This document shows positions 1 through 64,000 of a DNA stretch of 64,000 bases, one piece after another (positions within the stretch are counted from its first letter, which is position 1; each line of letters begins with the position of its first letter). The DNA comes from Bradyrhizobium sp. CB1015. GTDB lineage: Bacteria > Pseudomonadota > Alphaproteobacteria > Rhizobiales > Xanthobacteraceae. The notes under the pieces are model-generated. The model was not told the DNA's origin. It did no database searches and saw only the letters and a list, made by a program, of their open reading frames with translations. The stretch spans positions 5,952,001 to 6,016,000 of the forward strand of contig NZ_CP104174.1 in assembly GCF_025200925.1 (NCBI RefSeq), in the 5' to 3' direction. A program made the translations under genes and the position numbers.

Positions 1-751
1 GCCGCGACAGAAAATCCAGCACGCCGGTCTTGTAGACCTTGTCTCCGACCGCGCGCATGTGGTCGCGGCCCGGAATGTCCAGCACTTCCGCGCCGGGGAT
101 GAGGGCGCCGAGCGCGCTGGCACTTCCTGCGACGTCGTCGGTCGAGCCGACTGCGATCAGCACCGGCACGTCGATGCGCGCGGCTTCCTCGCGGGTCATG
201 AGATCGCGCGTGCCGCGGAGGCACGCGGCGAGCGCGCGGCGGTCGGAGCGGGTCTGATCGGCGAACGCGCGGAAGGTACGCCCCACGGGATCGGTGACAT
301 CATCCAGCGCAGGCGCCTCCAGCGCTTTGGCGACGTTCTCGCCGGGCCCGGTGCCCTCGATCAGGCCGCCGATGCCGATGCCGCCGAGGATCGCCGAGCG
401 CAGGCGCTGCGGCTCGTTGAGGGAAAGCCAGGCCGTCATCCGCCCGCCCATCGAATAGCCCATGATGTCGGCCTGCGGGATGGCGAGATGATCCATCAGC
501 GCGAGCACGTCGCCGGCCATGGTCGGGATCGAATACTCTGCCGGGTCGTAGAGCTTTGCGCTTTCGCCGTGGCCGCGATTGTCGAGCGCGATCACGCGGC
601 GGCCGTTCTTGCGCAGCTCCGAAACCCAGGTCGGATAGACCCAGTTCACGTTCTTGCTGGAGGCAAAGCCGTGCACCAGGACGATCGGATCGCCCTCGCC
701 TTCGTCGAGATAGGCAATTTCAACGGCGCCGTTGTGAAAGCTCGGCATCAT
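1..751 (-). CDS. alpha/beta hydrolase, C-terminus cut by window edge
   Basis: This gene reads leftwards and runs off the start of the window, so only about 250 N-terminal residues are visible. It has the alpha/beta-hydrolase layout: the oxyanion-hole stretch LVHGFA near residue 26, a nucleophile elbow GYSMGG with Ser near residue 100, an acidic residue in VGSTDDVAG and a late His in GRDHMRA. Start: two adjacent ATGs at 751 and 748, with an in-frame stop 37 nt upstream and no other start between. The substrate cannot be told from sequence; esterases, haloperoxidase-like enzymes and lactonases share this fold. Its missing end should be short, because the catalytic His is already present. Confidence 0.88.
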   Translation of the reverse strand, partial: MMPSFHNGAVEIAYLDEGEGDPIVLVHGFASSKNVNWVYPTWVSELRKNGRRVIALDNRGHGESAKLYDPAEYSIPTMAGDVLALMDHLAIPQADIMGYSMGGRMTAWLSLNEPQRLRSAILGGIGIGGLIEGTGPGENVAKALEAPALDDVTDPVGRTFRAFADQTRSDRRALAACLRGTRDLMTREEAARIDVPVLIAVGSTDDVAGSASALGALIPGAEVLDIPGRDHMRAVGDKVYKTGVLDFLSR

Positions 752-790
752 CAGTTCCGTGAGGGTGTTGAGGGGAATGACGCGATCTTA

Positions 791-844
791 GAGCACGATC
801 CGGCAAAGTGTGCAGCGGTTTTCCGGCAACATCATGCTCAAACA
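791..844. repeat. GATCATGC-type rhizobial interspersed palindrome
   Basis: A 54-bp imperfect palindrome with the ends GAGCACGATC and CATCATGCTC around a core of the form AAAGTG-N4-CGGTTTTCCGG. The same sequence, in the opposite orientation and with minor changes, recurs at 9418-9466. This element class is very common between genes in Rhizobiales. It sits between the divergent hydrolase start and the end of the next gene; no coding role is seen. Confidence 0.7.
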
Positions 845-866
845 ATAGCCCGAAGCGGACCGCGCC

Positions 867-2003
867 TCAGGCCGCCGCGGCGGCGTTGGCTAAGGCAGCG
901 TCGGCCGCCATCTGCGCGCGGCGAAGCCGCCGCGCCCGCCTGCGATCGCACCAGGCCTGGGTCAGGCGCTCGGTGGTCGCCTTGATGGAGGCGAGCAGGC
1001 CGAACAGCGTCACGACCGCGCCAAACAGCCACATCGCCAGATTGAACGCACCGCCGACGAGCAGCAGCGCGCCGCGGCCGAGCAGCTTGATGATCGCGCG
1101 CGTCTTGCCGCCCTGCGCTTCGGCAAGCCGCGCCGCGCGCGCGACGTCCTTGGGACCCTCGGCGATGCGCAACGTGTCCATGGCGCCGCGCGTGCCGGTC
1201 TTTCCGGCGACACGCGTGACGTCCTTGCCGAGGCGGACCAGCGCACCGGCCTTCTCGGCGCGGAACGCCGCCTTGATCGCGCTCACGGTCTGCCCCGGCC
1301 GCAGCACCGAGCCTGATGCCACTGCGCTCCGGAGCATCGGCGTGTCGACGACCTCGCGCGCGGACCGGCCGGCCCATGCGGCGAGCCCCTCGCCGAGCCG
1401 TCCGAGCTTGCGCGCATCCTTCACCAGCGTCAGTCCGGCGCGCACCGGCGCGGCACCGCCGACGGAGACGTAGGTTGCCGCCGTCACCGCAAGGCCCGCC
1501 GCCGCAAGTGAGAGCACGAGGCGGTCGGTGTCCTCGCCCATGACCAGATGCTTGCCCTCGCGCACCACGTCCCTGACGTCGCCGAACACGAACAGATCGC
1601 CCGCCACGGTCCCGGAGAGGCTCGCAACGTCGTCCGCGTTGCCGGTGACGAGACCGGTGGCGAAGCGCTTGGCGAAATGCGAGTTCGAATTCTCCGCTTT
1701 GACGGCGTCGCCGACGCGGCTCAAGAGGTCATCGGGAAGCGCGATGTTGCGGTCACGCGCCAGCGCAACGAAACTGTCGGCGAGATCGGCATCGCCGGCC
1801 GCGAGCGCGGCCTCGATATTGTCCTGAACCAGGCGGTCGCTGTGCCGGAGCAGTGCATCGAGCTTCAGCTCGGACAGTGCGGCCGGATCGTCCTGGGCGA
1901 CCAGGATCGCGCCGGCCTCGCGGGCGTGCGGCGCCACCTGCGCAAGCGTGAAGCTGCACACGGCAATTCCCGCCAACGCCGTACTGATTCGCAGCCACTT
2001 CAT
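867..2003 (-). CDS. hypothetical membrane-associated protein, unknown function
   Basis: About 378 residues, not recognised as a named family. The chosen start is the ATG at 2003, which gives MKWLRISTALAGIAVCSF, a typical signal peptide or N-terminal anchor. The frame stays open upstream to 2168, but that extension looks non-coding. The middle is rich in charged and helical sequence. A hydrophobic stretch lies near residues 170-190, and a stronger one (LLLVGGAFNLAMWLFGAVV) about 60 residues from the end. The tail is very basic and Ala-rich. No catalytic motif is visible. It stands alone, so context does not suggest a role. Confidence 0.75.
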   Translation of the reverse strand: MKWLRISTALAGIAVCSFTLAQVAPHAREAGAILVAQDDPAALSELKLDALLRHSDRLVQDNIEAALAAGDADLADSFVALARDRNIALPDDLLSRVGDAVKAENSNSHFAKRFATGLVTGNADDVASLSGTVAGDLFVFGDVRDVVREGKHLVMGEDTDRLVLSLAAAGLAVTAATYVSVGGAAPVRAGLTLVKDARKLGRLGEGLAAWAGRSAREVVDTPMLRSAVASGSVLRPGQTVSAIKAAFRAEKAGALVRLGKDVTRVAGKTGTRGAMDTLRIAEGPKDVARAARLAEAQGGKTRAIIKLLGRGALLLVGGAFNLAMWLFGAVVTLFGLLASIKATTERLTQAWCDRRRARRLRRAQMAADAALANAAAAA

Positions 2004-2310
2004 GTGGAAAAGCCCGGATGCCCTGAGATCGCTCGCGCGGAACGATACGTCTTTCGTCCCGATTTCACGCAACCACAGAGATAGTATGCCAAAATTGCGA
2101 CACAACGTCCCCGACGAAAGAAGGGCTTCTCTCAGGCCGCAAGATTGTGTCGAATTTGCATGAGCCAATGAGCATGGGCACTTGCGGAGCTTTTCGGTTC
2201 CATTGGACTAGCAATCATCTGCACCCGCCAGTATGGTCCGCGGCGCCTCAAAGATGCCGCGTCAGTTGTTGATTGTGTCTGCCGCCTCTGCCACTCCAGG
2301 ATGAACTACG
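2004..2310. other. intergenic region between divergent genes
   Basis: About 300 bp between the start of the membrane protein and the start of the zf-CHCC protein. It must hold both promoters, but no clear -35/-10 pair, palindrome or RNA structure was recognised by eye. Confidence 0.4.
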
Positions 2311-2556
2311 ATGTCCGACCATGTCGTCCCGCACTTCCATAACGATGCCGGTGTTCCCGTCATCGAGATCGGCTCGCAAGAGTTCATGTGCGTGGGCGCC
2401 AACCCTCCGTTCGACCATCCGCACGTCTTCCTCGACCTCGGCAACGACAACGAGATCATCTGCCCCTATTGCTCGACGCTGTACCGCTTCGCGGCCGACC
2501 TGAAGCCGGGCGAAGCCCGCCCGCCGGAATGCGTGCTGAAGGACAAGGTGGCCTGA
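2311..2556 (+). CDS. zf-CHCC zinc-finger protein (NDUFS6-like)
   Basis: An 81-residue protein of the zf-CHCC family, related to the zinc-binding NDUFS6/NUMM subunit of mitochondrial complex I. It keeps the metal-ligand pattern: Cys in EFMCVG (near residue 27), His in DHPHVFLD (near residue 36) and the CPYC pair (near residues 50-53), followed by the YRF segment that is typical of the family. In alphaproteobacteria such proteins are usually small cytoplasmic zinc proteins, and a link to complex I is known for the family rather than shown here. It lies 20 bp ahead of an FAD monooxygenase on the same strand. Confidence 0.85.
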   Translation: MSDHVVPHFHNDAGVPVIEIGSQEFMCVGANPPFDHPHVFLDLGNDNEIICPYCSTLYRFAADLKPGEARPPECVLKDKVA

Positions 2557-2576
2557 CCGCGTCCATCGGTTAAGGG

Positions 2577-3779
2577 GTGGCGCTCTCCCGAACGATTGTC
2601 ATCGCCGGTGCCGGCATCGGTGGCCTGACGGCCGCGCTCGCACTCGCCGCCCGCGGCTTTCGCATTGTCGTGCTGGAAAAGGCCGAACGGCTCGAGGAGG
2701 TCGGCGCCGGCCTGCAGCTCTCCCCCAACGCCAGCCGCGTGCTGGTCGAGCTCGGCCTCACCGAACGCCTCAAGCTGCGCGCCGTCACCCCGGAGGCGGT
2801 CTCGATCATGAGCGCGCGGGCCGGCGGCGAGCTGCTGCGCATGCCGCTCGGCGAAGCGGCGTCCGCGCGGGCCGGCGCGCCCTATTGGGTGGTGCACCGT
2901 GCCGACCTGCAATCGGCCCTCGCCGGCGCCGTCGCCGATCATCCCGACATCGACCTGAAGCTGGGCGCGACCTTCGAGGACGTCGCGCCCCATGCCAAGG
3001 GACTGACCGTGGTCCATCGCAGCGGCACGATCCGCCGCAGCGATCTCGCCAGCGCGCTGATCGGCGCCGACGGCATCTGGTCGACGGTGCGCCAGCATCT
3101 GTTTCCCGAGGTGCAGCCGCGCTTCTCCGGCCTGATCGCCTGGCGCGGCACGCTCGATGCCACGCAACTGCCGAAGGACTATACCGCGCGCCGGGTGCAG
3201 CTCTGGATGGGACCGAACGCCCATCTGGTCGCCTATCCGATCGCGGGCGGGCGCCAGATCAACGTGGTCGCGGTGCTGCCGGGCACCTGGAACCGGCCGG
3301 GCTGGAGCACGCCCGGCGATGTCAGCGAGGTGATGGACGCCTTTGCCGGCCCACGCTGGCCGCCCGCGGCGCGGATGATGCTCGCGGCGGTCGACAGTTG
3401 GCGCAAATGGGCGCTGTTCGGCGTGCCCGAGGGGTGTCCCTGGAGCAAGGGTTCGGTGGCGCTGCTCGGCGATGCCGTGCACGCGATGCTGCCGTTCGCA
3501 GCGCAAGGAGCCGGCATGGCGATCGAGGATGCCGCCGTGCTCGCCCGGCATTTGAGCCTCGAGGCCGCCGAGAGTGGCAAAGAGGTCGCCGCCGCGCTGA
3601 CGCAATACGGCCGTGCCCGCCAGGCGCGGGCGCGGCGGGTGCAGCGGACCGCGCGGCAGCAGGGCCGCATCTATCACTTCAGCGGGCCGCTCGCGCTCGC
3701 ACGCGATCTTGCGATCCGCGCGCTCGGCCCGGAGCGCATGCTGGCGCGGCAGGACTGGATCTACGGCTGGCGGCCCTGA
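2577..3779 (+). CDS. FAD-dependent monooxygenase, salicylate-hydroxylase type
   Basis: A 400-residue group A flavoprotein monooxygenase. Visible motifs are the dinucleotide-binding GAGIGGLTAAL at residues 10-20, the DG motif region GADGIWSTVR, and the second FAD motif LLGDAVHAMLPFAAQGAGMA with the downstream IEDA. These enzymes use NAD(P)H, FAD and O2 to hydroxylate an aromatic or similar substrate in the cytoplasm; the substrate here is unknown. The start is a GTG at 2577 directly behind AAGGG, which is tight spacing, but the N-terminus MALSRTIVIAGAG fits the family. It follows the zf-CHCC gene closely and converges with the lipoprotein gene. Confidence 0.88.
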   Translation: MALSRTIVIAGAGIGGLTAALALAARGFRIVVLEKAERLEEVGAGLQLSPNASRVLVELGLTERLKLRAVTPEAVSIMSARAGGELLRMPLGEAASARAGAPYWVVHRADLQSALAGAVADHPDIDLKLGATFEDVAPHAKGLTVVHRSGTIRRSDLASALIGADGIWSTVRQHLFPEVQPRFSGLIAWRGTLDATQLPKDYTARRVQLWMGPNAHLVAYPIAGGRQINVVAVLPGTWNRPGWSTPGDVSEVMDAFAGPRWPPAARMMLAAVDSWRKWALFGVPEGCPWSKGSVALLGDAVHAMLPFAAQGAGMAIEDAAVLARHLSLEAAESGKEVAAALTQYGRARQARARRVQRTARQQGRIYHFSGPLALARDLAIRALGPERMLARQDWIYGWRP

Positions 3780-3803
3780 TGCGAAGCGCCGCCGGCGCGA
3801 AGC

Positions 3804-4226
3804 TCAGCGGGCCGCTGTGCCGGATTTCGATGCGGATTTGGCGGTGGCCGCTGGCGATGCCGGAGGCGGCGGCGCCTCGGGCGGCGTCTCCCGACATCTG
3901 TTGCGGCGCCAGGCGTCCTCGGCCAATTGGGCCTGACCGCGCACGGCGACATAGTCGTTGCGATAAGCGAGCTCGGACACGACCGCGCCACCGGCCCCGG
4001 TCTGCGCCTTGTCCATCAGTCTCTGCAGATCGGCGGTGCGATTGGCGAGGTTCTTGCGCTCCCCCTCAAGCTGCTTGCAGTCGTACAATTCGTATTTGGC
4101 GGGATCGGCAAAGGCCGGCGCGATCGTCTCGCTCACGCCGGCGCAGCCGGACAGCGCGAGGCCAGCCGCAAGCAGCGCGAACAGCGCGCCAAAGCCGCGC
4201 AGCGGAGAGGAAAACGAAACAGCCAT
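3804..4226 (-). CDS. small putative lipoprotein
   Basis: A 140-residue protein with a signal peptide and lipobox LSGC (Cys near residue 28), so it is predicted to be lipid-anchored. The mature part has a helical segment (CKQLEGERKNLANRTADLQ) that may form a coiled coil, two further Cys, and a Pro/Ala-rich tail. No enzyme motif is seen. It converges with the monooxygenase gene (25 bp gap). The function is unknown; homologues are common in Bradyrhizobium-type genomes. Confidence 0.75.
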   Translation of the reverse strand: MAVSFSSPLRGFGALFALLAAGLALSGCAGVSETIAPAFADPAKYELYDCKQLEGERKNLANRTADLQRLMDKAQTGAGGAVVSELAYRNDYVAVRGQAQLAEDAWRRNRCRETPPEAPPPPASPAATAKSASKSGTAAR

Positions 4227-4398
4227 GCCGGATGAATAGTCCCCGTGAATTGAGAATGCCTAAAGCAGCAACAGATGTCCGGATTGAGGCTTTGCCTTGT
4301 GCGCCCGGCTCGCTTAAGGAAGAACCGTCCTTCCGGCGACGAACGCCCCAATTCCAGACGGAGGGAATGGACTTAAGTGTTTGATCTCGTTGGATCAA

Positions 4399-4487
4399 GC
4401 GGGCATGGCGGAATTGGTAGACGCAAGGGACTTAAAATCCCTCGGTGCGCAAGCGCTGTGCCGGTTCGACCCCGGCTGCCCGCACCA
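4399..4487 (+). tRNA. tRNA-Leu (anticodon UAA)
   Basis: A complete class II tRNA. The acceptor strands GCGGGCA and TGCCCGC pair fully. The anticodon loop CTTAAAA, with anticodon TAA at 4433-4435, sits on an AGGGA/TCCCT stem. A long variable arm (CGGTGCGCAAGCGCTGTG region) follows, then a T-arm with loop TTCGACC. CCA is encoded at 4485-4487. The large variable arm and the UAA anticodon identify a leucine tRNA. No integrated element is seen on its 3' side. Confidence 0.96.
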
Positions 4488-4725
4488 CCTGAGCTGATCT
4501 TCGCGCAGCCGCCGCCTCCGCTGGGACACCCGCAGCCATGACGCCCACCGAGCCTGCAATCGCTCGTTTACCAAGCTCGTCTTCCGCCTGCGGAACCTGC
4601 ACGGCACGACGGGCCTTTACTCCACCTTAGATCGTCTTCCGTTAAAGCGAGCGATGTCTGCCCGTCGATGCAGACCCGGGACATGCAGGGGCCTGGAGCG
4701 GTTGGCTTCGATGGTGAGAGCTCCT

Positions 4726-6231
4726 ATGGACGCGCGCGAGGATTGGTCCCGGTCCAGGATGGGCGAAGCACAAGGGGAGTCCGGACCTTACCTGCATAGG
4801 GTCGGGGTCTACGTCTTCCTGATCGCCTTCACGGCCGTGTTTTACCTGACGAACGGACCGCTGCTGCTCGGCCATTATGATCTGGGTTGGCACCTCGCCG
4901 CCGGAGACCTGATCAGGCAGCGCGGCGAAGTCCCCCTGCAGGATCCATGGGCGTTCACCGTCGGCGACCAGCGATGGTACAATCTGTCCTGGCTCTGGGA
5001 CGTCATGGCCAGCCTGCTGTACCAGCACACGGGCTTTGCCGGGATCGTCCTCATGGTCCTCGCCTGCGGCGCGGTGATCGCCGGCTATCTCACCTTCTGC
5101 GGTCTGAGCAGCGGCGCCTCCGCCCCGGCGGTCTGCATCGCGGTGTTCGCCGCCTGCCTGCTCTATCCCTGCTACGAAGCCGCGCCCAACATATATCTGG
5201 CGGCATCGCCGAACATCGCGACCATGCTGTTCGCGATCGTCTTCTATGGGGAATGCCTGCGGCGGCGGCGATGGTACCTGTTGCCGCCGATGATGATCGT
5301 CTGGGTCAATCTGCATGGCGGCTTCATGCTCGCCTTTCCGATTCTCGGCGTCTTCGCTGGTCTGGCTTTGCTGCGGCGAGACTGGACAGGCTTGCGCAAT
5401 CACTGCCTGGCGGGCGTGGGGTGCTTCATCGCGATCTTCGTCAATCCGCTGGGATGGCACGTCTATGACGGCGTGAGGGCGACGCTCGGTCATTTCGTTC
5501 AGGCCGATATCGGTGAATGGCGGTCCTACTTTCACAACATGGAGCTGCCGGGAAGCCTTCCCGGCAGCGCCTATGCCCTGACGTTTATTGCTCTGGAGCT
5601 GCGATATCGAAGCGCCGCGCACGCTCCCCTCGAGGCACGCGTGCTTGCCTGGCTTTTTCTGTTTCTCGGTCTTTATCAGTTCAGATACACCGCGTTCTTC
5701 TTCATCTTCGCGAGCGTCCCGATGGCGCTTCACATCGACCGGCTGCTGCCGAAGCGCCTTTCGAGCTTCGAGGTCCAGCGCGCGATGCTGGCGGCTGGCG
5801 TCGTCGGTGTGCTGTTGCTGCCGTTCACGTTCATGCAGGTGAGACCCGCGCTGGCATTGCCCGATATGCTTTCCGATGAGGATGCCCGCCATATCGAGGC
5901 GCACACCTCGCGCGGGCACCTGCTGAACCACTGGAATCTCGGTGGGCTCCTGATCTTCAGAACGCAGGGATCGGTCCCCGTCTTCGTCGACGGCCGGGCG
6001 GCGACCGCCTACCCCGACGAATTGCTGCGCGACTATCTAAGGCTGGTCCGGTGGGACATCGACGCGGCCACCTGGGACAAGGTGACCAGCAGTTACAGGA
6101 TTGATGCGGTGCTCTGGATCAGAGCACATGACCAGCTGCGGCACTTCCTGGTCGGCGAGCGGGGCTGGAAAGAGGAATATACCGGCGCCTATGTCAGCCT
6201 CTACACCCGGCAAGAGGCCGCTCCGAGATGA
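4726..6231 (+). CDS. polytopic membrane protein, possible GT-C-type glycosyltransferase
   Basis: About 500 residues with roughly ten hydrophobic segments, starting near LHRVGVYVFLIAFTAVFYL. The first periplasmic loop carries YDLGWHLAAGDLIRQRG, reminiscent of the acidic loop in GT-C enzymes of the Dol-P-mannose/ArnT type. The C-terminal soluble part (after residue 370) holds HLLNHWNLGGLLIF. Family assignment is therefore only suggestive. Start: ATG at 4726 has GAGAG five nucleotides upstream; ATG 4711, ATG 4759 and an open frame back to 4654 are alternatives. It ends 2 bp from the convergent GT87-like gene. Confidence 0.7.
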   Translation: MDAREDWSRSRMGEAQGESGPYLHRVGVYVFLIAFTAVFYLTNGPLLLGHYDLGWHLAAGDLIRQRGEVPLQDPWAFTVGDQRWYNLSWLWDVMASLLYQHTGFAGIVLMVLACGAVIAGYLTFCGLSSGASAPAVCIAVFAACLLYPCYEAAPNIYLAASPNIATMLFAIVFYGECLRRRRWYLLPPMMIVWVNLHGGFMLAFPILGVFAGLALLRRDWTGLRNHCLAGVGCFIAIFVNPLGWHVYDGVRATLGHFVQADIGEWRSYFHNMELPGSLPGSAYALTFIALELRYRSAAHAPLEARVLAWLFLFLGLYQFRYTAFFFIFASVPMALHIDRLLPKRLSSFEVQRAMLAAGVVGVLLLPFTFMQVRPALALPDMLSDEDARHIEAHTSRGHLLNHWNLGGLLIFRTQGSVPVFVDGRAATAYPDELLRDYLRLVRWDIDAATWDKVTSSYRIDAVLWIRAHDQLRHFLVGERGWKEEYTGAYVSLYTRQEAAPR

Positions 6232-6233
6232 GA

Positions 6234-7634
6234 TCAGGTCCGGGGCTCGCGCCAGGATGCCGGCTCGCCTGAAGGTCCGAGCGGCAGCAGCAGCCAGAAG
6301 CAGACCAGCGCGATCGTCAGCTGGCCGAAGCCGCCGCTGAATACGCCCGAGAGCGAGGCCAAATTCGGGATGGTGATCGCGACCGTCAGCACGGCCGCGA
6401 CCAGGACGGCCGGCAGATCGACGACGAGAATTGCGGCGTAGAGCGCCACATCGAAGAAGGCATATTCCTTCAGTCTCGGCGCGCAGAGATAGAGCGCGTA
6501 CATCCCGAGCACGGTGATGCGCGTCGCGACGTCGGGATGGTCGACCAGCCAGTCGTCGAGCATCTGAAGCGGCGAAGCCTTGCGAGCCGGGCGTCCGACC
6601 CCGACCGTGCGCCACACCGCGATCGCGAGCGGCGCGAGCACCAGTGCGATGGCGGTCAGACCATAGAGGGCGACGACGACCGGCCTGCTGCCGGCGAGCC
6701 CAATGCCTTCCGCAAGCATGAGCGCGAGGACGAACAACGATGGATTGAGCTCGTTCCCCGGCCAATGCTGTCCGGGGATCTGGCCGGAGATCGCACTCAG
6801 CCAGCTCTTGAACAGATCCGGATAGACCACCAGCGAAACCAGGATCGGCAGGACGAACATGCCGGCCGTGACGGCGATCAGGACCAGCTTGCGTCCTCTT
6901 GGCTGCGGCAGGAAATACAGTGCAGCGAGAACCGGGAAGAACACCAGCTTGAACGAGGTGACAAGGCCGAGCACAGCCGCGCCGGCGAGTTGCGTTGCCA
7001 GGCCCATGCCGCGCCAGGACTGGCCGGGATGCAACAGCAAGGCGAGCGACGCAGCCGTCAACAGGCCGCTCAGGATCGCAAAATTCCCGGTCGCGAGGAT
7101 CCATTCAAAGCCGAGGAAACCACCAAAGGCGAACAGGCCCTGCAGCGCGACATCCCCCAAGCCGCGCCGGTTCTTGCCGAGACCGGGCAGCAGCAGCGCA
7201 GAGATCAGCGCGAGAGCAAGATAGATCGGCTTGTAGTGCGCGACGAGAAAGCCGCCTGCGCAAACCGGCCGGAAGGCATCGAGGGTCACCGGAAGATAGG
7301 GATAGGAGAACTTGGCGCCCTTCAGGTTCTTGACGAAGTAGGGATCGAGCCCTTCGGCATGCGCTTCGACCGCCGCGCAATTGACCCGGACGTCCCAGCC
7401 ATAATCCAGCTCGAGCGAAGCATCGTTGGCGAGATTACCGAGCACCAGCAGCGCCGTCAGCGAGATCAGGCAGGCAAGCCAGGCGTTGCGCCTGCCAGCA
7501 CTGACCGCAGGCGCCAACCATCGTGCTGCACCGGACATGTCGGACACGGGCGATACCCTGCTTGGCTTGGCTTCTCTCGGCGCCGTTGCGGCAGCCGGTC
7601 CGGCCACAATGGACAGAACGTGTTGCCGATTCAT
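6234..7634 (-). CDS. DUF2029/GT87-like membrane glycosyltransferase
   Basis: A 466-residue multi-spanning protein. After a first membrane segment (near residues 50-70) comes a periplasmic loop with DYGWDVRVNCAAVEAHAEG, then LDPYF and FSYPYLPV. This Asp-containing loop followed by a proline/tyrosine patch is the usual look of the GT87 (DUF2029) family, which transfers sugars from polyprenyl-phosphate donors on the outer side of the inner membrane. Ten or more hydrophobic segments follow. The acceptor is unknown. The N-terminal 35 residues are polar and could be an over-extension; Met 33 is an alternative start. It is convergent with the preceding membrane protein. Confidence 0.78.
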   Translation of the reverse strand: MNRQHVLSIVAGPAAATAPREAKPSRVSPVSDMSGAARWLAPAVSAGRRNAWLACLISLTALLVLGNLANDASLELDYGWDVRVNCAAVEAHAEGLDPYFVKNLKGAKFSYPYLPVTLDAFRPVCAGGFLVAHYKPIYLALALISALLLPGLGKNRRGLGDVALQGLFAFGGFLGFEWILATGNFAILSGLLTAASLALLLHPGQSWRGMGLATQLAGAAVLGLVTSFKLVFFPVLAALYFLPQPRGRKLVLIAVTAGMFVLPILVSLVVYPDLFKSWLSAISGQIPGQHWPGNELNPSLFVLALMLAEGIGLAGSRPVVVALYGLTAIALVLAPLAIAVWRTVGVGRPARKASPLQMLDDWLVDHPDVATRITVLGMYALYLCAPRLKEYAFFDVALYAAILVVDLPAVLVAAVLTVAITIPNLASLSGVFSGGFGQLTIALVCFWLLLPLGPSGEPASWREPRT

Positions 7635-7918
7635 CTCCCCGGCGCGTTGTGCGCGATCTTATGGTGAATCCCCGGTTGCCGGCCGACCCGCCAGGCGGGA
7701 ACTCGTTGCCTGCCGCGAGGCGCCGCGATCTCGCCTGTGTCGACGCCGCAGGACAATTGGCGCTCGGCCTGATCGAGCGGGCTGGCAACGGAAGCTGATC
7801 GAGCCAGCCCTCACCTGTTTTTGACCGCTCCTGCCCCGCCTGCCAGCCATCCCGAAACATGGGTTGTGCAACGCAGCACGAAGGTTAGATAAGTCGCTCG
7901 ATTGCAGGGGTAAGCTTC

Positions 7919-9166
7919 TTGTCCGACGTCAATGCCGACGGTTGGGTGTCCTCGGGACACCGCCCGATGGGTTTTCCGGAATTCGTCATCGTGATCGCGT
8001 CCATCATGGCGCTGAATCCGCTTGCGATGGACATGATGCTGCCGGCGCTGCCCAATATCGGCGCCGCCTTCAAGATTCCCGTCGAGAACCATCTGCAACT
8101 GGTGCTGTCGACCTTCCTGATCGGCTTTGGCGCCGGCCAGTTCGTCATGGGTCCCCTGTCGGACCGTTTCGGCCGCCGGCCGGTGCTGCTCGGCGGCATG
8201 GCGGTCTATGCGGTGGCGAGCGTGCTGGCGGTCGCCGCGCCCTCGTTCGAGACGCTGCTGCTGGCGCGTGCGCTCCAGGGGCTCGGCACCTCGGCGACGC
8301 GCGTGATCGCGACCTCCATCGTGCGCGATTGCTATGTCGGCCGCCGCATGGCGAGCGTGATGTCGCTCGCGATGATGGTGTTCATCGCGGTGCCCGTGGT
8401 CGCCCCCTCGTTCGGACAGACGGTGCTGCTGGTGACGGCGTGGCGCGGCATCTTCGTGGTGCTGATGCTCTACGGCCTGCTCGCACTTGCATGGTGCGTG
8501 CTGCGACTGCCTGAAACCCTCCCCCAGTCCGAGCGCCGATCGCTGGCGCCGGCCGACGTGCTCTCGGCGTTCCGGCAGACCGTGACCCATCGCCAGACCA
8601 TCGGCTATGCCACCGCCGCCGGCAGCGTCATCGGCGCGCTGTTCGCCTATGTCTTCTGCGCCCAGCAGGTCTTCACCGGCATTTATCATCTCGGTCATTA
8701 CTTCCCGCTCGCATTCGCCGCGATCGCCGCCGGCACCGCCATCGCCGGCTTCCTCAATGCGAGGCTGGTCGGCCGGCTCGGCATGCGCGTCATCTCGCAC
8801 GGCGCGCTGACGCTCTACACCGCGGTCGCCGGCGTCATGTTGCTGGCCGAAATCCTCGGTGTGTTGCCGCTGTCCCTGTTCATGGTGCTCTCTTCCCTCA
8901 TGATGTTCTCGTTCGGCATGATGGTCGCGAACTTCACCGCGCTCGCGATGGAGCCGCAGGGCCACATCGCCGGCACCGCCTCGTCGCTGTACGGCTCGAT
9001 CACGACGCTGATCGGGATCGTGGCCGGCATGGCGATCGGGCAGAGCTTCGACGGCACGCTGCTGCCGTTCTCGATCGGCTTCTTCCTGTCCACCCTCGCC
9101 GCTCTCGCGATCGTGCTGGTGGTCGAGAAGGGACGGCTGTTCAGGCCGCACCATCGTCCGGTCTGA
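7919..9166 (+). CDS. MFS efflux transporter, Bcr/CflA type
   Basis: A 415-residue, 12-segment major facilitator. Between helices 2 and 3 it has GPLSDRFGRRPVLLGG, the MFS motif A, and the first helices (MALNPLAMDMMLPALPNIG) match the Bcr/CflA drug-resistance subfamily. Members export drugs, sulfonamides or peptides by proton antiport across the inner membrane. The start is a TTG at 7919 with AGGGG eight nucleotides upstream; an ATG at 7967 is a weaker alternative. It stands alone. The substrate cannot be predicted. Confidence 0.9.
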   Translation: MSDVNADGWVSSGHRPMGFPEFVIVIASIMALNPLAMDMMLPALPNIGAAFKIPVENHLQLVLSTFLIGFGAGQFVMGPLSDRFGRRPVLLGGMAVYAVASVLAVAAPSFETLLLARALQGLGTSATRVIATSIVRDCYVGRRMASVMSLAMMVFIAVPVVAPSFGQTVLLVTAWRGIFVVLMLYGLLALAWCVLRLPETLPQSERRSLAPADVLSAFRQTVTHRQTIGYATAAGSVIGALFAYVFCAQQVFTGIYHLGHYFPLAFAAIAAGTAIAGFLNARLVGRLGMRVISHGALTLYTAVAGVMLLAEILGVLPLSLFMVLSSLMMFSFGMMVANFTALAMEPQGHIAGTASSLYGSITTLIGIVAGMAIGQSFDGTLLPFSIGFFLSTLAALAIVLVVEKGRLFRPHHRPV

Positions 9167-9623
9167 GGAACCAGGAGGCAGCCTCGATGTTGTCCTGCAG
9201 CAATTCTAGAGGATGCTGCAATGGAACTGGAACATCGCGAAGAGCACGCAGAGGCCAGGCTTCACAATACGGAGCCGTCTGAACCGCCAGCCGAGCAAGT
9301 CACGTTCACCGCGCCTCTTGCGAGTGAGGGGCTCGAGCAGGTGCGCGACAGCCATTGTTGAGCTCCCGCCGAAAGCACGATGCGATGAGGATGACTAGTC
9401 ATCGCGCTTCAGGCTATTGTTTGAGCATGTCCATTCGGAAAACCGCTACACTTTTCCGGATCATGTTCCAACCGGTTTCTCGCCGGCTGGCGCTGAAATC
9501 ATCCGCAGCGCTCGTCGCCGGCCTTTCTTGCGGCAGCGCCATCAGCACGATCACCTCGCGAGACACACCAAGCCGGCCCGCATAGCGAGGCCGCACGGTG
9601 AACTTCGCAGCCGAAAAGACAAC
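9167..9623. other. gene-free region
   Basis: About 450 bp between the efflux gene and the terminator of the binding-protein gene. Apart from the interspersed palindrome at 9418-9466, nothing convincing was seen. Short open frames here have no start signal or recognisable protein. Confidence 0.4.
9418..9466. repeat. GATCATGC-type rhizobial interspersed palindrome, second copy
   Basis: Imperfect palindrome starting TTGTTTGAGCATG, with the core CGGAAAACCGCTACACTTTT and ending CCGGATCATG. It is the reverse-oriented relative of the element at 791-844, with the same length and core. Confidence 0.7.
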
Positions 9624-9655
9624 GGCGCCGCTGATCAGCGGCGCCGCCTTTTTGT
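9624..9655 (-). terminator. bidirectional intrinsic terminator
   Basis: A perfect 22-bp palindrome (9624-9645, GGCGCCGCTGA and its complement). On the plus side it is followed by GCCTTTTTG; on the minus side by GTTGTCTTTTC. It lies 37 bp past the stop of the leftward binding-protein gene and so most likely ends that transcript. The plus-side T run means it may act in both directions. Confidence 0.75.
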
Positions 9656-9681
9656 CCGAGGTCGCGAAGGATATCCCCGGC

Positions 9682-11292
9682 TTACTCCGACTTGTCGACG
9701 TTCCAGAACAGCGGCGTCGCCGGACCGTCGAGCACGCCGGTCAGCGATTTGCGCCAGCCGCTCGGCAGCAGATACTGCCCGAGCGGGATGTAGATCACCT
9801 GCTCATAGGCTTCCTTCTGGATCTCGGCGGCGATCTTCTTCTGCTCGTCGGGCGAGGAAGCGCGCACGAACGCGTCCTTGAGCTGCTCGATCTTGGGAGC
9901 ATCCGCCCAACCGAACCAGCCGCCCTTCTTACCCTGGCCGCCGATCGAAAGGTTGGCGATCGGGTTGGACACGTCGGGCGCGACCCAGTTGGTGAAGAAC
10001 ATGTTCCAGCCGCCCTCCTTCGGCGGCTTCTGGCTGGCGCGGCGGCTCACCACGGTCTGCCAGTCGGTCGCCTGCAGGTCGACCTTGAAGCCGGCCTCGC
10101 GCAGCAGCTGGGCCGCAACGATCGGCTGCGCCTTCAGCGTCGTGACATCGCCGGGGGCCATGATCACGATCGGCGTGCCGTCATAGCCGGACTCGGCGAG
10201 CGCCTTCTTGGCTTCCGCCATGCCGTTGCCCTTCACCAGCGTCTCGGCGCCGACCTCGGTCGCGAACGGCGTGTCGCAAATGAAGAACGCGCCGCAGATC
10301 TTCTGATACTTCGCGTTGCCGACCAGCGCATCGAGCACGTCCTTCTGGTTCATGGCCAGAAGAGCGGCGCGCCGCACTTTCACGTTGTCGAACGGCGGAT
10401 AGAGGAAGTTCATCCGGCCGAGCGTCTGGTAACCGAACTTGTTCAGGACCTCGATCTTGAGCTCCTTGTTCGCTTCCAGCACCGGCAGCATGTCGTAGGG
10501 AAGATTTTCCATGAAGTCGATGTCGCCCGACTGCAGCGCGTTCACCGCGGTCTGCGCGTCCGGCATGGTGATCCACTCGACGCGGTCGACCTTCGCCACC
10601 TTGCCGCCGGAGGTCCAGCTCGCAGGCTCCTTGCGCGGCACGTAATCGGTGTTCTTGACATAGACCGCCTTCACGCCGGGCTGGAATTCGCCCTGCACGA
10701 ACTTGAAGGGGCCCGAGCCGATCTGCTCCGGAATCTGCTTGTCCGCCGGCGTCTCCGCAAGGCGCTTCGGCATCATGAAGGCCACGCGCGAGGACGGCTT
10801 GCCGATGGAATCGAGGACGAGGCCGTAGGGCTCCTTCAGTTTCAGCGTGATGGTCTTGGCGTCGGTCGCCTCGATGCTCGCGGTAAAGTCCATGAGCTTC
10901 TGGCCCATGCCGTCGACCGCAGCCCAGCGCTTGAGCGAAGCGAGGCAATCTTCCGCCGTCACGGGCGTGCCGTCATGCCACTTCAGGCCGTCGCGCAGCG
11001 TGAAGGTGTAGGTGAGCTTGTCGTCGGAGATCTTCCAGTCGGCCATCTGCGGCTGAATCTTGAAGCTCGAATCCGGCGCCACCAGCGTGTCGTAAACCAT
11101 GTAGCCATGGTCGCGCGTGATGTAAGCGGTGGTGAAGATCGGGTCGATGATGCGCAAATCCGAGTGCATCACCGCGGTGAGGGTCTTGCCGGCCGCGAGC
11201 ACTGGCGAAGCCAGCGCGGTCGAAAGCGCGACGACCGACAGCGCAAGTGTGGAGGCGAACGCGCGAGGCCCCCGGCGCATGAAGTGGAACAT
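9682..11292 (-). CDS. ABC transporter substrate-binding protein, family 5 (peptide type)
   Basis: A 536-residue periplasmic binding protein of the DppA/OppA/NikA family (SBP_bac_5). The start is ATG 11292, with AGGAGA eight nucleotides upstream. It gives MFHFMRRGPRAFASTLALSV, a signal peptide cleaved after VLAA. Family features are LRDGLKWHDGTPVTAED near residue 100 and the late NMFFTNW region. Such proteins deliver di- or oligopeptides, opines or related amides to a Dpp-type importer. It is divergent from the M20 peptidase gene, with the permease and ATPase genes further along that strand. This suggests one uptake-and-hydrolysis system split over two transcripts. Confidence 0.92.
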   Translation of the reverse strand: MFHFMRRGPRAFASTLALSVVALSTALASPVLAAGKTLTAVMHSDLRIIDPIFTTAYITRDHGYMVYDTLVAPDSSFKIQPQMADWKISDDKLTYTFTLRDGLKWHDGTPVTAEDCLASLKRWAAVDGMGQKLMDFTASIEATDAKTITLKLKEPYGLVLDSIGKPSSRVAFMMPKRLAETPADKQIPEQIGSGPFKFVQGEFQPGVKAVYVKNTDYVPRKEPASWTSGGKVAKVDRVEWITMPDAQTAVNALQSGDIDFMENLPYDMLPVLEANKELKIEVLNKFGYQTLGRMNFLYPPFDNVKVRRAALLAMNQKDVLDALVGNAKYQKICGAFFICDTPFATEVGAETLVKGNGMAEAKKALAESGYDGTPIVIMAPGDVTTLKAQPIVAAQLLREAGFKVDLQATDWQTVVSRRASQKPPKEGGWNMFFTNWVAPDVSNPIANLSIGGQGKKGGWFGWADAPKIEQLKDAFVRASSPDEQKKIAAEIQKEAYEQVIYIPLGQYLLPSGWRKSLTGVLDGPATPLFWNVDKSE

Positions 11293-11560
11293 AGAAAGTT
11301 CTCCTGACGTGAAACTGTTCAAAGGCAGGTTATTGATTGAGCATGAAGTCCGTTCGTTGGGCGAACTAACCTCATGCAATGCCTTTATCTTTTCGAGACT
11401 TGCAGACAGTGCCGAGCGCGTCAATCCGGTTTCGTTGCAAGCCCTTACGGCGCATGCACGGGCTCCACAGGGATCGGTTTGGCTCTACAACACCTTCCGC
11501 TTGTCCTGACCACGCCGATGCAATGCGCGTTCCATCTTTCCAAGATCGAGAGACATTGAG

Positions 11561-12691
11561 ATGAATCCTGCCAATCTCCCCTTTGATTCCGAAGCAATGC
11601 TCGAGGGCCTGCGCGGCTGGGTCGAATGCGAAAGCCCGACCTGGGATGCAGGCGCCGTGGACCGCATGCTGGATATCGCGGCGCGGGATATGGCGATCAT
11701 GGGTGCGACGATCGAACGCATCGCCGGCCGCCAGGGTTTTGGCGGCGTCGTCCGCGCGCGCTTTCCCCACCCGAAGCAGGGCGAGCCGGGCATCCTGATC
11801 GCCGGCCACATGGACACCGTCCACCCGGTCGGCACCATCGAGAAGCTGAAATGGCGGCGCGAGGGCAACAAATGCTATGGCCCCGGCATCTACGACATGA
11901 AGGGCGGCAATTATCTCTCGCTGGAAGCGATCCGGCAGCTGGCACGCGCGTCGTTCACGACGCCGCTGCCGATCACCGTGCTGTTCACGCCGGACGAGGA
12001 AGTCGGCACACCCTCGACGCGCGACATCATCGAGGCTGAGGCCGCGCGCAACAAGTACGTGCTGGTGCCGGAGCCCGGCCGCGCGGACAACGGCGTCACG
12101 ACCGGACGTTACGCCATCGCACGCTTCAACCTCGAGGCGACGGGCCGGCCGAGCCACGCCGGCGCCACGCTGGCGGCGGGACGCTCGGCGATCCGCGAGA
12201 TGGCGCGGCAGATTCTCAGCATCGACGCCATGACGACGGAGGACTGCACCTTCTCGGTCGGCGTCGTGCATGGCGGCCAGTGGGTCAATTGCGTTGCCAC
12301 CTCCGCGACAGGCGAAGCGCTGTCGATGGCAAAGCGCCAGGCCGATCTCGATCGCGGTGTCGAGCGGATGCTGGCGCTGTCCGGCACCAGCAACGATGTC
12401 ACCTTCAAGGTCACGCGCGGCGTGACGCGGCCGGTGTGGGAGCCGGATGCCGGCACCATGGCGCTGTATGAGAAGGCGCGCGGCATCGCCAAGTCTCTTG
12501 GCATGGAACTGCCGCATGCAAGCTCCGGCGGCGGCTCCGACGGCAACTTCACCGGCGCGATGGGAATCCCGACGCTCGACGGCCTCGGCGTGCGCGGCGG
12601 CAATGCCCACACGCTCGAGGAGTATATCGAAGTCGAGAGTCTCGTTGAGCGTGGTCGGCTGATGGCGGGGCTGCTGGCGACGCTTGAGTGA
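11561..12691 (+). CDS. M20 family metallopeptidase (carboxypeptidase G2-like)
   Basis: A 376-residue M20 enzyme. The dinuclear zinc site is complete: GHMDTVHP (H83, D85), the bridging Asp in YDMKGG (D112), the catalytic pair DEEVG (E146/E147), a later acidic ligand in PEPGR and a C-terminal His in HTLEE. It resembles glutamate carboxypeptidases and ArgE/DapE enzymes, which cleave a C-terminal amino acid or deacylate an N-acyl amino acid. No signal peptide is seen, so it acts in the cytoplasm. It heads the strand carrying the Dpp-like permeases and is divergent from the binding protein, which supports a role in hydrolysing the imported substrate. Confidence 0.92.
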   Translation: MNPANLPFDSEAMLEGLRGWVECESPTWDAGAVDRMLDIAARDMAIMGATIERIAGRQGFGGVVRARFPHPKQGEPGILIAGHMDTVHPVGTIEKLKWRREGNKCYGPGIYDMKGGNYLSLEAIRQLARASFTTPLPITVLFTPDEEVGTPSTRDIIEAEAARNKYVLVPEPGRADNGVTTGRYAIARFNLEATGRPSHAGATLAAGRSAIREMARQILSIDAMTTEDCTFSVGVVHGGQWVNCVATSATGEALSMAKRQADLDRGVERMLALSGTSNDVTFKVTRGVTRPVWEPDAGTMALYEKARGIAKSLGMELPHASSGGGSDGNFTGAMGIPTLDGLGVRGGNAHTLEEYIEVESLVERGRLMAGLLATLE

Positions 12692-12700
12692 CGGCGCAGC

Positions 12701-12794
12701 CGTCATTCCGGAAGGGTCCGAAGGACCAGACCCGGAATCTCGAGATTCTCAGGTGCGCAATTTGCGCACCATAGTTCGCGTCTTCGACGCGCCG
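12701..12794. repeat. GTCATTCCGG-type palindromic repeat
   Basis: Starts CGTCATTCCGG and contains TCTCGAGATTCTCAGGTGCGC and its complementary GCGCACC, ending in CGTCTTCGACGCG. It belongs to the family also seen at 14799, 22084, 30454, 31906 and 59384. It fills the gap between the peptidase and the first permease. Confidence 0.75.
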
Positions 12795-12938
12795 AGGCCT
12801 ATGCTTCTCCCCAAATCAGCTGACCGCACTGCAAAAACTGTGGCCCTCGTGGCACGGGAATTGCTGAAATGTTAGGCTGGTGGCAGAACTGACCTCTCGC
12901 CGCTGCCGCCGATTTGACTCTAAACTGACGGATCCACC

Positions 12939-13880
12939 TTGCTCGGATATCTCCTTCGCCGAATTCTCGCCGCCGTGCCCGTGATGGGCGTGGTGGCGCT
13001 GTTCGTGTTCCTCCTGCTCCGCCTCACCCCCGGCGATCCCGCCGCGATCCTCGCTGGCGACAACGCGACGCCGGAACGGCTCGAGCGCATCCGCGAGTCG
13101 CTCGGTCTCAACGAGCCGCTGATCGTGCAGTTCATCACCTGGGTGAACAAGCTGCTGCATGGCGACCTCGGAACCTCGCTGATCTCCAACCTGCCGGTGA
13201 TGAAGATGATCGGCCAGCGCGTCGAGCCGTCGATCTCGATCGCGCTGTGCACCATCATCCTCGCCGTCATCGTCGCAGTTCCCCTGGGGGTGATCGCGGC
13301 GTGGAAGCACGGCACCTGGATCGACCGCTTCGTGATGGCTCTGTCCGTGCTCGGCTTCTCGGTGCCGGTGTTCGTGGTCGGCTATGTCCTGATCGAGGTC
13401 TTCGCGATCGAGTTGCGGTGGGTGCCGGTGCAGGGCTTCCGCAGCATCTTCAACGGCTTCGGTCCGTTCTTCGAGCGCATGATCCTGCCGACCTGCGCGC
13501 TGTCCTTCATCTACATCGCACTGATCGCGCGCATGACGCGTGCGGCGATGCTGGACGTGCTCGGCGAGGATTACGTGCGAACGGCGCGCGCAAAGGGCAT
13601 CAACGAGGTCGCGGTGATGATGCGCCATGCGCTGCGCAACGCCGCCGTGCCCGTGATCACCGTGATCGGCACCGGCTTTGCGCTCTTGATCTCCGGCGTC
13701 GTGGTCACCGAGAGCGTGTTCAACATCCCCGGCATCGGCCGCCTCACCGTCGATGCGGTGCTGGCGCGCGACTATCCCGTGATCCAGGCGATGATCCTGC
13801 TGACGTCGCTGATCTACGTCGTCGTCAATCTTCTCATCGACGTCGCCTACACCCTGCTCGATCCCCGGATCCGGTACTGA
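12939..13880 (+). CDS. ABC transporter permease, DppB type
   Basis: A 313-residue inner-membrane permease. The N-terminal helix MLGYLLRRILAAVPVMGVVA and the following TPGDPAA segment are hallmarks of the DppB/OppB/NikB family. The EAA-type loop is in EDYVRTARAKGINE (near residue 210). Six membrane segments are expected. It pairs with the next gene to form the import channel. The start is a TTG at 12939, chosen because the family N-terminus begins exactly there; the ribosome site is weak. Confidence 0.92.
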   Translation: MLGYLLRRILAAVPVMGVVALFVFLLLRLTPGDPAAILAGDNATPERLERIRESLGLNEPLIVQFITWVNKLLHGDLGTSLISNLPVMKMIGQRVEPSISIALCTIILAVIVAVPLGVIAAWKHGTWIDRFVMALSVLGFSVPVFVVGYVLIEVFAIELRWVPVQGFRSIFNGFGPFFERMILPTCALSFIYIALIARMTRAAMLDVLGEDYVRTARAKGINEVAVMMRHALRNAAVPVITVIGTGFALLISGVVVTESVFNIPGIGRLTVDAVLARDYPVIQAMILLTSLIYVVVNLLIDVAYTLLDPRIRY

Positions 13881-13898
13881 GGCAAGGACAAGAACAAA

Positions 13899-14786
13899 AT
13901 GTCGGTCGATACCCTTCCCCAGTCGTCCATTCCGATCACGTCGCCGCTGCGGCCGCGTTTCGGGTTCCTCACCTCGACGCCGATCATCGCCACCGCGACG
14001 GTCCTGCTCGCCCTGATCGTGGTGATCTCGATCCTGGCGCCGCTGATCGCGCCGCATGATCCGGTCCAGCTCGCGCCGTCGCAGCGATTGAAGCCGGCCT
14101 CGGCGCAATTCCTGCTCGGCACCGACGCCTACGGGCGCGACCTGCTGTCGCGCGTGATCTATGGCGGCCGCATCTCGCTCTTGATCGGCATCGGCTCGGC
14201 GATCCTGTCGATCGCCATCGGCCTTGCGATCGGCCTCGTCTCCGGCTTCTTCAAGCTGGTCGATTCCGTGATGATGCGCGTCATGGACGGCCTGATGGCG
14301 ATGCCGAGCATCCTGCTCGCGATTGCCGTGGTGTCGCTCTCCGGCGCCAGCCTCTGGACCGTGCTGATCGCGATCACGATCCCCGAGATTCCGCGCGTGG
14401 CACGCCTGGTCCGCTCGGTCGTGCTGTCGGCGCGCGAGGAGCCTTACGTCGAGGCCGCGATCTCGGTCGGCTCGAGCCTGCCGAAGATCATGTGGCGCCA
14501 CCTGATGCCGAACACGATCGCGCCGTTGATCGTCCAGGGCACCTATATCTGCGCCAGCGCCATCCTGACCGAGGCCATCCTCTCCTTCCTCGGCGCCGGC
14601 ATCTCGCCGGAGACTCCGACCTGGGGCAACATCATGGCCGAGGGCCGCCAGTACTTCCAGATCAAGCCGTCGCTGATCTTCTGGCCGGGCCTGTTGCTCT
14701 CCATCGCCATCCTCAGCATCAACCTGATCGGCGACGCCGCCCGCGACGCCCTCGATCCGCGCATGAAGCAGCGGGAGGGCAAGTGA
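13899..14786 (+). CDS. ABC transporter permease, DppC type
   Basis: A 295-residue partner permease. It shows the N-terminal OppC-like region with APHDPVQL and the LLGTDAYGRDLLSR motif (near residues 68-82) typical of DppC/OppC. The EAA loop is EEPYVEAAISVGSS. The C-terminal DPRMKQREGK matches the DPR ending common in the family. It begins 18 bp after DppB and is probably co-transcribed. It forms a heterodimeric channel with that protein. Confidence 0.93.
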   Translation: MSVDTLPQSSIPITSPLRPRFGFLTSTPIIATATVLLALIVVISILAPLIAPHDPVQLAPSQRLKPASAQFLLGTDAYGRDLLSRVIYGGRISLLIGIGSAILSIAIGLAIGLVSGFFKLVDSVMMRVMDGLMAMPSILLAIAVVSLSGASLWTVLIAITIPEIPRVARLVRSVVLSAREEPYVEAAISVGSSLPKIMWRHLMPNTIAPLIVQGTYICASAILTEAILSFLGAGISPETPTWGNIMAEGRQYFQIKPSLIFWPGLLLSIAILSINLIGDAARDALDPRMKQREGK

Positions 14787-14798
14787 AATCCTTTACTC

Positions 14799-14880
14799 CG
14801 TCGTTCCGGGGCGGTGCGAAGCACCGAACCCGGAACCTCGAGGTTCCGGGTTCGCGCTTCCGCGCGCCCCGGAACGACGC
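14799..14880. repeat. GTCGTTCCGGG-type palindromic repeat
   Basis: A long palindrome with outer arms CGTCGTTCCGGGGCG and CGCCCCGGAACGACG and an inner perfect palindrome CCCGGAACCTCGAGGTTCCGGG. It occupies almost the whole gap between the second permease and the ATPase within the putative operon. Confidence 0.85.
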
Positions 14881-14892
14881 TGGAGAATTTGC

Positions 14893-16539
14893 ATGACCAA
14901 CACCATCCTCGACATCAACAATCTCGTCGTCTCCATCGGCAAGAAGCCGAAAGGCGCGAACATCATCGACGGCATCTCGATCCAGGTGCGTGAGCGCGAG
15001 ACGCTGTGCCTCGTCGGCGAAAGCGGCTCGGGCAAGTCGGTGACCTCGCTCACCACGATGGGCCTGTTGCCGAAGGGCACGCTGGTGCCGACCGCCGGCA
15101 GCGTGAAGCTGGTCGGCGAGGAGCTGCTCACCGCCACCGACCGCCGCCTGCGCCAGCTGCGCGCGACCAAGATGGCGATGATCTTCCAGGAGCCGATGAC
15201 CGCGCTCAATCCGGTGGTGCCGGTCGGCCGCCAGATCGACGAGGTGCTGCGCGCCCACACCAGTCTGGACGCGAAGGCGCGCAGGAAGCGCATCCTCGAC
15301 ATGATGGAGCAGGTCCGCCTGCCCCAGGTCGAGCGCATCTTCGCCTCCTACCCTCACCGCCTCTCCGGCGGCCAGCGCCAGCGCATCATGATCGCGATGG
15401 CGCTGGTGCTGGAGCCGAAGCTCCTCATTGCCGACGAGCCGACCACCGCGCTCGACGTCACCACGCAAAAGCAGATCCTGACCCTGATCCGCGACCTCCA
15501 GCGCGATCACGGCACGGCCGTGCTGTTCATCACCCACGACATGGGCGTGGTGGCGGAGATCGCCGACCGCGTCGCGGTGATGCGCCAGGGCCGTCTGGTC
15601 GAGACCGGCCCGCTCGAGACCGTGCTGCGCAATCCGACCATGGAATACACCCGCAACCTGCTCGCCTCGGTGCCGAGCCTGGTGCCGCGGGCGCCGCGCG
15701 AGGAGACCCGCGAGCCCGTGGTGCTGGAGGCCAACGAGCTCAGCAAGGTCTACAAGGAGCGCGCCTTCTTCGGCAAAGGCCGTGAGGTCGTCGCTGCCGA
15801 CAAGGTCACCTTGACGCTGCGCAAGGGCCGCACGCTCGGCATCGTCGGTGAAAGCGGCTCGGGCAAGTCGACGGTGGCGCGCTGCATCGTGCGCCTGATC
15901 GATCCGACCTCCGGCGGCGTGCGCCTAGCCGGCCGCGAGATCGCCGACATCTCGCGCCGCCTGCTGCAGCCGCACCGGCAGAAGATCCAGATCGTGTTCC
16001 AGGATCCCTACCGCTCGCTCAACCCACGCGTCACCGTCGGCGAGAGCATCGCGGAAGGCCCGATCAATTACGGCACTTCGCATGCCGATGCGATGAAGCG
16101 CGCGCGAGAGCTGCTCGAGCTGGTCGGCCTGCCGGCCGATGCGGTGTCGCGTTATCCGCACCAATTCTCCGGCGGCCAGCGCCAGCGCATCGCGATCGCC
16201 CGGGCGCTCGCGCTCGATCCCGACGTGCTGGTCGCGGACGAGGCAGTCTCCGCGCTCGACGTCTCGGTGCAGGCGCAGGTGCTGGAGCTGCTCGACGAGA
16301 TCCAGAAGCGGCTCGGCATCGCCATCCTATTCATCACCCACGACTTGCGCGTCGCAGCCCAGATCTGCGACGAGGTCGTGGTGATGCAGCACGGCCGCGT
16401 CGTCGAACAGGGACCGGCCGCCGAAGTGCTGACGCATCCGCAGGAGGCCTACACCAAGGCCCTGCTGGATGCGGCGCCCGGACGCAACTGGGACTTCGCG
16501 AATTTCCGGCCGGTGGAAGGCGTGGGGGCGACGGCGTAG
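14893..16539 (+). CDS. fused dual ATPase of Dpp-type ABC importer
   Basis: A 548-residue protein with two complete ABC ATPase domains, equivalent to DppD and DppF joined. Domain 1 (residues 1-265) has Walker A GESGSGKS, signature LSGGQRQRIMIAMA and Walker B LLIADEPTTALD. Domain 2 (about 275-540) has GESGSGKST, FSGGQRQRIAIARA and VLVADEAVSALD. The oligopeptide-binding C-terminal extension (YTRNLLASVPSL) follows domain 1. In the second Walker B the usual Pro after Glu is Ala, as is common in DppF proteins. It powers import of the ligand carried by the binding protein. Fused versions are known in rhizobia (GsiA/YliA-like). Confidence 0.93.
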   Translation: MTNTILDINNLVVSIGKKPKGANIIDGISIQVRERETLCLVGESGSGKSVTSLTTMGLLPKGTLVPTAGSVKLVGEELLTATDRRLRQLRATKMAMIFQEPMTALNPVVPVGRQIDEVLRAHTSLDAKARRKRILDMMEQVRLPQVERIFASYPHRLSGGQRQRIMIAMALVLEPKLLIADEPTTALDVTTQKQILTLIRDLQRDHGTAVLFITHDMGVVAEIADRVAVMRQGRLVETGPLETVLRNPTMEYTRNLLASVPSLVPRAPREETREPVVLEANELSKVYKERAFFGKGREVVAADKVTLTLRKGRTLGIVGESGSGKSTVARCIVRLIDPTSGGVRLAGREIADISRRLLQPHRQKIQIVFQDPYRSLNPRVTVGESIAEGPINYGTSHADAMKRARELLELVGLPADAVSRYPHQFSGGQRQRIAIARALALDPDVLVADEAVSALDVSVQAQVLELLDEIQKRLGIAILFITHDLRVAAQICDEVVVMQHGRVVEQGPAAEVLTHPQEAYTKALLDAAPGRNWDFANFRPVEGVGATA

Positions 16540-16550
16540 TCCTCTCCACT

Positions 16551-16665
16551 CGTCATTGCGAGCCACCGGGTCCGCGCGAAGCGCGGCCCGATGACAGGCT
16601 CCGCGAAGCAATCCAGAAATCCCTCCGCGGAAAGACTCTGGATTGCTTCGCTACGCTCGCAATGA
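16551..16665. repeat. GTCATTGCGAG-type palindromic repeat
   Basis: A 115-bp element opening CGTCATTGCGAGCC and closing with GGATTGCTTCGCTACGC then TCGCAATGA. It contains a pair GAAGCAATCCAG and CTGGATTGCTTC. Related copies are at 23840 and 36471. Confidence 0.8.
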
Positions 16666-16789
16666 GGTGTGCGCGGCACACATTCCCAAAACGGCTTGAG
16701 GCCATGCACGGCGCGATGGCCTCTCACCTTGCTCTCTCCTCGGAGCCAAGGCTAACGTCGCGCACTTTCCAACGCTGGACCTGAACTGA

Positions 16790-18295
16790 ATGACACGCAT
16801 CGCCGTCGGCGGCTTCCTGCACGAGACCAACACCTTCGCTCCGACCAAGGCGACCTTCGCCGATTTCCAGCATGGCGGCGGCTGGCCGGCGATGACCAGA
16901 GGTGCCGACGTCTTGAAGGTGATGCGGCGCATCAATGTCGGCCTCGCCGGTTTCGTCGACAGCGCTGAAGCGAACGGCTGGGAACTCGTGCCGACCATTG
17001 CCTGCGGCGCGAGCCCGTCGGCGCACGTCACCGAGGACGCCTTCGAACGCATCGTGAAGGTGATGGTCGACGGCATCGCCGCTGCCGGGCCGATTGACGC
17101 CGTCTATCTCGACCTGCACGGCGCCATGGTGACCGAGCATCTCGACGACGGCGAAGGCGAGATTCTGGCGCGCGTGCGCCGCGTCATCGGCAAGGATGTT
17201 CCGCTGGTCACCAGCCTCGACCTCCATGCCAACGTCACGCCGGAGATGATGGACCATGCCGATGCGCTGATCGCCTACCGTACCTATCCCCATGTCGACA
17301 TGGCCGCTACCGGCCGCGCCTGCGCGGAGCACCTCGCGCTGCTGCTTCAGACGAAGCAGCACTTCGCCAAGGCATTCCGGCAATTGCCGTTCCTGATCCC
17401 GATCAGCTGGCAATGCACCAACGACCAGCCCACCAAAGGCATCTACGAAAAGCTCGCCGCCCTGGAGAGCGATGCCGTTCCGACCCTCTCCTTCGCGCCC
17501 GGCTTTCCCGCCGCCGATTTCCGCGACTGCGGCCCGAGCGTGTTCGCCTACGGAAAGACACAGGCAGACGCCGATCGTGCGGCCGACGCGCTTCTGAAGC
17601 TGATCGAAAGTCACGAGGACGATTTCGACGGCAAGATCTGGACGCCCGACGACGGCGTCCGCCACGCCATGGAACTTGCCAAGAGCGCCAGCAAGCCGAT
17701 CATCATCGCCGACACCCAGGACAATCCCGGCGCCGGCGGCGACTCCGACACGACGGGCATGCTGCGCGCACTGGTACGCAACAAGGCGAGTGCGGCAACC
17801 GGCGCGATCTACGATCCGGAATCGGCCAGGGCCGTGCACACAGCCGGCGTCGGCGCCACCGTGACACTGTCGCTCGGCGGCAAGTCCGGCATCCCCGGCG
17901 ACGCGCCCTATCGCGACACTTTCGTGGTCGAACAGCTCTCCGACGGCCGCTTCATCGCGCCCGGTCCGTATTACGGCGGCCGCGAGATGAAGATGGGCCC
18001 GTCCGCAGCCTTGCGCATCGGCGATGTCCGCATCGTCGTCTCCTCGCACAAGGCGCAGCTCGCCGACCAGGCGATGTACCGCTATGTCGGCATCGAGCCG
18101 ACCGAACAGAAAATTTTGGTCAACAAGAGCTCGGTGCATTTCCGCGCCGATTTCGAGCCGATCGCCGAGAAACTGATGATCTGTGCCGCGCCCGGGGCGA
18201 TGCCGGCCGACACCGCTTCGCTGCCCTGGACGCGCCTGCGGCCCGGCATCCGCATCAAGCCGAACGGCCCCGTTTTCAATCCACCTTCACGCTAA
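16790..18295 (+). CDS. M81 family metallopeptidase (MlrC-like)
   Basis: A 501-residue protein of the MlrC family, named after microcystinase C of sphingomonads, which cleaves linearised microcystin products. The N-terminal metal-site motifs are visible: FLHETNTFAP near residue 9, YLDLHGAM near residue 107 and SLDLHANV near residue 142. Also seen are DNPGAGGDSDTTGM (near residue 310) and the C-terminal domain. Members outside microcystin degraders are common in soil proteobacteria, mostly with unknown peptide or amide substrates. No signal peptide. It follows the importer and precedes an M20 amidohydrolase by 14 bp, so it likely belongs to one catabolic operon. Confidence 0.9.
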   Translation: MTRIAVGGFLHETNTFAPTKATFADFQHGGGWPAMTRGADVLKVMRRINVGLAGFVDSAEANGWELVPTIACGASPSAHVTEDAFERIVKVMVDGIAAAGPIDAVYLDLHGAMVTEHLDDGEGEILARVRRVIGKDVPLVTSLDLHANVTPEMMDHADALIAYRTYPHVDMAATGRACAEHLALLLQTKQHFAKAFRQLPFLIPISWQCTNDQPTKGIYEKLAALESDAVPTLSFAPGFPAADFRDCGPSVFAYGKTQADADRAADALLKLIESHEDDFDGKIWTPDDGVRHAMELAKSASKPIIIADTQDNPGAGGDSDTTGMLRALVRNKASAATGAIYDPESARAVHTAGVGATVTLSLGGKSGIPGDAPYRDTFVVEQLSDGRFIAPGPYYGGREMKMGPSAALRIGDVRIVVSSHKAQLADQAMYRYVGIEPTEQKILVNKSSVHFRADFEPIAEKLMICAAPGAMPADTASLPWTRLRPGIRIKPNGPVFNPPSR

Positions 18296-18309
18296 CCGGA
18301 CAGGACCAC

Positions 18310-26498: not shown

Positions 26499-27026
26499 TC
26501 ACGCCGCCCCGTCGCGCAGCGGCGGGTGGTAGGACAGCGCGGTGTCCCAGGGGAAGAAGATCCAGGTGTCCTGCGAGACTTCGGTGATGAAGGTGTCGAC
26601 CAGCGGACGTCCCTTCGGCTTGGCGTAGACGGTGGCGAAGTGCGCGTCCGGCAGCATCTCGCGCACCAGCTTGCCGGTCTTGCCGGTGTCGACGAGGTCG
26701 TCGACGATCAACAGGCCCTTGCCGGTGCCGCCGCCGAGCTTCATGGCCGCCTCGGAAATGCCCTTGAGCACCTGGAGGTCGCCCTGCTTGTTGTGGTCGT
26801 AGCTGGCGATGCAGACCGTATCGATCACGCGCACCCCTAGCTCGCGCGCCACGATCGCGGCGGGCACCAGGCCGCCGCGGGTGATCGCGATCACCGCATG
26901 GAACGGACCGACCTCGTTGAGCCGCCAGGTCAGCGCCCGGCAATCCCGGTGGAACTGGTCCCACGAGACCGGGAAGGCCTTGCCCGCCCGCTCCTGCGCA
27001 CTCAGTTCGGGTGCTTCACCAGCCAT
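26499..27026 (-). CDS. gpt: xanthine(-guanine) phosphoribosyltransferase
   Basis: A 175-residue type I phosphoribosyltransferase. The PRPP-binding loop is [15 protein letters not shown] (near residues 105-119), with the upstream [18 protein letters not shown] loop. The overall length and the WIFFPWD ending match Gpt, which makes XMP, GMP or IMP from the base and PRPP at the inner membrane face. The N-terminus of about 15 residues is variable. It is 36 bp downstream of the CinA-like gene on the same strand. Confidence 0.92.
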
Positions 27027-27062
27027 CGCCTTTCTCCTGCAATCTCGTCCGGCAATTCCCTG

Positions 27063-27800
27063 CTAGCGGTTGACGTTCAATCCCGCCAGCATTTCCTTCA
27101 CCGCGGCCATTGCCGCCGCGAGCTTCTCCGGATCGCGCGAGCGCACCACCAGATTGGTGTTGGGCTTCTGCTCCTCGTCCATGAAGGGATAGCTGCCGAT
27201 GATGGTGTCGGGATGGGCGGCGGCGATCGCCCGCAGCGGACCGCCGATGTCGCCCTCGCGCGCATTGGCGCGGACCGACTCGGACAGCATGCGCACGCCC
27301 GACTTCAGCTTGGGCGCGACGATGTCCATCATCGCCTGCATGATCGACGGCACGCCGGCCATGACGATGACGTTGCCGATCTTGAAGCCGGGCGCGAGGA
27401 TGGTCGCGCTCTGGATCAGCTCGGCACCGTCGGGGATGCGGGCCATGCGCAGGCGGGCCTCGTTGAGGTCCTGCTCGCTCCAGCGCTCGCGGAAACGGGC
27501 GACCACCTCCGGGTGATGGTCGATGCCGACGCCGAACGCCTTGGCGACGCTATCTGCGGTGATGTCGTCATGGGTCGGCCCGATGCCGCCCGTGGTGAAG
27601 ACGTAGGTGTAGCGATGCCGCAATGCATCCAACGCGGCGATGATGTCGGGTTCGTCATCGGAGACGATGCGGACCTCCTTCAGGTCGATGCCGATATTGG
27701 TCAGGTATTCGGCGATGAAGCCGATATTCTTGTCCTTGGTCCGGCCGGACAGGATTTCGTCTCCAATGACCAGAATGCCCGCCGTGACGATCTCGCTCAT
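27063..27800 (-). CDS. CinA-type molybdopterin-binding domain protein
   Basis: A 245-residue protein with the MoCF/CinA N-terminal domain: AGILVIGDEILSGRTKDKN at residues 7-25 and the nucleotide-binding loop TTGGIGPTHDDITADSVAK near residue 70. The C-terminal amidase domain of full CinA (nicotinamide-nucleotide deamidase) is absent, so this is the short form common in alphaproteobacteria. Its precise role is unclear; FAD/ADP-ribose pyrophosphatase activity is described for related domains. It is divergent from the Anbu locus. Confidence 0.88.
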   Translation of the reverse strand: MSEIVTAGILVIGDEILSGRTKDKNIGFIAEYLTNIGIDLKEVRIVSDDEPDIIAALDALRHRYTYVFTTGGIGPTHDDITADSVAKAFGVGIDHHPEVVARFRERWSEQDLNEARLRMARIPDGAELIQSATILAPGFKIGNVIVMAGVPSIMQAMMDIVAPKLKSGVRMLSESVRANAREGDIGGPLRAIAAAHPDTIIGSYPFMDEEQKPNTNLVVRSRDPEKLAAAMAAVKEMLAGLNVNR

Positions 27801-28077
27801 GCCTTAAGTCCCTCACCTGTGACGCCGACTTTGCCGAGGTAACGCGTTGAAGTCACGCGGTTTTGCTTCTGAAATAAGCAGTCTTCAGCCATTTTTTCAG
27901 GCACGCCGCCGGCCATCACCGGCAAATGCCCCTTCTCCATGCTTATCGCGCTGGCCCGGCCCTTGCTACCACATGAAAGTCATGCACTGTTGACGCATGG
28001 CCAGGACGTTGCGGTCTTCACCAAGGCCTGACGACCTGTCGAATGGCGCAACGCCTTGCGGAGACAAGTCGGGATCT

Positions 28078-29496
28078 ATGGCAGTCGCGTTTGATGAGAT
28101 GAACATTCCCGGCGGGGACCTTCGCCCCGCCTATCAGGAGCTGGCGCGCTGGCTCAAGGACACGCCTCCCGAGGCGCTCGAATATCGCCGTCAGGAAGCC
28201 GAGCTCCTGTTCCGCCGGATCGGCATCACCTTCGCGGTCTACGGCGATTCCGAATCCACCGAGCGCCTGATCCCCTTCGATGTGATTCCACGGATCATGT
28301 CCGCCAAGGAATGGGCCGTCCTGGAGAGGGGCCTGAAGCAGCGCGTGCGCGCGCTCAACATGTTCCTGCGCGACATCTATCACGGCCGCGACATCCTGCG
28401 CGCCGAGGTCGTGCCCGACGACCTGATCTTCCAGAATCCGGTGTTCCGGCCCGAGATGAACGGCCAGCAGGTGCCGCATGACGTCTACGTGCACATCGCC
28501 GGCATCGACATCGTCCGGGTCGACGCCGAGGACTTCATCGTGCTGGAGGACAACGCCCGCACGCCGTCGGGCGTGTCCTACATGCTGGAAAACCGCGAGA
28601 TCATGATGCGGCTGTTTCCGGATCTGTTCGCCCGCCACAAGGTGGCGCCGGTCGAGCGCTATCCGGACGAGTTGCTCGCCGCGCTCCGCTCGGTCGCGCC
28701 GCAAGGCGCCTCTGGCGAGCCGACGGTGGCCCTGCTCACCCCAGGCGTCTACAATTCGGCCTATTACGAGCACTCCTTCCTCGCCGACAAGCTCGGCATC
28801 GAGCTGGTCGAGGGCCGCGACCTCGTCGTCAAGAACAACGAAGTGTTCATGCGGACGACGGAAGGGCTGAAGCGGGTCGACGTGATCTATCGCCGCGTCG
28901 ACGACGATTTCCTCGATCCCCTCACCTTCCGTCCCGATTCCGTGCTCGGCGTGCCCGGCCTGATGTCGGCCTATGCGGCCGGCAACATCACGCTCGCCAA
29001 CGCCGTCGGCACCGGCATCGCCGACGACAAGGCGATCTACTCCTACATGCCCGACATCGTGAAATTCTATCTCGGCGAGGAGCCGATCCTGAAGAACGTG
29101 CCGACCTGGCGCTGCCGCGAGCCGAAGGACCTCGCCTATGTGCTGGACAACTTGAGCGAGCTCGTCGTCAAGGAAGTGCACGGCTCTGGCGGCTACGGCA
29201 TGCTGATCGGTCCCGCCGCGACCAAGGCGACGATCGAAGCGTTCCGCGACAAGCTCAAGCGCGAGCCGGAAGGCTTCATCGCCCAGCCCACGCTGGCGCT
29301 TTCGACCTGCCCGACCTGCACGGCGTCGGGCCTCGCCCCGCGCCACGTCGATCTTCGCCCCTTCGTGCTCACGGGCAGCAAGAGCACGACGATCGTGCCG
29401 GGCGGGCTCACCCGCGTTGCGCTCAAGGAAGGCTCCCTGGTGGTGAATTCGAGCCAGGGCGGCGGCACCAAGGACACCTGGATTTTGGACGAGTAG
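28078..29496 (+). CDS. circularly permuted type 2 ATP-grasp protein
   Basis: A 472-residue protein of the circularly permuted ATP-grasp family (formerly DUF404/DUF407). Features: YGDSESTERLIPFDVIPRI near residue 54, VLEDNARTPSGVSYMLENR near 155, a predicted metal- or ATP-binding IADDKAIYSYM and the glycine-rich VVKEVHGSGGYGMLIGP near 365. The family is predicted to form amide bonds to amino acids or peptides, like a peptide ligase. Start: ATG 28078. It leads a same-strand group with an alpha-E protein (4 bp gap), a transglutaminase-like protein and the Anbu peptidase. This association is known from other bacteria. Confidence 0.93.
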   Translation: MAVAFDEMNIPGGDLRPAYQELARWLKDTPPEALEYRRQEAELLFRRIGITFAVYGDSESTERLIPFDVIPRIMSAKEWAVLERGLKQRVRALNMFLRDIYHGRDILRAEVVPDDLIFQNPVFRPEMNGQQVPHDVYVHIAGIDIVRVDAEDFIVLEDNARTPSGVSYMLENREIMMRLFPDLFARHKVAPVERYPDELLAALRSVAPQGASGEPTVALLTPGVYNSAYYEHSFLADKLGIELVEGRDLVVKNNEVFMRTTEGLKRVDVIYRRVDDDFLDPLTFRPDSVLGVPGLMSAYAAGNITLANAVGTGIADDKAIYSYMPDIVKFYLGEEPILKNVPTWRCREPKDLAYVLDNLSELVVKEVHGSGGYGMLIGPAATKATIEAFRDKLKREPEGFIAQPTLALSTCPTCTASGLAPRHVDLRPFVLTGSKSTTIVPGGLTRVALKEGSLVVNSSQGGGTKDTWILDE

Positions 29497-29500
29497 AGAG

Positions 29501-30445
29501 ATGCTGTCGCGTACCGCCGAAAACCTCTACTGGCTCGCCCGCTACGTCGAACGGGCCGAATATCTCGCGCGCACCATCGATGCGACGCTGCGCGTCACCG
29601 CGCTTCCCGCCGCCTATATCGGCAAGACCAATGAATGGGATTCGGCGCTGCTCACCGCCGGCGTCGCCGCGAGCTTCTATCAGGCCTATGAGGAAGCCAA
29701 CGAGCACAACGTCGTCGAGTATCTCTCGTTCTCCCAGAACAACCCGTCCTCGATCCGAAACTGCATCGAAGCGGCGCGGCTGAACTCGCGCTCGGTGCGC
29801 ACGGCGCTGACCAGCGAGATGTGGGACACCATCAATTCGGCCTGGATCGAGCTTCAGGCCGTGTGGAGCAAGGGCACCTCGACGCGCGAGGACCTCGCAA
29901 AATTCCTGCGCTTTGTGCAGGAGACCTCGCTGCGCTTCGACGGCTCGGCCTATCGGACCATGCTGCGCAACGACGCCTATTGGTTCTCGCGCATGGGCGT
30001 GCATCTGGAACGCGCCGACAACACCGCGCGCATCCTCGATGTGAAGTACCACGTGCTGCTGCCCGAGGAGGAGCATGTCGGCGGCCCGCTCGACTTCTAC
30101 CAGTGGAGCTCGATCCTGCGCTCGGTCTCGGCGCTGACGGCCTATCACTGGGTCTATCGCGAGACGCTGAAACCATGGCTGATCGCGGACCTCCTGATCC
30201 TCAACGACACGCTGCCGCGTTCGCTCGCCAGCTGCTACGGCAACCTCGTTCGCAACCTCGACCAGATCGGCGTCGCCTATGGCCGCCAGGGCCCGGCCCA
30301 GCGCCACGCCCGCGGCATCCGCAACCGGCTGGAACACAGCAACATGAACGACATTTTCCAGCATGGCGTGCATGAATTCATTCAGGAATTCATCGCGGAC
30401 AATTCCAGGCTGGGCGAAATCATCACGAAGCAGTATTTGATCTGA
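29501..30445 (+). CDS. alpha-E domain protein (DUF403)
   Basis: A 314-residue, almost entirely helical protein. It starts MLSRTAENLYWLARYVERAE, the standard opening of the alpha-E family, and carries a second repeat-like motif MGVHLERADNTARILDVKYH near residue 165. No enzyme motif is known. In established genomic context it accompanies the permuted ATP-grasp enzyme, here only 4 bp upstream, so the two probably form a complex. A direct function is not known. Confidence 0.93.
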   Translation: MLSRTAENLYWLARYVERAEYLARTIDATLRVTALPAAYIGKTNEWDSALLTAGVAASFYQAYEEANEHNVVEYLSFSQNNPSSIRNCIEAARLNSRSVRTALTSEMWDTINSAWIELQAVWSKGTSTREDLAKFLRFVQETSLRFDGSAYRTMLRNDAYWFSRMGVHLERADNTARILDVKYHVLLPEEEHVGGPLDFYQWSSILRSVSALTAYHWVYRETLKPWLIADLLILNDTLPRSLASCYGNLVRNLDQIGVAYGRQGPAQRHARGIRNRLEHSNMNDIFQHGVHEFIQEFIADNSRLGEIITKQYLI

Positions 30446-30453
30446 CCCACGCT

Positions 30454-30557
30454 GTCGCTCCGGGATGGTCCGAAGCACCAGACCCGGAACCTCGAGATTC
30501 TCAGGTGCGCAATTGCGCCCCGGAGTTCGATGCTCGCGCATCGCCCCGGAATGACGG
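30454..30557. repeat. GTCATTCCGG-type palindromic repeat inside the Anbu locus
   Basis: About 104 bp beginning TCGCTCCGGGATGG and ending CGCCCCGGAATGACGG, with GCACCAGACCCGGAACCTCG and TCTCAGGTGCGCAATTGCGC inside. It lies between the alpha-E and transglutaminase genes. Confidence 0.75.
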
Positions 30558-30569
30558 AATCAAAACACC

Positions 30570-31418
30570 ATGCGCCTGCGAATCCTGCACACCACGACCT
30601 ATCGCTACGAGCCGCCGGCCACCAGCGTGATCCAGATCCTGCGCATGACGCCGGGCAGCCATGACGGGCAGTACGTCGCGGAATGGCAGATCGACGTCTC
30701 TACCGACACCAAGCTCGACATGCATGAGGACGCCTTCGGCAACCTCACCCACGTGCTGTCCTGCGGGCCCGTCGGCGACATCCAGATCATTGCCGAAGGG
30801 CTGATCGAGACCCACGACACCGGCGGCGTGCTGCGCGGCGCCGATGAGCGTTTTCCCCCCGGCATGTTCCTGCGCGCCACCGACCTCACCTCGGTCAATC
30901 CGGCGATGGCGGCGGTCGCACGCCAGTTGCGCAGCGAGGCCGAGAGCGACACGCTGGGCTTCCTGCACACGCTGATGACGCAGGTTGCCGATCACATGAC
31001 GTTCGACGAGGACCCCACCAACAGCGGCACGTCCGCAGCGGAGGCGTTCACGCTCAAGCGCGGGGTCTGCCAGGATTACGCGCAAATCTTTATTGCCTGC
31101 GCCCGCGCCGGCGGCGTGCCGGCGCGCTTCGTCTCCGGGCATTTCCTGCGCGCCGACGACACCCTGCATCAGGACGCCGGCCATGCCTGGGCGGAGGCCT
31201 ATGTGCCCGATCTCGGCTGGGTCGGCTTCGATCCCGCCAACAGCATCTGCGCTACCGACGCGCATGTCCGCGTTGCGATCGGGCTCGACTATCTCGGCGC
31301 GGCCCCGGTGCGCGGCACGCGCTACGGCGGCGGCACGGAAACGCTGACGGTGGCGGTGAAGGTCGAACAGGCCGGCCGCGGCGGGCAGTCGCAATCGCAG
31401 TCCCAGCGGCAGGGCTAG
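30570..31418 (+). CDS. transglutaminase-like cysteine peptidase family protein
   Basis: A 282-residue protein with the bacterial transglutaminase N-terminal beta domain (MRLRILHTTTYRYEPPATSV) and a papain-like core. The catalytic triad is complete: C167 in KRGVCQDYA, H205 in DAGHAWAEAYV and D221 in GWVGFDPAN. Relatives cleave or form isopeptide-type bonds. It belongs to the ATP-grasp/alpha-E group; in such loci it is predicted to act on the peptide made by the ATP-grasp enzyme. No signal peptide, so it acts in the cytoplasm. Confidence 0.93.
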   Translation: MRLRILHTTTYRYEPPATSVIQILRMTPGSHDGQYVAEWQIDVSTDTKLDMHEDAFGNLTHVLSCGPVGDIQIIAEGLIETHDTGGVLRGADERFPPGMFLRATDLTSVNPAMAAVARQLRSEAESDTLGFLHTLMTQVADHMTFDEDPTNSGTSAAEAFTLKRGVCQDYAQIFIACARAGGVPARFVSGHFLRADDTLHQDAGHAWAEAYVPDLGWVGFDPANSICATDAHVRVAIGLDYLGAAPVRGTRYGGGTETLTVAVKVEQAGRGGQSQSQSQRQG

Positions 31419-31485
31419 GAGTTGCCAGCCGAACGCATTCGGCGTGCTACACTTGCGGGATCTGATCAGACCGGCGAGGTAGCCC

Positions 31486-31893
31486 ATGGCGACTGTGAAA
31501 CTGCTTTCGGATGATGAACTCTCGGCCGAGGCGCGCGCCGTCTTCGACGATATCCGCAAGGTGCGGAAATCGGACTTCGTCAACAATTTCTGGCGCGCGC
31601 TGGCGCATGATCCGAAGACGCTGCGGCGGACCTGGGAGAGCATCAAGGAGGTGATGGCTCCGGGTGCACTCGATCCCAAGGTCAAGGAAATGCTCTACGT
31701 TGCGGTGTCGATCGCGCATGGCTGCAGCTACTGCATCCACTCCCACACGGCCGCGGCACGGGCCAAGGGCATGACCGAGGCCGAATATGGCGAGCTGCTC
31801 GCCATCGTCGGCATGGCCGCAGAGACCAACCGGCTGGTCACGGCGCTCGGCGTGCCCGTCGACGAGGCGTTTCTGGTCGATGCCGCGGACTGA
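31486..31893 (+). CDS. carboxymuconolactone decarboxylase/AhpD-like protein
   Basis: A 135-residue single-domain protein of the AhpD/CMD superfamily. It has the redox motif CSYCIHSH, a CxxCxxxH arrangement (C80, C83, H87), which points to peroxidase or disulfide-relay activity rather than decarboxylase activity. The final part (VGMAAETNRLVTALGV) is the usual helix. It sits between the transglutaminase gene and the Anbu gene on the same strand; whether it belongs to that system is an inference from position. Confidence 0.88.
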   Translation: MATVKLLSDDELSAEARAVFDDIRKVRKSDFVNNFWRALAHDPKTLRRTWESIKEVMAPGALDPKVKEMLYVAVSIAHGCSYCIHSHTAAARAKGMTEAEYGELLAIVGMAAETNRLVTALGVPVDEAFLVDAAD

Positions 31894-31905
31894 GCGGCAA
31901 AGCTA

Positions 31906-31945
31906 GCGTCATTCCGGGCTGGCGCTTACGCGCCCCGGAATGACA
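31906..31945. repeat. short GTCATTCCGGG hairpin
   Basis: The arms GCGTCATTCCGGGCTGGCGC and GCGCCCCGGAATGACA-like form a hairpin just after the AhpD-like stop. It is a minimal copy of the 14799 element and could affect read-through into the Anbu gene. Confidence 0.8.
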
Positions 31946-32027
31946 GCCTTCCCCCGCGGGAATCGGGGGTTTCATGCCTCCCCGAAATTGGCTAGTAATT
32001 CCGCGCAAACGCGTTCGGGGACTGGAA

Positions 32028-32786
32028 ATGACCTATTGCTGCGGAATCCTGGTTCGGGACGGTCTGGTGATGATTGCCGACACCCGCACCAATGCCGGCC
32101 TCGACAACGTCTCGACCTTCCGCAAGCTGCACATCTTCTCCAAGCCCGGCGAGCGCATCATGGCGATCGCCAGTGCCGGCAACCTCGCCATCAGCCAGTC
32201 GGTGCTGTCGACGCTGACCGAGGGCCTCGAAGACCCCAACACGGGCGAGATCGAGACGCTGATGAATGCGCCGACCATGTTCCAGGCCGCCCAGCGCATC
32301 GGCCGGGCGATCCGCGCGGTGCATGCCACCGAAGGGCCGGCGCTGAAATCCGAGGACGTCTCCTTCGACGTCTCCTTCCTGTTCGGCGGCCAGATCAAGG
32401 GCGCGCGCATGCGCCTGTTCATGGTCTACACCGCCGGCAATTTCATCGAGTGCACCACCGACACGCCCTACCTGCAGATCGGCGAGCACAAATACGGCAA
32501 GCCGGTGCTCGACCGCGCCATGCATTACGACGTCGAGCTCTACGAGGCGCTGAAGACGGGCCTGATCTCGATGGACTCGACGATGCGATCGAATCTCGGC
32601 GTCGGCCTGCCGATCGATGTGCTGGTGGTGCGCACCGACGCCTGCGAAGCGGATCTCAACCACCGCATCGAGGCGGGCGAGCCTTATTTCCACGACCTGC
32701 GCTCACGCTGGTCGGCGGCCTTGCGCGCGGCTCATCAGAACATTCCGCGCCCGCCCTACAAGAACGACAAAGAACCCAAGACCTGA
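32028..32786 (+). CDS. anbu: Anbu proteasome-type peptidase
   Basis: A 252-residue proteasome beta-type Ntn hydrolase of the Anbu family (sister to HslV and 20S beta). The start is ATG 32028, which places Thr2 (MTYCCGIL) as the N-terminal nucleophile after Met removal. D18 in [10 protein letters not shown] and K33 in FRKLHIF are the partner residues. The following [10 protein letters not shown] corresponds to the glycine loop that fixes the substrate. Anbu self-assembles into rings or helices without an obvious ATPase partner. Its known neighbours, ATP-grasp, alpha-E and transglutaminase, are all found just upstream here. Confidence 0.93.
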
Positions 32787-32809
32787 CAGAAGAGAAAAGG
32801 CAGGAAACG

Positions 32810-33568
32810 ATGAGTGAAGCGAAAAAGATCGCATTGGTGACGGGCGCCGGCACCGGCGTCGGGCGCGCGGCGTCGCTGGCGCTGATGAACACCGGCTTCA
32901 CCGTGGTGCTCGCAGGCCGCCGGCTCGACATGCTCGAGGAGACGGCGAAGCTCGGACCCGCGGGAAAAAGCCTCTGCGTCACCGCCGACATGACCAAGCC
33001 GGACCAGATTGCCGCGCTGTTCGACAAGGTGAAGGCGACCTATGGCCGCCTCGACGTGCTCTTCAACAATGCCGGCATGGGCGCGCCGGCCGTGAACTTC
33101 GAGGACCTCAGCCTCGAGCAATGGCAGGCCGTGGTGAACACCAACCTCACCGGCCCGTTCCTGTGCACCCAGCACGCCTTCCGCATCATGAAGGACCAGA
33201 GCCCGCGCGGCGGCCGCATCATCAACAATGGCTCGATCTCCGCGCACGCGCCGCGGCCGTTCTCGGCGGCCTACACCTCGACCAAGCACGCCATCACCGG
33301 CCTGACCAAGGCGAGCAATCTCGACGGCCGCATGTACGACATCGCGGTCGGCCAGGTCGACATCGGCAATGCCGCGACCCCGATGACCGATCGCATGGTC
33401 AACGGCCCCGGCGTGCTGCAGCCCGACGGCACCACCAAGCACGAGCCGCGCATGGACGCGAAAGCGGTCGGCGATGCCGTGGCCTACATGGCCAGCCTGC
33501 CGCTCGATGCCAACGTGCTGACCATGACGGTGATGGCGACCAAGATGCCGTTCGTGGGGCGGGGCTGA
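32810..33568 (+). CDS. SDR family oxidoreductase
   Basis: A 252-residue short-chain dehydrogenase/reductase. It has the cofactor motif [10 protein letters not shown] (residues 11-20), NNAG (near 87), the Ser of [12 protein letters not shown] and the catalytic YTSTK. The substrate is not known. Start ATG 32810 has AGGAAA upstream and comes 23 bp after the Anbu stop, so it is probably co-transcribed with it. SDR genes are frequent chance neighbours, so a functional tie is uncertain. Confidence 0.92.
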
Positions 33569-33667
33569 ACAAAAAGCGCGAAAACAACCCCATGCACAAT
33601 AGGGATCTCATTGATTCCTCTATGCTCTATCCGCGACATTCATTACGGCAGCAATCTAGGGCATCGG

Positions 33668-33808
33668 TCTCGTGCCCCGGACGCAGCGCGGCATGCAATG
33701 ACGCGCTGCTGAGCCGGGGCCCATGCCTCCGCGATCTCGTGCTTGGCCTTATGGGTCCCGGCTCTGCGCCGCAACGCTGATGCGTTGCGGCTTGTCCGGG
33801 ACACGAGA
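33668..33808. repeat. TCTCGTGCCCCGGACGC inverted repeat element
   Basis: A 141-bp element. The left end is TCTCGTGCCCCGGACGCAGC and the right end is TTGTCCGGGACACGAGA. Internal pairs include ATGCAATGACGC and GCGTTGCGG-type segments plus GCCGGGGCCCAT and ATGGGTCCCGGC. It lies between the convergent ends of the SDR and MFS genes. Confidence 0.75.
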
Positions 33809-33814
33809 CTTCCC

Positions 33815-35053
33815 CTACTCCAGGCTCTCCACCTTCCGCAGGGTTGGAAACAGCTTCATCCACAACAGCGCCACGGCAACCGTGCAGACGCCGCCGAGCA
33901 CGGCGGCGGGCATGGCGCCGAACAGGGCGGCCGTGAGGCCGCTCTCGAACTGGCCGAGCTGGTTCGAGGCGTTGATGAACAGGAAATTCACCGCGCCGAC
34001 CCGGCCGCGCATCTCGTCGGGCGTCGACAGCTGCACCAGCGAGAAACGGATCACGACGCTGATCGTATCGGCCGCACCCAAAACGGCGAGCGACAGTACC
34101 GACAGCCACATCCAGGACGACAATGCGAACACGATGGTGGCGAGGCCGAACACGATCACGGCCTGGAACATGCGCAGGCCCACATGCCGCGAGATGGTAT
34201 GTCGCGCCAGCACCATGGTCATCAGCAAAGCGCCGACCGCCGGCGCGGCGCGCAGCACGCCGAGCCCGACCGGGCCGGCCTGCAGGATGTCGCGGGCATA
34301 GATCGGCAGCAGCGCCGTGACGCCGCCGAACAGCACGGCGAACAGATCGAGCGAGATGGTACCGAGGATCGCCGGGTTGCTGCGAATGAAGCGGACCCCG
34401 GCGAAGATGTCGTCCGAGTCCACCCCCTCCTTTGCGATCGCCTGCGGGCGCGGGCGGATGAAGCCGGTCAAGATCATCCCCAAGACCCAGAACAGGACCA
34501 TCACGGCATAGGCAAGGTGCGGGGCGACCGCATAGGCGATGCCGCCGAGCGCAGGTCCCGTGATGGTCGCGACCTGCGCCGCCCCGCTGGAGACGGCAGT
34601 GGCGCGCTGGAGCGAGCCCTGCGGCGCGATCAGCGGCAGCAGCGCCGCCGTGGTCGGGCTCTCGAACGCGCCGGCGATCCCGAGCAGGAAGGTCGCGATG
34701 AAGATCTGCACCTCGCTGACCGCGCCGAGATAGGTGATGGTTGCAAGATAGAGCGCGGTCGCGGCCTCCACCAGCTGGCAGAGCTGGACCACACGCTTGC
34801 GCTCGTAGCGGTCGGCGGCGTGGCCGGCGACGAACACCAGAAGCGCGGTGGGCAGAAACTGGACGAGACCGACCATGCCGAGGTCGAAGGCCGAGCCGGT
34901 GAGATCGTAGATCTGCCAACCGATCGCGACGGCCGCGATCTGGCTGGAGAAGCGCGACAGGCTGCGTGAGAGCAGGAAGAACAGGAAGGCACGGTGGGCG
35001 AGAAGCGCGCCGGCGCTGACCGATCGATGTCCGGATATTGGCTGCTCTGGCAT
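33815..35053 (-). CDS. MFS transporter, EntS/TetA-type (MFS_3)
   Basis: A 412-residue, 12-segment major facilitator. Helix 1 region FLFFLLSRSLSRFSSQIAAVA and motif A AGHAADRYERKRV place it in the EntS-like MFS_3 group, which exports siderophores, drugs or other small molecules. The start at ATG 35053 (MPEQPIS) is preferred; a GTG at 35131 with GGAA upstream would add 26 residues. It is divergent from the nucleoside transporter gene. Confidence 0.88.
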   Translation of the reverse strand: MPEQPISGHRSVSAGALLAHRAFLFFLLSRSLSRFSSQIAAVAIGWQIYDLTGSAFDLGMVGLVQFLPTALLVFVAGHAADRYERKRVVQLCQLVEAATALYLATITYLGAVSEVQIFIATFLLGIAGAFESPTTAALLPLIAPQGSLQRATAVSSGAAQVATITGPALGGIAYAVAPHLAYAVMVLFWVLGMILTGFIRPRPQAIAKEGVDSDDIFAGVRFIRSNPAILGTISLDLFAVLFGGVTALLPIYARDILQAGPVGLGVLRAAPAVGALLMTMVLARHTISRHVGLRMFQAVIVFGLATIVFALSSWMWLSVLSLAVLGAADTISVVIRFSLVQLSTPDEMRGRVGAVNFLFINASNQLGQFESGLTAALFGAMPAAVLGGVCTVAVALLWMKLFPTLRKVESLE

Positions 35054-35207
35054 CGCCTGTTGGATCACCCTCTGACCGCTCTTTCCCTCGATGGCCTCCC
35101 GCGTGGCCGAGGTGACCCCGCTTGTCAACACCGGCGCGTTTCCAGCTGCTCCGGCATTGCCTTTGCAGCGCAGGCGCGGCCATAATCATTGAGGGTTTGG
35201 GGACACC

Positions 35208-36458
35208 ATGCTGCGCTTGCAATCGGCACTCGGCATTTTCGCATTGCTGTTGATCGCCTTCGCGTTGGCGGAGAATCGGCGCGCCGTGTCGCTGCGCCAG
35301 GCGGCGATCGGCCTCGCCGCGACCTTCGTCACCGCCCTCGTGCTGCTGAAGCTGCCGGTCGTCGCCCATGCCTTCGGTGCCATCAACGACGCGGTCGGCG
35401 CGATCTCGGCGGCCTCGCGGGCCGGCTCCGCCTTCGTGTTCGGCTATGTCGGCGGCGGAGCCCTGCCCTTCGACCTGAAGGCGCCGGGCGCGGACTTCAT
35501 CCTCGCGTTCCAGGCGCTGCCGATCGTGCTGGTCATGAGCGTGCTGACGACGCTGTTGTTCTATTGGCGCGTGCTGCCACCGATCGTCCGCGGCATGGCC
35601 TGGCTCTTGGAGCGCACACTGGGCGTCGGCGGCGCGGTCGGGCTCTCGACCGCCGCCAACATCTTCCTCGGCATGGTCGAGGCGCCGCTGTTCGTGCGGC
35701 CGTATCTGGCACAGATGACGCGCAGCGAGTTGTTCCTGGTGATGACCGGCGGCATGGCCGGCATCGCCGGCACCGTGCTGGTGCTCTACGCGACGCTGCT
35801 GGCCCCGCTCATTCCCGACGCCGCCGCGCATTTCGTCATCGCCTCCGTGCTCGGGGCGCCGGCGGCGATCCTGGTCAGCCTGATCATGGTGCCCGAGACA
35901 TCCGACAAGCGCACCGGCGGCGCGCTGGAGCATCCGCAAATGGAGATCGCCAGCACGATGGACGCGATCGTCAAAGGCACCAGCGCCGGCATCGAGCTGC
36001 TGATCAACATCGTCGCGATGCTGCTGGTGCTGGTGGCCCTGGTCTATCTCGTCAACGCAATCCTCGGCCTGCTCCCGCACGTCGGCGGCGCCGCGATCTC
36101 GCTGCAGCGGCTGCTCGGTCTCGTCATGGCGCCGGTGTGCTGGCTGATGGGATTGCCGTGGGATCAGGCGATCACCGCCGGCAGCCTGATGGGCACCAAG
36201 ACCGTGCTGAACGAATTGATCGCCTATGTCGACTTCTCGAAGCTGCCGCTCGATACGCTCGATCCGCGCTCGCGCCTGATCATGCTCTATGCGATGTGCG
36301 GCTTCGCCAATTTCGCCAGCCTCGGCATCATGATCGGCGGCTTAGGGGTGATGGCGCCGGAGCGGCGCGAGGAGATCAACGCGCTGGGGCTGAAGTCGAT
36401 CGTGTCGGGGACGCTGACGACGTGTCTGATGGGGGCGGTGGTGGGAGTGCTGGCGTAG
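35208..36458 (+). CDS. NupC/CNT-family nucleoside transporter
   Basis: A 416-residue concentrative nucleoside transporter. Visible CNT motifs are GSAFVFGYVGGG (near residue 70), the EAPLFVRPYLAQMTRSELF stretch (near 163-182), and the C-terminal CGFANFASLGIMIGGLG. These transporters import nucleosides with protons or sodium across the inner membrane. Start ATG 35208 has a GAGGG-like site upstream. It is a single gene with a repeat after its stop. Confidence 0.93.
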   Translation: MLRLQSALGIFALLLIAFALAENRRAVSLRQAAIGLAATFVTALVLLKLPVVAHAFGAINDAVGAISAASRAGSAFVFGYVGGGALPFDLKAPGADFILAFQALPIVLVMSVLTTLLFYWRVLPPIVRGMAWLLERTLGVGGAVGLSTAANIFLGMVEAPLFVRPYLAQMTRSELFLVMTGGMAGIAGTVLVLYATLLAPLIPDAAAHFVIASVLGAPAAILVSLIMVPETSDKRTGGALEHPQMEIASTMDAIVKGTSAGIELLINIVAMLLVLVALVYLVNAILGLLPHVGGAAISLQRLLGLVMAPVCWLMGLPWDQAITAGSLMGTKTVLNELIAYVDFSKLPLDTLDPRSRLIMLYAMCGFANFASLGIMIGGLGVMAPERREEINALGLKSIVSGTLTTCLMGAVVGVLA

Positions 36459-36470
36459 GTCTCTCCGCCT

Positions 36471-36594
36471 GTCATTGCGAGCCACCGGGTCCGCGCGTAG
36501 CGCGGCCCGATGACAAGCTCCGCGAAGCAATCCAGACATGCGTCCGCGGAGACAGTCTGGATTGCTTCGTCGCAAGAGCTCCTCGCAATGACGG
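36471..36594. repeat. GTCATTGCGAG-type palindromic repeat
   Basis: A 124-bp copy of the 16551 element: GTCATTGCGAGCCACCGGG at one end and CTCGCAATGACGG at the other, with GAAGCAATCCAGAC and GTCTGGATTGCTTC inside. It lies between convergent stops. Confidence 0.85.
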
Positions 36595-36611
36595 CGGTGA
36601 GAGTCTTTGCA

Positions 36612-37811
36612 TCAACCGCACAATTTCGACTTCTGCAGGATACGGCGAACCTCAGCTATCTTGGCGCGGCACGGCTCGGCCGCCATGGCCTTTGCCTCGC
36701 TGGTTCGCCCCTGCGCCCATAGCAACACCGCCATCAGGCCCTGCGCGCCGGAACGCACCGGCCCTCCCGCCACGTCCGAGGCTGCCAGCGACATGGCGGT
36801 TCGCGCCTCCGACTCGGCCGCACTGAGGTTCGCCTGCTCCAGGAAGAAGACGGCACGGTAGACGTGAGCCCGCGCGTCCTTTGGGTAGCGGGTGACAAGA
36901 TCGAGCGACCGGCTGACCATCTCGTTAGCCTTCACCGACACTTCCGACGCACGGATATAGTGCGCGGCATCGGCCATGTAAGCCGAATAATGCGCGGCGG
37001 CGAAGCCGGCGCAAACGAGAGATCCGATGAATCCCGCGAGCAACGTTATGCTCGCGCTACGCGGCAGGCTGTCATAAGACCAGAAGGCGAGCCACGGCGT
37101 GACGGCGAGCGCGGCGCCGGCCACCGCACCGCCTGCATGGGCATAATAGTTGACGTTGCCGGACGCGCCGAAGGCGAGCGGCAGCAGTGCGGGCACACCG
37201 AAGAACAGCGACGTCTTCAGCCTCGATATGGTTTGATCGGCGTCCGCTTCGGGATCGAAGCTCGCAACGAACAGCGCTGCGATCAGCCCGGTGATGGCGC
37301 CGGACGCACCGACGCCGACCGTGCCGGAGCCGTTGCCCAGCAGCGAGCCGGCCTCACCGGCCAATGCACCGGCGATAAAGATCAAGGCAAACCAGCCGCG
37401 GCCGATCAGCGATTCCAGCCTGACCCCGACGATGAACAGCGCCACGCAATTGCTCACGAGATGCCAGCCGCTGCCATGCAGAAGCGGCGCAAGGCCGATC
37501 CGCCACCACTCCCCCCGTCCGACGACGAGATCGTAGCCGGACGCGCCTTGAGCGATCAGCGAGCGCACATCGAGGTCGCCGTCTCGCGCAATGTCGATGG
37601 CCAGGCTGCGTTGCAGAACGAAGATCAGGAGCAGACCGAAGATCAGGCCGATGGTGAGGAAGGGGATATCGGCCAGAAGCTTGTTGTCGGCAAAAAACCT
37701 CTCCTCGCTTGAAGAGGGCTCCTCTACGGCGACCGGCACGGGGGCCGGTCGAAACGATGCTCTTGGAGCTGGCGCTACGGTGCCGCGTCGGCCAAAAGTG
37801 TTGGTCGCCAT
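36612..37811 (-). CDS. rhomboid intramembrane serine protease with C-terminal extension
   Basis: A 399-residue membrane protein. Residues 1-45 are cytoplasmic and Pro-rich, and the first helix is near 50-67. The rhomboid core has GWHLVSN (H117, N121), the nucleophile motif GVGASGA (S170) and the catalytic His in NYYAHAGGA (H225). It cleaves transmembrane substrates inside the membrane. After the seventh helix (about 245-265) comes a helical extension with repeated KDARAHVYRAVFFLEQANL and AQGLMAVLLWAQGRTSEAKA segments, resembling TPR helices, that might bind partners. Substrates are unknown. Confidence 0.9.
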   Translation of the reverse strand: MATNTFGRRGTVAPAPRASFRPAPVPVAVEEPSSSEERFFADNKLLADIPFLTIGLIFGLLLIFVLQRSLAIDIARDGDLDVRSLIAQGASGYDLVVGRGEWWRIGLAPLLHGSGWHLVSNCVALFIVGVRLESLIGRGWFALIFIAGALAGEAGSLLGNGSGTVGVGASGAITGLIAALFVASFDPEADADQTISRLKTSLFFGVPALLPLAFGASGNVNYYAHAGGAVAGAALAVTPWLAFWSYDSLPRSASITLLAGFIGSLVCAGFAAAHYSAYMADAAHYIRASEVSVKANEMVSRSLDLVTRYPKDARAHVYRAVFFLEQANLSAAESEARTAMSLAASDVAGGPVRSGAQGLMAVLLWAQGRTSEAKAMAAEPCRAKIAEVRRILQKSKLCG

Positions 37812-37963
37812 GAAAGCATTCTCGCGTTGTCACAGCCTTGAGTTGACGCGAGAGGTATTTGCGACTGGTTAGCACCGAGTTTGCGGGGCGGCTGAAATCA
37901 TCCCGATTGCTGACCGCCCGGTTTAGCCGATTGACCGCATTTTAGCGATCAAGAGTCGCGCGC

Positions 37964-38491
37964 TTACGCCTTCAGCTCCACCGTCTTGAACTCGGCGGGG
38001 AGGATCACCTCCAGCAGCTCCACGTCGTCCGAATAGTCCAGGATCATGTGCCTGATCTTCGGCGGCTGCGTCCAGGCGCTGCCTTGCTTCATCAAGGTCT
38101 CGCCCTGCCCTTCCATATAGGTCTTCACCCAACCCTTGAGCACGTAGACCATCTGGAATTCGACGTCGTGATAGTGGAGCTTGGAGACCTCGGCCGGGTT
38201 GCAGGGGCCTTGCAAGCGGATCACATGCGCCTGCGCGAGGCCGTGGGTCGCCTCGGCGATGCCGAGATCGCGGTACTTCGCGTAGGCACGCAGGCCGTCG
38301 GCCTTGAAGTCTTCCTCGCGGTGATGGCTGACGGCGATGCGCTGCTTCGGACGTGCGGGCTTTTTCGGCGCGGCAGTGCGCGCCTTCGCCTTCACGGCCT
38401 TGCGTGCGGAGGATCGCGCCGCCGCCTTGGCGCCGCTCCGCTTCTTGACCGCGGCTTGAGCTGCGCTGCGCGATTTCACCTTCTTGGCCAT
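37964..38491 (-). CDS. cupin-domain protein with Lys/Ala-rich N-terminus
   Basis: A 175-residue protein. Residues 1-50 are highly basic and Lys/Ala/Arg-rich, like histone H1-type tails. The rest is a single cupin: KLHYHDVEFQMVYVLKGWVK with the metal His pair (HYHD) and a second motif RHMILDYSDDVELLEV. The metal and substrate are unknown. The basic tail could bind nucleic acid or simply be low-complexity sequence. It stands between rhomboid and Usg genes on the same strand. Confidence 0.83.
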   Translation of the reverse strand: MAKKVKSRSAAQAAVKKRSGAKAAARSSARKAVKAKARTAAPKKPARPKQRIAVSHHREEDFKADGLRAYAKYRDLGIAEATHGLAQAHVIRLQGPCNPAEVSKLHYHDVEFQMVYVLKGWVKTYMEGQGETLMKQGSAWTQPPKIRHMILDYSDDVELLEVILPAEFKTVELKA

Positions 38492-38636
38492 GGCTGCCTC
38501 CCGTCGTTATTGTGAAGAGAGGCTAGCACAGAAATGCGCGCGTGTAGGATCGGTAGAGCTCTTGCGAAACCCATCATCCCAGGATTTGCGAAGGCAATGG
38601 GTTTCGCCTCGCCACCCTGCGCTACGGGTGATCAGC

Positions 38637-38924
38637 TCAATGCAAGCGGAACACGCCGTCGACGGCGCGGAGCTCGGCCGGCTTGATCAGCTTGCAATGC
38701 GCCACCGTGACCGAATGCAGGGGGCCGTCGAGCTTCTCCTGCCAGAACGCCAGGAAATCGGTCAGCGCGGGGAATTTCGGAAACATGTCGTAGTTCTGCC
38801 AGACATAGGTCTGCAGCAGCGAAGGATGATCCGGCATCCGATAAAGAATTTGTGCCGTCGTCAGCCCGTAGCCCAGCATCTGCTTCCGGAAATCGTCGGA
38901 AACACCCCCAACGCGCAGTCCCAT
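38637..38924 (-). CDS. usg: Usg-family protein
   Basis: A 95-residue protein of the Usg family (named for the gene near trp in other bacteria). It has the strongly conserved core GYGLTTAQILYRMPDHPSLL and TYVWQNYDMFPKFP, then LDGPLHSVTVAH. Start is ATG 38924 with a perfect AGGAGGT ribosome site eight bases upstream; the longer frame to 39032 is not used. The biochemical function is unknown in all organisms. Confidence 0.92.
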   Translation of the reverse strand: MGLRVGGVSDDFRKQMLGYGLTTAQILYRMPDHPSLLQTYVWQNYDMFPKFPALTDFLAFWQEKLDGPLHSVTVAHCKLIKPAELRAVDGVFRLH

Positions 38925-39209
38925 GCCAAACCTCCTTTGCAGGAGCGCATTCGGCGAGTGGCTTGTCCGTGCCCCGGGGAGCCACCCGGAAACGATGCGC
39001 TCACAGACGAGAAATGTGACGCAAACTGACAACTCATCTCAAGCCCGAAAGTTTAACAAGCTGTTGAAATTCAATGCTTTAGCAGCAGATGCTTCCCCGT
39101 GCTAATACGGCCTTCCAGGAGCCTCAAAGAGGCCTCCGAGGCTGGTTAACGATGGCAATGGGTTTCTGGCAGTCCGCGCTTTCGGCTGCTAATTTTTCTG
39201 CTACAAACC
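38925..39209. other. intergenic region upstream of groESL
   Basis: About 285 bp between the Usg start and the groESL promoter. It includes a hairpin GGAGCCTC-AAA-GAGGCCTCC near 39118-39138 and is AT-richer than the neighbourhood. No gene is seen. The Usg promoter must lie here on the minus strand. Confidence 0.4.
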
Positions 39210-39238
39210 CTTGCCCCCGCAAAATTCCTGTCCTATTT
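39210..39238 (+). promoter_or_regulatory. RpoH-type heat-shock promoter of groESL
   Basis: A CTTG element at 39210-39213, an 18-nt spacer, then CCTATTT at 39232-39238. This agrees with the alphaproteobacterial sigma-32 (RpoH) pattern CTTG-N17/18-CYTATNT. It lies just upstream of the CIRCE element, and transcription would start near 39245-39250. Confidence 0.65.
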
Positions 39239-39252
39239 CAGCGTCGCCCGTG

Positions 39253-39279
39253 CTAGCACTCGCGGGCAACGATTGCTAA
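39253..39279 (+). promoter_or_regulatory. CIRCE operator (HrcA binding site)
   Basis: CTAGCACTC, nine bases, then GATTGCTAA. It matches the CIRCE consensus TTAGCACTC-N9-GAGTGCTAA with one mismatch in each arm. It is 45 bp upstream of groES and downstream of the putative RpoH promoter, so HrcA repression and RpoH activation would act together. Confidence 0.88.
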
Positions 39280-39323
39280 CAATCTCAAAATCCTCAACTC
39301 GTGCAAATATTTAGGAGGACTGC

Positions 39324-41326
<2,003 letters not shown>

Positions 41327-41356
41327 TCCAGCCGTTCAGGCACAATACGAAATGCG

Positions 41357-41386
41357 AAACCCCGGCAGCGATGCCGGGGTTTTTGT
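41357..41386 (+). terminator. intrinsic terminator after groEL
   Basis: A hairpin with stem ACCCCGGCA and TGCCGGGGT around a GCGA loop, followed by TTTTTGTTTTG. It lies about 30 bp past the groEL stop. Confidence 0.92.
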
Positions 41387-41416
41387 TTTGGGATTCGCCA
41401 AACGACAGCGGCTCGC

Positions 41417-41509
41417 CCGTAGCCTGGATGGAGCGCAGCGCAATCCGGGGTAGCTTGCGCGACGCGGCCAGTTCTCCCGGATTACGCTTGCGCTCCATCC
41501 GGGCTACGG
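41417..41509. repeat. CCGTAGCCTGGATGGAGCGCAG inverted repeat
   Basis: The arms CGTAGCCTGGATGGAGCG and CGCTCCATCCGGGCTACGG plus inner CGCAATCCGGGG and CCCGGATTACGC make a 93-bp hairpin element. It lies between convergent stops (groEL and signal peptidase). Confidence 0.85.
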
Positions 41510-41533
41510 ACTGCCCCGAAATGACGGCCCCCC

Positions 41534-42280
41534 TCACTCCACCTTCCCGATCCGCTCGAAGCGCGGCTCGCCGTCCTCGTCGAGCGACCAGTAGATCCGC
41601 GTCACCTTGCCGATGAGATTGTCCATCGGCACGAAGCCGAATGTCGACAGCATGCGACTGTCGGTGGAATTGTCGCGGTTGTCGCCGAGCACGAAAAAGT
41701 GGCCCGGCGGCACCGTGAAGACGTTGGTGTTGTCGAGGTAGCCGTCGTCGGCGCAGTCGTAGGTCACATAGGACGCGCCGCTCGGCAGCGTCTCGCGCCA
41801 GCGCTTGACGGCCGCGCGGTCGTCGACACCGCAGGCGTCGCCGGCAGGTGTCGCCTCCAGGGCGACGCGGGTCACCGGGCGGCCGTTGAGGATGAGGTGG
41901 CCCTGCCGCATCTGGATGCGGTCTCCGGGCAGGCCGACGACGCGCTTGACGTAGTCGACAGAACCGTCCTTCGCCGTCCGGAACACGACGATGTCGCCAT
42001 ATTCGGGATCGGCGGCGAGGATGCGGCCCGAAATCCAGGACGGCGCGAACGGAAGGGAATAGCGGCCATACCCGTAGGCATATTTCGCGGCAAAGACGTA
42101 ATCGCCGACCATGAGCGTCGGTGTCATCGAACCGGACGGAATGTTGAACGGCTGATACAGGACGAAGCGAAACAGGATCACCGGCGACCACAGCACCGGG
42201 ATCATGAGGATCAGGACGACGATCGCCTTCCAGTCGCTGGATCGCGCCGCGGGGCGGATCGATTCCTGAAGAGCGGTCAT
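41534..42280 (-). CDS. lepB: signal peptidase I
   Basis: A 248-residue type I signal peptidase with one N-terminal membrane helix (about residues 18-38). The nucleophile is S51 in FNIPSGSMTPTL and the general base is K112 in VDYVKRVVGLPGD; the late box is GHFFVLGDNRDNSTDSR. It cleaves Sec/Tat signal peptides on the periplasmic side. An extra loop with two Cys (GDACGVDD and VTYDCADD) lies between the conserved boxes. It is alone here, not in the usual lepB-rnc-era cluster, so it may be a paralogue. Confidence 0.95.
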   Translation of the reverse strand: MTALQESIRPAARSSDWKAIVVLILMIPVLWSPVILFRFVLYQPFNIPSGSMTPTLMVGDYVFAAKYAYGYGRYSLPFAPSWISGRILAADPEYGDIVVFRTAKDGSVDYVKRVVGLPGDRIQMRQGHLILNGRPVTRVALEATPAGDACGVDDRAAVKRWRETLPSGASYVTYDCADDGYLDNTNVFTVPPGHFFVLGDNRDNSTDSRMLSTFGFVPMDNLIGKVTRIYWSLDEDGEPRFERIGKVE

Positions 42281-42411
42281 GTGCCTTCCCTGATCAAGAC
42301 GTTGCGGCGCCTAGATTACGCAACCTGCGAGCGCGCTCAATCCCCGGCGAACTCAAATTGGTCGCGCTCCGCGCCGATCGCGTTCATCGCAGACGGCGGC
42401 AACGCAGATGT

Positions 42412-42437
42412 GAAGGGCCGCCCGTGGGCGGCCCTTC
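42412..42437 (-). terminator. perfect hairpin after slipin gene
   Basis: A 12-bp perfect stem GAAGGGCCGCCC paired with GGGCGGCCCTTC around only two bases, three nucleotides beyond the slipin stop codon. There is no U run, so termination is inferred from position and strength. Confidence 0.5.
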
Positions 42438-42440
42438 GGT

Positions 42441-43604
42441 TCATGCGCTCTCGGGCGCCTTCAGGCGCACGAGCCTGGTCAGGAGGGCATCGAGCCCCTG
42501 GCCGTCCCCGGCATGGAGGTCGATGCGGCCGACCTTCTCGACCAGCCGCTCCAGCGACTCCAGCTCCTTGAGCCGGAGCAGCAGGGGGTTCTCCTCCATC
42601 AGGCGGGCGGTGTTCAGGAGCGAACGCGTCGCCGCGGTCTCCTCCTGCCGGCGGATCAGGTTCGCCTTCGCGACCCGCTCCGCTTCCACCACCTTGTTCA
42701 CCAGCTCCCGGATCTCGCCGGGCAGGATCACGTCCTTGACGCCGAGCTCGGTCACCTCCACGCCGGACTCTGCGACGCGTGCCCGCACATAGTCGCGCAG
42801 CTCCGCATCCAGCGCCGCCTTCGCCGACAGCACCTCGTCCAGCGTCCGGCTAGCTACCGCTTCGCGGATCGCGAACTGCACCAGGCGGTACAGCCACGCA
42901 TCCACGTCGGGCACGGTCGCAACCGTGCGCTCGGGATCGACCACCTTACGGAACGCCGTCAGCGTCACCCGCAGCGCGATGCGATCCTTGGTCAGCATCT
43001 CCTGCGCAGTGATCTCGACCGCCTGGGGCCGCAGGTCGAGGCGCTTCACCTCGATCTTGCGGCCGACGGTCCAGAAGGCGTGCCGGCCGGGCGCGAGCCG
43101 CTCGGTGAGCCGGCCCTCGACATAGAGCAGGCCCGCCTCGTGGTTCTCGACCACCGTCTCCGACGTCACGGCCGAACGGTTGCGCTCGATCATGGCCAGA
43201 TGCCGCGCGCTGACCTTGGGATCAGCGGACACATCGATGCGCTCGACATCGATGCGCGTTGCGACCTTCCAGTAGACGCGCACCTGCCAGGGCGTCATCA
43301 GATGCACGGGCCGGCCGTCGAGGCTGACGATGGCGATCTCGTCCGCCTTGGTCTCGACCGCCTCGAACAGCTCGGCGGCAAGATCGGGCCGCGCGGCCTT
43401 CAACACGGCATAGCGCTCCGCGGGAAATTCGCTGCGGACCACGTCGAGCACCTCGGCCTTCAGCTCGTGCAGGGGATCGAACAGGCGATGCTTGCCGGGC
43501 GCGAGCACGCGCACGAGCTGCCCGTTGCGCATCAGCAACGCACGCTCGCCATCCTTCACCGTCACGTTCAGCATCAGCAAATGCCAGGTCTTGTTCAAAG
43601 TCAT
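42441..43604 (-). CDS. slipin family (SPFH/band 7) protein
   Basis: A 387-residue SPFH protein of the slipin type without a clear N-terminal membrane helix. It has an N-terminal segment with VKDGERALLMRNGQLVRVLAPGKH, the SPFH core (about 150-270) with LGVKDVILPGEIRELVNKV, and a coiled-coil-prone VEAERVAKANLIRRQEETAA. Slipins scaffold or regulate membrane proteins. The ATG at 43604 has a strong AGGAGG site. Upstream on the same strand lie two tRNA-like sequences, which makes an RNA-linked role possible. Confidence 0.88.
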   Translation of the reverse strand: MTLNKTWHLLMLNVTVKDGERALLMRNGQLVRVLAPGKHRLFDPLHELKAEVLDVVRSEFPAERYAVLKAARPDLAAELFEAVETKADEIAIVSLDGRPVHLMTPWQVRVYWKVATRIDVERIDVSADPKVSARHLAMIERNRSAVTSETVVENHEAGLLYVEGRLTERLAPGRHAFWTVGRKIEVKRLDLRPQAVEITAQEMLTKDRIALRVTLTAFRKVVDPERTVATVPDVDAWLYRLVQFAIREAVASRTLDEVLSAKAALDAELRDYVRARVAESGVEVTELGVKDVILPGEIRELVNKVVEAERVAKANLIRRQEETAATRSLLNTARLMEENPLLLRLKELESLERLVEKVGRIDLHAGDGQGLDALLTRLVRLKAPESA

Positions 43605-43936
43605 GGCACGCCTCCTTCATTTGCGCCCGGCCGTTTGCCGGACAACTGTTTCGGTCGCAAAAGGATTTGAGGACGCGGACGACGCTTCCTGGGAGATCAA
43701 CGGGCCGAGGCTTGAGCCTGCGTGACGACGGGCGCACGCGCGCGATCGCGCGAGACGTGTCGCGCGGTCATGCGGAGCCACCCGGCATCGGCGCAAGCGG
43801 TATCTACCCGCGGCGCAAAGCCGGTCTCACAGTGTCGTTGTTCGGACGAAAGCCTTTTGGGCAATGCGGCCGGACGGCGACTGAAGCGCGCGTCCGGTCC
43901 CCTTCAGAGGTATCAGCTTTTCAGGCTGAAACGGAG
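43605..43936. other. leader region between tRNA-like elements and slipin
   Basis: About 330 bp. It holds a hairpin with arms CCGGACG (43870-43876) and CGTCCGG (43891-43897) with a 14-base loop. No open frame with a ribosome site is seen. If the tRNA-like sequences and slipin are one transcript, this is its central leader. Confidence 0.4.
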
Positions 43937-44009
43937 CGCTGGAGCGGGATTCGAACCCGCGACAGGATGAGTCACAATCATCTGCTCTACCAAACTGAGC
44001 TATCCTTTG
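43937..44009 (-). ncRNA. degenerate tRNA-His-like sequence (anticodon GUG)
   Basis: On the minus strand: D-arm GCTC/GAGC with a normal GG-containing loop, anticodon arm GATGA/TCATC with loop TTGTGAC (anticodon GTG, plus-strand positions 43973-43975) and a perfect T-arm GCGGG/CCCGC with loop TTCGAAT. The acceptor stem fails: only the inner three pairs (GGA with TCC) form and there is no encoded CCA. It abuts the Phe-like copy. It is unlikely to be charged, so it is a tRNA-like RNA or a decayed tRNA. Confidence 0.7.
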
Positions 44010-44080
44010 TGCAAGAGACCGGAATCGAACCGATGCCTTCGGGTGTTCAACCCGACGCTCTCCATGAGCTACGTCCTGCG
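44010..44080 (-). ncRNA. degenerate tRNA-Phe-like sequence (anticodon GAA)
   Basis: Minus strand: D-arm GCTC/GAGC with a loop of only five bases and no GG pair; anticodon arm TCGGG/CCCGA with loop TTGAACA (anticodon GAA, plus-strand positions 44046-44048); T-arm ATCGG/CCGGT with loop TTCGATT. The acceptor GCAGGAC against CTCTTGC gives six of seven pairs only with one extra base before the TA. The 3' end reads ACA, not ACCA. Its 5' end CGCAGGA can instead pair (6 of 7) with the 3' end TCCAGCG of the downstream His-like copy. Confidence 0.68.
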
Positions 44081-44273
44081 TTTCTCCTTCATTCGGCGGA
44101 ACACGAAACCGGAAGACCGGCCCGCGCCAGTCGGGATCTCAGCGAGCCCGAACTCATGGCCTAGCGAAGGACGGCGCTAATAGACCAGGCACGTTCGGGT
44201 TGCAAGGGGCAGGTTCAAGATTTTTCGTCGCACCTTGTGCGCAGCGGCGCGATCGTCACAGCGAGACATCGCC

Positions 44274-45107
44274 TCAACTGCGCGACATCTCCTGGAAACA
44301 CGCCCTCACCCAGTCGATGGTCACGCGCGCTGCAGCGTCGCGCTTGAGATGGTTCTGCACCAAGAGCCAGACGTCGCGGCGCTTCGGCAGCAGCGTGGCG
44401 CGCAGGCGGCGATCACCCAGCAGATCCGCGCAAACATATTCCGGCAACACGCCTGCGGCCTGATGCGCGCGGATCAGGTTGCGGATGACACGAACGTTGT
44501 CGGTGACGCAGCGCGCGCGGGCCTTCTTCGTGCGCAGGAATTGCATCTCGGGAATGGTCCCGAGCTCGTCCGGATAGGCGCACAGCATCGGCTCGCTCTC
44601 GGTCGCATCAGGCTCGAAATAGTAGAGCCTGATATCGCCGAGCTTCGAGATCGCGAAGTCGCCCTTGTCAGGCTTGCGCAGCCGGATGGCGAGATCGGCC
44701 TCCCAGCGCGAAAACTTGACGTTCTCGCTCGAGGTGAGGAATTGCAGGGTCAGGCCGGGATTGGCACGCAGGAAGTCGCTCGCGCGGGGCGACAGCACCT
44801 CCTCGGCGACGGTGTTGGTGGAGGCGATCCGCAGGCGTCCCACCGGACCTTCCAGACTCTCACTGAGGCGGCCGATCTCGGCGGCATGTGTGGCCATCGC
44901 CTCGACATGCGCCAGCACCGCCTCGCAACTCCGCGTCGGCCTGCGGACGCCGTCAGCGGCCTCGAACAGACGCAAACCGAGCGCACGCTCGATGCGCGAC
45001 AGCCTGCGCCCGACCGTCGTCTCGTCGATGCGCAGCCGCGCGCTGGCGCCCGCGTAGGTGCCCTCGTCCCTGACGGCAGCGATGATGCGCAGATCGTCCC
45101 AGTTCAT
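44274..45107 (-). CDS. LysR family transcriptional regulator
   Basis: A 277-residue LysR-type regulator. The winged HTH is at residues 1-60 (WDDLRIIAAVRDEGTYAGAS, then LRIDETTVGRRLSRIERALG), followed by a LysR substrate-binding domain (about 85-275) that is somewhat shorter than usual. The protein is divergent from an isochorismatase-like gene and a GST, which are its likely targets. The inducer is unknown. Confidence 0.9.
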   Translation of the reverse strand: MNWDDLRIIAAVRDEGTYAGASARLRIDETTVGRRLSRIERALGLRLFEAADGVRRPTRSCEAVLAHVEAMATHAAEIGRLSESLEGPVGRLRIASTNTVAEEVLSPRASDFLRANPGLTLQFLTSSENVKFSRWEADLAIRLRKPDKGDFAISKLGDIRLYYFEPDATESEPMLCAYPDELGTIPEMQFLRTKKARARCVTDNVRVIRNLIRAHQAAGVLPEYVCADLLGDRRLRATLLPKRRDVWLLVQNHLKRDAAARVTIDWVRACFQEMSRS

Positions 45108-45229
45108 TGCGCGAGGCTACACCGGCCCCGAGGACCCTGCAATATCGCAGCCACCCGCTGCAATATCCCTGCATATCGGCAGGCCTCCGCGGCGCTATGT
45201 TCGTTCAGCCTTTTGCTCCGGAGATTTCC

Positions 45230-45823
45230 ATGACGACCGCAAAGACCCTGCTGCAGCTCGCCGGCGCCGATCTCAATCCGCCGCGCCTCGCCGACGCCGC
45301 GCTGGTGCTGATCGATATCCAGAACGAGTATCTCGAAGGTCCTCTCGCCTTGCCCGAGGCGAGACCTGCGATCGCGCGGGCTGCTGCGCTCCTGGCACGG
45401 GCTCGCGAGAGCGGCGCCGCGATCTTCCATATCGCCCATCGCGGCAAGGCCGGCAGCCTGTTCGATCGCGGCGCAGACCGCGGCGCCATCGTCGCCGAAC
45501 TCAGCCCCCGTACCGGCGAGCTGGTGATCGAGAAGGAGTTGCCGAATGCGTTCGCCGGCACTGATTTGCGGGCGCGTCTTGCCGAAACCGACAGGAAGAA
45601 CATCGTGCTGGCCGGCTTCATGACGCATATGTGCGTCAGCTCCACCGCACGAGCCGCGCTCGACCTCGGTTTTCGCACGACGATCGATGCCGATTCCTGC
45701 GCCACGCGCGACCTGCCGGACGGCCGCGGCGGCACGCTGGATGCTCGGACCATCCATGAAGTTGCACTCGCCGAGCTATCCGACCGCTTCGCCATCATCG
45801 CGCGCGGCGACGCACTGAAATAA
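45230..45823 (+). CDS. isochorismatase-like cysteine hydrolase
   Basis: A 197-residue cysteine hydrolase. The triad is visible: Asp in LVLIDIQNEY (near 28), Lys in VIEKELPNAF (near 103) and Cys in GFMTHMCVSSTAR (near 136). Members hydrolyse isochorismate, nicotinamide, carbamoyl-sarcosine or related amides; which one is not clear. Start ATG 45230 has CGGAGA upstream. It is divergent from the LysR gene and followed 12 bp later by a GST gene. Confidence 0.92.
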   Translation: MTTAKTLLQLAGADLNPPRLADAALVLIDIQNEYLEGPLALPEARPAIARAAALLARARESGAAIFHIAHRGKAGSLFDRGADRGAIVAELSPRTGELVIEKELPNAFAGTDLRARLAETDRKNIVLAGFMTHMCVSSTARAALDLGFRTTIDADSCATRDLPDGRGGTLDARTIHEVALAELSDRFAIIARGDALK

Positions 45824-45835
45824 CGGAGCAACGCG

Positions 45836-46465
45836 ATGCTGCAACTCTATTTCTCGCCGATGGCCTGCTCGCTCGCGAGCCGCATCGCGCTGATGGAAGC
45901 AGGCCTCGAGGCTCGCTATCATCTGGTGCATCTCAGGACCAAGCAGGTCGTGGACGACGGCAGCGACTTCCTCGACGTGTCACCGAAGGGCGCGGTGCCG
46001 GTCCTGGTGCTGGAGAACGGCGAGCGGCTGACGGAGAGCGCAGCGGTGCTGCAATACATCGCCGATGTGAAGCCGGAGGCACGCCTTGCGCCGCGGTTCG
46101 GCGATCCCGATCGCTATCGCCTGCAGGAATGGCTGAGCTTCGTCGGAACCGAGATCCACAAGGCGTTCCTGTTTCCGACCTTCTGGTACAAGGACGACGG
46201 CTCGCTCGCCAAGCCGCGTGCACGGATCCCGCAGACCCTGTCGGTGCCGTCAGCGCATCTGGCGGGCCGCGAATTCCTCGTCGGCAACGGCTTCACCGTG
46301 GCAGATGCCCATCTCACCTGGGCCTTGCTGCTGCTCCGTCCGGCAGGGGTCGACATCGCGCAATGGCCGCCGCTCGCGGCCTATCTCGAACGCATGCAGG
46401 CGCGGCCGGCAGTGAAGGAAGCGATCGCGACCGAGATGGCGCTGCGCAAGACCTTGGCGGCCTGA
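45836..46465 (+). CDS. glutathione S-transferase
   Basis: A 209-residue GST of bacterial Beta/GstA type. It starts MLQLYFSPMACSLASRIAL with a Ser/Cys pair at the active site, then PKGAVPVLVLENGERLTESAA with the cis-Pro and glutathione-binding TESA. The C-terminal NGFTVADAHLTWALLLL is typical. It is transcribed with the isochorismatase-like gene, both probably controlled by the LysR protein. Confidence 0.93.
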   Translation: MLQLYFSPMACSLASRIALMEAGLEARYHLVHLRTKQVVDDGSDFLDVSPKGAVPVLVLENGERLTESAAVLQYIADVKPEARLAPRFGDPDRYRLQEWLSFVGTEIHKAFLFPTFWYKDDGSLAKPRARIPQTLSVPSAHLAGREFLVGNGFTVADAHLTWALLLLRPAGVDIAQWPPLAAYLERMQARPAVKEAIATEMALRKTLAA

Positions 46466-46472
46466 GCGCGCC

Positions 46473-47636
46473 TCACTCCACGTGCGCCAGCACCGCGAGC
46501 TTGCGGATGCCCTTGTTGCGGTAGGCATCGAGGAACGCGTAATAATCCCTGAACGACACGCAGCCGTTGGAATCGCCGTTCGGCCCGAGCATGAAGGTGT
46601 GCGCGAGCAGGCCGTCGCGACCATGGATCGCGCTCTCGCCACCGATCGGCGTCAGGCGCAGCGCCGGCACGCCGTGGAACAGCGCCTCGCGCGGCTTCAG
46701 CGTATAGATGTGCGGCGGCGTCACGCCGCGCATGCGGATTTTCGAGGAGCGCGGATCGTCGAGATTGGAGCCGAGGCCCGAATGCGCCTCGAGCCTGGTG
46801 CCGTCGGGCAAATACACGGTCTTGGCGGTGATGTCGTAGACTGCGGTGTCGCGCTCATAGGGCGGCGCGCCGCCGAGCATCGGATTCTGCTCCTTCGGCG
46901 CGATCGACGCGGTCACACTGGCATCGGCCGAGGCATAGGCGAGCAGTCCGCCGGACGGCTCGCGCTTGCCCCAAAGCTTGTCCACCATCGACTGGCGCGG
47001 TCCGGTGATCGACATCACCGCGGCCTTGGCCCTGTCGGCGAATGACTTCGGCTTTGCCTCGGGTCCCGGCACGATCTCGGCCGGGTCGGCCGAGGCCAGC
47101 TGCATCTGGCCCTCCGCCGCGCGCTTGGCCTTGTCGGAGGTCTTGTCAGTGGATTTGGCCGCCGGCTTCAGCGCGTCTGCGACCTTCGCGATCACGCTCT
47201 GCTTCGGGGCGTCTTTGGCTGCCGCAACCTGGGTCGCGGGTGCGGCGCTGGCGGCATTCGACGGCACGCCCTGCGTCGCGGCCGCGGCAAAGCGCTCGTT
47301 GAACATCTCGCGCGAGATCGGAGCTGCGACCTGGAGCCGGTCAGGCAGCAGCGCGAAGGTTTCCTTGATGGCCTCCCCGGCCTCGCGCAGCGCCACCTTG
47401 GGCGCGCGCTTGATCACCGGCTCGTCGTAGCCGATGCTGCCGACGGTCGGATAGACGCTCGCGCCGAAGATGTTGCTGTGGATGGTCCAGCCGGCGCCCA
47501 TCACGACGCAGCCGATCGCCGCGGCGCCGAGCCAATTGGTGGTGGTCATTTTCCGGGAAGGCTTCCGAAGAGAATTCTTGCCAGGATTTTTGGACTTCCG
47601 TGCCGCGTTACTCTGCGCAGCGATACTCGTACTCAT
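46473..47636 (-). CDS. DUF2778 (Tlde1-type) domain protein
   Basis: A 387-residue protein. Residues 1-30 are basic and a membrane segment is near 35-52 (WLGAAAIGCVVMGAGW), so the bulk is predicted periplasmic. The middle (about 60-250) is low-complexity Ala/Lys-rich. The C-terminal 120 residues are a DUF2778/Tlde1 domain, a fold related to L,D-transpeptidases: SAIHGRDG and GPNGDSNGCVSF carry the His and Cys. These enzymes act on peptidoglycan stems; Tlde1 itself is a type VI effector. No secretion genes are nearby, so a housekeeping wall role is likelier here. Confidence 0.85.
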   Translation of the reverse strand: MSTSIAAQSNAARKSKNPGKNSLRKPSRKMTTTNWLGAAAIGCVVMGAGWTIHSNIFGASVYPTVGSIGYDEPVIKRAPKVALREAGEAIKETFALLPDRLQVAAPISREMFNERFAAAATQGVPSNAASAAPATQVAAAKDAPKQSVIAKVADALKPAAKSTDKTSDKAKRAAEGQMQLASADPAEIVPGPEAKPKSFADRAKAAVMSITGPRQSMVDKLWGKREPSGGLLAYASADASVTASIAPKEQNPMLGGAPPYERDTAVYDITAKTVYLPDGTRLEAHSGLGSNLDDPRSSKIRMRGVTPPHIYTLKPREALFHGVPALRLTPIGGESAIHGRDGLLAHTFMLGPNGDSNGCVSFRDYYAFLDAYRNKGIRKLAVLAHVE

Positions 47637-48124
47637 TCGCCTTGCGTCCAGGACGGTGTCACTCAGTCCCCCCTTTCGAAGTGCCGCTGGTCACGATCCG
47701 GGAACAGCATCTCGCAGAGGGTCGGAGCGTCATTAAGGCGACTTTTAGTTAAATGCGGATTAAGTTCGGGCGGATGTCGGGCAACGCGTTAACGTTGTCC
47801 CGTTTTGAGAAAAAAGCCCGCAGAAGTACGGACTTAGTCGCGTTTGTTAACCATAATTCTCGGCTGGATCGGGCGATCAGCAGACGTCTCACGGCCGCCT
47901 CTCTAGGCGCATCCAACCAAGTCATTTTCGTGGTCTTCAATACCCTGATGATAGCGGGGAAGGGTTGCGCGAGGCTGGTGCATCCGGCTCCGCCTTCGCC
48001 TCTCCCCGCTTGCGGGCAGAGGCCGGAATGCGCGCTTTGACTGAAAGTTGATCGCACCTGACTGGAAAATGCCGCAGCAAGAAAATAGCTGCGAGAAGCG
48101 GCACTTTTCAGCAGCCTCTGCGTG
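47637..48124. other. gene-free intergenic region
   Basis: About 490 bp between the DUF2778 gene start and the FecR promoter region. It contains a stretch near 47985-48030 (CGCCTCTCCCCGCTTGCGGG) that looks like part of another interspersed repeat. No gene was recognised. Confidence 0.4.
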
Positions 48125-48142
48125 TGATACGGTACCGTATCA
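48125..48142. promoter_or_regulatory. 18-bp perfect palindrome, candidate operator
   Basis: TGATACGGTACCGTATCA is a perfect palindrome ending 41 bp before the FecR-domain gene start. Its size and symmetry fit a TetR-type operator. The regulator is not identified in the window. Confidence 0.65.
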
Positions 48143-48183
48143 TCCCGCCCTGACCTGTGCCGAGCACGCAAACGGAGGCTGGC

Positions 48184-48708
48184 ATGAGAGGGATCGCGCG
48201 CGCGGGGCTTTTCGCCCTGGCGGGGTCGTTTCTGTTGATTGGATCTGCGACTGCGCAGCCTGCGGCCGATACCGGCTGCACGGCGTCGCCGTCGGCTGCC
48301 GGGACGCAGACCTGGCGCTGCGACAACGGCATCACCATCGTTGCGGAAAACGGCGCCAGATTTGAACTTAAGGACGCCAACCGCGACGGACATATAGACT
48401 CCGTGGAGTTGAGCAGCAAAGCGCTGCTGATCGAGGTGCCCAAGAAGCCGCGCGGCAATCCCTTCAAGGTGCTGACGCCGCAAGCGATTGCCGCGGTGCG
48501 CGGCACGAAATGGGCGGTCGATGTCGCTGACGCCAAGACGTCCGTGTTCGTCGCAGACGGCCGGGTCGGCGTGAGCCGCAGGGCTCGTGGACGCGCCGTC
48601 GTGCTCGGACCCGGTGAAGGCGTCGATGTCGAGGCAACCGGCCCGTTGACCGTCAAGACATGGGGCCAGCCGCGCGTCGATGCGCTGATGGCAAGACTCG
48701 GGCAATGA
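48184..48708 (+). CDS. FecR-domain periplasmic protein
   Basis: A 174-residue protein with a signal peptide (GLFALAGSFLLIGSATAQP, cleaved near residue 25). It has a FecR domain: NGITIVAENGARFELKD, LTPQAIAAVRGTKWAVDV and VFVADGRVGVSRRARGRAV, ending VLGPGEGVDVE. In this setting FecR domains are sensor partners rather than iron regulators. Start ATG 48184 with GGAGG upstream. The CHASE2-cyclase gene follows at 61 bp, a pairing often seen in proteobacteria, which suggests a periplasmic signal passed to the cyclase. Confidence 0.9.
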   Translation: MRGIARAGLFALAGSFLLIGSATAQPAADTGCTASPSAAGTQTWRCDNGITIVAENGARFELKDANRDGHIDSVELSSKALLIEVPKKPRGNPFKVLTPQAIAAVRGTKWAVDVADAKTSVFVADGRVGVSRRARGRAVVLGPGEGVDVEATGPLTVKTWGQPRVDALMARLGQ

Positions 48709-48768
48709 GCCCGGGTCAACCAGGCCCGGCCCGTGAGATTTGGACAATAGAGATTGCAAGACGACCGC

Positions 48769-50658
48769 ATGCGCAGCCGACGCGTTCAGATCCTGGTGGC
48801 ACTCGTCCTCACCGCGCTGTGGGGCGCGGGAATCTATGCCACGCACGCCGACGGCCATCTGCGCTTTCTGGACCGCCTCGAAGCCACGTTGACGGATTGG
48901 CGGACGCAGGCCCGCGGCGTGCAGCGTCCGCCGGATCTCGTCACCATCGTCGCGATCGACGACACCGTGGTGAAGCGCGGCGGCAGCTATCCGCTGCCGC
49001 GCGCCGATCTCGCCCGCGTGGTCGACACCATCGTGCAGTTCAAGCCGAAGGTGGTGGCGATCGACCTGCTGCTGGTCGACCGTAGCGCCGCGATCGGCGA
49101 TGCGACGCTGGCCAACACGCTGGCCACCGGCCCCATGGTGCTCGCCGCCGCGGCGATCTTCCCCTCCGCCAGCGAAACCGTGGCCCCCAGCCGCGAAGGT
49201 CCCCTCGCCGTGCTGCCGGAGGCCGAACGCTTCCTGCAGCCATTGCCCGCATTCGCCGTTCACGCCGAGGTCGGCGTCGTCAACGTCGCCACAGGGCAAT
49301 CAGGCTCGCCGCTCGCGGTGCCGATGCTGTTCAAGACACGCGACAAGGTCGAGCTGTCGTTTCCGTTGCGCGTCGCGGCCCGCGCGCTCGACAAGCCGCT
49401 GACCGTCGCGCCGGGCCATCTCATGCTTGGCGATCGCCTGGTGCCGACCGACAGCAATCTGGCATTGCCGATCACCTATTACGGCCCGCGGCGCACCATC
49501 CGTACCGTCAGCGCACAGAGCATCTTCGACGGCACGCTCGATCGCGCGGCCATCGAGAACCGGATCGTCGTGATCGGCGCATCCGTCGCCGGCGGCGGCG
49601 ACTTCTATCCGACGCCGTTCGATTCCCTGATGCCCGGCGTCGAAGTGGTCTCGACCGCGATCACGCATCTCGTCGCCGGCGACACCATCGTGCGTGACCA
49701 CAGGGTCCGCATTGCCGACGCGCTCACGGCGATCCTGCTGCCGATGCTGCTGGTCGGCCTGCTCGCCTGGCAGCGCATCGCGCTCGGCACCATGGCCGCG
49801 GCCGCGGTGATGATCGCCTGGGCCGGGCTCAATTTGTTCGCGTTCACGCACGGCGTCTGGCTGAACGCGGCGACCACCCTCGCCGCCGCAGTGCCGCCGG
49901 TTGCGGTCTTTGCCGGCGTGCAGCTTTGGGCCGGAGGCCGCCGCACGCAGTATTTCGCCGCCCAGAGCCGGTCGCTTGCGCAATTCCAGGCTCCGGCGGT
50001 GCAGGAGTGGCTGGCGCGAGATCCGAACTTCCTGTCAAAACCCGTCCGGCAGAATGCAGCCGTGGTCTTCGTCGATCTCTCCGGTTTCACCGGTCTGAGC
50101 GAGCGGATCGATCCGGACGAGCTCACGGATATTCTGAAGGCGTTTCATGCGCTGATCGACCGGATCGCGATCGATTGCGGCGGCATGATCACCGGCTTTC
50201 TCGGCGACGGCGCCATGATCCTGTTCGGGCTGCCGCGCGCGATGCCCGACGATTCGGCGCGCGCGCTGAAATGCGCGGTCGATCTGCATCGCGGCCTCGC
50301 ACGTTGGATCGCCTCGCTGCCGCCGGCGATCGCAGATCAGCTCGGCTTCAAGATCGGCGCGCATTACGGCCCCATCGTCGCCTCGCGGCTCGGCGAAAGC
50401 CATCAGCACATCACGGCGACAGGCGACACCGTCAACGTCGCAAGCCGGCTGATGGAGATAGCCGCCCAGAACGGTGCGCGCCTCGCGCTGAGCGACACGC
50501 TACTGGATGCGGCCGACTTCCAGGGCGCGCCCGACGGCGTTCTGTCCGGCCCCCTGCTCGCCCAGGTCCGCGGCCGCTCCGGCGTCGTGACCGTCTGGTT
50601 CTGGCGCGATCGCGACGGGCCGGGCCAGGACGCGGCCAAGGCCGAGATGATGGGCTGA
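48769..50658 (+). CDS. CHASE2-domain adenylate/guanylate cyclase
   Basis: About 629 residues. N-terminal membrane helix near 8-25, then an extracytoplasmic CHASE2 sensor (about 40-310) with VTIVAIDDTVVKRG and IENRIVVIGASVAGGGD. Three further helices follow near 320-395. The cytoplasmic class III cyclase domain (about 430-600) has FVDLSGFTGLSERI, GDGAMILFGLP with the metal-binding Asp and ATGDTVNVASRLME. It should turn an external signal into cyclic AMP or GMP. Start: ATG 48769 is preferred; a TTG at 48754 would add five residues. It follows the FecR gene. Confidence 0.92.
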   Translation: MRSRRVQILVALVLTALWGAGIYATHADGHLRFLDRLEATLTDWRTQARGVQRPPDLVTIVAIDDTVVKRGGSYPLPRADLARVVDTIVQFKPKVVAIDLLLVDRSAAIGDATLANTLATGPMVLAAAAIFPSASETVAPSREGPLAVLPEAERFLQPLPAFAVHAEVGVVNVATGQSGSPLAVPMLFKTRDKVELSFPLRVAARALDKPLTVAPGHLMLGDRLVPTDSNLALPITYYGPRRTIRTVSAQSIFDGTLDRAAIENRIVVIGASVAGGGDFYPTPFDSLMPGVEVVSTAITHLVAGDTIVRDHRVRIADALTAILLPMLLVGLLAWQRIALGTMAAAAVMIAWAGLNLFAFTHGVWLNAATTLAAAVPPVAVFAGVQLWAGGRRTQYFAAQSRSLAQFQAPAVQEWLARDPNFLSKPVRQNAAVVFVDLSGFTGLSERIDPDELTDILKAFHALIDRIAIDCGGMITGFLGDGAMILFGLPRAMPDDSARALKCAVDLHRGLARWIASLPPAIADQLGFKIGAHYGPIVASRLGESHQHITATGDTVNVASRLMEIAAQNGARLALSDTLLDAADFQGAPDGVLSGPLLAQVRGRSGVVTVWFWRDRDGPGQDAAKAEMMG

Positions 50659-50686
50659 GTAGCCATTGCTGTCTCCAACACTTCAT

Positions 50687-50727
50687 CGTCGTCCCCGCGC
50701 AGGCGTCGCCTTCGCGGGGAACGACGG
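50687..50727. repeat. CGTCGTCCCCGCG hairpin
   Basis: Arms CGTCGTCCCCGCGCAGGCG and CGCCTTCGCGGGGAACGACGG-like between the convergent cyclase and glycosyltransferase stops; a common short hairpin in this genome type and a possible bidirectional end. Confidence 0.65.
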
Positions 50728-50742
50728 CGGAGTGTGAGGGCG

Positions 50743-52245
50743 CTACCGCGCTTCCGGCGGCGGCGAGCGGTCCAGCACCTCGCCCTTGGCGCCTTCCAGC
50801 AGGTCGATGCCGTAGGTCTCGATCACGAGGGGCCCGCGCTTGCGCTGCAATTGCGCCACCTGCGTCACCTGCGCAAAGAGAGCATTGAGGGCGGGATGGC
50901 CGTCGGCGCGCAGCTCGTCGACATAGAGCAGCTTGCCGGCGAGCAGCTTGGGATCGGGCTCTTCCATGTTGACCCAGCGGATACGCTGATTTTGCTGTGC
51001 GACGCAGGTGCCGCGCGGCAGATAGAATGCGAGCCAGCTCGTGGTGCCGTAGTCCTGCGCGAGCACACAGGTGGCGCCATGGCGCGCCCGCACGGCTTCG
51101 ATCTCAGCCGCCAGCTCGCGCCAGCCGACACCGACACTGCGCACGGTGGCATCGCGGCGATATCCGGACAACCAGCCGGTGTTGGCCTGCACGATCAAGG
51201 CTGCAAACATGACGATGCCCACGGGCGCGGCCCACCGCAGGCAGAATTCGACGAGGCGCCGCTGCCGCGGCTTCCATTGGGCGAGGTTGGCAGCGGCGGC
51301 CGCGGCAATGACGAAGGGCGGATAAACCGGCGCGAACCAGTTGGCCTCGACGCGGGCATGCAGCGAATGCCAGACGAAATAGGCGACGATGGTCCAGAAC
51401 ATCGTCTCGATCAGCACGCGCGAGGCCAGCGCGCCGGCGCGCTGCCAGGTCAGCGCATGCAGGCCCATCGCGCCGAGGATAAAGACCAGCGGCGTTGCGA
51501 ACGCGATCTGGGTCGGGATCAGCTCGGCGATGAAGACCGGGCGGAAGTCCTCGATCTTGGCGCGGCCGAGCTGCTTTGCGAACGAGACCCATTGATGGTC
51601 CGCATTCCAGAGGATCACCGGCGAAAACAGCGCCAGGGCAACGAGGCCGCCGAGATAGGGCCAGGGCGAGAGAAACCAGCGCCGCAGTTTTGGCACGGAC
51701 GCGAGCCAGATCAGGATCGCCGGCCCGAAGAACATCGCGGTGTATTTCGACAGCAGCGCGGCGCCGACCGCCATCCCGACCGCGAGCCACCAGGCGCCCC
51801 GTCCCGTCTCCAGCACCTTGGCGAGGAAGAACAGCACGAAGCTGGAGGCGACCAGCAGCGGCGCATCAGGCGTGACGATCAGCGTGCCGACGGAGGCCAG
51901 CAGCGTCACATTGAGCAGGATGGCGCTGGTCGCAGCCACGCGCGCGCCCCCGAACAGGATTGCGGCTGAGCGATAGACCGCATAGCTCATCGGCAGGGCC
52001 AGCAGGATCGAGACGAGGCGAACGCCGAGCTCGGTGTCGCCCGCGATCATGGTGCCGGCGCGGATCACATAGGCGGCCATCGGCGGGTGGTCGTAATAGC
52101 CCCCGGCGAGGTTCTTCGACCACATCCAGTAATAGGCTTCGTCGAAGGTAATTGGCGTGAACGCGGCCGCGACGAGCCGCAATCCGACCAGCGCGAGAAT
52201 CAGCAGCGCAGTATTGCGGACGATCCGCGCGTCAGCTCCGCCCAT
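50743..52245 (-). CDS. GT39/ArnT-like membrane glycosyltransferase
   Basis: A 500-residue polytopic protein of the GT39 (PMT_2) group. After the first helix comes ITFDEAYYWMWSKNLAGGYY with the acidic catalytic DE pair, then DHPPMAAYVIRAG, the classic ArnT-type loop. About ten further helices and a C-terminal soluble domain follow. It transfers a sugar from a polyprenyl-phosphate donor to an envelope acceptor. The upstream GT2/GtrA protein, separated by 6 bp, is a likely source of the donor. Lipid A or other glycan targets are possible. Confidence 0.9.
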   Translation of the reverse strand: MGGADARIVRNTALLILALVGLRLVAAAFTPITFDEAYYWMWSKNLAGGYYDHPPMAAYVIRAGTMIAGDTELGVRLVSILLALPMSYAVYRSAAILFGGARVAATSAILLNVTLLASVGTLIVTPDAPLLVASSFVLFFLAKVLETGRGAWWLAVGMAVGAALLSKYTAMFFGPAILIWLASVPKLRRWFLSPWPYLGGLVALALFSPVILWNADHQWVSFAKQLGRAKIEDFRPVFIAELIPTQIAFATPLVFILGAMGLHALTWQRAGALASRVLIETMFWTIVAYFVWHSLHARVEANWFAPVYPPFVIAAAAAANLAQWKPRQRRLVEFCLRWAAPVGIVMFAALIVQANTGWLSGYRRDATVRSVGVGWRELAAEIEAVRARHGATCVLAQDYGTTSWLAFYLPRGTCVAQQNQRIRWVNMEEPDPKLLAGKLLYVDELRADGHPALNALFAQVTQVAQLQRKRGPLVIETYGIDLLEGAKGEVLDRSPPPEAR

Positions 52246-52251
52246 GTCGCG

Positions 52252-53379
52252 CTATTTCTTGCGCCAGACGAACAGTCCGGACATCGCGTAGTTCCACACC
52301 ACGCCCATCAGCGCGCCTGCCATGCCGGCCAGCCACCAGATCGGCTCCTGGTCGTAGACCGAGAAGGCGACGCCGACATTGGCGAGCAGGCCGACGCTGC
52401 ACACGAGGTAGAAGGCGATCAGGCCGCGCAGCAGCGCAAAGCCCTTCAGCCGCTGGTCGCGATAGGTGAGGAAGTTGTTGAGGATGAAATTGCTGGTCAT
52501 GGCGACGATCGCGCCGGCGGCCTGCGCCTCCGCGAACGGCGCCTTGAACAGCTGAAGCGCGATGAACAGCGTGGTCAAATGCACCACGAGGCCGATGCCG
52601 CCGACCATCGCGAACAGGATGAAGCGCAACGAGACGATGTCGTTGGTCAGCTTGGCGAAGACGAGACCTAGGAAGTCGAGCGCGACCATGGAATCGAGCT
52701 TGCTCTCGCCGTGCTGGCGGGCGCCGAAGGTGTAGGGAATCTCGACCGCCCGCAAGCCACCGTGCGCCGTCGCGACGATGTCGAGCAGGATCTTGAAGCC
52801 GTGCACCGAGAGCTTCGGCGCGAGCTGCTCGAAGCGGTCGCGGCGAATCATGAAGAAGCCGCTCATGGGATCGGCAATCTCGACCCGCAGCATCTTCTTG
52901 GCGACCTCGGTCGCGAGCGCGCTGGCGCCGGCGCGCTGCTTGTTGAAGCCCTCGCTCTTGTAGCCCTCGATGTAGCGGCTGCCGACGACGAGGTCGGCCT
53001 GGTCGCTTGCGAGCAGCAACAGCATCTTGGGCAGCTGCGTCTCGTCGTGCTGGAGGTCGGCATCGATCACGGCCACATAGGGCGCGCTCGAGGCAAGGAT
53101 GCCCTCGATGCAGGCGCCCGACAGGCCGCGGCGGCCGATGCGGCGGACGCAGCGCACGCGGCTATCGCGCTGCGCCAGTTCGCGCACGACGTCCCAAGTG
53201 CCGTCGGGCGAATTGTCGTCGACGAACACGACTTCCCAGGCGACGTTGGCAAGCGTCGCCTCCAGGCGCCGGTACAGCACCGTGACGTTGTCGCGCTCGT
53301 TGAAGGTCGGGACGATGACCGACAGTTCCGGCCCCTCTTGAGCCTGGTTGTCGATGCCCGGTCTGATCGCTTCATTCAT
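52252..53379 (-). CDS. GT2 polyprenyl-phosphate sugar transferase fused to GtrA domain
   Basis: About 375 residues. N-terminal GT2 domain (about 20-240): LSVIVPTFNERDNV, the DXD-type VIDADLQHDE and the dolichyl-phosphate-mannose-synthase-like SKLDSMV. A GtrA-type four-helix membrane domain (about 255-365) follows, starting FILFAMVGGIGLVVH. Such proteins charge undecaprenyl phosphate with a sugar and may flip it. It is likely co-transcribed with the GT39-type gene. Start ATG 53379 (MNEAIRPG) is chosen; ATG 53403 lacks a spaced ribosome site. Confidence 0.88.
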   Translation of the reverse strand: MNEAIRPGIDNQAQEGPELSVIVPTFNERDNVTVLYRRLEATLANVAWEVVFVDDNSPDGTWDVVRELAQRDSRVRCVRRIGRRGLSGACIEGILASSAPYVAVIDADLQHDETQLPKMLLLLASDQADLVVGSRYIEGYKSEGFNKQRAGASALATEVAKKMLRVEIADPMSGFFMIRRDRFEQLAPKLSVHGFKILLDIVATAHGGLRAVEIPYTFGARQHGESKLDSMVALDFLGLVFAKLTNDIVSLRFILFAMVGGIGLVVHLTTLFIALQLFKAPFAEAQAAGAIVAMTSNFILNNFLTYRDQRLKGFALLRGLIAFYLVCSVGLLANVGVAFSVYDQEPIWWLAGMAGALMGVVWNYAMSGLFVWRKK

Positions 53380-53618
53380 GACGGCAGCGTATATCTGCCG
53401 CATCCTGCGCTGCCAAGCCGGGGTTCTGGGGAATGGCCGAAAAGGCCCTAAAATGCCAACGACCCCGGAACGGCGGGCCGCGCGTACATCCGGCGCAAGC
53501 CTTAAGCTATTCCAAGGTCGTCCCAGCGACGGAGGTCTTTACGCTCAACGTCGCCGTTAGAAGCTAGATGGGGACGGCAAAGGCGTTCCGCAAGGGCGGA
53601 AACCCCATTTTTCGTGCC

Positions 53619-53819
53619 CTATTGGTTGGGCACTTCCCGGATGATCGGTCCCCGCGGCGCGGGCGCGGCGGGGACTGCCGGTGCCGCCGGGGCGGGCTCG
53701 ATCTTCGCCGGCTTGGGCGGCTTGCCGTATTGGCCGATCGGCCCGAACACGACGGCAACCGCAAGCACGACCGCCGCGACGATCGCCCCCAGAATGCCAC
53801 CCACCGACTCAGACGACAT
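53619..53819 (-). CDS. small single-pass membrane protein
   Basis: About 66 residues: MSSESVGGILGAIVAAVVLA opens into one membrane helix, then a Pro/Ala-rich tail with PAPAAPAVPAAPAP. Start ATG 53819 has AGGA seven bases upstream; a longer frame to 53855 is less likely. No known family. Confidence 0.6.
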   Translation of the reverse strand: MSSESVGGILGAIVAAVVLAVAVVFGPIGQYGKPPKPAKIEPAPAAPAVPAAPAPRGPIIREVPNQ

Positions 53820-53879
53820 GCAAGTTCCTGCTCCAGACGGGCCCACTGATACCATGGATGAGCGCGCGGCTGGAAGGCC

Positions 53880-53950
53880 CGCGCGAATAGCGAATGGCGA
53901 ATGGCGAATGAGGCAACCCGGGCTTCTACCCTACTCGCTATTCGCCACTC
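53880..53950. repeat. CGAATGGCGAA inverted repeat, second copy
   Basis: The arms GCGAATAGCGAATGGCGAA and CTCGCTATTCGCCACTC-like flank a centre of about 30 bp. It is of the same type as the element at 26427, and lies immediately after the stop of the following small protein gene. Confidence 0.75.
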
Positions 53951-54331
53951 CTACTTCGCCGGCGGCCGTTGCTTGACGAAGGCCATCACGATGTCCTTCT
54001 GCGCCGCCTGCACCGCCCTGTTCGCGGTGGCGAGATGGGCACCGGCATCGATGTCAGGATATTGCGTGGTGAGATAATCGAGCAGCGTCACCCGGTAATA
54101 TTGCCGCTCCGACGGACAGGCGCCCGCAACCGAGCGGCCGAAATCCTGCTCCGAGAGGCCCTGATTGGAGTTGCGGGAATATTCCCGCGCCAGGCAATGC
54201 CAGTAATCGTCGCGGCCCTGCTGAGCGAGCTTCTGCGCGCCCTTCGCATCGTCGTCATCCGCCTCGGCAGAACTCGTCATGGCAGCAGATGTCATCACGA
54301 CGAGTGCGCCTCCCACCAGCAGCATCCGCAT
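53951..54331 (-). CDS. hypothetical secreted protein
   Basis: A 126-residue protein with a signal peptide (MRMLLVGGALVVMTSAAMTS, cleaved near AEA). The mature part starts with an acidic DDDD stretch, has two Cys (WHCLAREYSRN and AGACPSERQ) that may form a disulfide in the periplasm, and is otherwise helical. No family was recognised. Confidence 0.72.
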   Translation of the reverse strand: MRMLLVGGALVVMTSAAMTSSAEADDDDAKGAQKLAQQGRDDYWHCLAREYSRNSNQGLSEQDFGRSVAGACPSERQYYRVTLLDYLTTQYPDIDAGAHLATANRAVQAAQKDIVMAFVKQRPPAK

Positions 54332-54429
54332 CTTGTTGTCCTTCTTCGCGGGCCCGTCGCGAGCTTAGACCGGGCCGGCCAACTGGCCAATCACATCTGG
54401 TTTGATTAGGATGGGATCCCTCCCCGTCG

Positions 54430-55266
54430 ATGCGAGATCCTCCCGTGGCCAAAGCAAAAACTGCGTCAAAAAAATCCGGCAACATCTTCATCGGAATCGG
54501 CGGCTGGACCTTCGAGCCCTGGCGCGGCGTGTTCTATCCGGAGAAGCTGGCGCAGGCGAAGGAGCTGTCCTATGCCGCCTCCAAGCTGACCTCGATCGAG
54601 ATCAACGGCACCTACTATGGCTCGCAGAAGCCGGAGAGCTTTCGCAAATGGGCGAGCGAAGTGCCCGAAGGCTTCGTGTTCTCGGTGAAGGGCCCGCGCT
54701 TTGCGACCAACCGCCGCGTTCTCGCTGAGGCCGGCGACTCCATCAAGCGGTTCTATGATTCCGGCGTGCTGGAGCTCGGTGATCATCTGGGGCCGGTGCT
54801 GTGGCAGTTCGCGCCGACGAAGAAGTTCGACGGTGCCGATTTCGGCAAGTTCCTGGAGCTGTTGCCGCGCAAGCTCGAGGGGCGCGCACTGCGCCATGTC
54901 GTGGAAGTGCGCCATGACAGCTTCTGCACGCCGGACTTCGTGGCGCTGATCCGCGAGTTCGAGACGCCGGTGGTGTTCGCCGAGCACGGCAAATATCCCG
55001 CCATCGCAGATGTTGCCGGCGATTTCGTCTACGCGCGGCTGCAGAAGGGCAATGACGAGATCAAGACCTGTTATCCGCCGAAGCAGCTCGATGCCTGGGC
55101 CGAGCGCTTTCAGGCCTGGGCTTCGGGCGGTGAACCCGACGATTTGCCGAAGGTTGACAAGGCCAAGCCGAAGAAGGAGCCGCGCGACGTGTTCGCCTAT
55201 GTCATCCACGAGGGCAAGGTGCGCGCACCGCACGGCGCCATGGAACTGATTGCGCGGGTGAGCTGA
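54430..55266 (+). CDS. DUF72 domain protein
   Basis: A 278-residue DUF72 (YecE-type) TIM-barrel protein. The start IFIGIGGWTFEPWRGVFYP, then SIEINGTYYGSQKPESFRKW, FSVKGPRFATN and LGPVLWQFAP are classic for the family. Function is unknown; DUF72 proteins often neighbour DUF488 or repair genes. Start is ATG 54430 or a GTG at 54445 (which gives the more usual short basic N-terminus). The DUF488 gene begins 7 bp later, so they are co-transcribed. Confidence 0.9.
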   Translation: MRDPPVAKAKTASKKSGNIFIGIGGWTFEPWRGVFYPEKLAQAKELSYAASKLTSIEINGTYYGSQKPESFRKWASEVPEGFVFSVKGPRFATNRRVLAEAGDSIKRFYDSGVLELGDHLGPVLWQFAPTKKFDGADFGKFLELLPRKLEGRALRHVVEVRHDSFCTPDFVALIREFETPVVFAEHGKYPAIADVAGDFVYARLQKGNDEIKTCYPPKQLDAWAERFQAWASGGEPDDLPKVDKAKPKKEPRDVFAYVIHEGKVRAPHGAMELIARVS

Positions 55267-55273
55267 GGGTCAC

Positions 55274-55735
55274 ATGGCAAAGGCGAAGAAGCTGTTCACC
55301 ATCGGCTATGAGCAGACACCGCCCGAGGCCGTGCTGGACGAGCTGGAACGGGCCGGCGTCAAGCTCGTGGTCGACGTGCGCGCGGTGACGTCGTCGCGCC
55401 GGCCGGGCTTTTCCAAGAAGCAGCTTTCGGCGGGCCTCGACGAGCGCGGCATCGGCTATGTCCATCTCGCCGCGCTCGGCACGCCGAAGGAAGGCCGCCT
55501 CGCCGCCCGCAGCGGCCAGTACGACGTGCTGGAGAAGATCTATTCAAAGCACCTGAAGACGCCGCAGGCGAAAGAAGAGATGGACGAGCTCTCGGCGCTG
55601 GTGAAGAAGGCCGGCCCGGTGTGCCTGCTCTGCTACGAGCGCGACCACACCCATTGCCACCGCCAGATGATCGCGGAGATCATCGAGGAGCGCGACGGGG
55701 TCGCGGTGAAGAATTTGGCGGGGCGGCAGGTGTAG
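55274..55735 (+). CDS. DUF488 domain protein
   Basis: A 153-residue DUF488 protein. It has FTIGYEQTPPEAVLDELERA at the start, VVDVRAVTSSRRPGFSKKQL near 32-51, and the C-terminal CLLCYERDHTHCHRQMIAE with the CxxCYE and CHR motif of the family. The function is unknown, though the Cys-rich end suggests metal or redox chemistry. It is paired with the DUF72 gene. Confidence 0.9.
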   Translation: MAKAKKLFTIGYEQTPPEAVLDELERAGVKLVVDVRAVTSSRRPGFSKKQLSAGLDERGIGYVHLAALGTPKEGRLAARSGQYDVLEKIYSKHLKTPQAKEEMDELSALVKKAGPVCLLCYERDHTHCHRQMIAEIIEERDGVAVKNLAGRQV

Positions 55736-55779
55736 CTGCCGCTCGGGCCGGGGACGAAACCACGACTCTATCCGTAGCC

Positions 55780-55900
55780 GTCATCCTGAGGTGGCCGCTT
55801 CTTCAGCGGCCACCGAAGGACGACGGCGTGCCACCGATGTTGGCAGCATCTCGGCCGTGCATCCTTCGAGGCTCGCAAGGGCTCGCACCTCAGGATGACG
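55780..55900. repeat. GTCATCCTGAGGTG inverted repeat next to IS630
   Basis: A 121-bp element: CCGTCATCCTGAGGTGGCCGC at the left, then CTTCGAGGCTCGC and CTCAGGATGACGG at the right. Internal pairs include GGCCGCTTCTTCAGCGGCC. The IS630 element starts 7 bp after its right end. Confidence 0.8.
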
Positions 55901-55906
55901 GATCTA

Positions 55907-56949
55907 GAGCATGATGTTTTTATACGGAAACGTAGCCTGAGTTTTTGAAGTAGTTGGTGCACTCCGTCTCGGAGAAGAGATCGAGGAGTTCACCAGCCTT
56001 TCTCCAGGTTGCCTCCACGTCACGAGGCTCGGCGGCTCGCATGAGGTGTTTGAGTTTGGCGAAGACCTGCTCGATCGGATTGAGGTCAGGGCTATATGGC
56101 GGCAAGAAGATGCGGTGGGCGCCTCTGGCGCGGATGGCTTGGCGAGCCGCTTTGCCCTTATGGCTGCCAAGATTGTCGAGAACGACGATCTCGCCCGGTG
56201 CGAGGGTGGGTGCCAACACCTTCTCGACGTACAGCGTGAAGAGCTCACCATTGATGGGACCATCGATCACCCAAGGCGCGCTGATCCGATCGTGACGCAG
56301 CGCCGCGATGAAGGTCATGGTCTTCCAATGGCCGAAAGGTGCAGATGCTTGGAGGCGCTGTCCACAAGGCCCCCAGCCGCGTAGCGGCGCCATATTGGTC
56401 TTGATCCACGTCTCGTCGATAAAAACCAACCGTGCGACGTCGATCCTGCCTTGATGTGCTTTCCAGCGGGTCCGCTTACGGACGACGTCTGGGCGATCCT
56501 GCTCGGCCGGTAGAAGCGTTTTTTTGAAGCTGAGCCCCTCGGCGTGAACAAAAGTCCACACCGCCCGCACGTCTGTCTTGATCCCCCGTGCAGCCAGCTC
56601 CTGCGTCAGCTTGCGCAAGGTGAATGGCCCCGAGCGAATGCGTTTGCGCAGCCAGTCGGCGTTGGCATCCGACAGAACCCGCTTCTTGTGGCCGCCGATC
56701 TGGCCGGGCGCCAGGCCTCCGGTATCCCGCCTCAGATTCTTCCACTTCGTCACGCAGGAGGGGCTGATCTGGAGCGCCTCGGCAATCGAACGAACCGTTT
56801 CCCCTGCGTCAGCTCGCGCCAAAGCCCGTTCCCGGATGTCTTCCGAATAGGGTCGCGTCATCCATGCTGGCCTCCGCCCTCCAGCATGGATGTTGAATCA
56901 GAAATCGCTCCCAGTGGGAATCCCGATTCCAGTCAAAAACAACATGCTC
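55907..56949 (-). mobile_element. IS630-family insertion sequence
   Basis: About 1043 bp bounded by inverted ends GAGCATGATGTTTTTATAC and GAGCATGTTGTTTTTGACT (right end read in reverse). A TA dinucleotide precedes the left end; on the right TCTA follows, so the precise target duplication is unclear by 2 bp. IS630 elements insert at TA. It contains one full transposase gene on the minus strand and no passenger genes. It is the only IS in the window. Confidence 0.85.
55920..56861 (-). CDS. IS630-family transposase
   Basis: A 313-residue, apparently intact transposase. It has an N-terminal HTH (YSEDIRERALARADAGETVR, SPSCVTKWKN), a middle HTH linker and the DDE domain: D of LVFIDETW, D of VVLDNLGSHK and E of PPYSPDLNPIEQ. 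The gene runs as one frame without a programmed frameshift. Start ATG 56861. All key residues are present, so the element may still be active. Confidence 0.94.
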   Translation of the reverse strand: MTRPYSEDIRERALARADAGETVRSIAEALQISPSCVTKWKNLRRDTGGLAPGQIGGHKKRVLSDANADWLRKRIRSGPFTLRKLTQELAARGIKTDVRAVWTFVHAEGLSFKKTLLPAEQDRPDVVRKRTRWKAHQGRIDVARLVFIDETWIKTNMAPLRGWGPCGQRLQASAPFGHWKTMTFIAALRHDRISAPWVIDGPINGELFTLYVEKVLAPTLAPGEIVVLDNLGSHKGKAARQAIRARGAHRIFLPPYSPDLNPIEQVFAKLKHLMRAAEPRDVEATWRKAGELLDLFSETECTNYFKNSGYVSV

Positions 56950-56989
56950 TCTAGGTGGAGTGCGCCCAGCTCGAGTTTAGAATGACCGC

Positions 56990-57904
56990 CTACCCCTCTC
57001 CCGCCAACCTAAACGTCCCCTCCATCATCTGCACGCAAGCGCCGCCGACATGGGCGGAGACGATCTTGCCGTCCTGCTTGCGCACGCGTGTCAGGAGAAT
57101 GCTCGGCCGGCCCATGTCAAAGCCCTGGCCGACCGTGAGCTTCAACTCGCCATCGCGGGCGGGATCGAGATCGGCGAACAGCGCGGCGGCGGCAACCGTG
57201 GCGCTGCCGGTGGCGGGATCTTCGGCGAGACCGCCGGCGCCGCGCATGAACATGCGCGCCTGCCGCTCGCTAGGCGCCTCCGTCGCTGGCACCTCGCGGG
57301 TATAGAACCACACCGAGCGGGCACCATCGCGCGGCAAGACCCTGGCAAAAGCCGCAGCATCGGGCCGGGCCCGCTTCAGCGCCTCGCGCGAATGCAGCTC
57401 GAGCACCAGAAACGCGTTTCCGACGGTGACGATCTGCGGCTCGTGATTGTCGGTCTTGATGTCGTCAGCAACGAGGGAGATGCAGCTCGCGGCATCCGCT
57501 GCCGACAGCCTTGAGAGCCGCTGCAGCGGCTGCGGCGCGGTGAGCTCGGTTCTGATCACCTTGCCCTGCTCTCGCACGATCTCGACCGGAACCAATCCGG
57601 CCTTCTCCTCGAACAGCAGGCGCGGCTTCGGCTCTTTCGCCATCGAGGCCAGCACGAAGGCGGTGCCGACATTGGGATGGCCCGCAAAGGCGATCTCCTG
57701 CACCGGCGTGAAGATGCGCACTTCGGCGTCGTTGGCCTTGTCGCGCGGCGGCAGCACGAAAGTGGTCTCGGAATAGTTGAACTCGGTCGCGATCGCCTGC
57801 ATCTGCTGCGTCGTGAGCCCGCCGGCATCGAGCACCACGGCGAGCTGGTTGCCTCCGAAGGCGCGGTCGGTGAACACGTCGACGGTGACGTAGCGGCGCT
57901 GCAT
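56990..57904 (-). CDS. PhzF family isomerase-like protein
   Basis: A 304-residue PhzF-fold protein (diaminopimelate-epimerase-like). It starts MQRRYVTVDVFTDRAFGGNQ, has the catalytic Glu in FNYSETTFVLPP (E46), FAGHPNVGTA near residue 74 and the second-domain GLAEDPATGSATVA. PhzF itself isomerises a phenazine precursor, but most members have unknown roles. Start ATG 57904 has GGGAAG upstream. No phenazine genes are nearby, so a different small-molecule role is likely. Confidence 0.9.
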   Translation of the reverse strand: MQRRYVTVDVFTDRAFGGNQLAVVLDAGGLTTQQMQAIATEFNYSETTFVLPPRDKANDAEVRIFTPVQEIAFAGHPNVGTAFVLASMAKEPKPRLLFEEKAGLVPVEIVREQGKVIRTELTAPQPLQRLSRLSAADAASCISLVADDIKTDNHEPQIVTVGNAFLVLELHSREALKRARPDAAAFARVLPRDGARSVWFYTREVPATEAPSERQARMFMRGAGGLAEDPATGSATVAAAALFADLDPARDGELKLTVGQGFDMGRPSILLTRVRKQDGKIVSAHVGGACVQMMEGTFRLAGEG

Positions 57905-58065
57905 CTGCACTTCCCCATGCAAGTCGCGGCCGCGACCGGCCGCATCGCGCAGCACTCTACAAGCCGGAAACATCGCTAGTCATGCCCCAAAATTGAGTGC
58001 AATCGGAGCAATCGCGGAAGAACTTTGGACGCGACAGGACGGCCAACCGGCGAGAGAGGTAATAC

Positions 58066-59373
58066 CTACCCCAGCTGAAACACCGGCACTTTCTGCTCGT
58101 AGCCGCGCACCTCGACCTCGCCGAGTGCGACGGCATCGCCGCCGTCGGCACCGAGCGCCTCGCGCACGGACGCGGAGATCAAGAGCTGCGAGCCGAAATC
58201 CTTGTTCAGCGCCTCAAGCCGCGCGGCGAAGTTCACGGTGTCGCCGATGACGGTGTATTCCTTGCGCCGGGGCGAACCGATATTGCCGGCGACGACCTCG
58301 CCGAAATGGATGCCGATGCCGATCCGCAGCGGCCAGCTGCTCTCCGCGTTGATGCGATCCATTGCCCGGAGCATCTCGCGGCCGGCGGCGACCGCGCGGT
58401 GCGCGGCGTCGGATGCTTCCAGCGGCGCGCCGAACAGCGCGAGAAAACCGTCACCGAGAAACTTGTTCACGATGCCGCCCTGGCGGTCAAGAATGTCGAC
58501 CAGCACGGCGAATGCGCCATCGAGCCGGTCGACCACCTCCTGCGGCGTGCGCGACTGCGCACCGGCCGTGAAGCCGCGGAAATCGACGAACATCACCGCG
58601 ACGCGGCGGACATCGCCGCTCGTGCGCGTTCCCGCCGTCATCAGCCGCTCCACCACTTGCGGCGACACGTGCTGGCCGAACAGATTGGTGACCCGGTCGC
58701 GCGCGGTTGCGGCCGCGATACTCGCGGCGAACTGCCGCCGCAGCTGCGCGCCGACGGCGCCCGCCAGCACGCCGCAGATCAGGATGACCGTGCTGCGAAC
58801 GGCGTGGAAGTAGATCAGGGGCTCGCCCGTGTCGCTCACCGAATTGTAATACAGCGCGACGGCCAAGAGCTCGGCCGCAGCTACGAATCCGGTGAAGGTG
58901 GACAGCCAGAAATCGAGCCGCAGCGTCGAAAGGATGACGAAGATGAAATAGACCAGTGGCAGCACGAAACCAAGCGCGGGCCCAGCGCCCATGCTGCGGA
59001 TCTGCAGGATCAGGATGACGGTCGGCAGCGACGTTTCGATAAGGGCGCCGATATAGCGCCGGATGACCGGCAGGTCGCGATCAAGCTTGAGGTTTCGCCT
59101 GATCTGGCGGTGGACCCAGGCCTCGAAGAGGATGAAGCCCCCGACGAGGATGTATTCGCGGACGAGGCCCTCGGTCCCGTGCCAGACCCGGTTCACGAGA
59201 GCAGGCTCGATCAGGAATGTCGAGGTGAGGAACAGGATCATGACGCAGCCGGTGATGATCAGTGTCCGCACCCGCAACAGCTCGGTGCGCAGCACCTCCC
59301 GCGTCAGCTCGCGCTCGAACTCCGCCGACATCGCGGCATGCTGCCGCGCTTTCCTGCTCGCAAACTTGGCCAT
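58066..59373 (-). CDS. membrane-bound class III adenylate/guanylate cyclase
   Basis: A 435-residue protein with six predicted membrane helices (about 40-210), resembling an N-terminal membrane domain of the CyaA-type cyclases of rhizobia, and a cytoplasmic cyclase domain (about 235-435). In the latter MFVDFRGFTAG, FLGDGFLALFGAPLE with the metal Asp and TVIGDTVNFAARLE are seen. The first 30 residues are basic. The ligand or signal is unknown. It is a second cyclase besides the CHASE2 type at 48.8 kb. Confidence 0.9.
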   Translation of the reverse strand: MAKFASRKARQHAAMSAEFERELTREVLRTELLRVRTLIITGCVMILFLTSTFLIEPALVNRVWHGTEGLVREYILVGGFILFEAWVHRQIRRNLKLDRDLPVIRRYIGALIETSLPTVILILQIRSMGAGPALGFVLPLVYFIFVILSTLRLDFWLSTFTGFVAAAELLAVALYYNSVSDTGEPLIYFHAVRSTVILICGVLAGAVGAQLRRQFAASIAAATARDRVTNLFGQHVSPQVVERLMTAGTRTSGDVRRVAVMFVDFRGFTAGAQSRTPQEVVDRLDGAFAVLVDILDRQGGIVNKFLGDGFLALFGAPLEASDAAHRAVAAGREMLRAMDRINAESSWPLRIGIGIHFGEVVAGNIGSPRRKEYTVIGDTVNFAARLEALNKDFGSQLLISASVREALGADGGDAVALGEVEVRGYEQKVPVFQLG

Positions 59374-59383
59374 TCCACCCCCT

Positions 59384-59463
59384 TGTCATTCCGGGGCGCG
59401 GCGAAGTCGCGAACCCGGAATCTCGAGATTCCGGGCTCACGCTACGCGTGTCCCGGAATGACT
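59384..59463. repeat. GTCATTCCGGGG-type palindromic repeat
   Basis: About 80 bp: TGTCATTCCGGGGCGCGG at one side and GTGTCCCGGAATGACTC at the other, with an inner AACCCGGAATCTCGAGATTC pair. It lies between the cyclase start and the stop of the ABC permease. Confidence 0.8.
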
Positions 59464-59482
59464 CTCAAGGGGTCAGTTTGCC

Positions 59483-60646
59483 TCAATCCAGCGTACGGCG
59501 GAAGCGCGTCACGGCGACGGTCATGGCGAGCAGCATCAGGGTCGCCAGCGCCAGCGCGTCGAAATGCAAATTCTGCATGGTCGCGCCCTTCAGCATGATG
59601 GCGCGGACGATCCGCAAATAATGGGTCAGCGGCAAGGCCTCGCCGAGATATTGCGCCCAGGCCGGCATGCCTGCGAACGGGAACATGAAGCCAGAGAGCA
59701 GAATGCTCGGCAGGAAGAACATCATCGACATCTGCATGGCCTGGAGCTGATTCTGCACCAATGTCGAGATGGTGTAGCCGATCGACAGATTGGTGGTGAT
59801 GAACAGCGTCGAGAGCAGCGCCAGCAGAACGAGGTTGCCGAGCACGGGCACGCCGAACAGGCCGACACCGATGCTGATGATCAGGAAGGCCTGGACGAAG
59901 CCGACCAGCACGTAAGGGATGATCTTGCCGAGCATGACCTCGACCGGCTTGATCGGCATCGACAACAGGCTCTCCATGGTGCCGCGCTCGACCTCGCGCG
60001 TCACCGACAGCGCGGTGAAGATCAGCATGGTCATGGTCAGGATGGTGCCGACCAGGCCCGGCACGATGTTGAGGCTGGAGCTAGCTGCCGGATTGTAGCG
60101 GGCATGGGAGCGGATCTCGAACGGCATCTCCGGGGGATCGCCGATATAGAGATCGTGCTTGAGCGCGGTCTGCACGACCATGCCGAGCGAGCCGATCGCG
60201 GCGCTCGCCGCGACCGGATCGGTGGCGTCGGCGGCAACCAGCAGCGCCGGCCTGTCGCCGCGCCGCACCGCCCGCTCGAAGCCGCGCGGGATCTCGACGC
60301 CGAACAGCACCTTGCCGGATTTCAGGAGATTGTCGAAATCATCGACGTCGTGCACCTCATAGAGGAAGCGGAAATAGGCGGTGTTCTCCAGCGCCTTCAG
60401 GATCGAGCGAGCGAGATCGGAATCCTCCTGGAGCAGCACCGCGCTCGGCAGATGATGCGGCGTGGTGTTGATGGCATAGCCGAACAGCATGAGCTGCATC
60501 ACCGGCAGCATCACGATCATCGCGAACGAGACGCGGTCGCGCCTCAGCTGGATGAACTCCTTGATCAGCATCGCGTAGGAGCGCCGCAAAAAGCCGAAGC
60601 GCTCGCGAATTTCGCGCCGTGGTTCGGGATGGTCGAGTGCACTCAT
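59483..60646 (-). CDS. ABC-2 type permease of efflux system (YbhS/R-like)
   Basis: A 387-residue permease. It has an N-terminal helix (near 38-55, FAMIVMLPVMQLMLFGYAI), a large periplasmic domain (about 60-190) and a C-terminal bundle of five helices, with SLLSMPIKPVEVMLGKIIPY in the coupling loop. It belongs to the ABC2_membrane_3 family. It exports hydrophobic compounds or drugs. Its ATG overlaps the stop of the ATPase gene by 4 nt, so translation is coupled. E. coli YbhGFSR has two permeases; only one is seen here. Confidence 0.92.
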   Translation of the reverse strand: MSALDHPEPRREIRERFGFLRRSYAMLIKEFIQLRRDRVSFAMIVMLPVMQLMLFGYAINTTPHHLPSAVLLQEDSDLARSILKALENTAYFRFLYEVHDVDDFDNLLKSGKVLFGVEIPRGFERAVRRGDRPALLVAADATDPVAASAAIGSLGMVVQTALKHDLYIGDPPEMPFEIRSHARYNPAASSSLNIVPGLVGTILTMTMLIFTALSVTREVERGTMESLLSMPIKPVEVMLGKIIPYVLVGFVQAFLIISIGVGLFGVPVLGNLVLLALLSTLFITTNLSIGYTISTLVQNQLQAMQMSMMFFLPSILLSGFMFPFAGMPAWAQYLGEALPLTHYLRIVRAIMLKGATMQNLHFDALALATLMLLAMTVAVTRFRRTLD

Positions 60647-61575
60647 TGGAAATTGTCCTTGGAGCGCCCCATCAGCTCGATGAACACGTCTTCCAGCGAC
60701 GGTTGCGACTTCTGCCAGTTTAGTCCGCCCTTCTCGCGCCAGGGCGCGATGCTGGCTTCGAGCGCCGGGACGTCGCGGCCGGAAACATGCAGCGAGGTGC
60801 CGAACGGCGCCACCATGTCGATCCCGGGCTTACCCGTGAGCGCGGCCCCGAGGCCGTTCAGGTCTTCGCCGGTGACGGTGTAGGTCGTCAGCGCGGATTT
60901 CGCGATCACCTCCTCCACGGTGCCGTGCGCCAGCAGGTAGCCGTAGGCGATATAGGCGATCTCGTGGCAGCGCTCGGCCTCGTCCATGTAATGGGTCGAG
61001 ACCAGCACCGTGAGCCCCTCGGCGGCGAGCGCGTGGATCTCGTTCCAGAAATCGCGCCGCGCCTTGGGGTCGACGCCGGCGGTCGGCTCGTCCAGCAGCA
61101 ACAATTGTGGATTGGGCAGCGTGCAGGCTCCCAGCGCCAGGCGCTGCTTCCAGCCGCCGGAGAGCTCGCCGGCGAGTTGCTCCTCGCGCCCCGAGAGCCC
61201 GAGCCGCTTGATCATGTCGCGCGCGGCGCCGCGCGCGTCGGCGAGGCCATAGAGCCGCGCCACGAATTCGAGGTTCTCGCGCACCGAGAGGTCCTGGTAC
61301 AGGCTGAAGCGTTGCGTCATGTAGCCGACCTGGCGCTTGATCTTCTCGGCGTCGCGGCGGATGTCGTAGCCGAGGCAGGTGCCCTCGCCGCTATCAGGCG
61401 TGAGCAGGCCGCAAAGAATGCGGATGGTGGTGGTCTTGCCCGAGCCGTTGGGACCGAGGAAGCCGTAGATCGAGCCGCGCTTCACCTGCATCGACAGATC
61501 GTGCACGACCTCGCGGCCGCCGAATGACTTCGTCAGGCCTTTGACGTCGATTGCGATGCCGTTGCCGTTGCTCAT
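60643..61575 (-). CDS. ABC efflux ATP-binding protein (YbhF-like)
   Basis: A 310-residue single ABC ATPase. Walker A is GPNGSGKTTT (near 40-49), the signature is LSGGWKQRLALGA, and Walker B is LLLDEPTAGVDP. The C-terminal extension (after 235) is typical of ABC-2 exporter ATPases. It drives the adjacent permease. Four-base overlaps with both neighbours show one operon with the HlyD gene upstream. Confidence 0.94.
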   Translation of the reverse strand: MSNGNGIAIDVKGLTKSFGGREVVHDLSMQVKRGSIYGFLGPNGSGKTTTIRILCGLLTPDSGEGTCLGYDIRRDAEKIKRQVGYMTQRFSLYQDLSVRENLEFVARLYGLADARGAARDMIKRLGLSGREEQLAGELSGGWKQRLALGACTLPNPQLLLLDEPTAGVDPKARRDFWNEIHALAAEGLTVLVSTHYMDEAERCHEIAYIAYGYLLAHGTVEEVIAKSALTTYTVTGEDLNGLGAALTGKPGIDMVAPFGTSLHVSGRDVPALEASIAPWREKGGLNWQKSQPSLEDVFIELMGRSKDNFQ

Positions 61576-62375
61576 CGCTTGTCCGCCACCGGTGTCTTGG
61601 TCTCAGGAGTTTTGGGATTGAGGTGGACGTCGATCGGCTGTCCGACGCGCAAGGCATCGGGCCGCGAGGGCCGCGCCTGGATCAGATAGACCAGCTTGTT
61701 GCGCTCCTCGAGGCTGTAGATGACGGGCGGCGTGTATTCCGCCGAGGTCGCGATGAAGTAGATCTTCGCGGTGAGATCGGCGGCGCAATTGTCGCAGGAG
61801 ACACGCACCGTGTCGCCGATCGCGAGCTTCGGCAACTCGGTCTCCGGCACGAAGAAGCGCAGCTTCATGTTGCCGGGCGGCATGATCGAGAGCACCGGCC
61901 GCTGCGCCGCCACCATCTCGCCTTCGCGGAAATAAATCTGCTGGATGGTGCCGGCGACGGGCGCGAAGCCTTTGCGCCGCGCCATCCGCGTCTCCGAGGT
62001 CGCCACCCGCGCCTCTGCGACACGCAGGGCGGACACGGCGGCATCGAGATTGGCCTGCGTGCCCGAACCGGTCTTGCTCAGCGAGGCCGCACGGTCATAG
62101 GTCTGCTGCGCGTTCGCGAGCGTCGCCTTCTGCTGGTTGAGGTCGGCAAGCTGGAGATCGTCATCGACGGAATAGAGGTGATCGCCGACCTTGACCTCGT
62201 CGCCTTCGCGGACGTTGAGCTTGGTGACGCGCCCGGCTTCGTCGGGGCTGACGAAGATCATGTCTGCCTCGACCCAGCCCTGGAAGCCGGGATCGCGCTT
62301 CTCCTTGCACCCGGCAAGCCCGGTTGCGAGCACACCGAGCAATGCCAAGACAAAAATTGCTTGCGACGACCTCAT
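61572..62375 (-). CDS. HlyD-family efflux lipoprotein (YbhG-like)
   Basis: A 267-residue membrane-fusion protein. The signal peptide ends with LAGC (Cys near residue 23), so it is probably lipid-anchored in the inner membrane. It has the lipoyl-like VREGDEVKVGDHLYSVDD, a coiled-coil hairpin with QQKATLANAQQTYDRAASLS, and the beta barrel PVAGTIQQIYFREGEMV. It bridges the permease to an outer-membrane channel. It lies between TetR and the ATPase genes with 4-bp overlaps. Confidence 0.93.
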   Translation of the reverse strand: MRSSQAIFVLALLGVLATGLAGCKEKRDPGFQGWVEADMIFVSPDEAGRVTKLNVREGDEVKVGDHLYSVDDDLQLADLNQQKATLANAQQTYDRAASLSKTGSGTQANLDAAVSALRVAEARVATSETRMARRKGFAPVAGTIQQIYFREGEMVAAQRPVLSIMPPGNMKLRFFVPETELPKLAIGDTVRVSCDNCAADLTAKIYFIATSAEYTPPVIYSLEERNKLVYLIQARPSRPDALRVGQPIDVHLNPKTPETKTPVADKR

Positions 62376-63064
62376 GTCGTGCTCCGTTCGCCAAAAATCA
62401 AATCGAGATGAACGCGCAGCATCTCCTGCGCGTCGAGCGGCGCATGCCGCGCAAACAGGCTCTGCCAGATCACAGCGATCATCGCCGGCGCGACCAGGAT
62501 CTGCGGATAGCGCGCGAGGTCCTTTTCGCGAATCTCGCCGCGGGCGATGCCGAGCTCGATCAGCGCGCGCATGGCGGCGATCCCGCGCGAGACCACTTCG
62601 CGGTAGTAGAAGTCGGCGACCGACGGAAAGCGCGGCCCCTCCGCCACGATCAGGCGCACCAGATCGCCGCGCCTCGTGCCGATCACCTCCTTCAGGAAGT
62701 TGCCGGCGAAAGTCTCGATGAGGTCGCGTACCGATCCCGCCGGCGGCGGCAGCGTGGTCAGCCGCGCGACCACGGGAACGATGACGATGCGCACCAGCTC
62801 CTCGAACATCGATTCCTTGTCCTTGAAGTGCAGGTAGATCGTGCCCTTGGCGACGCCGGCGCGCTTGGCGATGTCGTCGAGCCTGGTCGCGGCAAAGCCG
62901 CGCGCGATGAACTCCTCCATCGCCGCCTCCACGATCGCCGCACGCCGCTCGGCCGCGCGGGTGGCGCGGTTCGAGGCAGGCGTCGCATCGGGGCCTGCAG
63001 ACGCAGGGGCGTTCGCGTGGGGAGCCGCAGAGGGCAAGGCGGCTTTGGTCGGTTTCTTCGTCAT
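62372..63064 (-). CDS. TetR/AcrR family regulator of the efflux operon
   Basis: A 230-residue TetR-type repressor. Residues 1-35 are an Ala/Pro-rich tail. The HTH is RRAAIVEAAMEEFIARGFAA then LDDIAKRAGVAKGTIYLHFKD (near 38-80), followed by the ligand-binding helical domain. It is the first gene of the operon, so it probably represses its own and the transporter genes. A 20-bp perfect palindrome 10 bp before its start is the likely operator. Confidence 0.93.
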   Translation of the reverse strand: MTKKPTKAALPSAAPHANAPASAGPDATPASNRATRAAERRAAIVEAAMEEFIARGFAATRLDDIAKRAGVAKGTIYLHFKDKESMFEELVRIVIVPVVARLTTLPPPAGSVRDLIETFAGNFLKEVIGTRRGDLVRLIVAEGPRFPSVADFYYREVVSRGIAAMRALIELGIARGEIREKDLARYPQILVAPAMIAVIWQSLFARHAPLDAQEMLRVHLDLIFGERSTT

Positions 63065-63073
63065 CTAAAATAG

Positions 63074-63093
63074 ATGACTGACTGGTCAGTCAT
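63074..63093 (-). promoter_or_regulatory. candidate TetR operator
   Basis: ATGACTGAC-TG-GTCAGTCAT: a perfect inverted repeat with nine-base arms, 10 bp upstream of the TetR start. This form (TGACTGAC/GTCAGTCA) is common for TetR/AcrR efflux regulators. It may also affect the divergent ArsR gene. Confidence 0.85.
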
Positions 63094-63124
63094 AGTCAAG
63101 CCTGGAAAGTGGCCGAGCAAACGA

Positions 63125-63158
63125 ATTAGTATTGACTAATGCATTAGTATCTACTAAT
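63125..63158 (+). promoter_or_regulatory. two tandem palindromes upstream of arsR-type gene
   Basis: ATTAGTATTGACTAAT (63125-63140) and ATTAGTATCTACTAAT (63143-63158): two copies of ATTAGT-N4-ACTAAT with an 18-bp period, ending 8 bp before the ATG of the ArsR gene. This is the expected arrangement for autoregulation by an ArsR-type repressor. Confidence 0.85.
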
Positions 63159-63166
63159 CCGATCGC

Positions 63167-63502
63167 ATGATCGAAGCCACTCCCAACCCCGTCACCACCG
63201 TGATGCGCGCCCTTGCCGATCCGACCCGCCGCGCCGTGTTCGAGCGTGTGTTCGAGAGCAAGGAGATCAGCGTCGCCGAGCTGACGCGCGGCAGCGGCGT
63301 CACGCAAGGAGCCGTCTCGCAGCACCTGAAGTCGTTGAAACAGGCGGGCCTCGTCGCCGAGCGCGCCGAGGGCCGCAACGTCTATTACCGCGCCGCGCCG
63401 CAAGGACTCGAGCCGCTGGTCACCTGGATGGACCATTACGGCGTCTTCTGGCGCGAGCGTTTCCAGAACCTGCGTGACCTCTTGAAGGAGATCGACCCGT
63501 GA
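63167..63502 (+). CDS. ArsR-family transcriptional regulator
   Basis: A 111-residue winged-helix protein. The HTH is ISVAELTRGSGVTQGAVSQH, followed by LKSLKQAGLVAERAEGRNVY. No metal-binding Cys cluster (ELCVCDL-type) is seen, so it is a non-metal member of the SdpR type. Its stop overlaps the start of the SRPBCC gene by 4 bp. Upstream are two tandem palindromes that probably bind it. Confidence 0.93.
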   Translation: MIEATPNPVTTVMRALADPTRRAVFERVFESKEISVAELTRGSGVTQGAVSQHLKSLKQAGLVAERAEGRNVYYRAAPQGLEPLVTWMDHYGVFWRERFQNLRDLLKEIDP

Positions 63503-63960
63503 GTGCTGCCGCGTTGAAAGCCGACACACGAGACATCGTCATCGACGAGGTCTTCCCTCACACAGCCGAGACGATCTGGAAGGCGCTGACCAGCGCGCAG
63601 CTGATCGGGCGCTGGCTGATGCAGCCGACCGGCTTTGAGGCCGTCGAAGGCAAGACCTTCACCTTCCAGACCACCCCGGGGGGCAACTGGGACGGCGTGA
63701 TCCATTGCCGCGTTCTGGAGGTCGTGCCGCATCGCCGCCTCGTCTACGCCTGGAAGGGCGGCGACGAGCGCAACACCGGCTATGGCGCCCCGCTCGACAC
63801 CGTCGTGACCTGGTCCCTCACCCCGGTCGAAGCCGGCACGCGGATCCGCCTCGTCCATGCGGGCTTCGTCCTGCCCAGGAACGAGTCGGCCTACACGGTG
63901 ATGAGCGGCGGCTGGAAGAAGGTCGTTCGCAAGCTCGATGAGATCAGCGGCGAAGGTTGA
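63499..63960 (+). CDS. SRPBCC (AHSA1-like) domain protein
   Basis: A 153-residue START-like ligand-binding protein of the Activator-of-Hsp90-ATPase homologue 1 family. It has the family opening VIDEVFPHTAETIWKALTSA, WLMQPTGFEAVEGKTF, then TVVTWSLTPVEAGTRIRLVH. It is the usual partner of ArsR-type SdpR regulators. Its ligand and role are unknown; it may bind a lipid or hydrophobic molecule. Overlap with arsR shows translation coupling. Confidence 0.93.
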   Translation: MSAAALKADTRDIVIDEVFPHTAETIWKALTSAQLIGRWLMQPTGFEAVEGKTFTFQTTPGGNWDGVIHCRVLEVVPHRRLVYAWKGGDERNTGYGAPLDTVVTWSLTPVEAGTRIRLVHAGFVLPRNESAYTVMSGGWKKVVRKLDEISGEG

Positions 63961-63975
63961 GTGGGAGATATCGCG

Positions 63976-64000
63976 ATGGAGAAGCCCTATACCGGCGGCT
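63976..64000 (+). CDS. start of a further gene, cut by window edge
   Basis: Only eight complete codons, MEKPYTGG, are visible after GGGAGA. This N-terminus resembles glutathione-dependent formaldehyde-activating (GFA) family proteins, which continue with CxC-type zinc ligands. That assignment is a guess from eight residues and the ArsR/SRPBCC context. Confidence 0.4.

Follow-up and report, generated by a model that had tools for sequence, protein, structure and literature searches.

Anbu is a relative of the proteasome, and the Anbu operon, in which it stands with genes for an ATP-grasp ligase, an alpha-E protein and a transglutaminase-like protein, was reportedly described by Valas and Bourne in 2008 and by Iyer et al. 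in 2009. Published assays have tested Anbu for peptidase activity, and the accessible parts of two reports describe a split-ring structure and no peptidase activity (PMC5666114, PMC6376114); no complex of the four proteins was detected (PMC6376114).

A closely similar described system with regulatory data is the P. putida locus PP_2685-PP_2688 (PMC8050072, PMC3325844), which, as presented in the available portions of these papers, shares its gene families with the locus described here. On nitrate relative to ammonium, expression of PP_2688 (ATP-grasp) and PP_2685 (Anbu) rose by log2 values of 3.99 and 4.44, respectively; the PP_2688 promoter was induced 3.7-fold on nitrogen depletion, whereas the isolated PP_2685 promoter was without a nitrogen response (PMC8050072). 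The NtrC/sigma54 regulon of B. cenocepacia includes DUF404/407 and DUF403 genes, according to the accessible part of PMC5491218.

We analyzed a window of 64,000 nt from Bradyrhizobium sp. CB1015, in which the locus given in Table 1 is a typical representative of the published group of ATP-grasp, alpha-E, transglutaminase-like and Anbu genes. It resembles the published operon in its four families, their order and strand, and the catalytic residues. It differs in the insertion of an AhpD/CMD gene, in the location of Anbu, which in Bradyrhizobium often appears to lie outside the shared transcription unit, and in a predicted sigma54/NtrC-type promoter upstream of the ATP-grasp gene.

Table 1. Features of the Anbu locus of strain CB1015, in window coordinates.
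Feature	Position	Strand	Evidence and remarks
TGC-N11-GCA dyad TGCTTCTGAAATAAGCA, candidate NtrC-type enhancer	27864..27880	+	88-90 bp upstream of the -24 box
sigma54-type -24/-12 promoter TGGCCCGGCCCTTGCT	27952..27967	+	11/12 consensus positions
ATP-grasp type 2 ligase, circularly permuted	28078..29496	+	PF14403 5.7e-170 and PF04174; 3n6x 3e-210
alpha-E protein, all-helical	29501..30445	+	PF04168 1.2e-90; model pLDDT 87.8
Transglutaminase-like (papain-fold) protein, C167/H205/D221	30570..31418	+	PF01841 1.3e-23, PF08379; 3isr 6.3e-10
AhpD/CMD-family gene	31486..31893	+	PF02627 7.2e-21; between the transglutaminase-like gene and Anbu
Anbu, proteasome-like Ntn hydrolase, T2/D18/K33	32028..32786	+	5loy 2.4e-82

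The ATP-grasp gene begins with the ATG at 28078, and the Anbu stop codon ends at 32786. The genes are separated by 4 nt (ATP-grasp/alpha-E), 124 nt (alpha-E/transglutaminase-like), 67 nt (transglutaminase-like/CMD) and 134 nt (CMD/Anbu). The Pfam match of Anbu to PF00227 reached only 8.1e-06; a comparison with solved structures matched five Anbu or peptidase sequences (5loy, 5nyj at 3e-74, 5nyf, 5nyw and 5lox), all at 6e-62 or better. Its threonine nucleophile directly follows Met1, and D18 and K33 complete the triad. For the alpha-E protein, a PDB sequence search found no solved relative. The initial annotation had placed these four families on one strand, with the same coordinates, catalytic residues and ATP-grasp/alpha-E spacing, all of which we confirmed, and its label of a complete Anbu locus is fair, with all four genes in the same order and on the same strand. 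Its inventory was right for these genes but overlooked the CMD gene and the upstream promoter elements.

These elements were evaluated with a scan that required GG and GC boxes at -24 and -12, correct spacing and at least 10 of 12 consensus positions. A site at this threshold precedes the ATP-grasp gene in 36/36 genomes of the genus, CB1015 included, and 12 of its 16 columns are invariant in the genus comparison, compared to 39/179 elsewhere in the same intergenic region. The dyad lies 88-90 bp from the -24 box in the same 36/36 genomes, and its outer TGC and GCA are invariant. Comparable sigma54 sites precede the ATP-grasp gene in 42 of 80 named loci, relative to 1.67 expected. An ATP-grasp match was present in 73 genera, and a survey with one genome per genus covered 70 of them (all apart from Bradyrhizobium, genus g24 and one contig-edge case); it was found that 26 of the 70, in 16 of 43 families, had the site, compared to 1.45 after shuffling and 2/70 on the reverse strand. 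Genome-wide, the pattern gave 33 matches in CB1015 and 7 for a reversed control, and the matches include promoters of genes that by eye read as nifH and dctA. These comparisons show that the predicted sigma54 promoter upstream of the ATP-grasp gene is conserved against its background.

The same scan found no site before the alpha-E (0/79), transglutaminase-like (0/74) or Anbu (0/61) genes of the named loci, where each denominator counts the loci found to contain that gene (less the contig-edge fragment L161 for the transglutaminase-like gene), nor before any of the 10 unlinked Anbu copies scanned out of 15. A site at 10/12 was absent from 44/70 genera, 38/80 named loci and 10/13 order-level relatives, and so sigma54 control is not universal. 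The dyad, a candidate NtrC-type enhancer, is also enriched where a strong sigma54 site was not found (12/44 relative to 3.3 expected); therefore, the activator is not settled by the dyad. The glnK-like gene of CB1015 has two similar dyads upstream, but its sigma54 site has GA instead of GC at -12 and would fail the scan used here, so the parallel with a classical NtrC target is a rough one.

What is new here is the conserved nitrogen-starvation-type promoter before the synthesis genes of a known locus; the co-occurrence counts, the comparison of catalytic residues and the separation of Anbu in the genus, given below, are new as well. In P. putida, nitrogen control was seen by expression, whereas here it is suggested by a promoter whose sequence is conserved across many pseudomonadotan families; the responsive ATP-grasp promoter and non-responsive Anbu promoter of P. 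putida match the arrangement in CB1015. We found no mention of sigma54 control of the Anbu locus in Bradyrhizobium in print, including the accessible parts of PMC13207237, PMC4842269 and PMC10454721; the supplement of PMC4842269, with 1201 RpoN-like promoters, may contain it. In the portion available, PMC13207237 names an ATP-grasp gene whose site differs from ours; it may or may not be the same gene.

The initial annotation had called for a survey of the group in related genomes and had described the association as already known, which is correct. We found it to be widespread: all four genes are present in 60 of the 80 named loci and, among the matches listed, Anbu lies within 15 kb of an unfused ATP-grasp gene in 71 of 86 copies, and so the genes are not scattered in most relatives. 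The numbers of ATP-grasp and alpha-E matches are equal in each of 60 genomes, CB1015 included. Among 249 Pseudomonadota, an ATP-grasp gene is present in 84 of 85 genomes with Anbu, whereas Anbu is absent from 52 of 136 genomes with ATP-grasp. The earlier idea of a make-and-cut system is compatible with this one-way dependence (1/85 against 52/136), but the Pup/proteasome logic attached to it is not supported, as described below. In Bradyrhizobium, the transglutaminase-like gene and Anbu are at least 1.9 kb apart in 16 of 34 genomes (G033 and G035, with Anbu on another contig, being outside this count). The genes that intervene between Anbu and the rest of the locus in the genus are unrelated and in some cases even on the opposite strand, an opposite-strand SBP gene being present in 11 loci. 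In CB1015 itself, the CMD gene and a 134-nt gap precede Anbu, and to name the whole locus one operon would go too far. In genome G059, Anbu is missing, which a contig end may explain.

The Anbu triad T2/D18/K33 is invariant in 37/37 aligned rows, namely the window and 36 of 57 full-length loci. In 14 of the 120 loci compared, from several lineages, the transglutaminase-like protein has lost its cysteine (119 of the 120 sequences are distinct, since named locus L102 is the genome G006 sequence). Therefore, this protein need not be catalytic, and the case for an obligatory transglutaminase step, judged from the alignment, is weakened.

We favor, as probably correct, an amide-ligase module induced by nitrogen limitation in which Anbu is an optional hydrolase. 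The core would be ATP-grasp and alpha-E, which their families and 1:1 co-occurrence suggest to be an ATP-dependent amide ligase with an obligate partner. It would be transcribed from the sigma54 promoter by an NtrC-type activator, and so made under nitrogen limitation, as comparative sequence and the accessible reports of nitrogen control in P. putida and Burkholderia suggest. The transglutaminase-like protein would be an accessory for which catalysis is not required. Anbu would be an optional Thr-nucleophile hydrolase whose substrate, given the one-way dependence and the invariant triad, is probably the ligase product or something derived from it. The simplest guess would be that the product is a small amide or peptide which nitrogen-starved cells make or remodel, and not a protein-degradation tag. 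The available parts of the published assays report neither Anbu peptidase activity nor a four-protein complex, which lends a direct coupling of ligase and Anbu no support. A more specific and tentative version, to which we give a modest chance, is a make-and-recover cycle for an amide-linked metabolite induced by nitrogen starvation: with NtrC active, ATP-grasp and alpha-E would synthesize it, the transglutaminase-like protein would bind or deliver it, which would account for the dispensable cysteine, and Anbu, in some lineages only, would release the nitrogen.

It has been proposed in print (PMC6376114 and PMC5666114, in the parts available) that the ATP-grasp enzyme tags proteins with a peptide or amide and that Anbu then degrades these proteins or removes the tag, much as in the Pup-proteasome system. 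The comparison with Pup in the initial annotation is of this kind. An amide ligase with a proteasome-family hydrolase does resemble the Pup-proteasome system in outline, Anbu has the proteasome beta subunits among its relatives, and protein turnover would be favored in nitrogen starvation. However, the Pup ligase family PF03136 had no match in the CB1015 genome, whereas the C. glutamicum control was detected; Pfam found no unfoldase among nine locus and flanking proteins, and the locus has no tag gene. In the most compact relative, G047, the gaps do not exceed 8, 20 and 37 bp and leave no room for a tag gene within the locus, a result that does not extend to a tag encoded elsewhere. Membership in the Pup-proteasome system is rejected on the missing ligase and the lack of room in G047, and the published split ring without peptidase activity also speaks against tagging and degradation, which we regard as decidedly unlikely.

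It is unlikely, too, that Anbu serves general peptide turnover as a hydrolase in its own right and that the neighborhood is a historical grouping of two modules in unrelated pathways. Such independence would fit the lack of a sigma54 site of its own, the failure to detect a four-protein complex (in the available part of PMC6376114), the opposite-strand genes that split the locus in Bradyrhizobium, and family f51, in which, among the matches listed, all 7 sampled genomes with Anbu have it at a large distance or on a separate contig. However, ATP-grasp is retained with Anbu even where the two are unlinked, and in P. putida Anbu rises together with ATP-grasp (PMC8050072, accessible part). A cycle like that of glutathionylspermidine, in which ATP-grasp would join a peptide and a polyamine and a cysteine/threonine amidase would reverse the reaction, appears very improbable. 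The depositors labeled 3n6x a putative glutathionylspermidine synthase, and nitrogen control would suit an amine conjugate, but 3n6x was the sole PDB match of the ATP-grasp family profile even at E 10, and the cysteine protein is repeatedly without its nucleophile.

For the favored module, the conserved nitrogen-starvation-type promoter gives the locus product a testable context. The promoter on the ligase half, the one-way dependence of Anbu and the dispensable cysteine together direct the search to cells starved of nitrogen, where the product of ATP-grasp would be the first substrate to consider.

The CB1015 genome contains a second copy (L003, G000:C1, ~3381.8-3388.5 kb) with similar ATP-grasp, alpha-E and transglutaminase-like partners. 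It differs in that ATP-grasp and alpha-E form one protein of ~850 aa, next to a large transglutaminase, and there was no Anbu within the 15 kb fetched. A sigma54 site was absent from 10 of 11 upstream regions of fused-type clusters. The CMD gene occurs in the locus in part of the genus only, where it is a passenger.

The genome of strain CB1015 is a single 8.4-Mb contig, in which the plus strand between a molybdopterin-binding-domain gene and a short-chain dehydrogenase gene carries the ATP-grasp, alpha-E, transglutaminase-like, AhpD/CMD and Anbu genes, with locus family assignments far above chance level. The closest named ATP-grasp loci (the named loci being 80 that were chosen by ATP-grasp) came from Bradyrhizobium, with protein identity of up to 98%. 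The initial annotation had called the association of the four families known, and the same four-gene operon is indeed described in the excerpted text of two structural papers (PMC5666114 and PMC6376114), which credit it to Iyer et al. 2009 and to Valas and Bourne 2008; the locus joins a known kind of gene group. In the same excerpts, Anbu showed no peptidase activity when offered proteasome substrates, a complex of the four proteins was not detected, and the ATP-grasp protein released phosphate. A 2021 survey (PMC8665760), in its excerpted part, still gives the function as not known, and an excerpt on marine metagenomes has these domains clustering with urea metabolism (PMC3597751).

Features of the window in and around the Anbu locus
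Feature	Position	Strand	Remarks
Binding-protein-dependent permease gene	12939-13880		PF00528; apparently part of a peptide ABC transporter
CGTCATTCCGGG repeats	22084-22205, 30545-30556, 31907-31945 and others
Molybdopterin-binding-domain gene	27063-27800	minus	flank before ATP-grasp
Candidate sigma54 site TGGCCCGGCCCTTGCT	27952-27967		upstream of ATP-grasp; 11/12 consensus positions
Short-chain dehydrogenase gene	32810-33568		flank after Anbu

The palindromic CGTCATTCCGGG repeats (13 matches with at most one mismatch, 0.7 expected) include some in two intergenic gaps of the locus. HslV is also encoded in this genome (locus L257; 1.3e-65 to a solved HslV), and so Anbu is not its sole proteasome-family hydrolase.

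The residues initially named as catalytic (C167, H205 and D221 of the transglutaminase-like protein; T2, D18 and K33 of Anbu) were all found in the sequences and alignments. Those of Anbu did not vary in any of the 37 aligned rows, and D221 was retained in all 120 transglutaminase-like sequences (119 distinct). The cysteine was absent from 14 of the 120: 11 of 73 named sequences, which by their titles include Bosea, several Methylobacterium, Chthonobacter and Lichenifustis, and 3 of 47 from the other set, where in two cases the stretch is poorly aligned yet holds no cysteine. Anbu was still present in 8 of the 11 named cases. Because of this loss, the transglutaminase-like protein has the look of a pseudoenzyme in several lineages; unless its chemistry comes from another gene, the system cannot require that chemistry in every lineage. 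Judged from sequence, the dispensable cysteine is one of the evolutionary additions made here.

In alpha-E, two ER motifs (E17-R18 and E170-R171) were invariant in 47 sequences; by eye, the stretches around them resemble each other, a similarity suggestive of an internal duplication. The predicted alpha-E structure is confident and all-helical, and in a fold comparison no relative stood out. A second, fused ATP-grasp/alpha-E gene lies elsewhere in the CB1015 genome (locus L003, G000:C1:3379000-3394000), flanked by two transglutaminase-like genes, one of which codes for some 1,100 aa. Of the 36 genus genomes, 35 had a second alpha-E match.

Conservation of the whole group, which had been proposed as a check, was borne out in relatives: all four genes were present in 60 of the 80 named loci, some of the incomplete ones ending before Anbu could be seen. 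In a near sample of 60 genomes that includes CB1015 (36 from the genus and 24 from the order), Anbu was found in 46 and alpha-E in 49, ATP-grasp occurring in those same 49 and the numbers of ATP-grasp and alpha-E matches being equal within each of the 60. Across 249 genomes spread over the phylum, ATP-grasp was found in 136 and Anbu in 85; 84 of the 85 Anbu genomes had ATP-grasp, the sole exception being a draft genome, whereas 52 of the 136 ATP-grasp genomes lacked Anbu. Among the matches listed, 71 of 86 Anbu copies had an unfused ATP-grasp gene within 15 kb, which 65 of the copies follow downstream on its strand; the other 15 had none that close. The far-off copies include those of all seven Anbu-carrying genomes of one family (f51); three of these copies share a large contig with ATP-grasp but are hundreds of kilobases from it, and the other four are on a different contig. 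Taken together, these counts indicate dependence in one direction, of Anbu on the ligase genes; on genome content, this is a further evolutionary addition. We infer that Anbu may act on the ATP-grasp product.

Within the genus, the locus is probably not one operon. In 16 of the 34 genus genomes with both genes on one contig, the gap from the transglutaminase-like gene to Anbu was at least 1.9 kb, with a maximum of 14.7 kb, and this frequent physical splitting-off of Anbu is added here. The inserts vary (CMD, acyl-CoA dehydrogenase, and genes reading by eye as ABC transporters); in 11 loci the insert includes a solute-binding protein of family 5 that is encoded on the opposite strand. In one other compared genome (G002, L004:5480-18574), the CMD gene is interrupted by some 12.6 kb of inserted DNA, in which a Crp-like regulator is encoded. 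A Xanthobacteraceae locus has a LysE-type exporter gene between ATP-grasp and alpha-E (L117:7581-8204), and L116 and L118 have gaps of similar size; an exporter of amino acids or small peptides at this place in the operon could be a clue to what is made.

The sigma54 consensus is TGGCACG-N4-TTGCW, and TGC-N11-GCA is the NtrC pattern. Upstream of ATP-grasp, a candidate site matching at least 10 of 12 positions was found in 36 of 36 genus genomes, own included (11 matches in 35), and was equalled by at most 2 of 100 shuffles. In the genus alignment, 12 of its 16 columns were invariant, while the rest of the intergenic region had 39 such columns in 179, and a TGC-N11-GCA dyad stood 88-90 bp upstream of it in all 36. 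Two dyads of this kind also precede the strain's own glnK-like gene, together with a box that is similar but reads GA, not GC, at -12. Genome-wide, 33 matches were obtained in CB1015 versus 7 for a reversed control, including sites before genes reading by eye as nifH and dctA, so the pattern is meaningful. Just downstream of the site, near the expected transcription start, GTCATGCACTG (window 27979-27989) is almost invariant in the 36 genomes.

Only 3 of 13 order-level relatives with the locus reached 10/12. Among the named loci, sites were found upstream of ATP-grasp in 42 of 80 (1.67 expected), and upstream of alpha-E, the transglutaminase-like gene and Anbu in 0 of 79, 0 of 74 and 0 of 61, respectively. 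Because the 80 loci hold many close relatives, the scan was redone on 70 other genera, each represented by a single genome: the ATP-grasp site was found in 26 of the 70 and in 16 of 43 families, as against 1.45 by shuffling and 2 of 70 in a reverse-strand scan. None of the 10 unlinked Anbu copies scanned, of 15, had one. The dyad was enriched at site-positive loci (10 of 26, 2.2 expected) and also at loci with no strong site (12 of 44, 3.3 expected), and therefore either weaker promoters were missed or the dyad is used by other activators. On the regulatory side, these scans add a conserved predicted promoter of the nitrogen-starvation type for the ligase half.

According to the excerpted text of PMC8050072, Pseudomonas putida PP_2688 (ATP-grasp) and PP_2685 (Anbu) were raised about 16- to 22-fold on nitrate versus ammonium, and the isolated PP_2688 promoter responded to nitrogen depletion whereas that of PP_2685 did not. 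As far as that excerpt goes, this split matches the positions seen here, with a sigma54 site on ATP-grasp and none on Anbu. Excerpts of two other papers describe an increase of PP2685-PP2687 under nitrogen limitation (PMC3325844) and a B. cenocepacia NtrC/sigma54 regulon that includes DUF404/407, DUF403 and transglutaminase genes (PMC5491218).

The window has a further sigma54 site, matching 12/12 positions, at 12850-12865, which is 15 kb ahead of the Anbu locus; its first base is 89 bp before the TTG of the permease gene.
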